A model generated the notes under the pieces. It was not told the DNA's origin, ran no database searches, and saw nothing but the letters and a program-made list of their open reading frames with translations. Both the position numbers and the translations under genes were made by a program. From Betaproteobacteria bacterium (GTDB lineage Bacteria; Pseudomonadota; Gammaproteobacteria; Burkholderiales; CAIKXV01), in contig CANGYF010000001.1 of the NCBI GenBank assembly GCA_947458265.1, positions 1 to 64,000 on the forward strand: 64,000 nt of DNA, in the 5' to 3' direction. This document shows, in pieces, positions 1 through 64,000 of this stretch; within the stretch, counting starts at the first letter, position 1; each line of letters starts with the position of its first letter.

Positions 1-3742
<3,742 letters not shown>

Positions 3743-3759
3743 CCGAGGGGACGACGACC

Positions 3760-4488
3760 ATGGGCCTTGCAAGTTCCTACCAGCAGCGGCGCGGGCAGAT
3801 CGAGACCTACTTCGATCGCACCGCGGTGCAGGCGTGGGCACGGCTGACCTCCGATGCGCCGGTGAGTGGCGTGCGGGCGAAAGTTCGCGCCGGGCGCGAC
3901 GAGATGCGCAGCACCCTGCTCGGCTGGCTCCCTGCAGACCTGACCGGTCGCCGGCTGCTCGACGCCGGCTGCGGCACCGGAGCGCTCGCAGTCGAAGCCG
4001 CCCGCCGCGGCGCTGAAGTCGTGGCCATCGACCTGTCGTCGACCCTGGTCGACCTCGCGCGCGAGCGCCTGCCAGCCGATATCGCCGAACGAAACCGCGC
4101 CGGTGGCGGCAGCGGCACGATCGACTTCCGCTCCGGCGACATGCTCGACCCGGCGCTCGGTTCGTTCGACCACGTGGTCGGCATGGATTCGGTGATCCAC
4201 TACGACAACGACGACGTCATCTCGGTCCTGGCGGCACTGGCCGAGCGCACGTCCACGTCGATGGTATTCACCTTCGCACCGCGCACCCCGCTGCTGACCG
4301 TGCTGATTGGCGTCGGCAAGCTGTTCCCGCGCGGCGATCGATCGCCGATGATCGAGCCGGTATCCGAACGGCGCCTGCGTCGTGCGGTGGCGAACGAACC
4401 GTCGCTCGACCGCTGGCAGATCGGCCGCACCCGGCGCATCTCCCGCAGCTTCTACATTTCTCAGGCAATGGAGCTGGTCCGCGCATGA
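3760..4488 (+). CDS. bchM: Magnesium-protoporphyrin IX O-methyltransferase (BchM)
   Basis: BchM uses SAM to methylate the ring C propionate of Mg-protoporphyrin IX, making the monomethyl ester that AcsF uses. The 242-residue protein has a class I SAM-binding core: LLDAGCGTG (motif I), then VVAIDLSSTLV. It also carries a typical N-terminal YFDR segment. I chose the ATG at 3760 over the upstream in-frame TTG at 3739, because GAGGGG (3745-3750) sits 9 bases before it and the TTG overlaps the end of bchL. The stop overlaps the lhaA start (ATGA), so the two are probably translationally coupled. Confidence 0.94.
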   Translation: MGLASSYQQRRGQIETYFDRTAVQAWARLTSDAPVSGVRAKVRAGRDEMRSTLLGWLPADLTGRRLLDAGCGTGALAVEAARRGAEVVAIDLSSTLVDLARERLPADIAERNRAGGGSGTIDFRSGDMLDPALGSFDHVVGMDSVIHYDNDDVISVLAALAERTSTSMVFTFAPRTPLLTVLIGVGKLFPRGDRSPMIEPVSERRLRRAVANEPSLDRWQIGRTRRISRSFYISQAMELVRA

Positions 4489-5951
4489 ATTCGGTGTCGC
4501 TCGCCCATCGTGCCTACGGCCTGAGCCGCAAGCTCGCGCCGAACTGGCAGAAGCTCGGGCCGCGCTTCATGCCGTTTGCCGATGCGGCGACCGAAGACCT
4601 GCCGCTGTCCCGCCTGCTGCGGCTGTCGCTGTTCCAGGTTTCCGTGGGTATCGCGATCGCGCTGCTGGTGGGCACGCTGAACCGGGTGATGATCGTCGAA
4701 CTGGGCGTAGGTGCCTGGCTGGTCGCGCTGATGGTGTCGCTCCCGGTGCTGGTCGCGCCATTGCGGGCCCTGGTCGGCTTCCGTTCCGACGTCCATCGCT
4801 CCGCACTCGGTTGGCGCCGGGTGCCATATGTCTGGATGGGCTCGTGCCTCCAGTTCGGCGGGCTGGCGATCATGCCGTTCGCACTGTTGCTCCTGACCGG
4901 CCGCGGCGAGCCGGGTTCGATCTGGCTCGGCTACATCGGTGCGGCGGTGGCGTTCCTGATGGTCGGGGGAGGCGTGCAGACCACCCAGACCGCCGGCCTC
5001 GCGCTGGCCACCGACCTTGCGTCGGCGCAGACCCGGCCGCGCGTGGTCGCCCTGATGTACGTGATGCTGCTGGTCGGCATGGTCGGTGCCGGCATCGTTT
5101 TCAGCGTGGCACTCGCGAATTTCTCCGAGACCCGGCTGGTGCAGGTGATCCAGAGCGCTGCGGTGCTCAGCGTGCTGCTCAACGCCGTCGCGCTGTGGAA
5201 GCAGGAGCCGCGCGACCCGGGCCGTAACCGTGACCGTACGGCCGATACGCCCGGCTTTCGTGAGACCTGGCGGATGTTCATCGTGCAGCCGCAGGCGCGC
5301 CGCTTCCTGTGGACCGTCGGCCTGGGCACGATGGCGTTCAACATGCAGGACATCGTGCTGGAACCCTACGGTGCTGAAGTGCTGAACCTGTCGGTCGGTG
5401 CCACCTCCGGGCTGACCGCGCTGCTCGCCGGCGGCTCCCTCGCCGCCTTCGCGCTGGCCGCCCGCCTGCTCACCCGAGGTACGGATGCGATGCGCGTGGC
5501 CGCGGCCGGTGCCGTGCTCGGGCTTCCAGCCTTCGCCGCAGTCGTGTTCTCGGCGCCGCTCGAGTCCCCGCTGCTGTTCCGGGCCGGGACCCTGCTGATC
5601 GGATTCGGCGGCGGCTTGTTCGCGGTCGGCACGCTGTGCGCGGCGATGGGCATGGAGCGCCGCGAGCATGTCGGCCTCGCGCTCGGCGCATGGGGCGCCG
5701 TCCAGGCGACCTGCGCCGGGGTCGCGATCGCCCTCGGCGGCGCGATCCGCGACGTGGTCTCGCATGTCGCCACACAGGGCCTGCTCGGCGAGGCGTTGAT
5801 GAGCACGACCACCGGATACAGCTTCGTCTGGCACATCGAGATCTATCTGCTGTTTGCAACGCTGATCGCGCTCGGACCCCTCGTCCGGCCGGTCGGTCAA
5901 TCCCGCCGCGAGGCACCATCGAAGTTCGGCATGGCCGGCCTGCCCGGCTGA
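4485..5951 (+). CDS. lhaA: PucC/LhaA-family LH1 assembly membrane protein
   Basis: This is a 488-residue, roughly 12-span MFS-fold inner-membrane protein of the BCH2/PucC family. The N-terminal region KLAPNWQKLGPRFMPFADA and the conserved PLRALVGFRSDVH loop fit the LhaA branch. In Rhodobacter, LhaA promotes LH1 assembly and may deliver bacteriochlorophyll to apoproteins. Its place between bchM and puhA is the standard one, which supports LhaA rather than the LH2-linked PucC. The start overlaps the bchM stop by 4 bases. A long minus-strand open frame covering the same DNA is a GC-driven shadow. Confidence 0.93.
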   Translation: MNSVSLAHRAYGLSRKLAPNWQKLGPRFMPFADAATEDLPLSRLLRLSLFQVSVGIAIALLVGTLNRVMIVELGVGAWLVALMVSLPVLVAPLRALVGFRSDVHRSALGWRRVPYVWMGSCLQFGGLAIMPFALLLLTGRGEPGSIWLGYIGAAVAFLMVGGGVQTTQTAGLALATDLASAQTRPRVVALMYVMLLVGMVGAGIVFSVALANFSETRLVQVIQSAAVLSVLLNAVALWKQEPRDPGRNRDRTADTPGFRETWRMFIVQPQARRFLWTVGLGTMAFNMQDIVLEPYGAEVLNLSVGATSGLTALLAGGSLAAFALAARLLTRGTDAMRVAAAGAVLGLPAFAAVVFSAPLESPLLFRAGTLLIGFGGGLFAVGTLCAAMGMERREHVGLALGAWGAVQATCAGVAIALGGAIRDVVSHVATQGLLGEALMSTTTGYSFVWHIEIYLLFATLIALGPLVRPVGQSRREAPSKFGMAGLPG

Positions 5952-6002
5952 TCGAAGCAGTCATTACCCGAAGCGGAACGTCCGCAACAAGGAGAGCGAA
6001 AC

Positions 6003-6764
6003 ATGGGAACCGGCGCCATCACCCAATACGTCGACGTCGCGCAGCTCGTGCTGTATATGTTCTGGGCATTCTTCTTCGGCCTGATCTACTACCTGGTCCG
6101 AGAGGGCCATCGCGAAGGCTATCCGATGGAGACCGATGGCCACGCGCGCGGCACCATCACTGGCTGGCCAGTACCGGAACCGAAGACCTTCCTGATGGCC
6201 GACGGGTCGACAGTCGTCGTGCCTGACCCGAACAAGAAGGAGCCGACGATCAGTGCCGAGCCGAACCATTCGTGGATTGGCGCGCCGCTGGTCCCGACCG
6301 GCAATCCGCTGCTGGCCGGTGTCGGTCCTGGTGCCTACGCGCAGCGTGCCGACGTACCCGAGCCCGACGAACACGGCAAGCCGAAGATCGTGCCCCTGCG
6401 CACCGCCGAAGGGTTCGGCATCGCGCGCCAGGATCGCGATCCGCGCGGCATGCAGATCATCGGTGCCGACGGCATCGCGGGCGGTGTGGTCAAGGACCTC
6501 TGGGTTGACCGCATGGAGATGGCTTTCCGCTTCCTCGAGATCGAGGTCCCTGGCGCTGCGCGCAACGTGCTGATCCCCATGCTGTTCGTGCGCATCGGCC
6601 GCGACAGCGTGAAGGTCGAGGCGGTCCTCGGCGCGCAGATCGCGCAGGCACCGGTCACACGGCATCCCGACCTGATCACCATGCTCGAGGACGAGAAGAT
6701 CAGCGCGTTCTACGGCGCCGGCACCCTGTACGCCACTCCCGACCGCGCTGAAGCCCTGCTATGA
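6003..6764 (+). CDS. puhA: Photosynthetic reaction centre H subunit (PuhA)
   Basis: PuhA is the reaction-centre subunit that caps the cytoplasmic face of the L/M core and helps proton delivery to QB. The 253-residue protein has a short periplasmic N-terminus and one membrane helix at about residues 10-32. The following segment is the conserved YYLVREGHREGYP. The rest is a PRC-barrel cytoplasmic domain with GGVVKDLWVDRMEMAFRFLE. Length and features match the family. An AGGAG ribosome site lies in the 51-bp spacer after lhaA, and the stop overlaps the puhB start (ATGA). Confidence 0.97.
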   Translation: MGTGAITQYVDVAQLVLYMFWAFFFGLIYYLVREGHREGYPMETDGHARGTITGWPVPEPKTFLMADGSTVVVPDPNKKEPTISAEPNHSWIGAPLVPTGNPLLAGVGPGAYAQRADVPEPDEHGKPKIVPLRTAEGFGIARQDRDPRGMQIIGADGIAGGVVKDLWVDRMEMAFRFLEIEVPGAARNVLIPMLFVRIGRDSVKVEAVLGAQIAQAPVTRHPDLITMLEDEKISAFYGAGTLYATPDRAEALL

Positions 6765-7486
6765 GCAACAGCCTCGACGCATACAACGGGCACGAGCACG
6801 AACTCGAGCCCCAGTACGGGCTGCCGGAGCCGTTGCCCGCCGCCGAGCGCATCCTGTGGCAGGCGTCACCGCAATGGCGCGGAGTAGCACTGCGCGTGTT
6901 CCATGTTCGCAAGCTGGCCATCTACTTCGCGCTGATCCTCGCGTTGCGTGGCGCACTGCTGGTGTCCGACGGCGCGCCGGTCGGGGATGCCATCATCGAT
7001 CTGCTGTGGCTCGCCCCCGTACCTTTGTTCGCGCTGGCCCTCCTCGCCTCGCTTGCCTGGATGACCAGCCGGACGACGGTCTACACACTGACCAACAAGC
7101 GGTTGGTGATGCGCATCGGCATCGTGCTCACGCTGACCTTCAACCTGCCGCTGCGCACCCTGCGCAACGCAGACCTGCGGCTCGACCGGGACGGCAGCGG
7201 GGACATCGCGGTGCTGCTGCCGGCTTCCGACCACATCGGCTACCTGAATCTCTGGCCCCACGCCCGTCCGTGGCGCATGAAGCATCCCGAGCCGATGCTG
7301 CGAAGCGTCCCCGATGCGGCAGCCGTCGCACGCCTGCTGGTAGAGGCCTGGTCGGCCGCCACGGGTACCGATGCCACCGGCAGCGCAGCCACGACAAGTC
7401 CTGAGCCGATGCAGCCGGCCACCGCGGCACCACGCCGCAGCCCGGTGGCGCATGGCGGCACCGTTGGCGCCCTGCCGGCGCACTGA
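6761..7486 (+). CDS. puhB: Photosynthetic complex assembly protein PuhB
   Basis: PuhB is a membrane protein needed for efficient reaction-centre assembly in Rhodobacter. The 241-residue protein has the conserved front part LPEPLPAAERILWQASPQW. Two hydrophobic spans follow at about residues 48-66 and 75-98. A PH-like domain then begins with TVYTLTNKRLVMRIGI. The last 50 or so residues are low-complexity (Ala, Thr, Pro) and may be disordered. It overlaps puhA by 4 bases and is followed by puhC, as in other purple bacteria. Confidence 0.93.
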   Translation: MSNSLDAYNGHEHELEPQYGLPEPLPAAERILWQASPQWRGVALRVFHVRKLAIYFALILALRGALLVSDGAPVGDAIIDLLWLAPVPLFALALLASLAWMTSRTTVYTLTNKRLVMRIGIVLTLTFNLPLRTLRNADLRLDRDGSGDIAVLLPASDHIGYLNLWPHARPWRMKHPEPMLRSVPDAAAVARLLVEAWSAATGTDATGSAATTSPEPMQPATAAPRRSPVAHGGTVGALPAH

Positions 7487-7516
7487 CCCCCGAACCGCAC
7501 GAACAGGCCGACCCGA

Positions 7517-8023
7517 ATGAGCGAAGTCTCCGTACATGACCAGGTCCCGCGCGGTGCGCTGGTGGGCATCGGAATCCTGCTGGCGGTGTCCCTTGTGGCG
7601 GTCACGGCCGTCCGTGTATCCGGTATCGACGTGCGCGTGCCGGATGCCGAAGCGGTCGCAACCCGCGACCTGCGCTTCGAAGATACCCCGGCTGGAGGCG
7701 TCGCCGTGATCGATGCCTCGACTGGCCGGGTGTTGGAGTCCTTCACCGGCGAGCAGGGTTTCCTGCGCGGGTCGCTGCGCGCGCTGGCTCGCGAGCGCAA
7801 GGCGCATGGGCTTGGCTCCGATCTTCCTTTCCAGCTGATCGGCCGCAAGGACGGACGCCTTACCCTGATCGACAACGCCACCGGTGCCCGGATCGACCTC
7901 GAGTCCTTCGGCCCGACCAACGCCGGGGTGTTCGCCCGCCTGCTGCTCGACAGCGGGACGTCGACGCGCGACATCACGCCGCCGCAAAGCGCATCCCTCG
8001 CCACGCAGACCGTGCGCCCGTAA
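7517..8023 (+). CDS. puhC: Photosynthetic complex assembly protein PuhC
   Basis: PuhC is a small single-span protein that supports LH1/reaction-centre organisation. The 168-residue product has a short cytoplasmic N-terminus with the [13 protein letters not shown] start typical of the family and one membrane helix at about residues 14-34. The periplasmic domain includes [19 protein letters not shown] and a late [17 protein letters not shown] segment. Identity rests on these features and its place between puhB and acsF. The family is divergent, so sequence alone is weaker evidence than synteny. Confidence 0.9.
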
Positions 8024-8039
8024 ATCCAGGAGCCCCACG

Positions 8040-9107
8040 ATGGAAACCACAGCACCCGTCATCACTTCCGGCCTCGAGGCGACCCGCCTGGCGGAAACCA
8101 GCACGATGCTCAGCCCGCGCTTCTACACGACCGACTTTGCGGCGATGAACCGCATGGACGTGTCGCTGGTGCGCGCCGAGTGGGACAAGCTGATGCTGGA
8201 GTTCGAAGGCGACAACAACGTCGACCACTTCAAGCGCACGCCCGAGTTCACCTCCGAGATCCGCCAACTGCCGGACGCGCTGCAGCGCGAGTTCCTCGAT
8301 TTCCTGATCTCGTCGGTAACCTCCGAGTTCTCCGGTTGCGTGCTTTACAAGGAGATCGAGAAGAACGTCACCAACCCGGACATCAAGCAGCTGATGCACT
8401 TCATGGCACGCGACGAGTCGCGCCATGCCGGTTTCATCAACATGTCGCTCAAGGATTTCGGCGTCGCGGTAGACCTCGGCTTCCTCAAGCGCGAGAAGAA
8501 GTACACCTACTTCCGGCCCAAGTTCATCCTGTACGCGACCTACCTCTCCGAGAAGATCGGTTACGCGCGCTACATCTCGATCTTCCGCCAGCTCGAGCGC
8601 CATCCCGAGCATCGGTTCCATCCGATCTTCAAGTGGTTCCAGCGCTGGTGCAACGATGAGTTCCGGCACGGCGAGGCGCTCGCGCTGCTGATGCGCGCCG
8701 ACCCGAAGCTGCTGACTGGCCTGAACAAGCTCTGGATCCGCTTCTTCCTGCTCGCGGTGTACGCGACGATGTACGTGCGCGACCACACCCGCGAAGAACT
8801 GCACCATGCGCTCGGCCTGGACTCGACCGAATACGACTTCCAGGTGTTCCGGATCACCTCCGAAATCGCCCGGCAGGTATTCCCGATCGAACTCGACATC
8901 GATGATCCGCGCTTCCGCAGCGGACTCGAGGCCCTGTGCCGCATCAGTGCCGACAACGAGCGCGCGAAGGCGCAGGGCGGGCTGGTCGGCAAGGTGAGGC
9001 AGGCGGCGTGTGCCGTCCGTGCAGCCGGCATGTTCGCGCGCCTGTACCTGCTGCCGGTCAAGCGCAATGCGATACCCGACCAGGTCCTGATGGCACCGGC
9101 CTGGTAG
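8040..9107 (+). CDS. acsF: Aerobic Mg-protoporphyrin IX monomethyl ester cyclase (AcsF)
   Basis: AcsF is the diiron oxygenase that uses O2 to form the isocyclic ring E, converting Mg-protoporphyrin monomethyl ester to divinyl-protochlorophyllide. The 355-residue protein shows ferritin-like diiron motifs DESRH (residues 125-129) and DEFRH (206-210), with Glu-rich helices ahead of each. The ATG at 8040 has an AGGAG site at 8028-8032; longer in-frame starts run into puhC and are rejected. Its presence means the organism can make bacteriochlorophyll with oxygen present. The anaerobic enzyme BchE is not seen in this window. Confidence 0.96.
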
Positions 9108-9146
9108 GCGCGCAAGCGTCCGATCCAACGGCAAGGCCCGCACTGA

Positions 9147-9971
9147 ATGACCGACCTGTTAGTCCCCGCGCTGTACGCGATGTTCGTCTGGTGGTTCACC
9201 ACCGGGCTGATCGTCTGGCTCGACGGCTTGCCCGTATCGACCTATCGCTGGTCGATGGCGGGCGCGACGGTGGTCGGCATCGCCGCGCTGTATGCACTGT
9301 CGCAGACGGCCTATGACCCGACGGTCGCCGGCGCGTACTGCGCGTTCAGCAGCGCGGTGCTGGTCTGGGGCTGGATAGAGGTGGCCTTCCTGTTGGGCTT
9401 CGTGACGGGTCCCCGCCGCGAGCCCTCGCCGCCGGGCGCCAGCGACTACCAGCGATTCCGCCATGCCGTCGGCGCGATCCTGCACCACGAGCTGTTCATC
9501 CTCGCGGCCGGCGTGGCGGTGGTGGTAGTGACCCTGGATGCACCGAACCAGACCGGGACCTGGACGTTCATGATCCTGTGGGCGATGCGCCTGTCGGCCA
9601 AGCTCAACCTCTTCCTCGGCGTGCGTAACCGCGGCGAAGACTTCCTGCCCGAGAAGATGCGTCACATCGACAGCTACTTCGCGCGCCGGCCGGTCAACCT
9701 GCTTTTCCCGGTGGCGGTCACCGCCGCGACCGCGCTTGCGGCCGTCTTCTGGGCACATGCCGCGATGCCCCATGCCAGCAGCTTCGATGTGGCCAAGTAC
9801 GTGCTCGCTGCGACGCTGCTTTCGCTGGCCATCCTCGAACACTGGTTCATGGTGCTGCCGCTGTCGTCGACGGCCCTCTGGAAATGGGCGATGCGCAACC
9901 GGCGCAAGCCCGAGCCCGTTCCCTTGCCGTCGGCATCCATCGGTCCGATCGAACTCGCCACCCGCCGCTGA
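9147..9971 (+). CDS. puhE: Putative photosynthetic complex assembly protein PuhE
   Basis: This is a 274-residue polytopic membrane protein with about seven hydrophobic spans. It matches the PuhE (DUF3623, 'assembly protein 2') family found next to acsF/puh genes in many phototrophs. Conserved-looking elements are the short loop QTAYDPTVAGAYCAF and the KLNLFLGVRNRGEDFLPEKM segment between helices. Its exact job is not established; in Rhodobacter the homologue affects reaction-centre and bacteriochlorophyll levels. It follows acsF by 39 bp and precedes crtI by 21 bp. Confidence 0.9.
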   Translation: MTDLLVPALYAMFVWWFTTGLIVWLDGLPVSTYRWSMAGATVVGIAALYALSQTAYDPTVAGAYCAFSSAVLVWGWIEVAFLLGFVTGPRREPSPPGASDYQRFRHAVGAILHHELFILAAGVAVVVVTLDAPNQTGTWTFMILWAMRLSAKLNLFLGVRNRGEDFLPEKMRHIDSYFARRPVNLLFPVAVTAATALAAVFWAHAAMPHASSFDVAKYVLAATLLSLAILEHWFMVLPLSSTALWKWAMRNRRKPEPVPLPSASIGPIELATRR

Positions 9972-9992
9972 AGACAGCAGATTGAACAGCCG

Positions 9993-11588
9993 ATGAAATC
10001 GTTGCTTGTCCGTGCCACCACCAGCGGCGTCAAGACGCCACTTGCCCCCGACGGGCCCGGGCTGGTCCTGCCCTGTGCGCCGGTGCCGTCAGGGGCGCCG
10101 ACCGCGATCGTGATCGGCAGCGGCTTCGGCGGCCTCGCCGCCGCGGTACGGCTGTCCTGCCGTGGCTACGCAGTGACTGTGCTCGAGAAGCTCGACGCGC
10201 CGGGCGGCCGTGCCTACGTCCATCGGCAGGACGGCTTCACCTTCGATGCCGGCCCGACCATCATCACCGCGCCGTTCATGCTCGAGGAACTGTGGGCGAT
10301 GTGCGGCCGGCGCCTGTCCGACGACGTCGAACTGAAGGCACTCGACCCGTTCTACCGGATCCGCTTCGTAGACGGCACCCACTTCGACTACAGCGGCGAC
10401 CCGGTGAAGATGCGTGCCGAGGTGGCCCGCCTGAGCCCGGGTGACGCCGACGGCTACGACCGATTCATTGCGGAAGCCGAGCATTGCTACCGCCTGGGCT
10501 TCGAGCAGCTGGGCGGCGTGGCCTACGACAACGTCGGTACCTTGCTAGCTTCGGTGCCGTCGCTGGTGCGCATGCGCGGCTGGCGCACGATGTTCTCGAT
10601 GGTCGCGCACTATATGAAGGACCCCCGCCTGCAGGCTGCGTTCAGCCTGCAGACCCTGCTGATCGGCGGCAACCCGTTCTCCGTGACCTGCGTCTACAGC
10701 CTCATCAACGCCCTCGAGCGGCGCGCCGGCGTGCACTGGGCGATGGGCGGCACCGGTTCGCTGGTTCAGGGTCTGGTCAGCCTTCTCGAAGAGCGCGGCG
10801 GCAGGATCCGCTATGGCACGCAGGTGAAGCGCATCACCATCGAGGGCGGCCGCGCGACCGGGGTCGAACTCGAGGATGGCGAGCGGCTTCGGTCGGACAT
10901 CGTTGTGTCCAACGCCGACATGGCCTGGACCTACCGCAACCTGGTCGAGCCGCAGCATCGCCGGCACTGGACCGACCGCCGGATCGACCGCGGTCGCTAC
11001 TCGATGAGCCTGTTCGTCTGGTACTTCGGCGTCAAGCGCACCTACCCCGACGTGCCGCACCACATGATGCTCCTCGGCCCGCGCTACAAGGAGCTGCTCG
11101 ATGACATCTTCCGCAAGCACAAGCTCGCGGACGATTTCAGCCTGTACCTGCATCGGCCCACCGCCACCGACCCATCGATGGCTCCGCCCGGCTGCGATGC
11201 GTTCTATGTACTGTCGCCCGTGCCGCACCTCGACAGTGGCACCGACTGGCCGGCCTTCGCCGAGACCTATCGTGCGCGCATTGCCGAAGTGCTCGACCGT
11301 ACCGTGCTGCCGGGTTTCGAGCGCGACATCGTCACTTCGCGCCTCACGACGCCGCAGGATTTCCAGGACCGCCTCCTGTCGTACAAGGGCGCGGCGTTCG
11401 GCCTGGAGCCCTTGCTGCTGCAGAGCGCGTGGTTCCGGCCGCACAACCGCAGCGAAGACGTACAGCATCTTTATCTCGTCGGCGCCGGGACGCACCCCGG
11501 GGCCGGTGTCCCGGGTGTACTGATGTCGGCCAAGGCGCTCGACTCGGTGGTGCCCGACCCAGAACGGATTGCGAGGGTCCATGCCTGA
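9993..11588 (+). CDS. crtI: Phytoene desaturase (CrtI)
   Basis: CrtI is an FAD-dependent desaturase that introduces three or four double bonds into phytoene, giving neurosporene and/or lycopene. The 531-residue protein has a dinucleotide-binding motif VIGSGFGGLAAAVRL near residues 32-46, preceded by an N-terminal extension of about 30 residues. The C-terminal carotenoid-oxidase signature is also present (LYLVGAGTHPGAGVPGVLMS). Product length cannot be read from sequence; the nearby crtF implies a spheroidene or spirilloxanthin route. It overlaps crtB by 8 bases, so the pair is probably co-translated. Confidence 0.94.
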   Translation: MKSLLVRATTSGVKTPLAPDGPGLVLPCAPVPSGAPTAIVIGSGFGGLAAAVRLSCRGYAVTVLEKLDAPGGRAYVHRQDGFTFDAGPTIITAPFMLEELWAMCGRRLSDDVELKALDPFYRIRFVDGTHFDYSGDPVKMRAEVARLSPGDADGYDRFIAEAEHCYRLGFEQLGGVAYDNVGTLLASVPSLVRMRGWRTMFSMVAHYMKDPRLQAAFSLQTLLIGGNPFSVTCVYSLINALERRAGVHWAMGGTGSLVQGLVSLLEERGGRIRYGTQVKRITIEGGRATGVELEDGERLRSDIVVSNADMAWTYRNLVEPQHRRHWTDRRIDRGRYSMSLFVWYFGVKRTYPDVPHHMMLLGPRYKELLDDIFRKHKLADDFSLYLHRPTATDPSMAPPGCDAFYVLSPVPHLDSGTDWPAFAETYRARIAEVLDRTVLPGFERDIVTSRLTTPQDFQDRLLSYKGAAFGLEPLLLQSAWFRPHNRSEDVQHLYLVGAGTHPGAGVPGVLMSAKALDSVVPDPERIARVHA

Positions 11589-12738
11589 TACCGCGATGGT
11601 TTCCGTAGACGTTCGCAACGCGATGGCCGCGACGGTGGCCAGCGTATCCGACAACGCTGCCGCCGACGCAGGGTCCCTGCCTGGCGATCCGACCGCTGGC
11701 GGCGATGATCTCGTCGCCTGTGAAGCGCTGATGCGCGGCGGCTCGAAATCCTTCTTCGCTGCGTCGCGCGTGCTGCCGGCGCGGGTGCGTGCCCCCGCGA
11801 TCGCGCTCTACGCGTTCTGCCGCGTGGCCGACGATGCGATCGACCTTGCCGATGACCCGGCCGCCGCCGTCGAGCGGCTCGATGCGCGCCTGGATGCAAT
11901 CTATGCACGGCGCCCGGAAGCGTTCGAGTCTGACCGCGCGCTCTGCGCGGTGGTGCACCGCTTCGACCTGCCGCGCGGACTGCTCGATGCGCTGATCGAA
12001 GGTTTCCGCTGGGATTCCGAAGGCCGGCGCTACGAAACGCTCGCGCAGCTGGAAGACTACTGCGCCCGCGTCGCCGGCACGGTCGGCGCGATGATGGCGA
12101 TCCTGATGGGGACGCGCAGCCAGTCCGCGCTGGCGCGCGCCTGCGAGCTGGGCGTTGCGATGCAGCTCACCAACATCGCCCGCGACGTCGGCGAGGATGC
12201 ACGCAACGGCCGCCTGTACCTGCCGCGCGAATGGCTGCGCGAGGAAGGCATCGACCCACAGGCCTGGCTGGAGCAGCCGAGCTTCCAGCCTGGCATCGGG
12301 CGCGTGGTCGCCCGGCTGCTGGCGCTCGCCGACCAGCTCTACCAGCGTGCGGAAGAGGGTATCGCCGAGCTTCCGCGCGATTGCCGGGCGTCGATCATGG
12401 CCGCCCGTCTGGTGTATGCCGAGATCGGGCGCGAGGTCGAGCGCAGCGGGCTGGACAGCGTCTCCGGGCGGGCCGTCGTGTCGGCCGGGCGCAAGACCTG
12501 GCTGATGACCCGCGCGATGCTGGCCCGCGGCCTCGCGCAGCGCGCGGCTGTGACCGACCCGCAGGCGCATGCGATGGTGGAGGCGATCCGTTACCTTGTC
12601 GAGCAGGCGGTGGAGCCGGTCCTGCCGGTTCAGGCCGCGGCGCCCGACTCGTTCTACGAGCGCGCTGTCTGGGTGATCGAACTGTGCGAGCGCCTGCGGG
12701 CGCGCGAACGAAGCGGCCTGCGTACCGCGGAAGGTTGA
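11581..12738 (+). CDS. crtB: Phytoene synthase (CrtB)
   Basis: CrtB condenses two geranylgeranyl diphosphates to phytoene. The 385-residue product has the two Asp-rich Mg-binding regions: YAFCRVADDAID and QLTNIARDVGEDA. The downstream segment RLYLPREWL is typical of squalene/phytoene synthases. The chosen ATG lies inside the end of crtI and gives an N-terminal extension of about 45 low-complexity residues before the conserved LMRGGSKSFFAASRVLP; a later start cannot be excluded. It is the last photosynthesis gene before the housekeeping block. Confidence 0.94.
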   Translation: MPDTAMVSVDVRNAMAATVASVSDNAAADAGSLPGDPTAGGDDLVACEALMRGGSKSFFAASRVLPARVRAPAIALYAFCRVADDAIDLADDPAAAVERLDARLDAIYARRPEAFESDRALCAVVHRFDLPRGLLDALIEGFRWDSEGRRYETLAQLEDYCARVAGTVGAMMAILMGTRSQSALARACELGVAMQLTNIARDVGEDARNGRLYLPREWLREEGIDPQAWLEQPSFQPGIGRVVARLLALADQLYQRAEEGIAELPRDCRASIMAARLVYAEIGREVERSGLDSVSGRAVVSAGRKTWLMTRAMLARGLAQRAAVTDPQAHAMVEAIRYLVEQAVEPVLPVQAAAPDSFYERAVWVIELCERLRARERSGLRTAEG

Positions 12739-12881
12739 CGCAGCTCGCGGGTTGACGCTCGCCCTCGGGGCGGCAATGGGTCGCATCGGTACCGTCGGTA
12801 CCGGTTTCCATGCAAGTGCCGCGCCGGTCGGCGGTGCTACCATCAACGCCACCCCTTCCCGCCCGCGCGTCCCCGTTCCCG

Positions 12882-13820
12882 ATGACTGCTTCCGCCCCGC
12901 CCGTCGAATCGATCGTGATCGCGTCCCGCGAGAGCCTGCTCGCCATGTGGCAGGCCGAGCATGTGCAGGCCCGGCTGCGCGAGCGCTACCCGGGCATCGA
13001 CGTGAGCATCCTGGGCATGACGACCGAGGGTGACCGTATCCTCGACGTCTCGCTGTCGAAGATCGGTGGCAAGGGCCTGTTCGTGAAGGAGCTGGAGCAG
13101 GCGATGATCGATTCGCGCGCGGACATCGCGGTGCATTCGATGAAGGACGTGCCGATGCTGCTGCCGGACGGCTTCGCGCTGCCGGCGATCCTGCAGCGTG
13201 AAGACCCGCGCGACGCGTTCGTCTCCAACAATTACCGGCTGCTGTCCGAGCTTCCCGAAGGCAGCGTCGTCGGTACCTCCAGCCTGCGCCGCGAGAGCCA
13301 GTTGCGCGCGCGCTTCCCGCACCTCGACGTGCAGCCGCTGCGCGGCAACGTGCAGACCCGGCTGCGCAAGCTCGACGAAGGCCAGTACGCGGCAATCATC
13401 CTGGCCGCCGCCGGCCTGAAGCGCCTCGGCCTGGCGGAGCGCATCGCCTCCTTCCTCACCACCGAAGAGAGCCTGCCGGCCGTCGGTCAGGGCGCGGTCG
13501 GCATCGAATGCCGCAGTGACGACCACAGGCTGCAGGCTGCGCTGGCCGCCCTTGCCGATCCGACCACGACTGCCTGCGTGCTCGCCGAGCGCGCCCTGTC
13601 GCGCTCGCTCGGTGGTAGCTGCACGGTGCCGCTGGGCGGTTTCGCCGAGATCATCGACGGCACCCTGCAGCTGCGCGGGTTCGTCGCCAGCCCCGATGGC
13701 AAGCGCATGGTCAGCGACCGCGTAAGCGGTCCGCCGTCGACCGGGGAGGCACTCGGCAAGTCGCTTGCGCAACGGCTGACCGACCTGGGCGCGGCGGAGA
13801 TCCTGGCCGCCCTGCCGTGA
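12882..13820 (+). CDS. hemC: Hydroxymethylbilane synthase (HemC)
   Basis: HemC (porphobilinogen deaminase) joins four porphobilinogens into hydroxymethylbilane, feeding heme and bacteriochlorophyll. The 312-residue protein contains [20 protein letters not shown] and the dipyrromethane-cofactor cysteine C247 in [11 protein letters not shown] chose the ATG at 12882 because it gives the normal family length; an in-frame ATG at 12810 would add 24 Pro/Ser-rich residues not expected in the family. The 143-bp spacer after crtB suggests its own promoter, but no clear boxes were identified. The stop overlaps hemD (GTGA). Confidence 0.96.
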
Positions 13821-14617
13821 ACCTGAACGGGCTCCGGGTGGTGGTGACCCGGCCGCTCGAACAGTCGGGCCGGCTCGCCGCGGCGATCGAGGCGGCCGGT
13901 GGCGAGGCCTGCGTGTTCCCGTTGATCGAGATCGGTCCGCCGCCGGATCCGGCGGCGCTCGATGCGCTGGTCGACCGGCTGGACGATTTCGCCTGGGCGG
14001 TGTTCTCCAGCCCGACCGCAGTCGACCGGGCGGTCGCATGCATCGGCGCGCGCCGTGCGCGGCCGTTCGCCGGGGCCATTGCCGCGATCGGCGAAGGCAC
14101 GCAGCGCGCGCTGGTGCGCCACGGCTTCAGTCAGGTACTGGCGCCGACCGAGCGCTTCGACAGCGAGGCGCTGCTGGCGCTGCCGTCACTGGCCGACCTG
14201 CGCGGCCTGCAGGTGGTGATCTTCCGTGGCCAGGAAGGGCGCGAAGTGCTGGCCGACGGGTTGCGCGCCCGCGGTGCGCAGGTGGCCTATGCCGAGTGCT
14301 ACACCCGGCATCCGCCAGCGGGCGATGCTTCGGTGCTGGTCGAGCGCGCAGGCGCGGGCCGGCTGGATGCGCTGGTGGTGACCAGCAGCGAAGGCGTGCG
14401 TAACCTTTGCGCGATGCTTGACCGTGTGCCAGCACCGCCGTCGGCGCTGTCCGCGTGCCGCTTGTTCGTGCCGCACCCGCGCATCGCCGCGGCCGCGCGC
14501 AGCGCCGGCTTCGATTCGGTGGTCGAGACCGACGGCGGCGACAGTGGTGTGTTGCAGGCGCTGGCGAGCTTCGCCGCGGCGCGGCCTGCCGCAATGGCGG
14601 CGGCGGGGGCACGATGA
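13817..14617 (+). CDS. hemD: Uroporphyrinogen-III synthase (HemD)
   Basis: HemD cyclises hydroxymethylbilane with ring D inversion to uroporphyrinogen III. The 266-residue protein shows the loosely conserved two-domain pattern: [19 protein letters not shown] at the start, [13 protein letters not shown], and [11 protein letters not shown] near the interdomain region. It starts with GTG overlapping the hemC stop, and its stop overlaps hemX (ATGA). The chain of overlaps through hemC-D-X-Y implies coupled translation. HemD sequences diverge strongly, so synteny is an important part of this call. Confidence 0.92.
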
Positions 14618-15954
14618 GCCGGATGGAACCGGTGGCCGGGCCGCTCGATCCGCTGGCCGTACGGCCAGCGAACGAGAGCGAGGTCTATCCCGCCGCGGAC
14701 GCGGCTGCGAGTGCCGCGCCGTCGGGTGCTGGCGCAGGTGGCCCGCTACCGCCCCCGGTCGCGTCGTCGCCGGCGTCGTCCGCGGTTGCGTCGTCCAGCA
14801 CGCCGGCAGCCGATGCACCGGCTGCGCCGGGCGAGCAGCCCGTGCGGGCCGGTGGCGATCCGCCCGCACCACCCGCACCGCCCGCTGCGGCACCGGTGGA
14901 CCGCCGGCAGGACATCGCGCTCGGCGTGCTCGGCGCGACCGTCGCCCTGCTCGCATTCGTCGCATGGGATGGCCATCGCGACCGGAACGCACTGCGCCAG
15001 GAACTCGCGCAGCGGCTGGCCGGTTCCGACGAGCTCGGTCGCCAGACCCAGGCACTCGCCCAGGGCGCGCAGCGTACCGTGCGCGAGATGGAAGTCGCGC
15101 TCGATGCGGTCCAGTCGCAGCTGGCCGAGTCGCAGAGTCAGCAGCTCGCGCTGGAAGCGCTCTACCAGGACCTGGCCCGCGGCCGCGACGAAGCCGCGAT
15201 GGCCGAGATCGAGCAATCGCTGATCGCCGCCAACCAGCAACTGGTGCTGGCGGGCAACGTACGCGTGGCCCTGATCGCACTGCAGAGCGCCGATGCGCGG
15301 CTGGCCCTGATCGACCGCGCACAGTTCGCGCCGCTGAGGCGTGCGCTCGCGGCCGACATCGAACGCCTGCAGCGGGTGCCACCGGTCGACACCACCGGCA
15401 TCGCGATGCGCCTGGACCGTGCGGTGGCCGGCATCGACCTTCTGGCGACGCTGCCCGGCGACCGCCCGGTCGCGGCGCCCGGGCGCGACGGCCGATCACC
15501 TCCCGCTCCTGGCAAAGACGCGGCCGCCGCGGCAGGTAGCGGCACCGCGGATGAGCCAGCCCCTGCCGCCGGATGGCGCGCGACGCTGGCGCGCATCTGG
15601 GCCGAGTTCAAGGCCGACCTGCGCCAGCTTGCCAGCATCCGTCGCATCGATCCGGACGTGCTGCCGCTGATCACGCCCGAGCAGTCCTGGTTCCTGCGCG
15701 AGAACCTGCGCCTTCGCCTGCTCAGCGCGCGGCATGCGCTGCTCGCGCGCGACGAGTCCGGTTTCCGCGCCGACATCGCCGCCTCGCGTGCCTGGGTGGC
15801 GCGCCATTTCGATCCGCGCGATCCGGCGACGGTCGCGCTCGCGGAGACACTGGGCGAACTCGAGCGGGCACAGGTACGCATCGACCTGCCGGAGATCGGC
15901 GCCAGCATCGAAGCGGTGCGCACCCTGCGCGTCAGCCGCGACCGGCGGCCGTGA
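14614..15954 (+). CDS. hemX: HemX-type inner-membrane protein
   Basis: This is a 446-residue protein with a Pro/Ala-rich N-terminal region of about 95 residues that looks disordered. One membrane helix follows (about 100-117, LGVLGATVALLAFVA). A periplasmic coiled-coil and helical domain, rich in Gln, Leu and Arg (about 120-210), leads into the conserved WFLRENLRLRLLSARHALLA segment. The family is often labelled uroporphyrin-III C-methyltransferase, but no SAM-binding methylase domain is visible, so that activity is not supported here. Its role near hemD is unknown. It starts inside the hemD stop and overlaps hemY (GTGA). Confidence 0.88.
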   Translation: MSRMEPVAGPLDPLAVRPANESEVYPAADAAASAAPSGAGAGGPLPPPVASSPASSAVASSSTPAADAPAAPGEQPVRAGGDPPAPPAPPAAAPVDRRQDIALGVLGATVALLAFVAWDGHRDRNALRQELAQRLAGSDELGRQTQALAQGAQRTVREMEVALDAVQSQLAESQSQQLALEALYQDLARGRDEAAMAEIEQSLIAANQQLVLAGNVRVALIALQSADARLALIDRAQFAPLRRALAADIERLQRVPPVDTTGIAMRLDRAVAGIDLLATLPGDRPVAAPGRDGRSPPAPGKDAAAAAGSGTADEPAPAAGWRATLARIWAEFKADLRQLASIRRIDPDVLPLITPEQSWFLRENLRLRLLSARHALLARDESGFRADIAASRAWVARHFDPRDPATVALAETLGELERAQVRIDLPEIGASIEAVRTLRVSRDRRP

Positions 15955-17243
15955 AGGCGCTCGGCTGGCTGCTCGCGCTGTCGCTGCTGGCCGTGCTGCT
16001 GGCCGCCGTGCTGCGCTACAGCCCCGGCTACGTGCTGGTCGTGGTGCCGCCCTACCGTGTCGAGGTGTCGGTGGGGCTCGCGCTGGCCGTGACCGCTGGC
16101 GCGTTCGCGTTCGGCTACCTGCTGCTGCGTGCCGGCAGCCGGCTCGCCGGGCTGCCGGGCGAAGTGCGCGAATGGCGTGCGCGCGGGCAACGCGAGCGCG
16201 GCGCGACCGCACTGGCGGCTGCGATGCGTGCCTACCTCGGTGGACGCTACGGCAAGGCCAAGGCGCATGCGACCGAGGCACTGTCGGCAGGTACCGCGCC
16301 CGCGGTGTCGGCGATGATCGCCGCGCGCGCCGCCCATGAGCTGCGGCGCCCGGAGGACCGCGACCGGCTGGCCGGCGAGGCTGCACGCCATGACGCGGAC
16401 GACCCTACCGCGCGCCTGATGGCGCAGGCGGAATGGCTGGCCGCCGACGGCCGGCCCGGCGATGCGCTGGAACTGCTGGGCACGCTGCCCGCGCCGCATA
16501 CGGCCGCCTTGCGGCTGGAACTCTCGTTGCGGGTGGGCCTGGGCCAGTGGGATGCCGCCGCGCGCCTGGTCGACCGGCTGGCCGAGCGCAAGGCGCTGTC
16601 CACGGCCGATCGGGAGCAGTACGAACGCCATGTCGCAAGCGAGGCACTCAAGGCACGTGCGATCGACCGCGAATCCGCGCGCGAAGCCTGGCGGCAGATG
16701 CCGGAACGGTTGCGCGGCGATCGGGTGGTCGCGCTCACCGCGGCGCGGCTGCTGGCGCAGCATGGCGATCCGGTCGGCGCACGACCCATCATCGAGCGCG
16801 CACTCGATGAAGAGTGGGACAGCGCGCTGGCACTGCAGTACTCGGAGGAAGACGTTGCCGCGCCCGTCCTCGCGGCCGGCGATGGCACGGCAGGTGGCGT
16901 CGATGGGGGCGCCGCTCCACTGTCCGGCGCTGACGCGGCCGATGATCTCGCCGCGCGCATCGAACGTTGCGAGCGCTGGCTCGCGGACCACCCGAACGAT
17001 GCGATGCTGCTGCTCAGCCTCGGCCGTCTGTGCGTGCGCGCCGGCCAGTTGGGCAAGGCGCAGGGCCACCTCGAGGCCAGCCTGTCGATCGAGCCGACGC
17101 ATTCGGCCCATCTCGCGCTGGCGCGGTTGCATGACGCGCTGAACCACCAGGAGGCAGCGGCGAGGCATCGCGACCAGGCGCTGTCGCTGGCCCTGCGCGC
17201 GCTCGATACCGCGACTGGCGGCCGTCGCCGGGCATCGCTCTGA
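15951..17243 (+). CDS. hemY: HemY N-terminal/TPR membrane protein
   Basis: This 430-residue protein of the proteobacterial HemY family (not the protoporphyrinogen oxidase of the same name) follows hemX. It has two N-terminal membrane helices (about 4-18 and 40-60). A TPR-like helical domain follows, including GRYGKAKAHATEALSAG and a C-terminal repeat around LGRLCVRAGQLGKAQGHLEA. It is proposed to help organise late heme synthesis enzymes, but its biochemical role is not settled. The GTG start overlaps the hemX stop; a much longer in-frame extension upstream lies in hemX and is rejected. Confidence 0.88.
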   Translation: MKALGWLLALSLLAVLLAAVLRYSPGYVLVVVPPYRVEVSVGLALAVTAGAFAFGYLLLRAGSRLAGLPGEVREWRARGQRERGATALAAAMRAYLGGRYGKAKAHATEALSAGTAPAVSAMIAARAAHELRRPEDRDRLAGEAARHDADDPTARLMAQAEWLAADGRPGDALELLGTLPAPHTAALRLELSLRVGLGQWDAAARLVDRLAERKALSTADREQYERHVASEALKARAIDRESAREAWRQMPERLRGDRVVALTAARLLAQHGDPVGARPIIERALDEEWDSALALQYSEEDVAAPVLAAGDGTAGGVDGGAAPLSGADAADDLAARIERCERWLADHPNDAMLLLSLGRLCVRAGQLGKAQGHLEASLSIEPTHSAHLALARLHDALNHQEAAARHRDQALSLALRALDTATGGRRRASL

Positions 17244-17283
17244 CGGCCGCGATGGACATCCTGGCCCCGCAGGTCGTCATGCA

Positions 17284-18351
17284 ATGAAGCGCAGGAAGCG
17301 ACTGCCCGAACCGCTGCCGCCTGCACTGGCAATGGAGGCCTCGCTGGTGGTGCTGCTGACCGAGGCCGAGGCGGCGCTGGCGGAACTCTCGGCGGTGGGC
17401 GAACGCGCGCCCGATACCGGCCTGCTGGTGCCGGCCTGCCTCGCGATGGACGCGATGTATTCCTGCCGGCTGGCCGGCATCGATGCCCGCGTCTCTGACC
17501 TGTTCCTGGCGCAGATCGGCGGGGTCGGCGAGCGCGATGCGCGCGTCGCGCAGGCGATGGCCGTCTGGCGATGTGCCTCCGCGCTGCAGCGAGGACGCGT
17601 CCGGCTGCGCGAATCGCCGTTCGACCTTTCGCTGGTCGAGGACACCCGCCAGTGGCTCGAATCGGGCCATGACGGGAGCGACGATGACCACCTGCAGGGG
17701 CAGGGCGCACTGCCGGTGCCCGATCCCCTGCCGGCACCGCTGCGCATCGCGCTCGAAGCCTGGGAACACTTCGCGGCCGACGAGCGCGTCTGGATGCCGC
17801 CGCTGGTGCGATCGGCGCTCCTGCACGCACAGTTCGAGGCCCTGCGTCCGTACGAAGCCGCGCACGGCCCGCTGTCTCGCGTGCTGGTGCCCCTGTACCT
17901 TGTATCGCGCCGGCAACTGTCGACGCCGCTCTGGTTCCTCTCCGCCTACTGGCATGCGCACCGGTCGCGCTACCGCGCCCGCCTGCGCACCGCGCTGGTC
18001 GACGGTGTCTGGGAGCCCTGGCTCGAGTTCTTCCTGCTCGGCGTACGCGCCGCGGCGCGTAGCGCGCTGATCCATGCTGGCGACCTGCTGCGCCTGCGCG
18101 AAGGCCTGCACCGGGAAGCCCGCGGCATCCCGAATGCGGAGGCACTCTTCGACAGCCTGCTGATCAATCCGTACACGACGCTGCCGCGGGCGAGCGCCGC
18201 GATCGGCCGCACGCAGCCGACTGCGGCCGTGCTGATCCGCACGCTGGAGCGCAAGGGCTGGCTGCGCGAGGTCACCGGCCGCGCCCGTGGCCGGATCTAC
18301 CTGATGCCGCGCGTCCTGTCGGCTATCGAGCGGCTACCGCCGATGGCCTGA
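17284..18351 (+). CDS. Fic-fold protein with degenerate active site
   Basis: The 355-residue protein has the layout of class II Fic proteins. There is an N-terminal helical region, a Fic core at about 165-260 (PPLVRSALLHAQFEALRPY, LSAYWHAHRSRYRARL, WEPWLEFFLLGV), and a C-terminal winged-helix-like domain at about 300-350. In active Fic enzymes the catalytic loop is HPFxxGNGRxxR. Here residues 188-199 read RPYEAAHGPLSR, so the catalytic His, the first Gly, the Asn and the first Arg are all changed. The inhibitory motif (S/T)xxxEG is SCRLAG at 60-65, with Glu replaced by Ala. AMP-transfer is therefore unlikely. The frame is intact, so it may act as a binding or regulatory protein. No functional link to hemY is known. 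Confidence 0.72.
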   Translation: MKRRKRLPEPLPPALAMEASLVVLLTEAEAALAELSAVGERAPDTGLLVPACLAMDAMYSCRLAGIDARVSDLFLAQIGGVGERDARVAQAMAVWRCASALQRGRVRLRESPFDLSLVEDTRQWLESGHDGSDDDHLQGQGALPVPDPLPAPLRIALEAWEHFAADERVWMPPLVRSALLHAQFEALRPYEAAHGPLSRVLVPLYLVSRRQLSTPLWFLSAYWHAHRSRYRARLRTALVDGVWEPWLEFFLLGVRAAARSALIHAGDLLRLREGLHREARGIPNAEALFDSLLINPYTTLPRASAAIGRTQPTAAVLIRTLERKGWLREVTGRARGRIYLMPRVLSAIERLPPMA

Positions 18352-18409
18352 TCCCGGGCGCAGGCCGGAGTCCGGATTGCGGCACGCATGTGCAGCCCCG
18401 GCCGGCGGT

Positions 18410-19447
18410 TCAGCCAGCCAGGATCGTCGGCGGCTCGTTCACCGTGAACGAATCGGCGAAGAATTCGTCTTCGGGCAGGCCGCACAGGGCACTGAACTCG
18501 CGCCGAGCCGCATCCACCATCGGCGGCGCGCCACAGGCATAGACCTGCACGCCGGACAGGTCCGGGAAGTCTTCCATTACCGCCTTGTGCACGAAGCCGG
18601 TACGCCCGGTCCATGCGCAGTCGGGCGTCGCGTCGGACAGTACCGGCACGAAGCGGAAGCCGGGCAGATCGCGCATCCACTGCTCGGGCAGTTCGGGGGC
18701 GTACATGTCCGCACGGGTCCGGTTGCCCCAGTAGAGCACCATGTCGCGCTGTACCCCGGTCTTGATGCAGTGCTCGATGATCGACTTGATCGGTGCGAAG
18801 CCGGTACCGCTTGCGAGCAGGACCATCGGCCTGGCCGAGTCGCGCAGGTAGAAGCTGCCGAACGGACCCTCCAGTCGCAGGATGTCGCGTTCTTTCATCT
18901 TGTTGAACACATGGCCGGAGAACAGGCCCTGGTAGTCCCGGATGTGCAGTTGCAGGAACTCGTCGTCATGCGGCGCGTTGGCCATCGAGAAGCTGCGCCG
19001 CTTGCCATCCTTCAGCAGGAAGTCGATGTACTGGCCGGCCATGAACTGCAGCCGTTCGTTCTGCGGCAGCTTCAGGAACAGCATCATCGTACTGCCGTGG
19101 CGTTCCATCTTCGCGACCCGGCAGGGCAGGATGCGTACACGTACGCCGCCGATCCCGTCCAGTTCGCGAACTTCGACGGTCAGGTTACCGAGTGGCTTCG
19201 CGCAGCAGAGCAGTACCTTGCCGGCCGCCTTCTCCTCGTCGGTGAGCGTGCCGGCCTGGTGCACGCCGTAGTCGACGGTGCCGCAGGCGATCTTCGCCTT
19301 GCAGCTGCCGCAGGCACCGTTGCGGCAGCCGTAGGGCAGTTGCAGGCTGTTGCGCATGGCGGCTTCGAGCACCGTCTCGCCGGGCTCCACCGTGAACATG
19401 CGGCCACTGGGCTGGAGGGTGATCGTCGGGCTGGTCTGCTGGGTCAT
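18410..19447 (-). CDS. 2Fe-2S/FAD/NAD(P)H oxidoreductase (CDP-glucoseen-reductase type)
   Basis: The 345-residue soluble electron-transfer protein has a plant-type 2Fe-2S domain first, with Cys at about 41, 46, 49 and 81 (GCRNGACGSC, then LLCC). A ferredoxin-reductase FAD domain follows (RSFSMAN as the flavin-binding RxYS-like motif), then an NAD-binding domain (LLASGTGFAPIKSI) and the terminal CGAPPMV. Betaproteobacterial homologues are annotated CDP-6-deoxy-delta-3,4-glucoseen reductase, but no deoxysugar genes are nearby. The physiological partner is unknown. It is divergent from the next gene with only 29 bp between starts. Confidence 0.85.
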   Translation of the reverse strand: MTQQTSPTITLQPSGRMFTVEPGETVLEAAMRNSLQLPYGCRNGACGSCKAKIACGTVDYGVHQAGTLTDEEKAAGKVLLCCAKPLGNLTVEVRELDGIGGVRVRILPCRVAKMERHGSTMMLFLKLPQNERLQFMAGQYIDFLLKDGKRRSFSMANAPHDDEFLQLHIRDYQGLFSGHVFNKMKERDILRLEGPFGSFYLRDSARPMVLLASGTGFAPIKSIIEHCIKTGVQRDMVLYWGNRTRADMYAPELPEQWMRDLPGFRFVPVLSDATPDCAWTGRTGFVHKAVMEDFPDLSGVQVYACGAPPMVDAARREFSALCGLPEDEFFADSFTVNEPPTILAG

Positions 19448-19476
19448 CGTGCCGGGGTATCCGCTACACTGCCTTG

Positions 19477-20376
19477 ATGAAGCGATTATTGATCATCGGT
19501 TGCGGAGATGTTGCCCGGCGTGCACTGCCCGCACTGAAATCCCGGTACTCGCGCGTGTATGCGCTGGCTCGCAGCGAATCGAGTGCAAGCATGCTCCGAT
19601 CCCTGGGCGTGGTGCCGATCAACGGTGACCTCGATCGGCCGGGATCGCTTCGGGCGCTCTCCGGCCTGCCGGACGACGTGCTGCACAGCGCTCCGCCGCC
19701 CTCCGAGGGCCATATCGATACGCGCACGATGCACCTGATCGCCGCCCTCGCACGCGCCGAGAATCTACCACAGCGCCTTGTCTACCTGAGTACGACCGGC
19801 GTCTATGGCGACTGCCGCGGCGAACGTGTGCCCGAGACCCGTCCGCTGAAGCCGTCCAACGCGCGCGCGGTGCGCAGGGCCGATGCCGAAGCGCGCCTGC
19901 GCGACTGGAGCCGGCGCAGCCGGGTGGTGGTATCGGTGCTGCGCGTGCCGGGCATCTATGCCGCCGACCGGCTGCCATTGGCGCGACTTCGGCAGGGAAC
20001 GCCAGCGATATGCGCTGAACAGGACTCCTTCTCCAACCATGTGCACGCCGACGACCTGGCGTCCATTGCCGTGCGTGCACTGGTAGCCTCGAGCCCGTGC
20101 CGGGTCTACAACACCGGCGACGACAGCGTGATGCGGATGGGCGACTATTTCGATCTGGTCGCGGACCATTTTCACCTGCCGCGGCCGCGGCGGATCAGCC
20201 GCAGCCAGGCCGAGACCGAGATCGCGGCGCCGCTGCTGTCCTTCATGCGGGAATCCAGGCAATTGATTAACGAACGCATGAAGCGGGAACTGGGCGTCCG
20301 GCTTCGCTATCCTACGGTGCAGTCAGGTGTAGCAGAGGCGGCGCGGGCGGCTGGCTTCCCGGCCGCGACGGCCTGA
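19477..20376 (+). CDS. SDR-family NAD(P)-dependent epimerase-like protein
   Basis: The 299-residue protein of the extended/atypical SDR family (YeeZ-like) has an N-terminal Rossmann motif LLIIGCGDVARR. A YLSTTGVYGDCRGERVPE segment resembles the YxxxK-region neighbourhood of epimerases, but the usual catalytic Tyr-xxx-Lys is not evident (VYGDC). Late VHADDLASIAVRAL fits the family. The substrate is unknown. ATG 19477 is preferred over the adjacent TTG. There is no Shine-Dalgarno, and a TACACT sequence (19465-19470) ends 6 bases before the ATG, so the mRNA could be leaderless. It is followed 12 bp later by cutA. Confidence 0.78.
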   Translation: MKRLLIIGCGDVARRALPALKSRYSRVYALARSESSASMLRSLGVVPINGDLDRPGSLRALSGLPDDVLHSAPPPSEGHIDTRTMHLIAALARAENLPQRLVYLSTTGVYGDCRGERVPETRPLKPSNARAVRRADAEARLRDWSRRSRVVVSVLRVPGIYAADRLPLARLRQGTPAICAEQDSFSNHVHADDLASIAVRALVASSPCRVYNTGDDSVMRMGDYFDLVADHFHLPRPRRISRSQAETEIAAPLLSFMRESRQLINERMKRELGVRLRYPTVQSGVAEAARAAGFPAATA

Positions 20377-20388
20377 ACGGAGGATTCC

Positions 20389-20763
20389 ATGGTGGGTCGC
20401 GACACCCTGCTGGTGATGACCACGCTGCCCGATGCAGGAACGGCGCGTGAGATCGCGGCCGCGCTGGTCGCATCCCGGCTGGCGGCCTGCGTCAGCGTCC
20501 AGCCAGCCTGCCTGTCAGTCTACCGCTGGGAGGGTGCGATCGAGCAGTCCCAGGAGGTGCCCCTGATGATCAAGACCACGTCCGGTCGCTACCCGGCCCT
20601 GGAAGCCGAACTGCGCCGGCGCCATCCCTATGCATTGCCGGAGATCATCGCAATACCGGTCACGCACGGACTTCCGGCATACATGGAGTGGGTTGTGTCC
20701 GAGACGATCGCTGAAGATGTTGGCTTGAACGATGAAGTTTCGATGCCAGGGGTCCAGCCATGA
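20389..20763 (+). CDS. cutA: CutA1 divalent-cation tolerance protein
   Basis: The 124-residue protein is a small trimeric CutA1-family protein historically linked to copper tolerance. The conserved core is visible: LAACVSVQPACLSVYRWEG, then VPLMIKTTSGRYPALEAEL and HPYALPEIIAIPV. A GGAGG site precedes the ATG. It overlaps the next gene by 4 bases (ATGA). In many Betaproteobacteria dsbD lies between cutA and the thioredoxin-like gene; here it is absent. Confidence 0.92.
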   Translation: MVGRDTLLVMTTLPDAGTAREIAAALVASRLAACVSVQPACLSVYRWEGAIEQSQEVPLMIKTTSGRYPALEAELRRRHPYALPEIIAIPVTHGLPAYMEWVVSETIAEDVGLNDEVSMPGVQP

Positions 20764-21317
20764 CGACGTCTTTCCGGCGTCGCGCGGTACTCGCGACGGC
20801 AGGCCTGGCTGCTGCAGGTGCCGGCATGGCGGGTGGCTGGTTCGTGCTCCGCCGCTGGCGCGATGGTGCCGCTGGCGATTTCCAGGGCATGGCCGAGGCT
20901 TCGGCCGCGTTTTTCGGTACCACGTTGCCGGATCCCGCGGGAACACCCCAGCCATTCGCACAGTGGAAGGGCCAGGTCATCGTCGCCAATTTCTGGGCGA
21001 CCTGGTGCGTGCCCTGCCGCGAGGAGATGCCCCACTTCGTGAAGATGCAGGATCGCTACGGTAAGCAGGGACTCACTTTTGTGGGCATCGCAATCGACAG
21101 GCCGGAACGGGTCAGCCGGTTCGCGGCCGAGATCGGGGTCAACTATCCCCTGCTGGTCGGCGACATGTCGGTGTTCGAACTCGCACGCAAGGCGGGCAAC
21201 CTCGGCGACCTGCTGCCGTACACGGTCGTATTCGACCGTAGCGGGAAGATCGTGGCCCGGCGCGCCGGCATCTATACCGAAGCCAGTCTGTCCCCGATCA
21301 TCGAAAAGCTGCTGTAG
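20760..21317 (+). CDS. TlpA/ResA-family thiol-disulfide oxidoreductase, membrane-anchored or exported
   Basis: The 185-residue protein begins with an Arg-rich N-terminus and a hydrophobic stretch (about 9-30, [20 protein letters not shown]), so it is an uncleaved anchor or a Tat-like signal. The thioredoxin fold has the redox motif WCVPC (C83, C86). The later cis-Pro region is [15 protein letters not shown]. Such proteins reduce periplasmic disulfides, for example during cytochrome c maturation. Electrons normally come from DsbD/CcdA, but no gene for either is beside it. It overlaps cutA. Confidence 0.88.
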
Positions 21318-21384
21318 CCGGCGATTCTCCGCAGATCGCCGGAAAACTGGACAGATCCACCCACCAAGGGCACACTGCGCGCCC

Positions 21385-21912
21385 ATGACCCAGCCAGCGC
21401 AGTCAGCCGCGTCCCGCGCGCCGTCCGCAAACCTTCCGGCGCGGGGCGGTGTATCGCCCTTGCACCAGAAATCCCTGCTCGTGGTGCACGGCCCGAACCT
21501 GAACCTGCTCGGTACCCGCGAGCCGGGTGTGTACGGCCGCACCACGCTGGCAGAGATCGATCGTGGCCTGGTCGAACGCGGCCAGGCGGCCGGGCTGCGC
21601 GTTGCCACGTTCCAGAGCAACCATGAAGGCGAACTGGTCGACCGCATCCAGCAGGCCGGCCGCGACCGTGTCGACTACATCCTGATCAACGCCGGTGCGT
21701 ACACGCACACCAGCGTCGCCTTGCGCGATGCGCTGTCGGGCGTAGCCATTCCGTTCATCGAAGTCCACCTGTCGAACGTCTTCGCACGCGAGGCGTTCCG
21801 CCATCACTCTTACCTCAGCGACATCGCGGTCGGGGTGATCACCGGACTCGGTGCGGGCAGCTACCGCGCAGCGATCGATCACGCGATAGCCACGCTGATT
21901 CCAGAAGAATGA
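21385..21912 (+). CDS. aroQ: 3-dehydroquinate dehydratase, type II (AroQ)
   Basis: AroQ catalyses trans-dehydration of 3-dehydroquinate in the shikimate pathway. The 175-residue product has the signature [20 protein letters not shown] (catalytic Tyr of this family at the end), then [30 protein letters not shown] and [10 protein letters not shown]. The ATG at 21385 gives about 30 extra residues before the core; the common family length is about 145-150, so a later start is possible, but no better ATG is seen. It lies directly before accB, the usual order in Betaproteobacteria. Confidence 0.93.
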
Positions 21913-21924
21913 AGGGGTAGTCGC

Positions 21925-22377
<453 letters not shown>

Positions 22378-22384
22378 CCCGGCC

Positions 22385-23746
22385 ATGTTCGAGAAGATCC
22401 TGATCGCCAACCGCGGCGAGATCGCGCTGCGCATCCAGCGCGCCTGCCGGGAACTGGGCGTGAAGACGGTGGCGGTGCATTCCGAGGCGGATTCGGACGC
22501 GAAGTACGTGCGCCTGGCCGACGAATCGGTGTGCATCGGCCCGGCGTCGCCGACCCACTCCTACCTGAACATCCCGGCGATCATCAGCGCGGCCGAGGTC
22601 ACCGACGCCGAGGCGATCCATCCCGGCTATGGCTTCCTGTCGGAGAACGCCGATTTCGCCGAGCGGGTCGAGCAGAGCGGCTTCGTGTTCGTCGGGCCGC
22701 GGCCGGAGACGATCCGGCTGATGGGCGACAAGGTGAACGCCAAGGCCGCCATGAAGAAGGCCGGTGTGCCGCTGGTACCAGGCTCGGAAGGTGCGTTGCC
22801 CGAGGATCCGGTCGAGATCGTGAAGATCGCTCGCGCCGTCGGCTATCCTGTGATCATCAAGGCCGCTGGCGGTGGCGGCGGCCGCGGCATGCGCGTGGTG
22901 CATACCGAGGCGGCGCTGCTCAACGCGGTGACCATGACCCGGTCGGAGGCGAAGGCCGCCTTCGGCCAGGCCGATGTCTACCTCGAGAAGTTCCTGGAAG
23001 ACCCGCGCCATGTAGAGGTGCAGGTGCTGGCCGACGAGCACGGCAACTCGGTGCACCTGGGCGACCGCGACTGCTCGATGCAGCGCCGGCACCAGAAGAT
23101 CATCGAGGAAGCGCCGGCGCCGCTGATCAACGAGCGGGTGAAGGCGCGCATCTTCGATCGCTGCATCGAGGCCTGCAAGCGCATCCGCTACCGCGGCGCA
23201 GGTACCTTCGAGTTCCTGTACCAGGGCGGCCAGTTCTACTTCATCGAGATGAACACCCGGGTGCAGGTCGAGCACCCGGTGTCCGAGATGATCACCGGCG
23301 TCGACATCGTGCAGATGCAGATCCGCATCGCCGCCGGCGAGCGCATGGGGCTGCGCCAGCGCGACATCGTCCCGAAGGGGCATGCGATCGAGTGCCGGAT
23401 CAACGCCGAGGACCCTTACTCCTTCGTGCCCTCGCCCGGGCGCATCAGCTTCTACCATCCACCCGGCGGTCCGGGGATTCGCGTCGACTCCCACGTCTAC
23501 AACAACTACGTGGTGCCGCCGCACTATGATTCGTTGATCGGCAAGCTGATCGCCTACGGCGACACGCGCGACCAGGCAATCGCCCGCATGCGCAGTGCGC
23601 TGTCCGAGATGGTGGTCGACGGCATCCGCACCAACCTGCCGCTGCACCGCGACCTGATGGTCGATGCCCGGTTCATCCAGGGCGGTTCCAACATCCATTA
23701 CCTCGAAGAAAAAGTCGGCAAGCACCGCAAGGGCGAAGCCGCCTGA
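22385..23746 (+). CDS. accC: Biotin carboxylase (AccC)
   Basis: AccC uses ATP and bicarbonate to carboxylate biotin on AccB. The 453-residue ATP-grasp enzyme begins [20 protein letters not shown]. It includes the Gly-rich ATP lid [29 protein letters not shown], and the active-site segment [19 protein letters not shown]. Length and motifs are normal. It is co-transcribed with accB, and prmA follows 13 bp later. Confidence 0.97.
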
Positions 23747-23759
23747 CCGGGCGCCCGCC

Positions 23760-24668
23760 ATGCCACTGACCGCCGTCACCTTCGAACTCACGCCCGCGCA
23801 GGCAGACCTGCTCGGCGACGCACTGCTGGAGGGTGGCGCGCTGGCGGTGGACGTCGGCGATGCGCTCGCCGGGACGCCCGAGGAGCAGGCGGTGTTCGAC
23901 GAGCCTGGCGAATGGGACGAGCCGCTGCGGCCGATCCGCTGGCAGCGCGCGCGCCTGGCCGCACTGTTCGAGGATGCTGCCCAGGCCGACCTGCTGGTCG
24001 CGCCGGCGCTCGCTGAATGCGGTATCGATACGTCGTCGATCAGCGGCACGCGCACGGTGGAGGACGCGGACTGGGTCGCGCTCACCCAGCGCGAATTCGA
24101 ACCGATCCGGATCACCGACCGACTGTGGATCGTGCCGACCTGGCACCAGCCACCCGATCCGACCGCGATCAACCTGGTGATCGATCCGGGTCGTGCCTTT
24201 GGTTCTGGCAGCCATCCCACGACCCGCCTGTGCCTCGAATGGCTGGCCGCGACGCTGTGCGGCGGCGAATCCGTGCTCGACTACGGCTGCGGCTCCGGCG
24301 TGCTGGCGATCGGTGCGGCTCGCCTCGGCGCCAGCCGGGTGGTCGGAATAGACATCGATCCGGAGGCCGTGGATACCGCCGCGGTCAATGCGCAGGCCAA
24401 TGGCATCGAAGGCGCCACGTTCTGCCTGCCCGATGGCGCCGATGGCATGCCGTGCGACGTGGTGGTTGCGAACATCCTCGCCCGGCCGCTGATGGCACTG
24501 GCCCCGCTGCTCACGGCACAGGTCAGGCCGGGTGGCCTGATCGCGCTCGCCGGCCTGCTCGACAGCCAGGCTGAGCAGATCGCCGCGGTCTATGCACCGG
24601 ACTGCGAGCTGAAGACCGTGCGGACCCTGGACGGCTGGGCGCTGCTCGCCGGCATGCGCGTACGCTGA
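23760..24668 (+). CDS. prmA: Ribosomal protein L11 methyltransferase (PrmA)
   Basis: PrmA trimethylates ribosomal protein L11 using SAM. The 302-residue protein has the small N-terminal substrate-recognition domain. The catalytic domain follows, with GRAFGSGSHPTTRLCLEWL, then VLDYGCGSGVLAIGAARLGA (SAM motif I) and VVANILARPL. The ATG at 23760 was chosen because the longer frame runs back into accC. The accBC-prmA-zinc-ribbon order is standard in Betaproteobacteria. Confidence 0.95.
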   Translation: MPLTAVTFELTPAQADLLGDALLEGGALAVDVGDALAGTPEEQAVFDEPGEWDEPLRPIRWQRARLAALFEDAAQADLLVAPALAECGIDTSSISGTRTVEDADWVALTQREFEPIRITDRLWIVPTWHQPPDPTAINLVIDPGRAFGSGSHPTTRLCLEWLAATLCGGESVLDYGCGSGVLAIGAARLGASRVVGIDIDPEAVDTAAVNAQANGIEGATFCLPDGADGMPCDVVVANILARPLMALAPLLTAQVRPGGLIALAGLLDSQAEQIAAVYAPDCELKTVRTLDGWALLAGMRVR

Positions 24669-24677
24669 GGCCGTCCG

Positions 24678-25808
24678 ATGGCACTGGTCACGCGCTGCTC
24701 GAACCCGACCTGCCAGACACTGTTCCGTGTCACCCCCGGACAGCTGCAGGCGTTCGGCGGACAGGTGCGCTGTGGCAGCTGCGCCACGGTGTTCGATGCA
24801 TTCCCGTCGCTGACCACGGTCGCCGACTCGGCGCTGAAGGTGCAGGGGGCTTCGCCGGAGCCTGCACCGATGCCGGCGCCGGCTGACGCCGAACCGTCGA
24901 GCGACCCGGCGCCAGCTTCAGACGGCGATTCCAGCCCCCTCATCGACGGTGAGCGCGTGACCGAATGGGCGCCGGACCCAGCGCAGGTCGTGGTCGACGC
25001 CGATGCACCGTTGCAGCCGATGGCCGTCGATCGCGTACCCGACCTGCGCGATGCGGGTTCGCTCGATTTCGTCGAGCCCGGACCTGCCGAATCCGCCCTC
25101 GCGACAGTGGAGTCCATTGCACCGGAGGCTGTTTCGCCAGCGCCCGCTTCGCCGGAGCAGGCCATTCCCCAGCCCTCGACACCGGTATCGATGGCGTCCG
25201 CAGCGTCCGGGCCGGCACATGCGGTGCCATCCGGTCCGGCGATCGACGCGGTCCCCCGTGCCACGCCCGAGCTGACCGACTATTCGGTCGGCGCACCAGC
25301 CGTGAAGGGCCGGACGACCGGCGGTACCCTCGGTCGCGTGCTCGGTGTTGCCATCGCGCTGCTGCTGGCCGTGCTGCTTGCAGGGCAGGCACTGTATGCG
25401 TACCGCACCCAGATCGCCGCGCACTATCCGGCAAGCCGGCCACTGCTCGAGCGCCTGTGCCGGATCGCGCACTGCGAAGTCGGGCTACCGAAGGCCGCGG
25501 ACCAGCTCGTCATCGAAAGCTCCGACCTGCAGGCAGTGGATACAGCAAAGCCCAACCTGATCCAGCTCGCGGCATCGGTGCGCAACAAGGCAGCGATCGA
25601 CGTCGCCTTTCCCGCGATCGAGGTGACGCTGACCGATGCCCAGGACCGGCCGCTGGCGCGCCGGGTGCTGCTGCCCGACCAGTACCTCGCCGGCGGCAAG
25701 CCCGTGGGCACCGGGCTGCGCGCAGGCGAGGACTTCTCCATCCGCCTCACGCTCGACACCACCGAGCTGCGCCCGGTCGGCTATCGCCTGTACCTGTTCT
25801 ATCCGTGA
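24678..25808 (+). CDS. DUF3426 zinc-ribbon membrane protein
   Basis: The 376-residue protein has an N-terminal MJ0042-type zinc ribbon: two Cys pairs in TRCSNPTCQTLF and VRCGSCATVFDAF. A long Pro/Ala/Asp-rich disordered region follows (about 55-210). There is one membrane helix (about 220-240, LGVAIALLLAVLLAGQALY) and a C-terminal DUF3426 domain ending in ELRPVGYRLYLFYP. The function is unknown; the family usually sits next to prmA. It overlaps the following ABC transporter by 4 bases (GTGA). Confidence 0.9.
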   Translation: MALVTRCSNPTCQTLFRVTPGQLQAFGGQVRCGSCATVFDAFPSLTTVADSALKVQGASPEPAPMPAPADAEPSSDPAPASDGDSSPLIDGERVTEWAPDPAQVVVDADAPLQPMAVDRVPDLRDAGSLDFVEPGPAESALATVESIAPEAVSPAPASPEQAIPQPSTPVSMASAASGPAHAVPSGPAIDAVPRATPELTDYSVGAPAVKGRTTGGTLGRVLGVAIALLLAVLLAGQALYAYRTQIAAHYPASRPLLERLCRIAHCEVGLPKAADQLVIESSDLQAVDTAKPNLIQLAASVRNKAAIDVAFPAIEVTLTDAQDRPLARRVLLPDQYLAGGKPVGTGLRAGEDFSIRLTLDTTELRPVGYRLYLFYP

Positions 25809-27691
25809 GCGATACGTCCGTGACCGCCCGCCCGCCTGCGGCGGCCGGCGACGAGGTGGCCGGCTTCGGCTGGGTCGGCAGCCTCTGGCGCGGGCTCGCG
25901 CCGCTGCTGCGCCCGCATCGCGTACAGCTCGCGCTGATCGGCCTGCTGATGGCGGTGGAACTGGGACTGCAACTGGGCCAGCGCAAGGCCTTCGGCACGC
26001 TGGTCGACGATGCGTTGCTGAAGTCCGATGGCGGCCTGGTCGTGCTGATCCTGGTTCTGTTGCTCGCCGCCGCAATCGTCTCCGGTGCGGCTGCACTGCT
26101 GCACGAGTACCTGCAGGCGAGGCTGTGCGCATCGGTGCCGGGCGAAGTACGTTCGCGCCTGTTCGAGCACACGCAGCGGCTGCCGCTGTCGAGGCTACGC
26201 ACGTCGACCCATGGCGACCTGATCACCCGCATCACCAGCGACGCCGGCAGCGTCGAACCAGCGCTCTGGTCACTCGGCTATGTCGCCACCGCGGCCTGTG
26301 GCATGGTCATCGCACTGGCGCTGCTGCTGTGGAGCGACTGGCGGCTCGCGCTGGCCGGCATCGCGCTGCTGCCGCTGGCGCTGATCGGCCCGCGCTACCT
26401 CACGCCACGCGCTGCGCGCGAAAGCTACGCAGCAAAGACCGCGGTCGGCGCGCTGGCGACGCACATGCAGGAGAACCTGGCCAACCAGATCGTGCTGCGC
26501 GTGTTCGGACTGCACGCCCTGGCGGCGCAGCGGTTCGATACGCACAACCAGCGCATCATCACGGCCACGCTTCGCTACAACGTGTTCAGCTACTTCAGCC
26601 ACCGCGTCCCCTGGATCGCGATCGAGCTGATCGACATCGTCGTGCTGGCGCTCGGTTGCTGGATGGTGGTGCGCGGCGACATGACCCCAGGACAGCTGAT
26701 CGCGTTCTACCTGCTGTTCTCCAGCCTGGCCGCGCATACCTATTCGCTGACCGCCGCATTGCCCGGCCTGATCGGCGCCTCGGCAGGCATGCGCCGGATA
26801 TCGGAACTGCTCGGCATGCCGGCTGGCCCGGCTGCCGTCGAGGTTGCCGACGGCCTGGCTGCAGGCACCCTGCGCGCCCCACGCACGGCTGGCGCCGGCA
26901 CCCTCGAGCAGGCCCCCTCGATCGCGTTTGAACAGGTCAGTTTCCGCTACGCGTCGGACCCGACGTCGGAGGCCGCTGCGCCAGCCGCCGACCAGTTGGC
27001 CGAGGCCAGCTTCTCGATCGTGCCCGGCCGCATGACCGCATTCGTGGGTGCGAGCGGCTCGGGCAAGAGCACCGCCCTGCAGCTGCTGCTTGGCCTGCAG
27101 CAACCGCGTGCCGGACGCGTGCTGGTCGACGGCCGGGACCTCGCCGGCGTCGACCTGCACGCCTACTGGTCCGGCGCCAGCGCGGTGTTCCAGGACAGCC
27201 TGCTGTTCAACGCCTCGATCGCCGAGAACATCCGGGCCGGCCGTCTCGAGGCGACCGACGCGCAGGTCGAAGCGGCGGCGCGGGCAGCGGGCATCGCGGC
27301 CTGGGTCGAGACCCTGCCCGAGGGATACGGCACGATGGTCGCCGGCGACACCTGCTCAGGCGGCCAGCGCCAGCGCATCGCGATCGCGCGTGCGCTGGTG
27401 CGCGAACCGCTGCTGCTGGTGCTCGATGAACCGACCAGCGCGCTGGATCCGTCCACCGGGCGGGCGGTGATGCAGACGTTGCTCGATGTCTCCGGCGGGC
27501 GCACCTCGGTGCTGGTCACGCACCAGCTGCGCGATGCGGCGCGCGCAGACCATGTCGTCGTGTTCGACCGTGCACGCGTGGTCGAGGCTGGCACGCATGC
27601 GCAGTTGCTGGCGCTGGGCGGTGTCTATGCCGGACTGTGGAGGCAGCAGGAGCAGCGCGCAGAGTCTGTGCCCCCGGTCACGCCGGGCTAG
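25805..27691 (+). CDS. ABC exporter, fused permease and ATPase
   Basis: The 628-residue half-transporter starts with about six membrane helices (residues 25-330) and ends with a nucleotide-binding domain. The latter has Walker A VGASGSGKST, signature CSGGQRQRIAIAR and Walker B LLLVLDEPTSALDP. The layout is that of MsbA/lipid or multidrug exporters; the substrate cannot be assigned. The GTG at 25805 overlaps the previous stop; a second in-frame GTG lies a few codons later. Its stop overlaps the converging yaeQ stop. Confidence 0.88.
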   Translation: MSDTSVTARPPAAAGDEVAGFGWVGSLWRGLAPLLRPHRVQLALIGLLMAVELGLQLGQRKAFGTLVDDALLKSDGGLVVLILVLLLAAAIVSGAAALLHEYLQARLCASVPGEVRSRLFEHTQRLPLSRLRTSTHGDLITRITSDAGSVEPALWSLGYVATAACGMVIALALLLWSDWRLALAGIALLPLALIGPRYLTPRAARESYAAKTAVGALATHMQENLANQIVLRVFGLHALAAQRFDTHNQRIITATLRYNVFSYFSHRVPWIAIELIDIVVLALGCWMVVRGDMTPGQLIAFYLLFSSLAAHTYSLTAALPGLIGASAGMRRISELLGMPAGPAAVEVADGLAAGTLRAPRTAGAGTLEQAPSIAFEQVSFRYASDPTSEAAAPAADQLAEASFSIVPGRMTAFVGASGSGKSTALQLLLGLQQPRAGRVLVDGRDLAGVDLHAYWSGASAVFQDSLLFNASIAENIRAGRLEATDAQVEAAARAAGIAAWVETLPEGYGTMVAGDTCSGGQRQRIAIARALVREPLLLVLDEPTSALDPSTGRAVMQTLLDVSGGRTSVLVTHQLRDAARADHVVVFDRARVVEAGTHAQLLALGGVYAGLWRQQEQRAESVPPVTPG

Positions 27692-28245
27692 CGTTTCATT
27701 CCGGCCGAGCGCGCCTTGAGCACGACGCAGTCGATGTTCACCGATGCGGACGCATCGGAGAACGTCGCGTCGCCGTCCTGCACCAGGCATTGCAACTGCA
27801 TCGAACGCTGCGCCAGCGCCGCCAGCGCCTGGCTGGTCGGCTGCGGCAGCTTCCAGACCGCCAGGCTGTCGATCTGTGTACAGGTCGGTGCTGCGTCGGC
27901 CCACCAGAGGTCCGCGCCGCGCCCATATGCGTATACGATGACCGCATCGCTGCGCCCGGCGGCCTTGCGCAGCAGGCGCGGCTCGGGCAGGCCGACTTCG
28001 ATCCAGAGGCGGATCGAGCCGGTGAGGTCCTTGATCCAGAGCGAGGGTTCGTCCTGCGCACTGACGTCCCCCGCGAAGGCCAGGGCCGGATCGGCGTTGA
28101 GCGCGAACGCGAGCATGCGCATCATCATGCGCTCGTCGGTTTCGGACGGATGGCGCGCCAGCGTCAGCGGATGCGTCCCGTAGTAATGCCTGTCCAGGTC
28201 GTTGACCTGCAGTTCCGCCTTGAACACCGTCGACTTCAGGGCCAT
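27688..28245 (-). CDS. yaeQ: YaeQ-family protein
   Basis: The 185-residue protein closely follows the YaeQ family pattern. It starts MALKSTVFKAELQVNDLDRH, has HPSETDERMMMRMLAFAL in the middle, and then EPSLWIKDLTGSIRLWIEVG. YaeQ has a nuclease-like (PD-(D/E)XK) fold by structure, and E. coli YaeQ was first noticed as a suppressor of rfaH loss; its activity is not established. It converges tail-to-tail on the ABC gene with a 4-base overlap (27688-27691). Confidence 0.9.
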   Translation of the reverse strand: MALKSTVFKAELQVNDLDRHYYGTHPLTLARHPSETDERMMMRMLAFALNADPALAFAGDVSAQDEPSLWIKDLTGSIRLWIEVGLPEPRLLRKAAGRSDAVIVYAYGRGADLWWADAAPTCTQIDSLAVWKLPQPTSQALAALAQRSMQLQCLVQDGDATFSDASASVNIDCVVLKARSAGMKR

Positions 28246-28292
28246 GCAACCACCGACATGCAGTTGAAACCACGATTGAGGAGGATACGGAC

Positions 28293-28571
28293 ATGGCCAT
28301 GAAACCCGCCGACCTTGCCCGCCAGAAGGGCTCGAAGATTATGGGGCAGATGAAGCAGGAGCGGGGGGCACCCAGACCCGGTGCAGCGCCTGTCCTGGAA
28401 CGCCGCGAGCAGCGCAAGCTGGACCAGGCCGCCGGGCTGGTGCCGTTCGCAGTGAAGCTCGACCAGCGGCTGGTCATCCAGCTCACGGCACTGGCTGCCT
28501 CGCGCGGCCAGTCGATGACCGAGGTCGTGGATGAACTGCTGCGCAGGGGGCTCGGCATTCCGCCGGACTGA
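28293..28571 (+). CDS. Small basic protein with possible ribbon-helix-helix C-terminus
   Basis: This is an unrecognised 92-residue protein. The first half is Lys/Arg/Gln-rich and probably flexible. The second half reads VPFAVKLDQRLVIQLTALAA then SMTEVVDELLRRGL, a beta-strand and two-helix pattern like CopG/Arc DNA-binding proteins. A good ribosome site (GAGGAGG) precedes the ATG. It diverges from yaeQ and lies 125 bp before the phosphoketolase gene. A role as a small DNA-binding protein is inference only. Confidence 0.6.
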   Translation: MAMKPADLARQKGSKIMGQMKQERGAPRPGAAPVLERREQRKLDQAAGLVPFAVKLDQRLVIQLTALAASRGQSMTEVVDELLRRGLGIPPD

Positions 28572-28696
28572 CCGCGCTGGAAGGCTCCGCCGTCCGTCCC
28601 AGGCGTCTGACCACGGTCGCTGGCGTGCTGTCGCTGGCCTGATGTCGCAGGCGTGATCGTTGCTGGTGATGGCTTTCCCATGTGGGGTGACCTCCG

Positions 28697-31171
28697 ATGG
28701 CAAAGGCTTCCGTCAGCGCGGTCCGTACGGATCTGCACGTTCCTCCAGCGGACGAGCTGGCGCTGATCGACGCCTGGTGGCGCGCGGCCAACTACCTGTC
28801 GGTCGGGCAGATCTACCTGCTGGACAATCCGCTGCTGCGCGAACCGCTGACGCGCGACCATGTGAAGCCTCGCCTGCTCGGGCACTGGGGTACCACCCCG
28901 GGCCTGAACTTCCTGTGGGTGCACCTGAACCGGCTGATCCGCTGCCATGACCTCGACATGCTGTTCATCGCGGGTCCGGGCCATGGCGGGCCCGCGCTGG
29001 TGGCCAGTACCTGGCTCGAAGGCAGCTATACCGAACACTATCCGGACGTGGCGCGCGATGCCGAAGGCATGCGCCGGCTGTTCCGCCAGTTCTCGTTCCC
29101 CGGCGGCATCGGCAGCCATGCGACGCCGGAGGTGCCCGGCTCGATCCATGAGGGCGGTGAACTCGGTTACGCGCTGTCCCATGCGTTCGGTGCGGCCTTC
29201 GACAACCCCGGCCTCGTGGTCGCCTGTGTGATCGGAGACGGCGAGGCCGAGACCGGGCCGCTTGCCGCCGCCTGGCATTCGAACAAGTTCCTCGATCCGG
29301 TGCGCGACGGCGCCGTGCTGCCGATCCTCCACCTGAACGGCTACAAGATCGCCAACCCGACGATCCTCGCCCGCATCCCGCCGGCGGAACTCGACAGCCT
29401 GCTCACCGGCTATGGCTACGAGCCGTTCCATGTGGAAGGCAGCGATCCGTTCGAGATGCACGGCGCGATGGCCGCCACGCTCGAGATCGTGCTCGAACGC
29501 ATCCGCGCGATCCAGGCGCCTGCGCGCGCCAGGACGCGGTCAGAGCGGCCGCGCTGGCCGATGATCGTCCTGCGCAGCCCGAAGGGATGGACCGGTCCGA
29601 AGGAGATCGACGGTCTGAAGTCCGAAGGCCACTGGCGCTCGCACCAGGTGCCGTTCTCGGATCCCCGCAGCAACCCGGAACACCTGCACCTGCTGGAGCA
29701 GTGGATGAAGAGCTACCGGCCGGAGGAACTGTTCGACACACAGGGCTGCCCGGTGCCATCGCTGCTGTCGCTCCCACCTTCCGGCCCGCGCCGGATGGGA
29801 TGCAACCCGCATGCGAACGGCGGCAGCCTGCTGCGCGAACTGCGCCTGCCCGACTTCCGCGACCACGCCGTGCCGGTGCCTGCGCCTGGTCGTTCGATGG
29901 CAGAAGCCACGCGCGTGATGGGCGGCTTCCTGCGCGACACGATGCGGCTGAACGAAGGCGCGTGCAACTTCCGCGTCGTCGGGCCGGACGAGACCGCGTC
30001 CAACCGCCTCGGTGCACTGTTCGAAGTGACCGGGCGTGCCTGGATGGCACAGACCCTGCCCGAGGACACCTTCCTCGCGCAGGACGGGCGCGTGATGGAG
30101 ATTCTCTCCGAGCACACCTGCCAAGGCTGGCTCGAAGGCTACCTGCTGACCGGCCGGCACGGCCTGTTCTCGTGCTACGAAGCCTTCATCCACATCGTCG
30201 ACTCGATGTTCAACCAGCATGCAAAGTGGCTGAAGGTCGCGGGCGAGGTGCCGTGGCGAAGGCCGATCGCATCGCTCAACATCCTGCTCACTTCGCATGT
30301 CTGGCAGCAGGACCACAACGGCTTCTCGCACCAGGACCCCGGCTTCATCGACCATGTGGTCAACAAGAAGCCGCGGGTGATCCGCGTCTACCTGCCGCCG
30401 GACGCCAACACGTTGCTGCACGTGACCGACAGTTGCCTGCGCTCGCGCAACCGGGTGAACGTGATCGTGTCGGGCAAGCAGATGCAGGCACAGTGGCTCG
30501 ACATGGACGACGCGATCCGCCATTGCAGCGCCGGCATCGGCATCTGGCGGTGGGCGGGTAACGACGGCGCTGGCAACGACGGGACAGGCAACGGTGGCGA
30601 TGGCGAACCCGACGTGGTGATGGCCTGCGCCGGCGACGTGCCGACGCTGGAGACCCTGGCCGCGGTCGACCTGCTGCGTACCCATCTGCCGTCGCTGAAG
30701 GTGCGCGTGGTGAACGTGGTCGACCTGATGACCCTGCAGGACAGCAGCGAGCATCCGGACGGCCTGGAGGACCATGAATTCGATTCGCTGTTCACCACCG
30801 ACCGCCCGGTCGTGTTCGCCTACCATGGCTATCCGTGGCTGATACACCGACTGACCTATCGCCGCACCAACCATGCCAACCTGCACGTGCGCGGCTACAA
30901 GGAGGAGGGCTCGACCACCACGCCCTTCGACATGGTGGTACGCAACGACCTCGACCGCTTCCACATGGTGATGGACGTGATCGACCGCGTCCCGTCACTT
31001 GGCTACCGGGCGGCGCACCTGCGGCAGTGGGCACGTGACCGGCTGGTCGAGCACCACGCGTATATCCGGGAGCACGGACAGGACATGCCCGGCATCCGCG
31101 AATGGAAGTGGTCGGCGCCGCCGTCAATCCAGCTTGAGTCGCCAGCGCACGCAGCTGGCGGGAGCGGATGA
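28697..31171 (+). CDS. Xylulose-5-phosphate/fructose-6-phosphate phosphoketolase
   Basis: This TPP-dependent enzyme splits xylulose-5-P (and/or fructose-6-P) with phosphate into acetyl phosphate and glyceraldehyde-3-P (or erythrose-4-P). The 824-residue protein has the family-specific [18 protein letters not shown], the TPP motif [20 protein letters not shown] and [37 protein letters not shown] is also present. Its length is typical. No acetate kinase or phosphotransacetylase gene is adjacent. In a phototroph it could give a carbon-saving route from Calvin/pentose sugars to acetyl units; this is inference. Confidence 0.95.
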
Positions 31172-31265
31172 AGGGCAGCGTGGCGGCCAGCCGCGTGCGT
31201 CCGGTGTGAACGCGTGTGCAGCTGGCCGATACCTGTTACTGGGATCGAGTCCCGGGCAGGCTGCG

Positions 31266-32264
31266 CTACTCCGCGACCAGCTTCGCCGCCTTCACCGCCG
31301 CACGGAAGCTCTCGAATTCCGTGCGGATGAACTTGCCGAACTCTTCCGGCGTGCTGGTGACCGGGTCTGCACCGGCGCGCCCGATCAGTTCACGCGTGTC
31401 GTTCTGCTTCATCACCTGCATCATCAACGAATAGAGACGCTCGTTCACCGCCTTCGGCGTGCCACGCGGCGTCATCATGCCTACCCAGCCAGTCGACTGG
31501 AAACCAGGCAGCGCTGCTTCGCCCAGCGTCGGCAGGTCGGGCAACTGCGTGCTGCGGGCGGCGCCGGCGGTGGCCAGTGCGCGCAACTGCCCGGAGCGGA
31601 TATGCGGGATGGTGGCCGCGATCGGCGTGAAGGTGAACTGCGATTCGTTGGCGATCACCGCTGCGACGGAAGCACCGCCGCCCTTGTAGGGCACATGGGT
31701 CGCTTCGGTGCGCGCCGCCAGCATCAACTGCACGCCTGCAAGGTGGCTCTGCGCGCCGGAGCCCGCCGAAGCCATGTTGTACTTGCCCGGGTTGGCCCGG
31801 AGCAGCGCGATCAGTTCCTGCGCGGTCTTTACAGGCATCGACGGGTGCACGACCAGCACGTTCTGCGTCGTGCCGTACAGCATGATCGGTTCGAAATCCT
31901 TGAAGATGTCGAAGCTGAGCTTGCGATGCAGTTGCGGCGCGATCACGTGGTTCGCGGTGGAGGTAGCCATCAACGTGTAGCCGTCAGGCACGGCCCGCGC
32001 GGTGATTTCCATGCCGATAATGCCGCCGGCACCCGGGCGGTTGTCGACGACGAACTGCTGGCCGACGGCTTCACCCAGCTTCATGGACAGCACGCGCGCC
32101 AGCTGGTCGCTCGAGGCGCCTGGACCGTTGGGTACGACCACCCGGACCGGGCGCTGTGGCCAGTTCGCCGCCTGGGCCAGTGCGGAGCCCGGGATGGCAC
32201 CGAGTGCGGACATCGCGGCGGTGCCGAAGATCGCCTTGCGGCGGGTAAACGCTGGGGTATGCAT
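31266..32264 (-). CDS. Bug-type tripartite tricarboxylate transporter receptor
   Basis: The 332-residue periplasmic solute receptor is of the TctC/Bug family. A twin-Arg-containing signal (TRRKAIFGTAAMSALGAIPG, cleaved near ALAQA) precedes the mature start WPQRPVRVVVPNGPGASSD. The conserved DNRPGAGGIIG, THVPYKGGGA and PQLHRKLSFD segments are present. These receptors bind carboxylates such as citrate, succinate or aromatic acids; the ligand is unknown. The ATG at 32264 is preceded by AGGAGGAG; the longer frame starting further upstream is not supported. No membrane partners (TctA/TctB) are nearby. Confidence 0.92.
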   Translation of the reverse strand: MHTPAFTRRKAIFGTAAMSALGAIPGSALAQAANWPQRPVRVVVPNGPGASSDQLARVLSMKLGEAVGQQFVVDNRPGAGGIIGMEITARAVPDGYTLMATSTANHVIAPQLHRKLSFDIFKDFEPIMLYGTTQNVLVVHPSMPVKTAQELIALLRANPGKYNMASAGSGAQSHLAGVQLMLAARTEATHVPYKGGGASVAAVIANESQFTFTPIAATIPHIRSGQLRALATAGAARSTQLPDLPTLGEAALPGFQSTGWVGMMTPRGTPKAVNERLYSLMMQVMKQNDTRELIGRAGADPVTSTPEEFGKFIRTEFESFRAAVKAAKLVAE

Positions 32265-32385
32265 GGCGTTGCTCCTCCTGGATGACTGCTGCGCGACCGT
32301 CCTGGCGGATGAATCGTCGCAGACGCGTTCTGATAGGTTGGTCAGGAAATTACCATACTGACCTGTGCCGCGGCGCGGTACTGCG

Positions 32386-33462
32386 CTAACCCTTCGCGCC
32401 GACGATTGCCCGCGCCACGGCATCGCCCATCGCCTGCGTGCTCGCCTGGCCGCCGAGGTCTGGCGTGAGTTGCCTCGCATCGGCGATCACCTGCGACATC
32501 GCAGCCTCGATCAGCGCGGCTGCGCGCGCGGCCTTCGGCTCGCTGCGCTTGCCTGCGAGCCACTCGAACAGCAGCTTGCCCGACATGATCATCGCGTACG
32601 GGTTGGCGATGCCGCGACCGGCGATGTCCGGTGCCGAGCCGTGCGTGGCCTGCGCCATCGCCAGGGTCTCGCTCGCATTCACGCCCGGTGCCAGGCCGAG
32701 GCCACCGACCAGCCCGGCCGCCTCGTCGGTGAGGATGTCGCCATAGAGGTTGGTGGTGACGATGGTGTCGTACTGCTGCGGCTTCATCACCAGCCTCATC
32801 GCGAAGGTGTCGACGATGACTTCCTCGAACTCGACATCGGGGAATTGCGCGGCGACCTTGCGGCACTCGTCGGCGAACAGGCCGTCGCCATAGCGGTAGA
32901 CGGTGTTCTTGTGCACGGCGGTCACCTTGCGTCGCGGGCGCCGGGCGGCCGCTTCGAAAGCGGCTTCCGCGATCAGCCGGCTCTTGAGCTTCGTGGTGAC
33001 GCAGATGCCGATCGCGCTGTCCTCGGTCGGCATGAATTCACCGTAACCCATGAACAGGTTACCGTCGACCTTGAAGCCCTCCGTGGTCTCGCGCAGGAAC
33101 AGCAGGTCGATGTCCTTGTGCACCGAAGGCAGGTTCGGGTACGAGCGGAACGGCTTGTAGTTGGCGAACAGCCCGAAGTGGGTGCGGAACAGCGGATGCG
33201 GGTTGAGCCAGGTCGGGTCTCCTTTCGGATACTCCCGGTGGCCGATCGGGCCGAGCACCCAGCCGTCGTAGGTCGCGAGGGTCTCGAGCGTCCCCGGCGG
33301 GATGGTATGGCCCGCTGCGGCATGGCCGGCGCGCGAGATCGGCATCGGCTTCCAGTCGATCTGCAGGTCGACCGCAGCCGCGGCTTCCCGCATCACCTTC
33401 ACGCATTCGGGGACGACCTCGCGCCCGATGTCGTCGCCTTCGAGTATTGCCAGTGTGAGCAT
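32386..33462 (-). CDS. Isocitrate/isopropylmalate/tartrate-dehydrogenase family enzyme
   Basis: The 358-residue NAD(P)-dependent beta-decarboxylating dehydrogenase starts ILEGDDIGREVVPE, a variant of the family GDGIG motif. It then has FLRETTEGFKVDGN, the metal/substrate segment VDTFAMRLVMKPQQYDTIV, TTNLYGDILTDEAAGLVGGL and ATHGSAPDIAGRGIANPYA. Which 2-hydroxyacid it oxidises cannot be told. The genomic setting, with an isocitrate-lyase-like gene and carboxylate receptors, argues against leuB or icd and for a catabolic role, for example on a substituted malate or tartrate. Confidence 0.87.
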   Translation of the reverse strand: MLTLAILEGDDIGREVVPECVKVMREAAAAVDLQIDWKPMPISRAGHAAAGHTIPPGTLETLATYDGWVLGPIGHREYPKGDPTWLNPHPLFRTHFGLFANYKPFRSYPNLPSVHKDIDLLFLRETTEGFKVDGNLFMGYGEFMPTEDSAIGICVTTKLKSRLIAEAAFEAAARRPRRKVTAVHKNTVYRYGDGLFADECRKVAAQFPDVEFEEVIVDTFAMRLVMKPQQYDTIVTTNLYGDILTDEAAGLVGGLGLAPGVNASETLAMAQATHGSAPDIAGRGIANPYAMIMSGKLLFEWLAGKRSEPKAARAAALIEAAMSQVIADARQLTPDLGGQASTQAMGDAVARAIVGAKG

Positions 33463-33490
33463 CTACTGTCCGTCCGTCGCCGGCTGGTTT

Positions 33491-34348
33491 CTACTTGCCT
33501 TCGTATCCCGCGCCGCGGGCGAACCAGGCCTTGGTGGCGACGATCTGCTCGCGCTCGTCGAACGAGGCCATATCCTCGGCCATCGTCGAGGCTTCGCCAT
33601 GCGTCTTCAGCACCGCGAATACTCGCTGCATCGCGCGGATCGCCGCACGCTGGGCGTCGGACGGGATGATCTCGATCTTGTAGCCCATGCGCTCGAGGTC
33701 GGGTGCCGACACCAGTGGCGTCTTGCCGCCGAAGAACATGTTGATCAGCAGCGGCTTGGAGAACAGCTTCGGGATCTGCTCGATCTGCTCGAGCGTGGTC
33801 GGTGCCTCGATGAACAGGACGTCGGCACCCGCCTCGTCGTAGAGCTTCATCCGCTCGACAGCGGCATCGAAGCCCTCGACCGCGATCGCATCGGTGCGCG
33901 CGATGATGAGGATGTCCGGGTCGGCATCCTTCGCCGCCTTGAGCACCGGCACGAAGTCCTTCGCCTTGACGATCGACTTGTCGTTCAGGTGGCCGCAGCG
34001 TTTCGGGAAGGTCTGGTCTTCGAGGTGCACCCCGGCCAGGCCTATGCGTGCGAACTGGCGGATCACCCGGTAGGCATTCAGCGCGTTGCCATAGCCGGTG
34101 TCGGCATCGCCGATCACCGGGCAGTCGACCGCGTCGCAGATCTCGGACAGCCGCTGCACGATCTGGCCCGGGTCGATCAGGTTGATGTCGGGCACGCCGG
34201 TCGAGCGGGCGATACCGCCGCCGGTGGCATACAGCGCCTCGAAGCCGGCCATGCGGCCCAGCCGTGCCGACATGCCGTCATAGATGCCCGGTGCCACGAT
34301 CATGCCGGGACGCGCGAGCATCTCGCGCAGCTTGGTTGCCTGACTCAT
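33491..34348 (-). CDS. Isocitrate lyase/PEP mutase superfamily protein
   Basis: The 285-residue TIM-barrel protein is of the methylisocitrate-lyase/oxaloacetate-decarboxylase branch. It shows VAPGIYDGMSARL, the metal-binding DADTGYGN, and GVHLEDQTFPKRCGHL (the KxCGH active-site loop of C-C lyases). IARTDAIAVEGFDAAVERM is also present. Such enzymes cleave C-C or P-C bonds next to a carboxylate. The ATG at 34348 has GGAGG upstream, and the longer frame is rejected. It lies 28 bp from the dehydrogenase start, so the two are probably co-transcribed. Confidence 0.88.
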   Translation of the reverse strand: MSQATKLREMLARPGMIVAPGIYDGMSARLGRMAGFEALYATGGGIARSTGVPDINLIDPGQIVQRLSEICDAVDCPVIGDADTGYGNALNAYRVIRQFARIGLAGVHLEDQTFPKRCGHLNDKSIVKAKDFVPVLKAAKDADPDILIIARTDAIAVEGFDAAVERMKLYDEAGADVLFIEAPTTLEQIEQIPKLFSKPLLINMFFGGKTPLVSAPDLERMGYKIEIIPSDAQRAAIRAMQRVFAVLKTHGEASTMAEDMASFDEREQIVATKAWFARGAGYEGK

Positions 34349-34467
34349 CTGTAGTCCTCCGCCGTCGACATCGCAATTGTCGCCGCCGTTACCGGGCGGC
34401 CGAGGCCCGAAGGATGCCCGACTCGCCCCGGGCCGTCGAGGGCCGTCGAGGGCCCTCGACGGTCGTG

Positions 34468-35454
34468 TCAATCGACGCGGATGTTTGCCTCGCGGATCAC
34501 CTTGCCCCAGCGGGCCATGTCATCGACTACGGTCTTCTGCATCTGTTCCGGCGTGCTGGTCTCGACCTCCAGGCCGCTGTCGGCCAGCCGCTTGCGCAGG
34601 TCCGGTTCGACCAGCACCCGGTTCATCGTCTGGTTGAGCCAGGTCACCATCGTGCGCGGCAGCGAGGCCGGGCCGAAGATGCCGTACCAGGTGTCGTAGT
34701 CGTATTTCGGCACGCCGGACTCGGCGATGGTCGGGATATCGGGGAACGCGGGCGAACGCTTCACGCCCGACATGCCCAGCGCGCGCAGCTTGCCGGCCCG
34801 GATGTGCCCGGATGCCGCCGGCAGCGTGGCGATCATCATCTGTACCTGGCCACCGATCGTGTCGGCGAGCGCGGGACCGGCCCCCTTGTACGGCACGTGC
34901 AGCATCTTCACCCCGGTCTGCAGCATGAAGAGCTCGACGGCGAGGTGGGCGGAGCTGCCCATGCCGCCGGACCCGAACGGGATGTTGCCGCTTTTCTTCG
35001 CGAGCGCAACGAACTCGTTGACCGTCTTCGCGGGCACCGCGGTGTTCACCACCAGCACGTTCGGTGTGATGCCGACCTGGCCGATCGCCGCGAAGGCCTT
35101 CGCGGTGTCGAACGGCAGCTTCGGATACAGCGTCGCGTTGAAGGTCATGCCCTGGTGGTTCATCTTCAGCGTGTAGCCGTCGCCAGCCGAGCGCGCGACG
35201 ATCTCGGCGGCGATCGTGCCGCCGGCACCGCCGCGGTTGTCGACCACCAGCTGCTGGCCGAGCTCGTCGCTCAGGCGCTGCGAGACCAGCCGGGCAACGA
35301 GGTCGGTAGTGCCTCCGGGAGCGAACGGGACCAGGAAGCGGATCGGCTTAAGCGGGTAGCCACCCGGCCCCTTGCCCTGTGCGAGCGCCGGAGCGCTGCC
35401 AAGTGCGATCGTGCAGGCGGCAGCAAAACCTGCGGCGGACAGTGCTCGTGACAT
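34468..35454 (-). CDS. Bug-type tripartite tricarboxylate transporter receptor
   Basis: This is a 328-residue TctC/Bug-family periplasmic receptor, the second in this block. It has a Sec-type signal ending near SAPALAQ, the mature start YPLKPIRFLVPFAPGGTTD, and DNRGGAGGTIAAEIVA, LHVPYKGAGPA and LPRTMVTWLNQTMN. Two ATGs lie close together; AGGAGGA touches the first (35460) but sits 6 bases from the second (35454), so the second was chosen. It lies between the lyase-like gene and the sulfatase, suggesting it captures the compound this operon degrades. Confidence 0.92.
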   Translation of the reverse strand: MSRALSAAGFAAACTIALGSAPALAQGKGPGGYPLKPIRFLVPFAPGGTTDLVARLVSQRLSDELGQQLVVDNRGGAGGTIAAEIVARSAGDGYTLKMNHQGMTFNATLYPKLPFDTAKAFAAIGQVGITPNVLVVNTAVPAKTVNEFVALAKKSGNIPFGSGGMGSSAHLAVELFMLQTGVKMLHVPYKGAGPALADTIGGQVQMMIATLPAASGHIRAGKLRALGMSGVKRSPAFPDIPTIAESGVPKYDYDTWYGIFGPASLPRTMVTWLNQTMNRVLVEPDLRKRLADSGLEVETSTPEQMQKTVVDDMARWGKVIREANIRVD

Positions 35455-35557
35455 TTCCATTCCTCCTGGGCGCCGGCCAGCCCTGTCCGGCATCGGCTCA
35501 TGACAGGCCTGGACGCGCACTCTGCGATACGCTGTCCCGCCGTGATCGGGTAGCGGA

Positions 35558-37114
35558 TTATGCCATCCCTACCGGCTCCGGCAGCGGCTCTTGCCAGTCG
35601 CGCGGCCGACTCATTGCCATGTCGGTCAGCTCGCGCTGCAGCCGTACGTGGCCGGCATCGCCGAACAGGTTGTCCATCTCGTGCGGGTCGGTCGCCAGGT
35701 CGTACAGCTCGCCGGCGCCGGAGCCGAGCTCCAGCGTGAGCTTGGCGGTCTTCGTGCGTACGCAGCGCAGGTCGAGCGAGAGGCCGGTGCGTGACGGGTG
35801 CAGCTTCCATTCGTTGTAGGCGAAGTCGCGGCTGCCTTTGCCTTCGATCAGCGGGCGCAGGCTGCGGCCCTGCAGTTCGCGGCCGGCGTCGAGGCCGCAG
35901 TAGTCGTAGAGCGTCGCTGCCGTGTCGAGCGTCGAGACCGGATCGTCCACCACGCTGCCTTGCGGGATGCCCGGCCCGCGCGCGATGTAGCCGACCCGCA
36001 GCAGCCCTTCGTACATCATCGGGCCCTTGAGGATCAGGCCGTGGTCGCCGAGCCAGTCGCCGTGGTCGGTGGTGTAGATCACCAGCGTGTCCTCGGCGAG
36101 GCCCATGTCGTGCAGCGCAATCATCATGCGGCCGACGTTGTGGTCGATCAGCGAGATCATGCTGTAGTAGTTGGCGATCATGTGCCGCATCTGCTCGTCG
36201 GTCTGCGCCGGTACGCGCGAGCCCTTCTCGCGATGCGCGACCATGTCCGGGCGCGTGAGCTGCGGCTTGCCTTCGAGGCTCGCCTTGTGCCACCAGGGCC
36301 GGCGCTCGAGGTCGCGCGTGCGGTGGAACGGCAGGTCGACCTCGTCCGGGTGGTGCATCCGGCTCCAGGGTTCGGGAGCATCGAACGGGTGGTGAGGGTC
36401 GGGGAACGAGGCCCAGCAGACGAAGGGCTTGTCCTTGTTTGTACGCATGAACTCGATCGTGCGGTCGCCGACCCAGGTCGAGTTGTGGAAGGCGGGTGGC
36501 AGCGCAGAGTGCCAGGTCTGCGCGGCACCGACGTCCGGCGCGAGGTGGGTTTCGTACAGCGCGTTCTTCCAGTCGCCGAGGCCGTCGCCGTAGTACCAGC
36601 GCTCGTAGGCCATGCCGCCGGGCGGCTTCTGCGGCAGGGTGCGGTTGTGTCCTTCGACCACCAGTTCCACATGCTCGAAACCCATGTACGGGCCGGCCCA
36701 GCCGGGCGGGTAGTCCTTCATGCTGAACTCGCATTCGGGCGTGCCGGTCGGCTCGAAGGTGTGCTTGGTCGCGAAGTGCGCCTTGCCGATGAAGCCGGTG
36801 GCGTATCCGGCCTTTGCGAAGCGGCCGCCGAAACCGGCGGCGCCGATCGCGGGGGCGAGGTCGATGCCGTTGTCCCATACGCGGTGGTTCATCGGCAGCA
36901 GGCCGGTGAGGATCGACGCGCGCGAGGGCTGGCAGACGTTGCTCGGCGTGATGCAGGACGAGAAGCGCGTGCTCTGGCGTGCGAGCAGGTCGAGGTGCGG
37001 CGTCTTCACCTTGCGGCCCTCGAAGCCGAAGCAGTCGCCGCGCTGCTGGTCGGAGGTGATGAACAGGATGTTCCGGGGGCGCGGGGTCGTCCCGCCTGCG
37101 GGCGTGGTCGCCAT
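35558..37114 (-). CDS. Type I sulfatase / phosphonate monoester hydrolase-like hydrolase
   Basis: The 518-residue alkaline-phosphatase-superfamily enzyme has metal-binding NILFITSDQQRGDCFG at the N-terminus. The sulfatase signature CQPSRASILTG follows, with Cys61 the residue normally converted to formylglycine. Later come YTTDHGDWLGDHGLILKG (metal site) and a C-terminal LYDLATDPHEMDNL. No signal peptide is seen, so it is probably cytoplasmic. The substrate may be a sulfate ester or a phosphonate/phosphate monoester. GGAGGA precedes the ATG. No formylglycine-generating enzyme is encoded nearby. Confidence 0.88.
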   Translation of the reverse strand: MATTPAGGTTPRPRNILFITSDQQRGDCFGFEGRKVKTPHLDLLARQSTRFSSCITPSNVCQPSRASILTGLLPMNHRVWDNGIDLAPAIGAAGFGGRFAKAGYATGFIGKAHFATKHTFEPTGTPECEFSMKDYPPGWAGPYMGFEHVELVVEGHNRTLPQKPPGGMAYERWYYGDGLGDWKNALYETHLAPDVGAAQTWHSALPPAFHNSTWVGDRTIEFMRTNKDKPFVCWASFPDPHHPFDAPEPWSRMHHPDEVDLPFHRTRDLERRPWWHKASLEGKPQLTRPDMVAHREKGSRVPAQTDEQMRHMIANYYSMISLIDHNVGRMMIALHDMGLAEDTLVIYTTDHGDWLGDHGLILKGPMMYEGLLRVGYIARGPGIPQGSVVDDPVSTLDTAATLYDYCGLDAGRELQGRSLRPLIEGKGSRDFAYNEWKLHPSRTGLSLDLRCVRTKTAKLTLELGSGAGELYDLATDPHEMDNLFGDAGHVRLQRELTDMAMSRPRDWQEPLPEPVGMA

Positions 37115-37181
37115 GTCGTTGTTCCTCCGCGGGAACGCGCGTGCGCGAAGTTGCGTCGTCGGCGCGTTCCCGGTCGTGTCC

Positions 37182-38396
37182 TCAGCTGCGGGTGACGAAG
37201 GTTCCCGCCGGGGCGGCCTTGTGCGCTTCGGCCAGGTAGTTCATCGCCGCGGTGACGCCGCCCCTGGTGTGCGGGATGCCGGCGATCTCCAGCCCCATGC
37301 CGACGCCGGCCAGCGTGCCGACCAGGGTCAGGTCGTTGAAATCGCCGAGGTGGCCGATACGGAACACCTTGCCGGCGACCTTGCCCAGGCCGCTGCCGAG
37401 CGACATGTCGAAGTGTTCCAGCACGACCTTGCGGAACGCCGCCTCGTCATGGCCGTCGGGCATGCGCACCGCGGTCAGCACCGGTGAGTGCTCTGCCTCG
37501 TTCAGGCACTGGATCTCCAGTCCCCAGGCGCGCACCGCACGCCGCGTGGCTTCCGCATGCCGCTGGTGGCGGGCGAACACGTTGTCCAGCCCCTCCTCGT
37601 GCATCATCGCGATCGCCTCGCGCAGGCCGTACATCAGGTTGGTCGACGGCGTGTAAGGGAAGAAGCCGTTGCGGTTCGGGCCGAGCATCTCCTGCCAGCT
37701 CCAGAACGATTTCGGCAGCTTCGAGCCCTTGGTCGCTTCGAGCGCCTTCGGCGACACCGCGTTGAAGGACAGGCCGGGCGGCAGCATCATGCCCTTCTGC
37801 GATCCGGCGACGGTGATGTCCACGCCCCAGGCGTCATGGCGGTAGTCGATCGAGCCCAGGCCGGAGATGGTGTCGACCACCAGCAGCGCCGGATGCCCGG
37901 CGCGGTCGATCGCCTTGCGCACTTCCGGGATGTTCGAGGTGACGCCGGTCGAGGTCTCGTTATGCACGACGCAGACCGCCTTGATCTCGTGCTTGTGGTC
38001 CGATGCAAGCCGCGCCTCGATCGCCGCCGCGTCGGCACCGCGCCGCCACGAGTCGTCGCCCACCGCGAGGAACTCCGGCACCAGGCCGAGACGGTCGGCA
38101 ATGGCCTTCCACAGCGACGCGAACTGGCCCGTCTCGTACATCAGCACCTTGTCGCCAGGTGACAGCGTGTTCACCAGCGCCGCTTCCCAGGCGCCGGTGC
38201 CCGAGGCCGGGAACATGATCACCGGATGCTCGGTGCGGAAGATGGTCTTCAGCCCCGCGAGCACCTCCAGCCCCAGTTGCTGGAACTCCGGCCCCCGATG
38301 ATCGATCGTCGGCCGGTCGATCGCGCGCAGGACCCGGTCCGGCACGTTCGACGGACCCGGGATCTGCAGGAAATGGCGGCCGGCGGGGGTGGGCAT
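37182..38396 (-). CDS. Class V aminotransferase, alanine/serine-glyoxylate type
   Basis: The 404-residue PLP enzyme has FLQIPGPSNVPDRVLRAI at the start. Also present are TIDHRGPEFQQL, FPASGTGAWEAAL and the PLP-lysine region VAGSQKGMMLPPGLSF. This matches serine-glyoxylate/alanine-glyoxylate aminotransferases. It could move amino groups between glyoxylate and an amino acid or an aminated intermediate. The ATG at 38396 has CGAGGAGAG upstream. It is the first gene of the minus-strand set and faces gntR across a 246-bp spacer containing two palindromes. Confidence 0.9.
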   Translation of the reverse strand: MPTPAGRHFLQIPGPSNVPDRVLRAIDRPTIDHRGPEFQQLGLEVLAGLKTIFRTEHPVIMFPASGTGAWEAALVNTLSPGDKVLMYETGQFASLWKAIADRLGLVPEFLAVGDDSWRRGADAAAIEARLASDHKHEIKAVCVVHNETSTGVTSNIPEVRKAIDRAGHPALLVVDTISGLGSIDYRHDAWGVDITVAGSQKGMMLPPGLSFNAVSPKALEATKGSKLPKSFWSWQEMLGPNRNGFFPYTPSTNLMYGLREAIAMMHEEGLDNVFARHQRHAEATRRAVRAWGLEIQCLNEAEHSPVLTAVRMPDGHDEAAFRKVVLEHFDMSLGSGLGKVAGKVFRIGHLGDFNDLTLVGTLAGVGMGLEIAGIPHTRGGVTAAMNYLAEAHKAAPAGTFVTRS

Positions 38397-38447
38397 CGAA
38401 CTCTCCTCGAACGAACTTCGAAATTGGGACCCAGACATTAGGCACGA

Positions 38448-38457
38448 TTGTATGCAA
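38448..38457. promoter_or_regulatory. Putative GntR/FCD operator, aminotransferase side
   Basis: TTGTATGCAA is a near-perfect palindrome, resembling the short symmetric sites used by many FCD-type GntR regulators. It lies 51 bp upstream of the aminotransferase start and 186 bp before gntR. It closely matches TTGCATGCAA on the other side of the repeat element, differing at one position. That the neighbouring GntR protein binds here is inference. Confidence 0.45.
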
Positions 38458-38458
38458 A

Positions 38459-38600
38459 GTCAACCCAAAATCCGGGTCAGACACGGATTTCCGGAAGATA
38501 GGGTCAGACTCCGGCGTCAGCACCAGCGGTCAGGCAGGAGGGTCAGGCCCCAAGGACCCACGTTGAAAATTCGTGTCTGACCCGGATTTGCGCGGGTTGA
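38459..38600. repeat. REP-like inverted repeat element
   Basis: An 18-bp arm AAATCCGGGTCAGACACG (38468-38485) is repeated as its exact reverse complement at 38572-38589. The similarity extends outward with TCAACCC on both ends (38460-38466 and the complement near 38594-38600). Between the arms are partial copies of the same GGGTCAG core at 38501-38507 and 38540-38546. Repeats of the GGGTCAGAC type are widespread extragenic elements in Proteobacteria, often mobilised by RAYT-type transposases. No transposase is present here. It sits between two candidate GntR operators. Confidence 0.75.
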
Positions 38601-38606
38601 CGGTGG

Positions 38607-38627
38607 ATTGCATTTTGCATGCAATCG
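38607..38627. promoter_or_regulatory. Putative GntR/FCD operator, gntR side
   Basis: The sequence contains ATTGCA and TGCAAT as inverted arms (38608-38613 and 38620-38625), with the perfect 10-bp palindrome TTGCATGCAA at 38615-38624. It ends about 18 bp before the gntR start, a typical autoregulatory position. It is the near-twin of the site at 38448-38457. Confidence 0.5.
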
Positions 38628-38642
38628 GGATAGGTTCTGAGG

Positions 38643-39329
38643 ATGGATACCGTTCCCTTGCCCGTCGAGCGTCGCCTGTTGCATGTGGCCGGCATCGATC
38701 GCCTGCGCGACATGATCATCCAGGGCGAACTCGCGCCCGGGATGAAGCTGAACGAGCGGGTGCTGGCCGAGCGGCTTGGCATCTCGCGCACGCCGCTGCG
38801 GGAGGCGATCAAGTTTCTGGCGTCCGAGGGCCTGGTGGAACTGCAGCCCAATCGCGGCGCGTTCGTGGCCCTGATCGATGCGCCGCGCGTCCGGGAAGTC
38901 TTCCTGGTGCTTGGCGCGCTCGAGGCACTGGCGGGGGAACTGGTGTGCGCGCAGGCGACCGACACGCAGGTCGCGGAGATCCGCGCGCTGCACTATCAGA
39001 TGGTGCTGCACCAGGTTCGTGGCGACCTCGCAGCCTACTTCCGCTGCAACCAGGACATCCATGCGCGCCTGGTCGAGTTCACCGGCAACGCGACCCTGGT
39101 GCAGTCCTGGCGTGCACTGAACGCGAAGGTGCAGCGGGTGCGCTACATGGCAAACCTCTCGGGCGAGCGCTGGCAGCAGGCGGTGCGCGAACACGAAACG
39201 ATGCTCGAGGCACTGGGCGCGCGCGACGGTGCGCGGCTGGGCTCGATCCTGCGCGACCACCTCGCGCACAAGCTGGTGATGGTGCTCGATGCGCTCGAGG
39301 CCCAGCAGGTCAAAGCGGAGGCAGGCTGA
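38643..39329 (+). CDS. GntR-family transcriptional regulator, FCD type
   Basis: The 228-residue protein has an N-terminal winged helix-turn-helix (about 10-75: LRDMIIQGELAPGMKLNER, then LGISRTPLREAIKFLASEGL). A C-terminal all-helical FCD ligand-binding domain follows, with the metal-binding-type pattern around FRCNQDIHARLVEF and REHETMLEAL. FCD regulators usually sense small carboxylates or sugar acids and repress nearby catabolic genes. It is divergent from the aminotransferase/sulfatase set, and two matching palindromes lie between them. It probably regulates both directions and itself. Confidence 0.9.
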   Translation: MDTVPLPVERRLLHVAGIDRLRDMIIQGELAPGMKLNERVLAERLGISRTPLREAIKFLASEGLVELQPNRGAFVALIDAPRVREVFLVLGALEALAGELVCAQATDTQVAEIRALHYQMVLHQVRGDLAAYFRCNQDIHARLVEFTGNATLVQSWRALNAKVQRVRYMANLSGERWQQAVREHETMLEALGARDGARLGSILRDHLAHKLVMVLDALEAQQVKAEAG

Positions 39330-40024
39330 TGGAAACGGATATCGACGCCATGGAACCGCTGACCATCGAGGTGGTCTCCGACGTGGTCTGCCCGTGGTGC
39401 TACATCGGCAAGCGCCGGCTGGAAGCGGCGCTCGAGCTGTACGCGCAGGCGAAGCCCGACGCGCCGCCGCCGAAGGTCAGCTTCCACCCGTTCCAGCTGA
39501 ACCCCGACCTGCCTCCCGAGGGGATGCTGCGTGCCGACTATGTCGCGCGCAAATGGGGCGGTCGCCCCAGCTCCGAGGTGTACGCGCGCGTGTCCGGCGT
39601 GGGGAAAAGTGTCGGCATCGACTTCGAATTCGACCGCATCGTGCGCCAGCCGAACACGAAGGCCGCCCATGCGCTGATCGCCCTGGCCGGTGAACTCGGC
39701 GTGCAGCCTGCGGTCAAGGAAGCGATGATGCGCGCCTACTTCATCGACGGCCGCGACCTCACCGACATCGATACGCTGGTCGAAGTCGCCGAACGCGCCG
39801 GCCTCGACCCGAAGCGCGCCCGCGCCCACCTCGCAGACCCGGATGCCTTGCGCGCGATCGATGACGCCGACCTGCAGGCCCGGCGCATCGGCGTCCAGGG
39901 CGTGCCCTTCTTCATCTTCAATCGCCGCTATGCCGTGTCCGGCGCGCAAGAGGCGCAGGCTCTGGTCGAGGCGATGATCGCCAGCCAGGCTCCCGGGGAC
40001 GAGCCGCCCGCGCAGGGCACCTGA
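39329..40024 (+). CDS. DsbA-family oxidoreductase, FrnE-like
   Basis: The 231-residue cytoplasmic thioredoxin-fold protein has the redox motif CPWCYIGKRRLE in VVSDVVCPWCYIG. A helical insertion and a late cis-Pro segment GVQGVPFFIFNRRYAVSG follow. This matches the FrnE/2-hydroxychromene isomerase-like branch of DsbA. No signal peptide is present, so periplasmic folding is unlikely. The ATG shares its first base with the gntR stop, so the two are coupled. A second in-frame ATG lies seven codons later. Confidence 0.87.
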   Translation: METDIDAMEPLTIEVVSDVVCPWCYIGKRRLEAALELYAQAKPDAPPPKVSFHPFQLNPDLPPEGMLRADYVARKWGGRPSSEVYARVSGVGKSVGIDFEFDRIVRQPNTKAAHALIALAGELGVQPAVKEAMMRAYFIDGRDLTDIDTLVEVAERAGLDPKRARAHLADPDALRAIDDADLQARRIGVQGVPFFIFNRRYAVSGAQEAQALVEAMIASQAPGDEPPAQGT

Positions 40025-40052
40025 GTCCCGACCTTCGAACGCAGGCATCCGC

Positions 40053-43049
40053 ATGAACGCACCCGCAAAGCCCCAGGAATTCACCGTCCACTTCCACCCG
40101 CGCCGCGGCGACGGCGCATTGGCCGACCTGCTCCGGCGCGAGATCGAAGGCGACGTGCTGTTCGACCGCTTCTCGCGCGGCCGCTATTCGACCGACGCGT
40201 CGATCTACCAGGTCGACCCGGTCGGCGTGGTGATCCCGAAGAACGAGCGCGATGCCGAGACCGCCTTCCGCATCGCGCTCGACCAGGGCATTCCGGTGAT
40301 GCCGCGCGGCGGCGGCACGTCGCAGTGCGGCCAGACCGTCGGCGCAGCGCTGGTGATCGACCTGTCGCGCCATGTGAACCAGGTGCTCGAGTTCGACAAG
40401 GACGCGCGGACGGTGTGGGTGCAGCCGGGCATCGTGCTCGACCACCTGAACGCATGGCTCAAGCCGCACGGCCTCTGGTATCCGGTCGACGTCTCCACCA
40501 GCGCGCAGGCGACCATCGGCGGCATGACCGGCAACAACAGTTGCGGCTCGCGCTCGATCCACTACGGCAACATGGTCGACAACGTGCTCGCGGTCGAGGC
40601 GCTCACGGCCGCCGGCGATGCGTTCATGTTCGACGAATCCGCACCATCGCATCCGGTCCAGCGCGGCCTGTACGACCGCGTGCAGTCGATCGTCAAGCGC
40701 GAGCTGGAGGAGATCGAGTTCCGTTATCCGGACGTGATCCGCAACGTCGCCGGCTACAACCTGAATCGGCTGGTGCAGCCGGGTTCCAACATGGCCCACC
40801 TGCTGGTTGGGTCCGAAGGTACGCTCGCCTATTCGCGCCGGATCAAGCTCAAGCTCTCCCCGCTGCCGGTGCACAAGGCGCTCGGCGTCTGCCACTTCCC
40901 GACCTTCCGCCAGGCGATGGATGCCGCGCAGCACATCGTGAAGCTGGGCCCGGTCGCGGTGGAGGCGGTCGACCGCACGATGATCGCCCTGGCACGCTCC
41001 AACCCGGCCTTCCTGCCGATCGTTGACCGCTGCGTGAAGGGCGACCCGGACGCGATCCTGCTGGTGGAGTTCGCCGGTGATGGCTCGCCCGAGAACCAGG
41101 CCGAGAACCTGCGCCGTCTCAAGCAGCTCGGCGAGCTGATGGCCGACCAGCTCGGCCTGCCCGGTGGCGTGGTCGAGATCACCGATGCCAGGCTGCAGAA
41201 GGAACTCTGGGACGTCCGCAAGGCCGGCCTGAACATCATGATGTCCATGAAGGGCGACGGCAAACCGGTGTCTTTCATCGAGGACTGCGCAGTCCCGCTG
41301 CAGCATCTCGCCGACTACACCTCTCGCCTGACCGAGGTGTTCCATCGCAACGGCACCACCGGCACCTGGTACGCGCATGCGTCGGTCGGCTGCCTGCACG
41401 TGCGGCCGATCCTCGACATGCGGCGCGAGGGTGCGGTTCAGATGCGCGCGATCGCCGAGGAGGCGATGGCGCTGGTGCGCGAGTACAAGGGCGCCTACTC
41501 CGGTGAGCATGGCGACGGCCTGGTGCGCTCGGAATGGATCGAGCCGTTCTACGGCTCTAAGCTCACCCGTGCGTTCGAGGAGGTGAAGGACCTGTTCGAC
41601 CCGCGCGGCCTGCTCAACCCGGGCAAGATCGTGCGCCCGCCGAAGCAGGACGATCGCACGCTGTACCGCTTCAAGCCCGGCTATGCGTCTGATCCGATCG
41701 AGACCGCGCTCGACTGGCGCGACGCCACCGAGGACTCCGACGCGCCCGGTGCGCGAAGCGCCGGCTTCTCCAAGGCGATCGAGGCCTGCAACAACAACGG
41801 CCACTGCCGCAAGTTCGATGCCGGCACGATGTGCCCGTCGTATCGCGCGACCGGCGACGAGCAGCACCTGACCCGTGGCCGCGCCAACACGTTGCGCCTG
41901 GCGATCTCGGGCCAGCTCGGCCCGGATGCCTTCACGTCGGAAGAGATGTACCGCACGATGGAGCTGTGCGTGTCGTGCAAGGGCTGCAAGCGCGAATGCC
42001 CGACCGGCGTCGACATGGCGAAAATGAAGATCGAGTTCCTCGGCCACTACAAGAAGAAGCACGGCCTGACCCTGCGCGACAGGCTGATCGCATTCCTGCC
42101 GCGCTATGCGCCGCTGGCCTCACGCTTCTCCGGGGTGATGAACCTGCGCAATGTGCTGCCTGGGATGGCTGCCTTGTCGGAGAAGTTCACCGGCCTGAGC
42201 GCGAAGCGTTCGCTGCCGATCTGGCACGGCCAGCCGTTCCGCGACGCCGAGGTGGCCGCCAATGGCAAGGGTGCTGCCTTAGCAGCGGCCACGGGTCGCG
42301 AAGTCGTCCTGCTGGTCGACACCTTCAACCGCTACTTCGAGCCCGAGAACGCACGCGCGGCGGTCGCGGTGCTGCAGGCTGCCGGCTACACGGTCCACAC
42401 TGCGAAGGCAGCCGACGGCGACCGGCCGCTGTGCTGCGGTCGCACCTTCCTCTCCGCTGGCCTGGTGGATGAAGCGAAAGCCGAGGCACGACGTTCGCTC
42501 GATGCACTCAAGCCCTTCGTCGAGCGCGGCGTCCCGGTGGTCGGCCTCGAGCCGTCCTGCCTTCTCGGCCTGCGCGACGAATGGCAGTCGATGTTGCCGA
42601 AGTCCGAGGCCGGCCCGGTCGGTGCAGCGGCCTTCCTGTTCGAGGAGTTCCTCGCGAACGAGCTGTCGGCCGGCCGCCTGCAGTTGCCGCTGAAGGCGAT
42701 CGAGCAGACGAAGGCCGTACTGCATGGCCACTGCCACCAGAAGTCCTTCGATGCGATGCCGGCGGTCGAGCGGGTGCTGAAGCTGGTGCCCGGGCTGTCG
42801 GTCGAGACGATCGAGTCCACCTGCTGCGGCATGGCCGGCGGTTTTGGCTACGAGGCCGAGCACTACGAGACGTCGATGAAGATCGGCGAGCTGTCGGTGC
42901 TGCCGAAGATGCGTGCGGCGTCGAAGGATGCGCTGCTGGTCGCCGACGGCACGAGCTGCCGGCACCAGATCCGCGATGGCGCGCAGCGCGGCGCGGTCCA
43001 TGTGGCGCGCGTGCTCGAGCGGGCACTGGCTGCAGGGGACGCGCGCTGA
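40053..43049 (+). CDS. FAD-linked 2-hydroxyacid dehydrogenase fused to Fe-S/CCG domains
   Basis: The 998-residue two-part enzyme has an N-terminal FAD_binding_4 domain with GGGTSQCGQTVGAALVIDLS and an FAD-oxidase C-terminal domain ending near the active-site-like GEHGDGLVRSEWIEP. A ferredoxin-like part follows with CNNNGHC...GTMCPSY and CVSCKGCKRECPTGVDMAK. Two CCG domains then appear (LCCGRTFLSAGL, STCCGMAGGFGYEAEHYE). It resembles GlcD+GlpC/YdiJ-type D-lactate, glycolate or D-2-hydroxyglutarate dehydrogenases that feed electrons to quinones or ferricytochrome. It fits a 2-hydroxyacid theme for the surrounding genes. Confidence 0.9.
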   Translation: MNAPAKPQEFTVHFHPRRGDGALADLLRREIEGDVLFDRFSRGRYSTDASIYQVDPVGVVIPKNERDAETAFRIALDQGIPVMPRGGGTSQCGQTVGAALVIDLSRHVNQVLEFDKDARTVWVQPGIVLDHLNAWLKPHGLWYPVDVSTSAQATIGGMTGNNSCGSRSIHYGNMVDNVLAVEALTAAGDAFMFDESAPSHPVQRGLYDRVQSIVKRELEEIEFRYPDVIRNVAGYNLNRLVQPGSNMAHLLVGSEGTLAYSRRIKLKLSPLPVHKALGVCHFPTFRQAMDAAQHIVKLGPVAVEAVDRTMIALARSNPAFLPIVDRCVKGDPDAILLVEFAGDGSPENQAENLRRLKQLGELMADQLGLPGGVVEITDARLQKELWDVRKAGLNIMMSMKGDGKPVSFIEDCAVPLQHLADYTSRLTEVFHRNGTTGTWYAHASVGCLHVRPILDMRREGAVQMRAIAEEAMALVREYKGAYSGEHGDGLVRSEWIEPFYGSKLTRAFEEVKDLFDPRGLLNPGKIVRPPKQDDRTLYRFKPGYASDPIETALDWRDATEDSDAPGARSAGFSKAIEACNNNGHCRKFDAGTMCPSYRATGDEQHLTRGRANTLRLAISGQLGPDAFTSEEMYRTMELCVSCKGCKRECPTGVDMAKMKIEFLGHYKKKHGLTLRDRLIAFLPRYAPLASRFSGVMNLRNVLPGMAALSEKFTGLSAKRSLPIWHGQPFRDAEVAANGKGAALAAATGREVVLLVDTFNRYFEPENARAAVAVLQAAGYTVHTAKAADGDRPLCCGRTFLSAGLVDEAKAEARRSLDALKPFVERGVPVVGLEPSCLLGLRDEWQSMLPKSEAGPVGAAAFLFEEFLANELSAGRLQLPLKAIEQTKAVLHGHCHQKSFDAMPAVERVLKLVPGLSVETIESTCCGMAGGFGYEAEHYETSMKIGELSVLPKMRAASKDALLVADGTSCRHQIRDGAQRGAVHVARVLERALAAGDAR

Positions 43050-43069
43050 GCGTTCCTCCCGCCGGCCCG

Positions 43070-44440
43070 GTGCCCGGCGGCACGGGCGGTACGGGCGGTA
43101 CGGCTGGACCGGTCACCCATCGCCAGGTATGGGCGATGGCCGGTCCGATCGTCCTCGCCAACATCTCGGTGCCGCTGCTGGGCGCAGTCGACACTGCGGT
43201 GGTCGGACACATCGGCGAAGTGCACTACATGGGCGCCGTCGCGATCGGCGCGATGCTGTTCAATTTCATCTACCACCTGTTCAACTGCCTGCGCATGGGG
43301 ACCACCGGTCCGACCGCGCAGGCGCGCGGCGCCGGCGACCATGGCGAGGTTCGGATGATGCTGGCGCGCGCATTGCTGCTCGCCGCGGTGGTCGGCGCCA
43401 CGCTGGTTGCGCTGCAGTTGCCGATCCTCGCCCTGGCGTTCTGGGCGATCGAGGCAAGCCCGCAGGTCGAGCGCTACGCGCGCGAATACTTCCTGATCCG
43501 CGTCTGGGCATTGCCGGCCGTGCTTGGCACCTACGCGATCATCGGCTGGATGTACGGCCTGCGCAATGTGCGCACGCCGCTGGTGATACTGCTGTTCACC
43601 AATGGCACGAACATCGTGCTCGACCTGCTGTTCGTATTCGGCTTCGGGATGGGGGTGGCCGGGGTGGCGGTCGCTTCCCTGGTCGCGGAGTACGCCGGGC
43701 TTGCCGTGGGGCTGTTCTACGTGCGTCGTACCCTGCGTACGCTGCCCGCCGGCGGCGCCGCCAGTCCGCTGTTCGATCCCGCGCGCCTGCGGCGGATGGT
43801 CGCGATCAACGGCGACATCGTGCTGCGCACGCTGTGCGTGGTGTCTGTGGTGGCGATCTTCATGGCGAAGAGCGCCGAGCTCGGCGACCTGCCGCTGGCG
43901 GCCAACCAGGTGCTGTACCTGTTCCTGGTGTTCACCTCGTTCGGGCTCGATGGTTTCGCCCATGCGGCCGAGACGATCCTGGGCGAGGCGGTCGGCCGGC
44001 GCGACGCCGCCGGATTCCGGCAGGGCCGGCGCAGGGTGTTCCTGTGGGCCGGCGTCGTGGGGCTGCTGACCATGCTGGTCTATGCCCTGTTCGGCACGGC
44101 GATCATCGCACTGATGACCAGCATTCCCGAGGTGAGGGCTGCCGCGGCCGAGTATCTCTGGTGGCCGGTACTGATCCCGCTGGTGTCGGTCTGGGCGTAC
44201 ATGTACGACGGCGTCTACCTCGCCGCGACGCGTACCCGGATCATGCGCAACACCGTGGTCGTTGCGTTCGTCGGCTACCTTGCGGTGCTGCACCTGGCGA
44301 TGCCGCTGTTCGGAAATGCCGGCCTGTGGGCTGCCGTCGCGACCTTCCTCGGCGTGCGAGGTGTCCTGCTGCACCTGTACCTGCCCAGGGTGGTCGCCGC
44401 CGTTTCCGGTACCACCCGGCCCGTGCTGCCCTCCAACTAG
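43070..44440 (+). CDS. MATE-family efflux transporter (DinF-like)
   Basis: The 456-residue polytopic membrane protein has about 12 spans. Its first conserved region is MAGPIVLANISVPLLGAVD then TAVVGHIG, and a second half-repeat includes ANQVLYLFLVFTSFGLDGFA and AAETILGEAVGRRD. These mark the DinF branch of MATE exporters, driven by H+ or Na+. The start is uncertain. GTG 43070 gives about 20 residues before the first helix; ATG 43136 is too close to it. The longer open frame upstream overlaps the dehydrogenase gene and is rejected. Confidence 0.87.
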   Translation: MPGGTGGTGGTAGPVTHRQVWAMAGPIVLANISVPLLGAVDTAVVGHIGEVHYMGAVAIGAMLFNFIYHLFNCLRMGTTGPTAQARGAGDHGEVRMMLARALLLAAVVGATLVALQLPILALAFWAIEASPQVERYAREYFLIRVWALPAVLGTYAIIGWMYGLRNVRTPLVILLFTNGTNIVLDLLFVFGFGMGVAGVAVASLVAEYAGLAVGLFYVRRTLRTLPAGGAASPLFDPARLRRMVAINGDIVLRTLCVVSVVAIFMAKSAELGDLPLAANQVLYLFLVFTSFGLDGFAHAAETILGEAVGRRDAAGFRQGRRRVFLWAGVVGLLTMLVYALFGTAIIALMTSIPEVRAAAAEYLWWPVLIPLVSVWAYMYDGVYLAATRTRIMRNTVVVAFVGYLAVLHLAMPLFGNAGLWAAVATFLGVRGVLLHLYLPRVVAAVSGTTRPVLPSN

Positions 44441-44654
44441 GGGCGGCTGCCTCTACCTTCGATGCCGCCGCCTGGCGTTTCGCGCTGAGGCACCGTGTCT
44501 GCAGACAGCAGTCTTCGGCAATCGCTGCTTCAGGTCGAGCGGTCCGTCAGTGGTCATGCATGCGCCGTCGCCGGGCACGGCGCCGAGGAGCTGGTGCATC
44601 CGAATATCGGCAGCCGGTTCACCTTCGGCGCCTGACCCAGGTCCATCTCCGGTT

Positions 44655-45431
44655 TCAACCGCCGCAGATCGCTGGCAGTACCTCGCCGATGGACCCCGCG
44701 ATCACCGCGTCGGCGATGTCGTCGAAGGGCGTCGGCTGTGCGTTGACGATCACCAGCTTCGCATCGAACTGCTTCGCGACCGGCACCACGCCGGCGACCG
44801 GATAGACCTGCAGTGTCGAGCCCACCGCCAGCATCAGGTCGCACTCCTGGGCGCAGCGCATCGCGCGCTCCATCACGCCCGGCTTCAGCGACTGGCCAAA
44901 CGAGATGGTGTCGCTCTTCAGGATGCCGCCGCATTCGGTGCACGGCGGATCTGCCTCGCCGGCGCGCAGCCGTTCCGCCACTTCCGTCATCGGACCGCGC
45001 CAGTCGCATTGCAGGCAGACGACGAACAGCACGGTACCGTGAACTTCGATCACCTTCTCCGGCGAATTGCCGGCCTTCAGGTGCAGCCCGTCTATGTTCT
45101 GGGTGATCAGCGCATGCAGCTTGCCGCGCGCCTCGAGTGCCGCCAGGGCCTGATGGCCGCGGTTGGGCGACGCCGCCCAGGCGGGATGCGCGAGCCGGCT
45201 CTGCCAGGCCAGTTGACGCACCTCCGGATCCGCGACGTAGTAGCGGATGTCGGACAGCTTCTCCGCCTTCGGGTTGGTGGTCCACACGCCTTGCGGCCCG
45301 CGGAAGTCGGGGATCCCGGACTCGGTCGAGATACCGGCGCCGGTGAGTACCGTCACTTTCGACGCGGCATCGATCCATGCGCGTACCCGCGCGAGGGATG
45401 CGGTGCCGCCCGCCTGCGATGGCGCCGGCAC
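44655..45431 (-). CDS. Sir2-family NAD-dependent protein deacylase
   Basis: The 258-residue sirtuin removes acyl groups from protein lysines using NAD+. NAD-binding motifs VTVLTGAGISTESGIPDFRG and ALITQNIDGLH are present. The catalytic His is in IEVHG, and a zinc site is formed by CLQC and CTEC. Later come DLMLAVGSTLQVYPVAG and VIVNAQPTPFD. The start is GTG, only 2 bases after the MDR reductase stop, so the genes are coupled. Confidence 0.92.
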   Translation of the reverse strand: MPAPSQAGGTASLARVRAWIDAASKVTVLTGAGISTESGIPDFRGPQGVWTTNPKAEKLSDIRYYVADPEVRQLAWQSRLAHPAWAASPNRGHQALAALEARGKLHALITQNIDGLHLKAGNSPEKVIEVHGTVLFVVCLQCDWRGPMTEVAERLRAGEADPPCTECGGILKSDTISFGQSLKPGVMERAMRCAQECDLMLAVGSTLQVYPVAGVVPVAKQFDAKLVIVNAQPTPFDDIADAVIAGSIGEVLPAICGG

Positions 45432-45433
45432 GC

Positions 45434-46408
45434 TCAGCGCACCCGGACCACGATCTTGCCCACCATCGCGCTCGATTCCATGCAGTCGCGCGCAGCCGGG
45501 ATCTCGTCGAAGCCGAACTCGCGGTCGATCACCGGGTCGAAGGCACCGGCCGCTATCGCCGGCATCACGTCGCGCGCGAAGCCGGCAGCTGCGGCCGCCT
45601 TCTCTTCACGGGTCAGCTTCGCGTTCGAGATGCCGAAGATCTCCAGCCGGCCGGCGTGCACTGCACCGAGGTCGATCTCGGCGCTGAGCGCGCCGTCGAC
45701 ATAGCCGACTACCGCGATCCGGCCCTTGCGTGCCGCCGCACGCACGCACTCGGCAAACTGCGTGCCGCCGACCAGGTTGACCGCGAGGTCGGCGCCATGG
45801 CCACCGGTGGCCTCCATCACCTTCGCGGCGAAGTCGGCGCCGCGGGTATTGATCGCGACGTCCAGGCCCAGCGCCTTGATGCGTTCGAGCTTGGCGGCCG
45901 AGCCGGAGGTGCCGATCGACTTCGCCCCGAGCAGCTTCGCCAGCTGCACGCAGGCCACGCCCGCGCCCGCCGACACGCCGGTGATCAGCAGCCACTCGTC
46001 CTTCGCCAGCCGACCGTAGGGCGGGTAGAGCATCTCGTAGGCGGTGATATAGGAGATCGGGATAGCTGCCGCCTGCTGCCAGTTCAGGCGCGACGGCATC
46101 GGCATCACCTGCGCGGCGTCGAGGGTCGCGTAGTCGGCGAAGCCGCCGCGTGAACGGCCGAACACCTTGTCCCCCGGCTTGCAGTTGGTGACGCCGGCGC
46201 CGATCGCATGCACGATGCCGGCCGCCTCGTTGCCGCCGATCTTCTCCGGCCCGCCATGCACCGCACCGCCGACGACCAGTTCGCCGCGGTTCAGTGCAGA
46301 GGCATGCACCTCGATGATGACTTCGCCCGGCTTCGGTTGCGGTACGGGTACCTCGCGGTATTCGAGGACGGCCTTGTGGTCACGGGTGACGATCCAGCAG
46401 GATTTCAT
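45434..46408 (-). CDS. MDR-family zinc-independent alcohol dehydrogenase/quinone oxidoreductase
   Basis: The 324-residue NAD(P)H-dependent medium-chain reductase has a GroES-like N-terminal half (EYREVPVPQPKPGEVIIEVH, GNEAAGIVHAIG). The Rossmann half has LLITGVSAGAGVACVQLAKLLGA then SIGTSGSAAKLER. The Cys/His structural zinc ligands of classical ADH are not evident, so it fits the quinone-oxidoreductase branch. Its substrate is unknown. The start overlaps the stop of a broken amidohydrolase fragment upstream (ATGA). Confidence 0.85.
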   Translation of the reverse strand: MKSCWIVTRDHKAVLEYREVPVPQPKPGEVIIEVHASALNRGELVVGGAVHGGPEKIGGNEAAGIVHAIGAGVTNCKPGDKVFGRSRGGFADYATLDAAQVMPMPSRLNWQQAAAIPISYITAYEMLYPPYGRLAKDEWLLITGVSAGAGVACVQLAKLLGAKSIGTSGSAAKLERIKALGLDVAINTRGADFAAKVMEATGGHGADLAVNLVGGTQFAECVRAAARKGRIAVVGYVDGALSAEIDLGAVHAGRLEIFGISNAKLTREEKAAAAAGFARDVMPAIAAGAFDPVIDREFGFDEIPAARDCMESSAMVGKIVVRVR

Positions 46409-46575
46409 GCGAGCTTTCCCTTCAGCGACGGTAGGATGCGCAGCGCGTTGCCACGGTCTATGGTCGTGCGCTGTGCGGTGGTGAACGGATACGCGGCGAG
46501 TTTCTCGTGCATCACGCCATGGGGCAGCACCCGCTTCGCGTCCTTCATCGTCTGCTCATGGTGCCGGAATTCAGC
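46405..46575 (-). pseudogene. C-terminal remnant of an amidohydrolase-like gene
   Basis: A minus-strand frame with no proper N-terminus reads through residues such as MKDAKRVLPHGVMHEKLAAY, then PFTTAQRTTIDRGNALRILP, and stops in an ATGA overlap with the MDR reductase start. The RGNALRILP ending is like the last helix of TIM-barrel amidohydrolase-2 family proteins. The only ATG would give 47 residues. Upstream the frame runs into cinA, so the rest of the gene is missing. A deletion that joined cinA to the tail of an old operon gene is the simplest reading; family assignment is by pattern only. Confidence 0.5.
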
Positions 46576-47098
46576 GCGCGGGTGGCAGACCTTCCAGCGT
46601 CTCGGCCAGCAGGAGCAGCGCGGCCGCTGCGAACGCCTGCATGTTTCCGAGCCGGTCGGTACTGCCGGTCTCGAGGGTGCGCGAGCGCTCGCCGATCGCG
46701 CCGGTCGTCGGGCCGAGTCCCGGCCCTGCGACCGCTACGCAGACATGGCCGGCGGCGTCGCCGTACTTGTTGCCGGTGGGGCCGGCCGCACCGGTCTCGC
46801 CCAGGCCCCAGTCGGTCTCGAAGTGGCTGCGCAGCGTCTGCGCCTCGAAGCATGCATAGGCTTCGGTCGATGCGCGCATCGTGGCCAGCCGATCGAGGTC
46901 GACCGCCTTCAGCGACACCAGCGCGTTGCGGGTATAGATCACCAGCCCGCCCCGGCAGTAGGCCGAGGCCCCGGGCACGGCCAGCAGTGCGGCGGTGATC
47001 AGCCCGCCGGCTGCCGATTCGCCTACGGCGATCGTCTGGCCGCGGGCCTTCAGTTGCACGGCCACCCGGCCGGCGTACTGCATCAGGGGTTCGATCAT
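46571..47098 (-). CDS. CinA C-terminal domain protein (NMN amidohydrolase, PncC type)
   Basis: The 175-residue stand-alone CinA-C/PncC-type protein would convert nicotinamide mononucleotide to nicotinate mononucleotide in pyridine recycling. It has TIAVGESAAGGLITAALLAV (usual ESxTGG, here ESAAGG), GGLVIYTRNALVSL and ETGAAGPTGNKYGDAAGHVC. The ATG at 47098 lies 2 bases after the upstream stop, and the longer frame overlaps that gene and is rejected. The Thr-to-Ala change in the ESxTGG motif may affect activity or mark a divergent subgroup. Confidence 0.82.
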   Translation of the reverse strand: MIEPLMQYAGRVAVQLKARGQTIAVGESAAGGLITAALLAVPGASAYCRGGLVIYTRNALVSLKAVDLDRLATMRASTEAYACFEAQTLRSHFETDWGLGETGAAGPTGNKYGDAAGHVCVAVAGPGLGPTTGAIGERSRTLETGSTDRLGNMQAFAAAALLLLAETLEGLPPAR

Positions 47099-47100
47099 CG

Positions 47101-47652
47101 TCAGTCCGTGTCGGCGGGGATGTCTGCCAGGTGGTGGCCGCTGCTCGGTCGTATCTGCAGCAGCGCGCCGGGCCGCAGCCCGAGCTGGATGCCGGTGCGC
47201 GCATCGGCGGCCTGCAGCACGATGTTGAGGTGGTTGGGGAAGTGGCACTCGTCGAATCCGACCACCGTCCCGACCTCGTGGCCGTCGATGGCCACGGCGT
47301 CGCCGCGGACCAGCACGCCGGCGCTCTCGAACTCCGCGAAGCCGAGGAACCGGCAGCGCTGCACCGTGCTGCCGGGTGCCGCAGCCGCCTCGTCGGTGAC
47401 GATCAGCTCATGCACGTCGCCGCGGCGGATGCAGCGGGTCGGCGCGGCGATCAGCGAGAACCCACGGTCGTCGCGCGACAGGTCCATCACACCCACGAAG
47501 CGTCCGCCGAACGCGGTGCGCAGGATGGCCGGCACGCCCATTTCGCCGGTGGCAAACGGGTCGCGCGATGTGTTCGGCGGGTTTCGGTGCACTGGCTTCC
47601 TGGATCGGTCCGGGGAGCCCGAAGTGTACGGCCTGTGCTGCGCTTGGTACAT
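47101..47652 (-). CDS. Uncharacterised protein, possibly DUF6917-like
   Basis: I do not recognise this 183-residue protein with certainty. The core (from about residue 38) looks all-beta. It includes AILRTAFGGRFVGVMDLS, IRRGDVHELIVTDEAAAA, LGFAEFESAGVLVRGDAVAI and GFDECHFPNHLNIVLQA, suggesting a small barrel domain. No signal peptide or membrane segment is seen. The first 37 residues are polar and may not be real; ATG 47541 is an alternative. It is immediately followed by cinA, implying an operon. Confidence 0.55.
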   Translation of the reverse strand: MYQAQHRPYTSGSPDRSRKPVHRNPPNTSRDPFATGEMGVPAILRTAFGGRFVGVMDLSRDDRGFSLIAAPTRCIRRGDVHELIVTDEAAAAPGSTVQRCRFLGFAEFESAGVLVRGDAVAIDGHEVGTVVGFDECHFPNHLNIVLQAADARTGIQLGLRPGALLQIRPSSGHHLADIPADTD

Positions 47653-47765
47653 TCCATCCCGGCGTCGGGACCGCTCCCGGTGCAGAAGACTCGAGGTCCG
47701 ACGCGCGAGGGCGCAACGGACCCACCGCCCGGCATGACCCGGACGGCCGATCCCCAGGAGGAATC

Positions 47766-48752
47766 ATGCGTAACCCGTTCTGCCGCACGGCTCTGTTCGC
47801 CGCGTCAGCGCTCGCCCTGTCCGGACTGTTCATCGCGCAGTCGGCGTCAGCGCAGGCATTTCCGTCGCGACCGATGCGCTGGATTGTCGCCGTGCCGCCC
47901 GGCAGCACCAATGACCTGATCTCGCGCCTGGTCGCGCAACGCCTCGCCGAGTCGGTCGGGCAGCCCGTGCTGGTTGACAACCGGCCGGGCGGAGCCTTCG
48001 TGATCGCGAGCGACATCATCGCGCGCGCTGCACCTGACGGCCACACGGTCGGTACGCTGCTGACCCCGCATGTGGTGAATCCGTTCGTCATGAAGGATCT
48101 GCCGTACGACACCCTGCGCGACTTCACCCCGGTGTCGAACATGGCGATCGTGCCGGGCGTGCTGACGGTGCATCCGTCTGTGCCGGCTTCTACCCTGAAG
48201 GAATTCATCGCGTACGCGAAGTCGCGCCCCGGCGCGCTCAACTACGGCGTGCCCGGGCAACTCACCTCCGGCCACCTGTCGGTCGAGATGCTGAAGGTGA
48301 TGGCGGGCATCGACGTGACCTACATTCCGTACAAGGGTGGCGCACCGGCGATCGCCGACCTGATTGCCGGCCAGATACAGCTCCTGATCAGTGGCCCGCC
48401 CGGTGTGCTCCAGCACATCAAGACCGGACGCCTGAAGGCGATCGCGACCACGGCCGCCAAGCGCTCGCCCGGGATGCCCGACACCCCGACCTTCGCCGAG
48501 TCCGGCCTGCCGAAGTACGACACCTACGAGTGGTACGGCGTGTTTGCGCCGGCCAGGATCCCGAAGGACGTGCTCGACCGCCTCGGCCGCGAGGTCGCCC
48601 GCATCGTGAAGTCGCCGGATCTTGCCGAACGGCTGGGCGCACAGGGCGCGATTCCGGTCGGGGACACGCCGGCGGAGTTCGACGCATTCATCCGGCGCGA
48701 AATGCAGGTCTGGGGAAAGATCGCGAAGCAGGTCGGGTTGAAACCCAACTGA
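47766..48752 (+). CDS. Bug-type tripartite tricarboxylate transporter receptor
   Basis: The 328-residue TctC/Bug receptor is the third in the window. It has a Sec signal peptide ending near QSASAQA, the mature start FPSRPMRWIVAVPPGSTND, and DNRPGGAFVIASDII, VTYIPYKGGAPAI and RIPKDVLDRLGREV. AGGAGG at 47756-47761 precedes the ATG; the longer frame is not supported. It stands alone, with no TctA/TctB neighbours. It converges on the lipoprotein gene downstream. Confidence 0.92.
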   Translation: MRNPFCRTALFAASALALSGLFIAQSASAQAFPSRPMRWIVAVPPGSTNDLISRLVAQRLAESVGQPVLVDNRPGGAFVIASDIIARAAPDGHTVGTLLTPHVVNPFVMKDLPYDTLRDFTPVSNMAIVPGVLTVHPSVPASTLKEFIAYAKSRPGALNYGVPGQLTSGHLSVEMLKVMAGIDVTYIPYKGGAPAIADLIAGQIQLLISGPPGVLQHIKTGRLKAIATTAAKRSPGMPDTPTFAESGLPKYDTYEWYGVFAPARIPKDVLDRLGREVARIVKSPDLAERLGAQGAIPVGDTPAEFDAFIRREMQVWGKIAKQVGLKPN

Positions 48753-48794
48753 GGCATCGTGGGTGCCGGTGTCAGCGCCGGCGTGGATGCGGCA

Positions 48795-49316
48795 TCAGGG
48801 CGCCGAAGCCACCCGGCGCATCACGATCTCCACCCGGGTGTCGCCGGCGTCGCGCAGTACCGGATGGACGGTGTCCGAGGTGAACCACAGACGGCCTTCG
48901 ACCAGGATCCGCGCGCGTACCGAATAGCGCGCGCGCGGGTCGAGCTTCGCCGGGTCATAAGGAATCGTGAACGACACCGGGACCTGGAACGAGGTGACCT
49001 CGGTCCTGCCAAGGATGACCGCTGGCGCACCGGGCTTCGAGATGTCTTCGATGGTCGCTTCGAACACGGCGTCCGGGGGCAAGGCCATGCGTTCCCGGTA
49101 GGTAGCCGTGCCGGCTACGCTGGCGGCGGCGGTCGGTCTGGCGGCCGAGGCTGCGGCCGATACGGGGACCGGTGCGTTCACGGGTGCGGCGGGCGTCGCG
49201 CAGCCTGCGGCCGCGAAAGCCAGCAGGGCAGCCAGGGCGGCGCTGGTGGCGCTGGGTGGGACGTGGCTGCACCGGTCGGTGCGCGCGCTGCGGGGCACAG
49301 GCATGGCCATGATCAT
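48795..49316 (-). CDS. YbaY/YscW-family lipoprotein
   Basis: The 173-residue lipoprotein has a basic N-terminus, a hydrophobic core and a lipobox (LLAFAAAGC, Cys39), then an Ala/Pro/Val linker. A beta-rich domain has YRERMALPPDAVFEATIEDI, VSFTIPYDPAKLD and ARILVEGRLWFTSDTVHPVL. These match the YbaY/YscW (type III lipoprotein chaperone-like) family, whose cellular role is unclear; no secretion genes are nearby. Several ATGs lie within the first residues, so the start is approximate. Confidence 0.82.
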   Translation of the reverse strand: MIMAMPVPRSARTDRCSHVPPSATSAALAALLAFAAAGCATPAAPVNAPVPVSAAASAARPTAAASVAGTATYRERMALPPDAVFEATIEDISKPGAPAVILGRTEVTSFQVPVSFTIPYDPAKLDPRARYSVRARILVEGRLWFTSDTVHPVLRDAGDTRVEIVMRRVASAP

Positions 49317-49340
49317 CTTCCTCGGGTCGGGGTTGTCTGT

Positions 49341-50711
49341 TCAGTCGGCGCAGATGCCATCGAAGAACGTCGACAGGTCATCGATGGCCTCCAGTCCGGC
49401 GACCCGCTCGCGCAGCATTCGTGTGCGCAGCGGGTCGAGCGGGCGTACGCCGCGCGCGAAGCATTCGTCGAACTTCGCATCGATCGCCGCCGGGCCCAGT
49501 GGCGCTTCCGCGCTGCCCGGGACATGGTCGACCCTGCGCTCGAGCAGGCCGTGGCGGCGACTCGCCACGCGCAGCACGACCGGCGCACGGGTACCGGTGA
49601 ACGAAGGCTCCGGGCGCGTGGTCACCTTCGCGGCGAACGCGCGCAGCGCCGGATCGAGTGCCGCGTCGAGCTCGATCTCGGCCAGCCCGAGGCGGCCGCG
49701 CAGTACCGCACAGGCCACCGAATAGCGGATGCTGAACTGGGCGCTGACCTGAGGGTCGTCGCCCGGCTCGTACGGAGCGCCGACCAGCTGCACGATGTAG
49801 GGACTGGCGGCGACTTCTACCGATTCGATATCGTCGGCCTCGAGGCCATGCTCCGCGACCAGCGCCAGCATGCCGGCGATCGCGGCATGGTTGCAACTGC
49901 AGCTGGGAAAGCCCTTGATGGACACCGCATCGCTCATGAAGCGCTGGCCGAGCCCGTCGAGCAGGCGCTGCGGATCGCCGGGCTGGTACAGCGCATGGAA
50001 GCCGAGCCTGCCCTCGAAGACCTCCGACGGAGCGGTGATCCCCTGCGCGGCGAGCCGCGCGGCCAGGATGCCCGCACGCGCCGGGAAGGCCGACAGCAGC
50101 CGCTTGGCCAGCGCCGGTTCGAGGTTCGCCTGCTGGGTACCGCCCGCCTGCTGGAAGGCTAGGCCCAGCGCATGGCGGGTCGTGGTCGCGTCCAGGCGCA
50201 TCAGGCGCGCGGCGACCGCGGCGGCGCCGAGCACGGTGATCACCGATGTGTAGGCGAAGCCGCGATGCGGCGGCGTGAGCGAGGCGGCGATCCGGCAGAC
50301 CAGGTCGTTGCCGGCGACCAGGGCGCACAGGAAGTCGCGCCCCGATGCGTGCAGCGACTCGGCCATGGCCAGCGCGACCGGCAGGATCACGATATTGGTG
50401 TGGACCGGCGCATCGCGCCCGAAGCTGTCGTAGTCGAGCGCGGCTGCCGTCCCGCCATTGATGAAGGCGGCCTCGGCTGCCGGCAGCCTGCCGCCGAACG
50501 CCCAGCAGGTCGCCTGCGGTGCACCGCCATCGGCGGCGAACAGCCCGTGCACCTCGCGGCAGCCCGGTGCATCCGAGCCCGCCCAGGCCACCGCCAGCGT
50601 GTCCAGCATGATCAGTTTTGCGTGGTCGACGATGCTGGCCGGCAGGCGGTCGTACTGCAGTCCGGCGACATGTCCGGCGATGCGTGCGGATACCGTTTCC
50701 GATGGATTCAT
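49341..50711 (-). CDS. MmgE/PrpD-family protein
   Basis: The 456-residue protein is of the 2-methylcitrate dehydratase/cis-aconitate decarboxylase superfamily. It has KLIMLDTLAVAWAGSDAPGC, FINGGTAAALDYDSFG, a central SIKGFPSCSCNHAAI and FSIRYSVACAVLRG. Substrates in this family vary. It could act on a tricarboxylate or branched acid; propionate genes are not beside it. Start ATG 50711 matches family N-termini; an in-frame TTG at 50741 with a GGAG upstream is an alternative. It is divergent from bchI. Confidence 0.85.
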   Translation of the reverse strand: MNPSETVSARIAGHVAGLQYDRLPASIVDHAKLIMLDTLAVAWAGSDAPGCREVHGLFAADGGAPQATCWAFGGRLPAAEAAFINGGTAAALDYDSFGRDAPVHTNIVILPVALAMAESLHASGRDFLCALVAGNDLVCRIAASLTPPHRGFAYTSVITVLGAAAVAARLMRLDATTTRHALGLAFQQAGGTQQANLEPALAKRLLSAFPARAGILAARLAAQGITAPSEVFEGRLGFHALYQPGDPQRLLDGLGQRFMSDAVSIKGFPSCSCNHAAIAGMLALVAEHGLEADDIESVEVAASPYIVQLVGAPYEPGDDPQVSAQFSIRYSVACAVLRGRLGLAEIELDAALDPALRAFAAKVTTRPEPSFTGTRAPVVLRVASRRHGLLERRVDHVPGSAEAPLGPAAIDAKFDECFARGVRPLDPLRTRMLRERVAGLEAIDDLSTFFDGICAD

Positions 50712-50811
50712 GGTGTGGCTGAAGGTGTCTTGGCCGGGCAATGATGCACTCCATTGACGCGGTCCGTGGCGAAACCACCGGGTCGCCGTGGCCGCTGCTG
50801 CGGTGCTGCTC

Positions 50812-50817
50812 TACAAT
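50812..50817 (+). promoter_or_regulatory. bchI: Possible -10 element for bchI
   Basis: TACAAT lies 35 bp before the bchI ATG in the 141-bp spacer between the divergent MmgE/PrpD gene and bchI. The matching -35 region is poor (TGGCCG at 50789-50794), so this is a weak prediction. No TGT-N12-ACA site was found here, unlike at crtE and bchC. Confidence 0.3.
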
Positions 50818-50852
50818 GCCGGGCCACCAACCGACAGGATCAGGGCCCGCGC

Positions 50853-51926
50853 ATGGCTGCAGTGTTTCCGTTTTCCGCGATCGTCGGCCAGGACGAGATG
50901 AAGCTCGCGCTGCTGATCGCTTCGGTCGACCCATCGGTCGGCGGGGTACTGATCTTCGGCGACCGCGGCACCGGCAAGTCGACGGCCGTGCGGGCACTTG
51001 CTGCGCTGCTGCCCACGATGCGTGCGGTAGTCGGATGCCCTTACGGCTGCGATCCCGCGAAGGTGGCCGGCCTGTGCGGCGCATGCGACGGCACGGCGGG
51101 CAAGCCTGCGGCCGCGTCGAAGTCGAAGGCGGCCATCGCGGCGAAGCCTGCCGCCGGGCCCAGGAGTCATGCGGTGCCGGTGCCGGTCGTCGACCTGCCG
51201 CTGGGCGCCACCGAAGACCGTGTCGTCGGTGCGCTCGACCTCGAGCGGGCGCTGGCGCACGGGCAGAAAGCGTTCGAGCCCGGGCTGCTGGCGCGCGCGA
51301 ACCGTGGCTTCCTCTACATCGACGAGGCCAACCTGCTGGAAGACCACCTGGTCGACCTGCTGCTCGACGTCGCCGCCTCCGGCGAGAACGTGGTCGAGCG
51401 CGAAGGGCTGTCGATCCGGCATCCGGCGCGCTTCGTGCTGGTCGGCAGCGGCAACCCCGAGGAAGGCGAGCTGCGCCCGCAGCTGCTCGACCGGTTCGGG
51501 CTGTCGGTCGAGGTCAAGACGCCGACCGACCTGCCCACGCGCATCGAAGTCGTGCGCCGGCGCGATACGTTTGAGCGCGATCCCGCGGCGTTCATTGCCG
51601 CGTGGGAGAAGGAAGACGCGAAGCTGCGGCGCAGGCTCACGGCGGCGCGCGGCCACTTGGCCGAGGTCGAGGTGCCCGACCGTGTGCTCGAGCAGGCCGC
51701 CGCGCTGTGCATGGCACTGGGCACTGACGGTCTGCGCGGTGAGCTGACGCTGATGCGCTCGGCGCGCGCGCTGGCCGCATTCGAGGGCGACCGGGCGGTC
51801 GACGACAGTCACCTGAAGCGCGTCGCGGCGCCTGCGCTGCGGCACCGCCTGCGGCGCAATCCGCTGGAGGACGCGGGGTCGGCGAGCCGGATCGAACGCG
51901 CGATCGCCGAGCATTTCGGGGCCTGA
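50853..51926 (+). CDS. bchI: Magnesium chelatase ATPase subunit I (BchI)
   Basis: BchI is the AAA+ motor of Mg-chelatase that forms a ring with BchD and drives Mg insertion by BchH. The 357-residue protein has Walker A GDRGTGKST (36-44) and VDLPLGATEDRVVGALDLER. It also has Walker B-like GFLYIDEANLLEDHLVDLLL and VLVGSGNPEEGELRPQLLDR. A short Ala/Lys-rich insertion (about 82-104) follows a Cys-containing stretch and makes it slightly longer than usual. It opens the second photosynthesis block, with bchD 3 bases after its stop. Confidence 0.95.
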   Translation: MAAVFPFSAIVGQDEMKLALLIASVDPSVGGVLIFGDRGTGKSTAVRALAALLPTMRAVVGCPYGCDPAKVAGLCGACDGTAGKPAAASKSKAAIAAKPAAGPRSHAVPVPVVDLPLGATEDRVVGALDLERALAHGQKAFEPGLLARANRGFLYIDEANLLEDHLVDLLLDVAASGENVVEREGLSIRHPARFVLVGSGNPEEGELRPQLLDRFGLSVEVKTPTDLPTRIEVVRRRDTFERDPAAFIAAWEKEDAKLRRRLTAARGHLAEVEVPDRVLEQAAALCMALGTDGLRGELTLMRSARALAAFEGDRAVDDSHLKRVAAPALRHRLRRNPLEDAGSASRIERAIAEHFGA

Positions 51927-51929
51927 GCG

Positions 51930-53852
51930 ATGCCCGGGCCGGCGCAGGTGCCGCGCACAGCCGTTCCCGGCCAGGCGGGTGTGTCTTCCCCGGACGGCGC
52001 GCCGGCCCGCCCGGCCGCGCGCAGTCCGTGGGCCGATTCGATGGATGCGTTGGCGCTGTTCGCCGTCGATCCCCATGGCCTGGGCGGGGTGCTGCTGCGC
52101 GCGCGCGCCGGCCCGGTGCGCGATCGCTGGCTGCATGCGCTGCGCGAGGCGCTGCCGCCATCGGCGCCGGTGCGGCGTGTCCCGCTGCAGATCGGCGATG
52201 GCCGGCTGCTCGGTGGCCTCGACCTTGCAGCGACGCTCAATGCAGGCCGGCCGGTAGCCGAGCGCGGCCTGCTCGCGGAAGTCGATGGCGGCGTCGCACT
52301 GGTGGCCATGGCCGAGCGCATCGAGACCGGGGTCGCGGCGAAGATCGCCGCCGCGCTGGACCATGGCGAGATCCGCATCGAGCGCGACGGCTTCAGCACC
52401 CTGCTGCCGACCCGTTTCGGCGTGGTCGCGCTCGACGAAAGCGCGCACGACGACGAGTCGGTGCCGGCAACGCTGGTCGAACGGCTCGCGTTCCTGGTCG
52501 ATCTCGGCGACCTGCCGTTGCGCGAGGCGATCGAACCGCCGCCCGATCGGGAATGCGTTGCGGCGGCACGCGAGCGCCTGCCATCGGTGCTGCTCGACGA
52601 CGCATTGCTCGAGGCGCTGTGCGCAACGGCGCTGGCGCTGGGCGTCGACTCTCCGCGCACGACCATCGCCGCGGTGCGTGCCGCCAGGGCGGCGGCGGCC
52701 CTGGACGGACGCGACCACGTGGTCGAGGCAGACGCGACGCTGGCGGCCCGGCTGGTGCTGGCGCCACGGGCGACCCGGATGCCGGCGGATCCGGAAACGG
52801 AAGCCGAAGCAGAGCCGCCGCCGGAAGACCCGCCGCCTCCGCCGCCACCGGAAGATGCGCGTGACGAGGACCCCCCACCCGATGACGACATGCCGGCGGA
52901 TGATCGGCCGCTCGACGATCGTGTGCTCGATGCGGTGAAGGCCGCGATCCCGGGCGGACTGCTCGCACTCCTGCAGGCCGGCCTGCAGCCGAAGAGCGCG
53001 CGTTCGGCCGGCGGCCGTTCCGGCGCGATGCAGCGCGGCCAGCGCCGCGGCCGGCCGGCAGGATCACGTCCTGGCGATCCGCGCAGCGGACAGCGGCTGG
53101 CACTGGTCGATACCTTGCGTGCGGCCGCGCCCTGGCAGCCGCTGCGCCGGCGCGAGCGCGAACGCCAGGCGTCGTCCGCTGGCGGTGCTTCGCGCGCCGG
53201 GCGTATCGACGTGCGGCGCGACGATTTCCGGGTGCAGCGCTACCGCGAGCGCGCGCAGACGACGACCATCTTCGCGGTCGATGCGTCCGGATCACAGGCG
53301 CTGAACCGACTGGCCGAAGCCAAGGGCGCGGTTGAATTGCTGCTGGCCGACTGTTATGTGCGGCGAGACCAGGTTGCGCTGATCGCCTTCCGCGGTCCGG
53401 GTGCCGAGATCATGCTGCCGCCGACGCGGTCGCTCACGCGCGCCAAGCGTTCTCTCGCCGGGCTTCCGGGGGGTGGAGGCACGCCGCTGGCGGCAGGCAT
53501 CGATGCGTCGCGCGTTCTGGCCGACTCGGTGCGGCGCAAGGGCGACAGTGCCGTGCTGATCATGATCACCGACGGCCGGGGTAACCTGGCCCGGGATGGC
53601 AGGCCGGATCGCGAGCGTGCGCAGGCCGACGCACTGCAGGCGGCGAACGAACTGCGCCTGTGCGGGGTGCAGGCGCTGCTGATCGACACCGGGCCGCGGC
53701 CTCAGCCCGCAGCGGAGAAGATCGCCACTGCAATGGGCGCACGCTATCTGGCGCTGCCGTACGCGGATTCCGCCGCGCTGTCGGGCGCAGTGAAGCAGGT
53801 GGTGGCGAGCGAAACGGGGACGGCGCGTCCGCGTCCGGGCCGCGCCCCATGA
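51930..53852 (+). CDS. bchD: Magnesium chelatase subunit D (BchD)
   Basis: BchD is the 640-residue partner of BchI, with a degenerate AAA+ N-terminal half. An acidic, Pro-rich linker follows at about 288-330. The C-terminal von Willebrand A domain carries a MIDAS motif FAVDASGSQALNRLAEAKGA and LIMITDGRGNLARDG. It bridges BchI and BchH. The N-terminal 30 or so residues are low-complexity. The gene is followed by bchO with an ATGA overlap. Confidence 0.94.
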   Translation: MPGPAQVPRTAVPGQAGVSSPDGAPARPAARSPWADSMDALALFAVDPHGLGGVLLRARAGPVRDRWLHALREALPPSAPVRRVPLQIGDGRLLGGLDLAATLNAGRPVAERGLLAEVDGGVALVAMAERIETGVAAKIAAALDHGEIRIERDGFSTLLPTRFGVVALDESAHDDESVPATLVERLAFLVDLGDLPLREAIEPPPDRECVAAARERLPSVLLDDALLEALCATALALGVDSPRTTIAAVRAARAAAALDGRDHVVEADATLAARLVLAPRATRMPADPETEAEAEPPPEDPPPPPPPEDARDEDPPPDDDMPADDRPLDDRVLDAVKAAIPGGLLALLQAGLQPKSARSAGGRSGAMQRGQRRGRPAGSRPGDPRSGQRLALVDTLRAAAPWQPLRRRERERQASSAGGASRAGRIDVRRDDFRVQRYRERAQTTTIFAVDASGSQALNRLAEAKGAVELLLADCYVRRDQVALIAFRGPGAEIMLPPTRSLTRAKRSLAGLPGGGGTPLAAGIDASRVLADSVRRKGDSAVLIMITDGRGNLARDGRPDRERAQADALQAANELRLCGVQALLIDTGPRPQPAAEKIATAMGARYLALPYADSAALSGAVKQVVASETGTARPRPGRAP

Positions 53853-54769
53853 CCCTGGCCCGCGCGGCGCTCGATTGGGAGACCGAGGGCGCCGACTGGC
53901 CGAACCGTTTTGCGAGCCGCTTCGTCGAGTGCGGCGGGCTGCGCTGGCATGTGCAGGTGCTCGGAGAGCCGTCGTCCGGACGCCCGGCGATCCTGCTGCT
54001 GCATGGCACCGGCGCGGCGAGCCATTCATGGCGCTCGCTGGCACCGCTGCTGGCGGAGCACTTCACCGTGATTGCACCCGACCTGCCGGGACATGGGTTC
54101 ACGGGCACGCCGGCCGATGCCGACCTGTCGCTGCCTGGAATGGCCGCGTCGCTGTCGCAGCTGCTGGAGCGGTTGCACCTGTCGCTCGGCGTGCGGCCGG
54201 AATGGGCGCTGGGCCATTCGGCCGGGGCAGCGGTGCTCGCGCGCATGTGCATCGACGGGCGGCTCGACCTTCGGGTGCTGGCCGGCATCAATGCCGCGCT
54301 GTTGCCCCTGCAGGGCCTGGCCGGCCAGTTCTTCCTGCCGGCCGCGAAAATGCTTGCGGCGAGTTCCCTGGTGCCCCGGCTGTTCGCATGGCGTGCGGCT
54401 GGCGGGGCGGCGACCGAACGCATGATCCGCAGCACCGGTTCGATCCTCGATGCGGAAGGTCTCGCCCTCTACGGACGGCTGGTGCGCAATCCCGGTCATG
54501 TCGCCGGGGTCCTGCGCATGATGGCGAGCTGGGACCTGAACGCACTCGAACGCGACCTGCCGCGGCTGCCGTGCCCGCTGCTGCTGCTGGTCGGCAGCAG
54601 CGACCGTACCGTGCGTCCGGGAGACGCGCTGCGCATCCGGGATCGCGTGCCCGGAACGCGCATCGTCGAACTGCACGGGCTGGGCCATCTGGCCCATGAA
54701 GAGCGGGCCGCCGAGGTGGCGGAGCATCTGCGGGCGATGGTCGCCAGGGGATCTCCAGATTCCGATTGA
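53849..54769 (+). CDS. bchO: Alpha/beta hydrolase BchO
   Basis: The 306-residue alpha/beta-hydrolase belongs to the BchO family, always found with bchID but with an unproven role in Mg-chelation. It has an oxyanion-hole segment LLLHGTGAASHSW and the nucleophile elbow GHSAG (122-126). LLLVGSSDRTVRPGDA carries the acid, and ELHGLGHLAHEE carries the His. A typical start DWETEGADWPNRFASRFV supports the family. The crtE promoter candidate overlaps the gene's last codons. Confidence 0.93.
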   Translation: MTLARAALDWETEGADWPNRFASRFVECGGLRWHVQVLGEPSSGRPAILLLHGTGAASHSWRSLAPLLAEHFTVIAPDLPGHGFTGTPADADLSLPGMAASLSQLLERLHLSLGVRPEWALGHSAGAAVLARMCIDGRLDLRVLAGINAALLPLQGLAGQFFLPAAKMLAASSLVPRLFAWRAAGGAATERMIRSTGSILDAEGLALYGRLVRNPGHVAGVLRMMASWDLNALERDLPRLPCPLLLLVGSSDRTVRPGDALRIRDRVPGTRIVELHGLGHLAHEERAAEVAEHLRAMVARGSPDSD

Positions 54770-54803
54770 CGCAGCGGGGGCAACATGTCTAAAGTACGTG
54801 ACA
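54766..54803 (+). promoter_or_regulatory. crtE: crtE promoter with PpsR/CrtJ-type site
   Basis: TTGACG (54766-54771), a 16-bp spacer and TCTAAA (54788-54793) form a sigma70-like promoter; the -35 overlaps the bchO stop. TGT (54786-54788), exactly 12 bases, then ACA (54801-54803) is the TGT-N12-ACA site of the redox repressor PpsR/CrtJ and overlaps the -10. This fits repression of crtE and downstream genes by oxygen. The regulator gene itself is not in the window. Confidence 0.62.
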
Positions 54804-54906
54804 CTCTGGATGACAACCCAGCCTGACGGATCGGCGTCGTAGCGAAAGCCATGAATCCGCAGGGAGGACATCCGGCCGGTGCCCGAATGATCCCCGAGGA
54901 GCGGAA

Positions 54907-55800
54907 ATGGACCCGATGAACCGAATCGAGCAGGCGCTGTCCTGTGCCATCGAACAATCGCTGGCACTGGCCGTCGCACAGGCTCAGGAGCCAGGGTGTC
55001 CTCCGCGCCTAGCCGCAGCGATCCGCTATTCGGTGTTCCCCGGTGGTGCACGCATCCGCCCGCGGCTGACCCTCGCCGTCGCCTGCGCCTGCGGCGAAGA
55101 CAACCCCGAGATCGCGGAGTCGGCCGCGGCTGCGATCGAACTGCTGCACTGCGCGTCGCTGGTACATGACGACCTGCCCTGCTTCGACGATGCGCCGACC
55201 CGTCGGGGCAAGCCGTCGGTGCATCGCGCGTTCGGCGAGCGGCTGGCAGTCCTCGCCGGCGATGCGCTGATCGTGCTGGCTTTCCAGACGCTGGCGCGCG
55301 GCTGCGGCACCTCGCCGCGCCGGCTTGGACCGCTGATGAACATCATCGGTCGCGCAGTCGGCATGCCTTCCGGCATCGTCGCCGGCCAGGCGTGGGAATG
55401 CGAATCGCATGTTGCGCTGGCCGAGTACCAGCGGGCCAAGACCGGCGCACTGTTCGGTGCCGCGACGATGGCCGGTGCCGAAGCGGCGGGACACGAGTCG
55501 CTGCCGTGGCGCAAGCTGGGCGAGCGCCTGGGCGAGGCGTTCCAGGTCGCAGACGATATTCGCGACGTCTGTTCGACCGAGGCCGAACTGGGCAAGCCGA
55601 TCGGTCAGGACAAGCGGCTCGGCCGTCCGAACTCGGTCGCCCACCTGGGCGTCACCGCAGCGGTGGCCCACCTGGACCGGCTGATCGCCGAAGCGGTCGA
55701 TTCGATCCCCGCCTGTTCGGGCGCCGCCGGCCTGAAGGCTGTGATCCAGATGGAAGCCCAGCGCTTCCTGCCATCGGAACTCGCTCAACGCGCCGCTTGA
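54907..55800 (+). CDS. crtE: Geranylgeranyl diphosphate synthase (CrtE)
   Basis: This 297-residue trans-prenyltransferase makes GGPP, used for carotenoids and for the bacteriochlorophyll tail. The first Asp-rich motif is DDLPCFDDAPTRRG (Asp88-89 and Asp94-95), the chain-length region is SLVH just before it, and the second motif is FQVADDIRDVC. GGARIRPRL is the conserved N-terminal segment. GAGGAG lies 5 bases before the ATG. It starts the crtEF-bchCXYZ-puf run. Confidence 0.94.
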   Translation: MDPMNRIEQALSCAIEQSLALAVAQAQEPGCPPRLAAAIRYSVFPGGARIRPRLTLAVACACGEDNPEIAESAAAAIELLHCASLVHDDLPCFDDAPTRRGKPSVHRAFGERLAVLAGDALIVLAFQTLARGCGTSPRRLGPLMNIIGRAVGMPSGIVAGQAWECESHVALAEYQRAKTGALFGAATMAGAEAAGHESLPWRKLGERLGEAFQVADDIRDVCSTEAELGKPIGQDKRLGRPNSVAHLGVTAAVAHLDRLIAEAVDSIPACSGAAGLKAVIQMEAQRFLPSELAQRAA

Positions 55801-55895
55801 TTGGCCGGCGTGCGTTACGAGGGGCGTGCCGCACGCATCGCACCTCCCCGCACCGACCGAACGCATCAACGACTGGCTGAACGGACCCGCGCTGC

Positions 55896-57041
55896 ATGGA
55901 TGCCGCATTGAACTGGACCGACCGATGGCTCGCCACCCGAGACCGGCTGGTCTCGAGCGAACGTTTCCAGCGCTGGGCGGCGTCTTTCCCGCTGACGCGC
56001 CCTTTCGCGCGCCGCCGTGCGCGTGAGCTGTTCGATCTGTGCGCGGGTTTCGTCTATTCCCAGGTCCTGCTGGCCTGCGTCCGGCTCGACCTGTTCGGCA
56101 TCCTGCAGGTATCGCCGCTCGATGCCCGCGCCCTGTCGCAGCGCCTGTCGCTGCCGCAGGACGCGACCGACCGCCTGCTCGCCGCGGCCGTCTCGCTGCG
56201 GCTGGTCGAGCAGCGCAGCGACGGCCGCTACGGTCTGGGCGTGCTCGGTGCAGCGCTGGTCGGCAACCCGGGCGTCGTTGCAATGATCGAACACCACGCA
56301 CTGCTCTACGCCGACCTGCGTGACCCGGTCGCGCTGCTTCGTGGCGACCGCGACCGGACCGAGCTGGGCCGCTACTGGGCCTATGCCGGCAACCCCGACG
56401 CCGCAGCCCTCGGGCCCGAGCAGGTCGCCGAGTACTCCCGGCTGATGGCGGATTCGCAACCACTGGTAACGCGCGAGATCCTCGCCGCCTGGCCGCTGCA
56501 CCGGCATCGCCGGCTGCTCGATGTCGGCGGTGGCGACGGGAGTTTCGTGTGCGCCGTCGCGGCCGCAGTCCCTTCGATCGTGCTGCAGCTGTTCGACCTT
56601 CCAGCGGTCGCCGATCGGGCGACCGGACGGTTTGCTACCAGCGGGCTCGCGCACCGGGCAACCGCCTTCGGCGGCGACTTCCGCCGCGATGCGCTGCCGG
56701 CCGGCGCAGACCTGATCACGCTGGTCCGGGTGCTGTTCGACCATCCCGACGAGACGGTCCTGGAACTGCTTGCCGCTGTGCGACGGGCTATTCCGGACGA
56801 CGGCACGCTGCTGATCGCCGAGCCGATGGCCGGTACCAGCGGAGCCGAGCCGATGGGAGCGGCCTATTTTGGTTTCTACCTGATGGCAATGGGTCGCGGA
56901 CGCTCCCGAGCGCCCGCCGATTTCGAGCGCCTCCTCGTACAGGCGGGGTTCACCGACGTGCGCATCGTGCCCACGCCGAGTCCACTGCAGACCGGCCTGC
57001 TGGTCGCGCGCCCGCGACTCGGCGCTGGCGCCGCAATGTAA
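55896..57041 (+). CDS. crtF: Hydroxyneurosporene/rhodopin O-methyltransferase (CrtF)
   Basis: CrtF methylates the 1-hydroxyl of acyclic carotenoids in the spheroidene/spirilloxanthin pathways. The 381-residue protein has an N-terminal dimerisation helix region (LFDLCAGFVYSQVLLACVRL). The SAM-binding core reads LLDVGGGDGSFVCAVA, followed by GGDFRRDALPAGADLI. It begins SERFQRWAASFPLTRPFARR, typical of CrtF. The stop codon lies inside the first PpsR-type site of the bchC promoter. Confidence 0.93.
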   Translation: MDAALNWTDRWLATRDRLVSSERFQRWAASFPLTRPFARRRARELFDLCAGFVYSQVLLACVRLDLFGILQVSPLDARALSQRLSLPQDATDRLLAAAVSLRLVEQRSDGRYGLGVLGAALVGNPGVVAMIEHHALLYADLRDPVALLRGDRDRTELGRYWAYAGNPDAAALGPEQVAEYSRLMADSQPLVTREILAAWPLHRHRRLLDVGGGDGSFVCAVAAAVPSIVLQLFDLPAVADRATGRFATSGLAHRATAFGGDFRRDALPAGADLITLVRVLFDHPDETVLELLAAVRRAIPDDGTLLIAEPMAGTSGAEPMGAAYFGFYLMAMGRGRSRAPADFERLLVQAGFTDVRIVPTPSPLQTGLLVARPRLGAGAAM

Positions 57042-57076
57042 ATGTCACTTGACATCTACAACAGTCAGAGTAATCT
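57037..57076 (+). promoter_or_regulatory. bchC: bchC promoter with two overlapping PpsR/CrtJ-type sites
   Basis: A perfect -35 TTGACA (57049-57054), a 16-bp spacer and TAATCT (57071-57076) form a sigma70-type promoter before bchC. Two TGT-N12-ACA sites overlap it: 57037-57054 and 57043-57060. Both cover the -35 box. The first site contains the crtF stop codon. This mirrors the CrtJ-repressed bchC promoter known in Rhodobacter. It would allow oxygen-controlled transcription of bchCXYZ and puf. Confidence 0.72.
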
Positions 57077-57093
57077 GACACGTCGGGGGCAGT

Positions 57094-57112
57094 CCCGGCA
57101 TGACATGCCGGG
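57094..57112 (+). promoter_or_regulatory. Perfect 19-bp palindrome in the bchC leader
   Basis: CCCGGCATG and CATGCCGGG face each other around a single central A. The element lies 18 bp downstream of the predicted -10 and 54 bp before the bchC ATG, so it would be transcribed. It could be an operator for a dimeric regulator, or fold as a six- or seven-pair hairpin in the leader RNA. No family assignment is possible. Confidence 0.5.
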
Positions 57113-57166
57113 GTCGGTCGGTATCGGACGATGCAGAGGTGGCAAGTGGTCAGTGGGGACAGGCGC

Positions 57167-58105
57167 ATGAACGCGTTGGCAGTCGTGCTCGAGAAGCCGC
57201 AGCAGCTGGTCCTGAGCGAGCTCGCCCTCACCGCGCCTACCGCCGACGATGTCGTGGTCGACATCGAATGGAGCGGCATCAGCACCGGCACCGAAAGACT
57301 GCTCTGGCTGGGCGAGATGCCCCAGTTTCCGGGCCTGGGTTATCCGCTGGTTCCCGGATACGAATCCGTCGGCCGCATCGTGGAAGCAGGCGCGTCTTCG
57401 GGCCGAAGCGTTGGCGAGCGGGTGTTCGTGCCTGGCGCGCGCTGCTTCGGCGAAGTACGCGGCCTGTTCGGTGGCGCCGCGGCCACGCTGGTGGTCGCCG
57501 GGTCGCGCACGACGCCGGTCGCCGACAGCCTCGGCGAAGGCGCGGTGCTGCTCGCCCTTGCAGCCACCGCGCAGCATGCGCTGTCTGCGCCAAACGCGGT
57601 GCTGCCCGACCTGATCGTCGGCCACGGCGTACTTGGCCGCCTGCTTGCGCGCCTGGCCGTTGCCGCGGGTGGAGCTCCGGTGGTCTGGGAGACGAACGCC
57701 GCGCGGCGCGAAGGTGCCGAGGGCTACGAGGTGGCCGACCCCGCGTCCGACGAGCGGCGCGACTACCGCTCCATCTACGACGTCAGTGGCGACTCGAAGC
57801 TGCTCGACACGCTGGTGATGCGCCTGGCCCCCGGCGGCGAGATCGTGCTCGCCGGCTTCTACAGTGCGCCGCTGCAGTTCGCATTCGCACCTGCGTTCAT
57901 GCGCGAAGCCCGCCTGCGGGTCGCGGCGGAATGGAAGCCCGCCGACCTGGTTGCAGTCACCGACCTTCTCGCTTCGGGCCGCCTGTCGCTCGACGGCCTG
58001 ATCACCCACCGCGTGCAGGCGGCACATGCCGCATCGGCCTATCGCACCGCGTTTGCCGACGCTTCCTGCCTGAAGATGATTCTCGACTGGAGAGACGTGC
58101 AATGA
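57167..58105 (+). CDS. bchC: 3-hydroxyethyl bacteriochlorophyllide a dehydrogenase (BchC)
   Basis: BchC oxidises the C-3 hydroxyethyl group to acetyl, a late step of bacteriochlorophyll a synthesis. The 312-residue MDR-fold protein has [20 protein letters not shown] and [33 protein letters not shown] is present, along with a Rossmann-like [16 protein letters not shown]. The ATG at 57167 was chosen because it matches family N-termini ([12 protein letters not shown]); an in-frame upstream ATG adds 12 residues. The stop overlaps bchX. Confidence 0.95.
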
Positions 58106-59115
58106 GCTCCACCAATACCGCCGCATCGGTCGTGCAGTTCGCAATGAAGAGCGCGCTTCGCGCGGAGGCGGCGATCGAGCCGGATCCGGTTTCGACCAGC
58201 CCCGCGACGAAGGATACGCAGATCATCGCGATCTACGGCAAGGGCGGCATCGGCAAGAGCTTCACGCTGGCCAACCTCTCCTACATGATGGCCCAGCAGG
58301 GCAAGAAGGTACTGCTGATCGGTTGCGACCCGAAGAGCGACACGACCTCGCTGCTCTTCGGAGGCAAGGCCTGCCCGACCATCATCGAAACCTCCTCCAA
58401 GAAGAAGCTCGCCGGCGAACAGGTCTCGATCGGCGATGTCTGCTTCATCCGCGACGGCGTGTTCGCGATGGAACTCGGCGGCCCTGAAGTCGGCCGTGGC
58501 TGCGGTGGTCGCGGCATCATCCATGGCTTCGAGACCCTCGAGAAGCTCGGCTTCCACGACTGGGGCTTCGACTACGTACTGCTCGACTTCCTCGGCGACG
58601 TGGTCTGCGGCGGCTTCGGCCTGCCGATCGCCCGCGACATGTGCCAGAAGGTCATCGTCGTCGGCAGCAACGACCTGCAGTCGCTGTATGTCGCGAACAA
58701 CGTCTGCTCGGCGGTCGAGTACTTCCGCAAGCTCGGTGGCAATGTGGGCGTCGCCGGCCTGGTGATCAACAAGGAAGACGGTACCGGCGAAGCGGCGAAG
58801 TTCGCCGAGGCAGTCGGCATCCCGGTGCTCGCCTCCATTCCGGCCAACGACGACATCCGCCGCAAGAGTGCCAACTACGAAATCATCGGTCGCCCCGGCA
58901 CCCAGTGGGCCTCGGTGTTCGAGGGCCTCGCGTCGAATGTCGCCAGCGCGCCGCCCGTGCGGCCGAAGCCGCTCAGCCAGGACCAGTTGCTCTCTCTGTT
59001 CAGCAGCGAGATCACCGGCCGCGACTATGTGATGCAGCCGGCGACCGTGGCCGACATGCTGGGCCGCGAGACGGTCGAGAAAAAGACCCTCGAAGTGGTT
59101 TACGACGAAGCCTGA
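58102..59115 (+). CDS. bchX: Chlorophyllide a reductase iron protein (BchX)
   Basis: BchX is the NifH-like ATPase that feeds electrons to BchY/BchZ, which reduce ring B of chlorophyllide to the bacteriochlorin level. The 337-residue protein has an N-terminal extension and the P-loop [18 protein letters not shown] (note Ser-Phe where BchL has Ser-Thr). The cluster cysteines are in VGRGCGGRG and GDVVCGGFG. The ATG overlaps the bchC stop, and bchY begins 4 bases after its stop. Confidence 0.96.
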
Positions 59116-59119
59116 GCCG

Positions 59120-60742
59120 ATGGACACGCCCCAGTTCCGTCAGTCCCCGCAGCCAGCGGCGCCCGAGGCCGCGCCGGCATCGGCGTCTTCCGCGGTTCCG
59201 GTGACCATGCATTCCGCAGGCGTGCCGGCGGCGCAGGTCGATGGAGCCGGGTGCCATGGCGGCAAGCAGCAGATGGAAGCGGCAGCGCGCGCTGCCGGCA
59301 AGAGCGAAGCGCTCGACCAGTACGCGAAAGATTATCCGAAGGGTCCGCACGACCAACCGCAGTCGATGTGCCCGGCGTTCGGCAGCCTGCGCGTCGGGCT
59401 GCGCATGCGGCGCACGGCGACCGTGCTGTCGGGTTCGGCCTGCTGCGTGTACGGCCTGACCTTCACCTCGCATTTCTACGGCGCCCGGCGCACCGTCGGC
59501 TATGTGCCGTTCAATTCCGAAACGCTCGTTACCGGCAAGCTGTTCGAGGATATCCGCGAAGCGGTGTTCAAGCTGGCAGACCCGGCGCTCTACGACGCAG
59601 TCGTGATCATCAACCTGTGCGTGCCCACCGCCAGCGGCGTGCCGTTGCAACTGCTGCCGAAGGAGATCGAGGGCGTGCGCATCATCGGCATCGACGTGCC
59701 GGGGTTCGGCGTGCCCACGCATGCCGAAGCCAAGGACGTGCTGGCCGGTGCGATGCTGAAGTTCGCCCGTGCGGAAGCCGAGTCCGGGCCGGTACAGGCC
59801 CCGCGCAATCACCAGCCCGGCGCGCGCAGCGGCAAGCCGACGGTCACCCTGCTCGGCGAGCTGTTCCCGGCCGATCCGATGGTCATCGGGATGCTGCTAG
59901 AGCCGATGGGCGTGGCCGCAGGGCCGGTGGTACCCACCCGCGAGTGGCGCGAGCTCTATGCCGCGCTCGATGGCTCGGTGATCGCCGCCATCCACCCGTT
60001 CTATACCGCTAGCATCCGCGAGTTCGAAGCTGCCGGTCGACCGATTGTCGGCTCCGCCCCGGTCGGCCATGACGGCACCGAGGCCTGGCTGGAGGCGATC
60101 GGCCAGTCGTTGAATGTCGCGCGCGACAAGATCGATGCGGCGAAGAACCGCATCCTGCCGGCGATCCGCGGCGCGCTGTCGAAGATGCCGATCAAGGGCC
60201 GCATCACGATGAGCGGCTACGAAGGCTCCGAGCTGCTGGTCGGCCGACTGCTGGTCGAGAGCGGCGCGGACCTGCGCTATGTCGGCACCGCCTGTCCGCG
60301 CACGCCCTGGAGCGACCCCGACCGCGAGTGGCTGGAGGCCAGGGGGGTGCATGTGCAGTACCGCGCCTCGCTGGAGCAGGACCTTGCAGCGATGCGCGAG
60401 TTCAAGCCTGACCTGGCGATCGGTACTACCCCGGTGGTGCAGGCGGCCAAGGAAGCCACGATCCCGGCACTGTATTTCACCAACCTGATTTCAGCGCGAC
60501 CCCTGATGGGGCCGGCCGGGGCAGGATCGCTCGCCACGGTGATCAATGCGGCGATGGGCAACAAGGGTCGCTTCGACGAGATGAAGTCGTTCTTCGATGG
60601 CGTCGGCGAAGGCCATGCTGCCGGCATCTGGCAGGTCCAGGATGGCGTGCCGCAGGATCGTCCGGAGTTCCGCGAACAGCAGAAGCGCAACCTGGCCAAG
60701 CTGGCCAAGCAGCGCAAGGCCGAGGAGGCGGGGCTGATATGA
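59120..60742 (+). CDS. bchY: Chlorophyllide a reductase subunit Y (BchY)
   Basis: BchY is the 540-residue NifD-like subunit of chlorophyllide a reductase. After an Ala/Pro-rich N-terminal region of about 35 residues, cluster-binding cysteines appear in [11 protein letters not shown] and [31 protein letters not shown] is also visible. The frame runs straight into bchZ with an ATGA overlap. Confidence 0.96.
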
Positions 60743-62229
60743 GCCTGATCCTCGACCATGACCGGGCAGGCGGCTACTGGGGCGCGGTGTACGTGTTCGC
60801 CGCGATCAAGGGCCTGCAGGTGGTGATCGATGGTCCGGTCGGCTGCGAGAACCTTCCGGTCACCTCGGTGCTGCACTACACCGACGCACTGCCACCGCAT
60901 GAGCTGCCGGTCGTGGTCACCGGTCTCGCCGAAGAGGAACTCGGCCAGCACGGGACCGAAGGCGCGATGAAGCGCGCCCATGCGGTACTCGACCCGAACC
61001 TGCCCGCGGTGGTCGTCACCGGCTCGATCGCCGAGATGATCGGTGGCGGCGTGACGCCCGAAGGTACCGGCATCGCGCGCTTCCTGCCACGTACGATCGA
61101 TGAAGATCAGTGGCAGAGCGCGAACCGCGCCATGTACTGGCTGTGGACCGAATACGCGTCCAAGCGCGGCACCATGCCGGAGCGCCGTCCGGTGAAGGAA
61201 GGCGACAAGCCGCGCGTGAACATCCTCGGCCCCAGCTACGGCATGTTCAATTCGCCGAGCGACGTGGCCGAGATCCGGCGCCTGGTCGAAGGCATCGGCG
61301 CTGAAGTCAACATGGTGTTCCCGTTGGGAAGCCATCTCGCCGACGTGCGGCGCCTGGTGGATGCCGACGTCAACATCTGCATGTACCGCGAGTTCGGTCG
61401 CCTGCTGTGCGAGGCGCTCGACCGGCCGTATCTGCAGGCGCCGATCGGCCTGCACAGCACGACGAAATTCCTGCGTTCCCTGGGTGAACTGCTCGGGCTC
61501 GACCCGGAACCCTTCATCGAGCGCGAGAAGCACACGACGATCAAGCCGGTCTGGGACCTGTGGCGTTCGGTGACCCAGGACTTCTTCGGCACCGCAAGCT
61601 TCGCGGTCGTGGCCAACGAAACCTACTCGCGCGGCATCCGGCACTTCCTCGAGGAAGAACTCGGCTTCCCGTGCACCTTCGCGGTTGCCCGCAAGGCCGG
61701 GGCCAAGACGGACAACGAAGCGGTGCGCCAGATGGTGCGAGAGAAGACGCCGCTGGTGATGTTCGGCAGCTTCAACGAGCGCATGTACCTCGCCGAGATG
61801 GGCTCGAAGGCGTCCTATATCCCGGCTTCGTTCCCGGGCGCGATCATCCGCCGCCATACCGGCACGCCTTTCATGGGTTACGCCGGCGCCACCTATCTGG
61901 TGCAGGAAGTCTGCAACGCGCTGTTCGATGCGCTCTTCCACATGATCCCGCTGGGTACGGACCTCGACAAGGTCGATGCGACGCCGGCCCGGCTGCACGC
62001 GGAGCTGGCCTGGGACGAGGATGCCAAGGCGGCGTTCGACGAGCGCGTCGAGGCGTTCCCGGTGCTGGTGCGCATCTCTGCCGCCAAGCAGTTGCGCGAC
62101 GAGGTCGAGCGCAACACGCGCCACGCGGGGGAGTCGCGGGTGACGCTTGCGCGCGTGCAGGGCGACGCCGCGAGAGCCCGCCCGACGCCGGCAGCAGCTG
62201 CAGCAACGCCAGCGCAGGAGCCGGCATGA
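60739..62229 (+). CDS. bchZ: Chlorophyllide a reductase subunit Z (BchZ)
   Basis: BchZ is the 496-residue NifK-like partner of BchY. It starts [20 protein letters not shown] and has the cluster/active-site cysteine region [34 protein letters not shown] and a C-terminal light-independent reductase domain with [20 protein letters not shown] are also seen. The last 30 or so residues are Ala-rich. A 193-bp spacer with two hairpins separates it from pufB. No pufQ-like gene is found in that spacer. Confidence 0.96.
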
Positions 62230-62341
62230 CGGCGCGCCGGATCCAGCCCACAAGCAACAAGCGTCTTTCGACGCACACGCGCCCGTTCGGCGCGCCGTGC
62301 GTTGCCACCGATTCTGTCCAGTCGTACCGGACGGAAGCGTT

Positions 62342-62391
62342 CGCCGCGACGAAGTGTCGCGGCGGTCCCGCTGCAGGCCTCGAAAGCCTGC
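62342..62391 (+). promoter_or_regulatory. Two tandem hairpins between bchZ and pufB
   Basis: CGCCGCGAC (62342-62350) and GTCGCGGCG (62356-62364) form a perfect 9-bp stem with a 5-base loop. GCAGGC (62373-62378) and GCCTGC (62386-62391) form a second 6-bp stem. No U-run follows, so they look like mRNA-stability or partial-termination elements rather than a classical terminator. They end 31 bases before the pufB ATG. In Rhodobacter, puf levels depend strongly on such structures. Confidence 0.55.
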
Positions 62392-62422
62392 GGTAACAGC
62401 CGTCATCAGGAGGTATCACCAA

Positions 62423-62566
62423 ATGGCTGAACGAAGCTCCATCTCCGGCCTCACGGACAGCGAGGCACAGGAGTTCCACCAGTTCTACATTCAGGGAATG
62501 ATCGCTTTCACGGCAGTCGCCGTCGTTGCGCATGTCCTGGTGTGGGCCTGGCGTCCCTGGCTCTAG
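62423..62566 (+). CDS. pufB: LH1 beta polypeptide (PufB)
   Basis: This 47-residue antenna protein forms the outer helix ring of LH1 with PufA. The N-terminal part is [15 protein letters not shown] with the conserved His19. One membrane helix follows, with the bacteriochlorophyll ligand His37 in [14 protein letters not shown]. The WxWRPWL ending is the normal beta C-terminus. AGGAGG sits 9 bases before the ATG. The gene is followed 18 bp later by an unusual small gene rather than directly by pufA. Confidence 0.97.
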
Positions 62567-62584
62567 AGCCTGAAAGGAATAGTG

Positions 62585-62809
62585 ATGACCGACCTGACCG
62601 CAGGTTCCGTGCAGAGGATCATGACGGGCGATTCGAAGTCCTTCAGGGTGATCTATACGGTGAGCTTCGCGACCATTCTCGCGATCGCCCTCGTCGCGCA
62701 GAAGTTGGGCTGGCATTGGCGTTCCTGGCTTCCGGGGGCTGAAGGTGCCGAGTCGTTGAATGACGGCGTGAAGGTGGCGGTCTACAACTTCATGTCGCAA
62801 TTACTTTAG
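62585..62809 (+). CDS. Unrecognised single-span protein with PufB-like C-terminal motif
   Basis: This is a 74-residue protein encoded between pufB and pufA. It has a polar N-terminus (residues 1-19), one membrane span (about 20-39) and a 25-residue C-terminal tail ending NDGVKVAVYNFMSQLL that may form an amphipathic helix. Residues 38-49 (AQKLGWHWRSWL) align without gaps to PufB 36-47 ([12 protein letters not shown]), sharing A, L, W, WR and WL. The bacteriochlorophyll-ligating His of PufB is Gln39 here. PufB His19 aligns to Arg21, but Phe18/Phe20 match. AAGGA lies 6 bases before the ATG, and the stop overlaps the pufA ribosome site. It is unlike known PufQ. It has PufX-like size and topology but no visible sequence match. 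Being a beta-like paralogue that is part of RC-LH1 is inference. Confidence 0.85.
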   Translation: MTDLTAGSVQRIMTGDSKSFRVIYTVSFATILAIALVAQKLGWHWRSWLPGAEGAESLNDGVKVAVYNFMSQLL

Positions 62810-62821
62810 GAGAAAGAACTC

Positions 62822-63010
62822 ATGTGGAGAATCTGGCGTTTGTACGACCCATTGCGGGCCATGGTCGTCCAGGGTGTGTTCCTGTTCTCGCTGGCAGCAA
62901 TGATTCACCTCGTCCTGCTGAGCACGAACAAGTTCAACTGGCTCGACGGTCCGAAGGCCGGTCCGGCAACCACGCAGAACGCGCCGATGCCGGCAGCAAC
63001 ACCCAAGTAG
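62822..63010 (+). CDS. pufA: LH1 alpha polypeptide (PufA)
   Basis: The 62-residue inner-ring antenna polypeptide begins [20 protein letters not shown] with the conserved Trp/Arg N-terminus and one membrane helix. The bacteriochlorophyll ligand is His29 ([19 protein letters not shown]). A short Pro/Ala tail follows. AGGAG (62808-62812) overlaps the stop of the preceding small gene, so translation is likely coupled. It is followed by a long hairpin before pufL. Confidence 0.97.
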
Positions 63011-63040
63011 CACGCAGCAGAAACACGTTGTACCCCAGGG

Positions 63041-63076
63041 GGACGAGGCACCGGCGCTGTCTGCCGGGCCTCGTCC
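63041..63076 (+). promoter_or_regulatory. pufA-pufL intercistronic hairpin
   Basis: GGACGAGGC (63041-63049) pairs with GCCTCGTCC (63068-63076). Inside it, CCGGC (63051-63055) pairs with GCCGG (63063-63067), with one bulged A and a 7-base loop. In Rhodobacter a hairpin at this site blocks 3' decay, so pufBA mRNA outlives pufLM mRNA and LH1 is made in excess over reaction centres. The same function is likely here. Confidence 0.75.
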
Positions 63077-63094
63077 GCCGACCTGGGCGGCAGG

Positions 63095-63109
63095 AGGGCT
63101 ACAGGCCCT
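63095..63109 (+). promoter_or_regulatory. Small second hairpin in the pufA-pufL spacer
   Basis: AGGGC (63095-63099) and GCCCT (63105-63109) form a 5-bp stem with a 5-base loop, 18 bases after the main hairpin. It is short and may only support the larger structure. The remainder of the spacer to pufL shows no gene. Confidence 0.35.
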
Positions 63110-63196
63110 ACTGCACCGGCGTTATTCGTACCTGACCCCGATATCGATTTCGACCGCGATGGCGCAACGAGGCGCCGCACGGCGGGAGGACCCAAG

Positions 63197-64000
63197 ATGG
63201 CAATGCTGAGTTTCGAACGAAAGTACCGTGTCCGTGGCGGCACGCTCGTCGGGGGCGACCTCTTCGATTTCTGGATCGGGCCGTTCTACGTCGGCTTCTT
63301 CGGTGTGACGACGATGTTCTTCAGCATCCTCGGCACCGCGCTGATCCTCTGGGGCGCCTCGCAGGGCCCGACCTGGAACCTCTGGCAGATCAATATCGCG
63401 CCGCCTGACCTCAAGTACGGGCTGGGCCTCGCCCCGCTCCTTGAGGGCGGGCTGTGGCAGCTGATCACGGTCTGCGCGATCGGCGCCTTCGGTTCATGGG
63501 CGCTGCGCGAGGTCGAGATCTGCCGCAAGCTCGGCATGGGCTACCACGTACCCTTCGCGTTCTCCTTCGCGATCGGTGCCTATGTGACGCTGGTGGTGGT
63601 GCGCCCGGTGCTTCTGGGCGCATGGGGGCATGGATTCCCCTACGGCATCTTCAGCCACCTCGACTGGGTATCGAACGTCGGCTACCAGTACCTGCACTTC
63701 CACTACAACCCGGCGCACATGATCGCCGTCAGCTTCTTCTTCACCTGCACGTTCGCGCTGTCGCTGCACGGCGCGCTGGTGCTGTCGGCCACGAACCCGC
63801 CGAAGGGCGAGGCCGTCAAGACTCCCGAGCACGAGGACACGTTCTTCCGCGACACGATCGGCTACTCGATCGGAACGCTGGGCATCCACAGGCTCGGCCT
63901 GTTCCTCGCCCTGGCAGCGGTCTTCTGGAGCGCCGTGTGCATCGTGATCAGCGGCCCGTTCTGGACGCGCGGCTGGCCCGAGTGGTGGGGCTGGTGGCTC
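63197..64000 (+). CDS. pufL: Photosynthetic reaction centre L subunit (PufL), 3' end outside window
   Basis: PufL binds half of the special pair, accessory bacteriochlorophyll, bacteriopheophytin and QB. The frame gives 268 residues of an expected 275-280 before the window ends. It begins [20 protein letters not shown]. The histidines matching L153, L173, L190 and L230 of Rhodobacter are His154 (FSHLDW), His174 (NPAHM), His191 (SLHGAL) and His231 (GIHRLGL); His169 in FHYNP matches L168. Five membrane helices are visible. GGGAGGA precedes the ATG. pufM should follow. Confidence 0.97.

Follow-up and report, generated by a model that had tools for sequence, protein, structure and literature searches.

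PufQ of Rba. sphaeroides is a single-span protein that is retrieved together with ferrochelatase and directs porphyrin flux; its span and C terminus are conserved, the C terminus is predicted to be cytoplasmic, and the gene is encoded with LH1 so that the supplies of pigment and apoprotein match (PMC5725709). A pufQ mutant of this species is low in bacteriochlorophyll and accumulates porphyrins (PMC5725709). Another small gene has been described in Roseateles depolymerans 61A, where ORF74 (RD2015_RS05155) lies, by locus number, between pufB (RS05150) and pufA (RS05160) and is cotranscribed with both as the major 1-kb puf transcript (PMC10037100, citing Suyama et al. 2002). In a sigma-factor mutant of this bacterium, the transcripts remaining were 0.71% for pufA, 1.09% for pufB, and 2.34% for ORF74, placing the three at the top of the list of reduced genes, and the same genes were also those that changed most when carbon was limiting through starvation (PMC10037100). 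ORF74 is mentioned twice in the main text of that paper, with no function given at either place. A second small ORF of R. depolymerans, ORF77 (RD2015_RS05175), lies between pufM and pufC by locus number (PMC10037100); the genome studied here appears to have no room for one there.

Here, we describe a gene, called X below, in a 64,000-nucleotide stretch of the genome of a lake betaproteobacterium of the order Burkholderiales (positions 1 to 64,000 of contig CANGYF010000001.1, hereafter the window). We take ORF74 to be X, matched by place, order, and name, the name suggesting 74 residues. The original prediction, made from the window alone, did not recognize the family. This stands insofar as the X protein of the window has no Pfam match at E 10 and reaches 17.3 bits against NF040862 (NCBIfam pufB), far below the cutoff of 61, but a gene of this place is already in print as ORF74.

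Table 1. Features of the puf region of the window (positions in the window)
Feature	Position	Strand	Basis or remark
bchZ-like gene upstream of pufB	60739..62229	+	ORF; name presumed from operon order
pufB, LH1 beta, 47 aa, ligand His kept, tail-less	62423..62566	+	NCBIfam pufB_517_ASD, 83.8 bits (cutoff 61)
Shine-Dalgarno-like AAAGGA of X	62573..62578	+	Read from sequence; six bases 5' of X start
Gene X (ORF74-like; 74 aa, predicted single-span, His-less LH1-beta paralog)	62585..62809	+	ATG to TAG
Gln39 codon of X, at the place of the LH1-beta bacteriochlorophyll-ligand His	62699..62701	+	Alignment
C-terminal tail of X, residues 50-74	62732..62806	+	In the most constrained part of X; PufB here without tail
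X stop codon overlapping the pufA Shine-Dalgarno (TAGGAG)	62807..62812	+	Read from sequence
pufA, LH1 alpha, 62 aa	62822..63010	+	NCBIfam pufA_517_ASD, 63.3 bits (cutoff 35)
pufL, runs off window end	63197..64000	+	PF00124 match G000:C1:63284-64015

The reading frame between pufB and pufA, its own ribosome site, and its spacers of 18 bp (pufB to X) and 12 bp (X to pufA) were all borne out as predicted (Table 1). On rereading, the alignment of X residues 38 to 49 (AQKLGWHWRSWL) with the last 12 residues of PufB proved ungapped, with 7 of 12 positions identical and the ligand His replaced by Gln39. The 25-residue tail behind this Trp-rich segment is missing from the PufB of this genome, as claimed, but it is not unique to X, since long-tailed LH1-beta proteins have it. 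The overlap of the X stop codon with the pufA Shine-Dalgarno sequence is common to 10/10 loci of the window's genus. The frame upstream of pufB is one that we take to be bchZ-like from the operon order; a scan of the window locus with a profile of proteins encoded at the PufQ position detected no PufQ-like ORF in the interval from this frame to pufB, nor did the same scan of the whole genome. Downstream, pufC and not pufX lies directly 3' of pufM in this genome, with the likely start of pufC overlapping the stop of pufM. The PufC protein (CytoC_RC 5e-140; G000:C1 65023-66402, or L117:1224-2603, just past the window) carries a C-terminal OmpA domain (PF00691, 1.6e-13). By reading, loci L006, L007, and L119 have a similar extension, L093 seems to show the beginning of one, and there is none in L004, L009, L118, L120, L077, L080, L085, L090, L096, L097, and L101. 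On another contig of the genome (G000:C15, about 62461-62706; L050, L051), an LH2-like beta-alpha pair with two LHC matches over the cutoff is followed by a frame that is pucC-like by eye.

The window's family consists of one genus with 11 genomes, and the six named records that we found are metagenome-assembled or uncultured. Reaction-centre genes occur in 11/11 of these genomes and X in 10/11, always at the same place; the contig of the eleventh (G009) stops inside pufL. Of 399 genomes sampled from the order, 46 (16 genera) were matched by a profile of the ten X proteins of the genus (A1), and 47 had reaction-centre genes. The pufB-pufA region was read in all 46 matching genomes, and X was present in 38 of them, from 13 genera. 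It follows pufB in 38/38, with a gap of 17 to 44 bp in 37 and of 93 bp in G061, and precedes pufA by 11 to 22 bp in the 37/37 genomes where the contig continues, that of G061 stopping before pufA. X between pufB and pufA is the rule in phototrophic Burkholderiales (38/46 genomes read), which answers positively, for the genomes that have X and whose contig continues, whether such a gene always lies between the two and confirms, with an open frame in 38 genomes, its conservation in related phototrophs. Among the 47 genomes with reaction-centre genes, X is present in 37 and absent from 8, and two (G009 and G153) are unjudgeable because their contigs stop too early; the 38th X genome (G277) has no reaction-centre match on a contig that stops just after pufA. 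When 369 genomes sampled from the class and 398 from the phylum were searched with a wider profile (A2, 38 rows), 8 and 20 genomes matched, 2 and 4 of them inside Burkholderiales. In the other 6 class-level and 16 phylum-level matching genomes of these samples, no His-less protein was read between pufB and pufA. Their matches are His-bearing beta or PufQ-position proteins, except for a weak match in G923 and, in G675, a His-bearing beta-like protein not found in a pufB-pufA pair. Within the sampled class and phylum genomes, X looks confined to Burkholderiales. Neither plasmids, searched with one X protein as the query, nor viral contigs yielded a copy, and we attributed to chance a third match in the window's own genome (G000:C11, E 0.02), which falls within a longer frame resembling a membrane protein. 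A metagenome-assembled record titled Bordetella parapertussis (CAMDXD010000426.1, L005) carries the X-type puf operon of the window's genus, and its title looks mislabeled. Three of the genomes with X (G244, G215, and G083; L080, L082, and L085) differ from the other loci of the order that were read by an LH1 alpha that starts with MWRYWRIVDPRKAII and a beta with the variant AHSLVWxWRPWF.

Sequence and profile comparisons support X well as a His-less LH1-beta paralog whose nearest relatives are the long-tailed beta proteins of the same order. Searched against solved structures with phmmer, X retrieves long LH1-beta chains first (8z81_B, 6.1e-10; 7xxf_B, 7.8e-9). Profile-profile comparison by hhalign gave 99.75% (score 132, 73 columns) with long-tailed Burkholderiales beta, 99.1% (score 92) with long beta of alpha- and gammaproteobacteria, and 96.6% (score 47) with short beta. 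The controls were LH1 alpha (0.53%) and two annotated PufX (0.27%), and shared hydrophobicity can raise scores among short single-span proteins. In the HMM profile of X, long beta from G286 reaches 93 bits, the best PufQ-position protein 51, and LH1 alpha at most 3.6; scored apart, the span and the tail each score highest with long-tailed Burkholderiales beta. By BLASTP, X is not significantly similar to the PufB of its own genome (E 0.063), and the kinship appears against long-tailed beta and in profiles. Among the 38 X proteins, 8 match LHC (PF00556) at E<=10 (best 0.037), 30 match NF040862 (best 3.8e-5), and none matches PufQ (PF05398) in the 16 families listed. The predicted beta-like character with loss of the ligand His was upheld by phmmer and by the profiles, as His is found at the ligand place in 0/38 X proteins. 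The EFH motif that precedes the span in LH1 beta is missing from the X rows of alignments A2 and A3, and the N terminus is highly divergent. What X keeps is the segment W-R-x-W-(L/F)-P-G-A-E, followed in most members by a tail with G-V-K-x-A-V-Y-x-x-M-S. The LH1-beta tree called for by the original prediction placed X in one clade (38/38 rows, support 100/97; 115 rows), nearest to long-tailed His-bearing LH1 beta of Burkholderiales. In the same tree, which has 75 columns and several long branches and, being unrooted, gives no direction of descent among the three groups, the PufQ-position clade (20 rows) has support 99/93 and beta is held together weakly (88/65). The structure model that had also been proposed gave little: AlphaFold2 gave a long helix and a tail helix both for X (pLDDT 62) and for a long-tailed beta (pLDDT 68), in models too poor to use.

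The distribution of the tail gives a complementary view of this kinship. In 38/38 X genomes PufB is tail-less, ending one to three residues past (R/K)-P-W. Among the eight X-less genomes, five (G038, G257, G286, G172, and G186) have one long-tailed, His-bearing beta, with a tail of 27 to 28 residues, and three (G077, G194, and G224) have a tail-less beta, so that in these three the tail appears dispensable. The mutual exclusion of X and a beta tail gives a Fisher p of 4.1e-5 when related genomes are treated as independent. A PufL tree built from 44 of the genomes with 7 outgroup rows yields 1 supported independent X/tail pair (3 in all), a number that cannot reach significance, and this is no clean species tree because the outgroup rows fall among Burkholderiales. 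Selection within the genus (ten genomes) was assessed from median dN/dS, which for X was 0.35 overall, 0.42 both in residues 1-20 and in residues 21-45, and 0.16 in residues 46-74, compared with 0.14 for PufB and 0.08 for PufA residues 1-42 in the same genomes. The tail is the part of X under the strongest constraint, about as constrained as PufB, and by homology to beta it should lie on the periplasmic side. Its amphipathicity was not beyond that of shuffled sequences (796 and 565 of 5000).

Small proteins encoded upstream of pufB, at the PufQ position, are also related to X at the profile level. Sixteen such proteins from alpha-, gamma-, and betaproteobacteria outside Rhodobacterales were collected (L125, L129, L130, L135, L137-L139, L145, L152, L154, L155, L186, L187, and L090-L092). 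By hhalign, X matches them at 98.3% with a score of 72 (98.1% in a second comparison), and they in turn match long Burkholderiales beta at 98.7% and Rhodobacterales PufQ at 95%. The match of X to four annotated Rhodobacterales PufQ is weak (54% over 24 columns, score 27), and these PufQ proteins have no direct similarity to beta (2.1% and 1.6% for long beta, 3.1% for short). The Pfam PufQ model (PF05398) recognized neither of two PufQ-position proteins submitted to it and reached its cutoff in 0/59 genomes, a set that held no known PufQ bearer as a positive control; one weak match (0.098), in G775, was at the expected place. None of the 38 X loci, four of which (G189, G367, G001, and G007) hold only 16 to 352 upstream bases, yielded a PufQ-like ORF upstream of pufB, and one was found in 3/8 X-less loci, those of the tail-less G077, G194, and G224. 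In the genome-wide scan with the PufQ-position profile, in which part of the first-look candidates were scored for the larger genomes and several genomes were incomplete, the best match in every X genome was X itself. In none of the 46 genomes did we find X together with a PufQ-like gene, and in five we found neither. X has no special likeness to PufQ on this profile, where the best X reaches 40 bits and long beta from G257 reaches 46.

We propose that X is a pigment-free, beta-like partner of the RC-LH1 complex that was derived from a long-tailed beta and in which the tail is the working part, a reading to which we give a probability of about 0.5. Such a protein would have arisen by tandem duplication of a long-tailed pufB, after which the copies would have shared out the functions, with the pigment site but not the tail surviving in PufB and the tail but not the pigment site surviving in X. 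This origin is weakened by the unrooted three-group tree, which cannot tell X-from-beta from the reverse, and by the weak support for beta in it. X would be made together with LH1 from the pufB-X-pufA messenger and would sit in the membrane like beta, with the N terminus cytoplasmic and the tail periplasmic. It would then join the RC-LH1 core as a colorless beta-like helix, and the tail may contact neighboring LH1, RC, or PufC surfaces on the periplasmic side and so stabilize or space the ring. A colorless helix in the ring wall might also ease the exit of quinone, which is a guess. As to the amount of X, the mean anti-Shine-Dalgarno duplex energies over 37 genomes were -10.2 kcal/mol for pufB, -8.5 for X, and -7.9 for pufA, with the X site weaker than that of pufB in 23/37 and than that of pufA in 18/37. 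A weak Shine-Dalgarno sequence as a sign of few X copies was looked for and not seen; the energies give no hint of much less X than PufA.

The best rival is that X does the job of PufQ, as a small membrane protein that steers porphyrin to bacteriochlorophyll or helps to load pigment and is absent from the finished complex. It earns this place because X and PufQ were not found together and share a distant profile, and we still consider it rather unlikely. The original prediction that the gene might replace a missing pufQ agrees with these two observations, with the PufQ-like ORFs of the three tail-less X-less genomes, and with the encoding of PufQ alongside LH1 to match pigment and apoprotein supply (PMC5725709), but X is closer to long-tailed beta in every comparison, above all in the tail (mean identity of 0.46 to long Burkholderiales beta versus 0.15 to PufQ-position proteins). 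The higher score of a long beta on the PufQ-position profile, the weak match to Rhodobacterales PufQ, and the lack of a Pfam PufQ hit at cutoff in the 59 genomes all point the same way, as does the place of X, after pufB rather than between bchZ and pufB like pufQ. A beta-like topology of X would conflict with PufQ, since the PufQ C terminus is predicted on the cytoplasmic side (PMC5725709). No PufQ is annotated in, for example, a Novosphingobium record, so the job need not be filled at all.

Less compatible with the data are three other readings. X could break the ring, a role also raised by the original prediction, with one copy per core replacing a beta, binding no bacteriochlorophyll, and leaving a gap for quinone in the manner of PufX or protein W. 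A ligand-less beta-like helix is what an interrupted ring would need, LH1 is known to be opened by gaps at PufX and at protein W (PMC10214105), and pufC takes the place after pufM in the window's genome, a tetrahaem cytochrome being present in 20/21 loci scanned. Yet X shows no sequence kinship to PufX, its position among the LH1 genes with a Shine-Dalgarno sequence like that of pufA suggests many copies and not one per reaction centre, and closed rings are assumed to pass quinone through small gaps between LH1 polypeptides with no opener (PMC10214105); we regard this role as improbable. Pigment binding through Gln, which the original prediction had left open, would make X a pigmented beta variant. 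Gln is indeed the commonest residue at the ligand place (29/38) and is invariant in the window's genus (10/10), but the other proteins have Thr (5), Ser (2), Leu (1), or Gly (1), and the Trp four residues further on is kept in only 13/38. This spread makes Gln unlikely as a bacteriochlorophyll ligand, and with the missing EFH motif and a span less constrained than the tail, a pigmented X seems very improbable. Judged from the alignments, the Gln-ligand idea probably fails for the X family as a whole, with the window's genus as the possible exception. Finally, the highly divergent N terminus is what a decaying duplicate without function might show. This is scarcely credible for a frame that is open in 38 genomes of 13 genera at one place, with dN/dS of 0.35 overall and 0.16 in the tail, and that in R. 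depolymerans, if ORF74 is X, changes strongly with pufB and pufA (PMC10037100).

A wider, tentative, and on balance unlikely reading is that LH1 beta, X, and PufQ form one family in which beta twice gave rise, within the puf operon, to a pigment-free paralog: to PufQ, encoded upstream of pufB, and to X, encoded between pufB and pufA. These would be interchangeable with each other and with the beta tail, as colorless partners that couple antenna assembly to pigment supply. The lack of direct similarity between Rhodobacterales PufQ and beta and the failures of the Pfam PufQ model weaken it. If it were true, PufQ would be a former antenna protein with a periplasmic C terminus rather than the cytoplasmic one predicted, and the profile shared by PufQ-position proteins and LH1 beta would indicate where PufQ came from and a topology that can be tested.

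It is important to consider that 37 of the 45 judgeable phototrophic Burkholderiales genomes carry a conserved puf-operon protein that lies outside the curated families searched. Apart from ORF74, we found no mention of such a gene in the open-access literature and no function assigned to it, and we did not see there its recognition as a His-less beta paralog across 13 genera or the profile link among beta, X, and PufQ. If the proposed partner role is right, X would work like an LH1 subunit and yet fail the defining feature of LH1 beta. It would be a naturally occurring example of an antenna protein that has lost its pigment but been retained, and such a protein bears on the sizing, opening, or assembly of LH1 rings where no PufQ was found. 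The role of X can be tested in R. depolymerans, a bacterium in which sigma-factor knockouts have been used to study the photosynthesis genes.

Among known systems, the closest to X in sequence are the long-tailed LH1-beta proteins (8z81_B, 7xxf_B of Rhodopila globiformis, 9m8m_B, 6z5s_2, and those of G286, G038, G257, G186, and G172), which share its span and the W-R-x-W-L-P-G segment, and in the Burkholderiales also the tail S-(L/M)-x-x-G-V-K-x-A-V. Unlike X, they have the ligand His and the EFH motif, and those of the five genomes also a Tyr behind PGxxG; X stands beside a second, tail-less beta, which they do not. PufQ and the PufQ-position proteins are, like X, small, single-span, and encoded in the puf operon, and those from outside Rhodobacterales are similar in profile to X and to long beta, but they occupy another place in the operon, have a different tail (often ...PFAFM), and mostly lack W-R-x-W-L. 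PufX, protein W, and LH1 gamma are small polypeptides with an effect on the LH1 ring or on quinone traffic through it (PMC9640540, PMC10214105). A relationship of X to PufX was rejected on the 0.27% of hhalign, and PufX is encoded after pufM, whereas X lies between pufB and pufA. The gamma-like polypeptide of Rhodopila has 22 residues, is inverted between betas, and is encoded away from pufLMC (PMC9640540); X, with 74 residues encoded inside puf and an orientation deduced from its homology to beta, is set apart from it by description. The counterpart that matches X in place is ORF74 of R. depolymerans, cotranscribed with the same two antenna genes that flank X in the window (PMC10037100).
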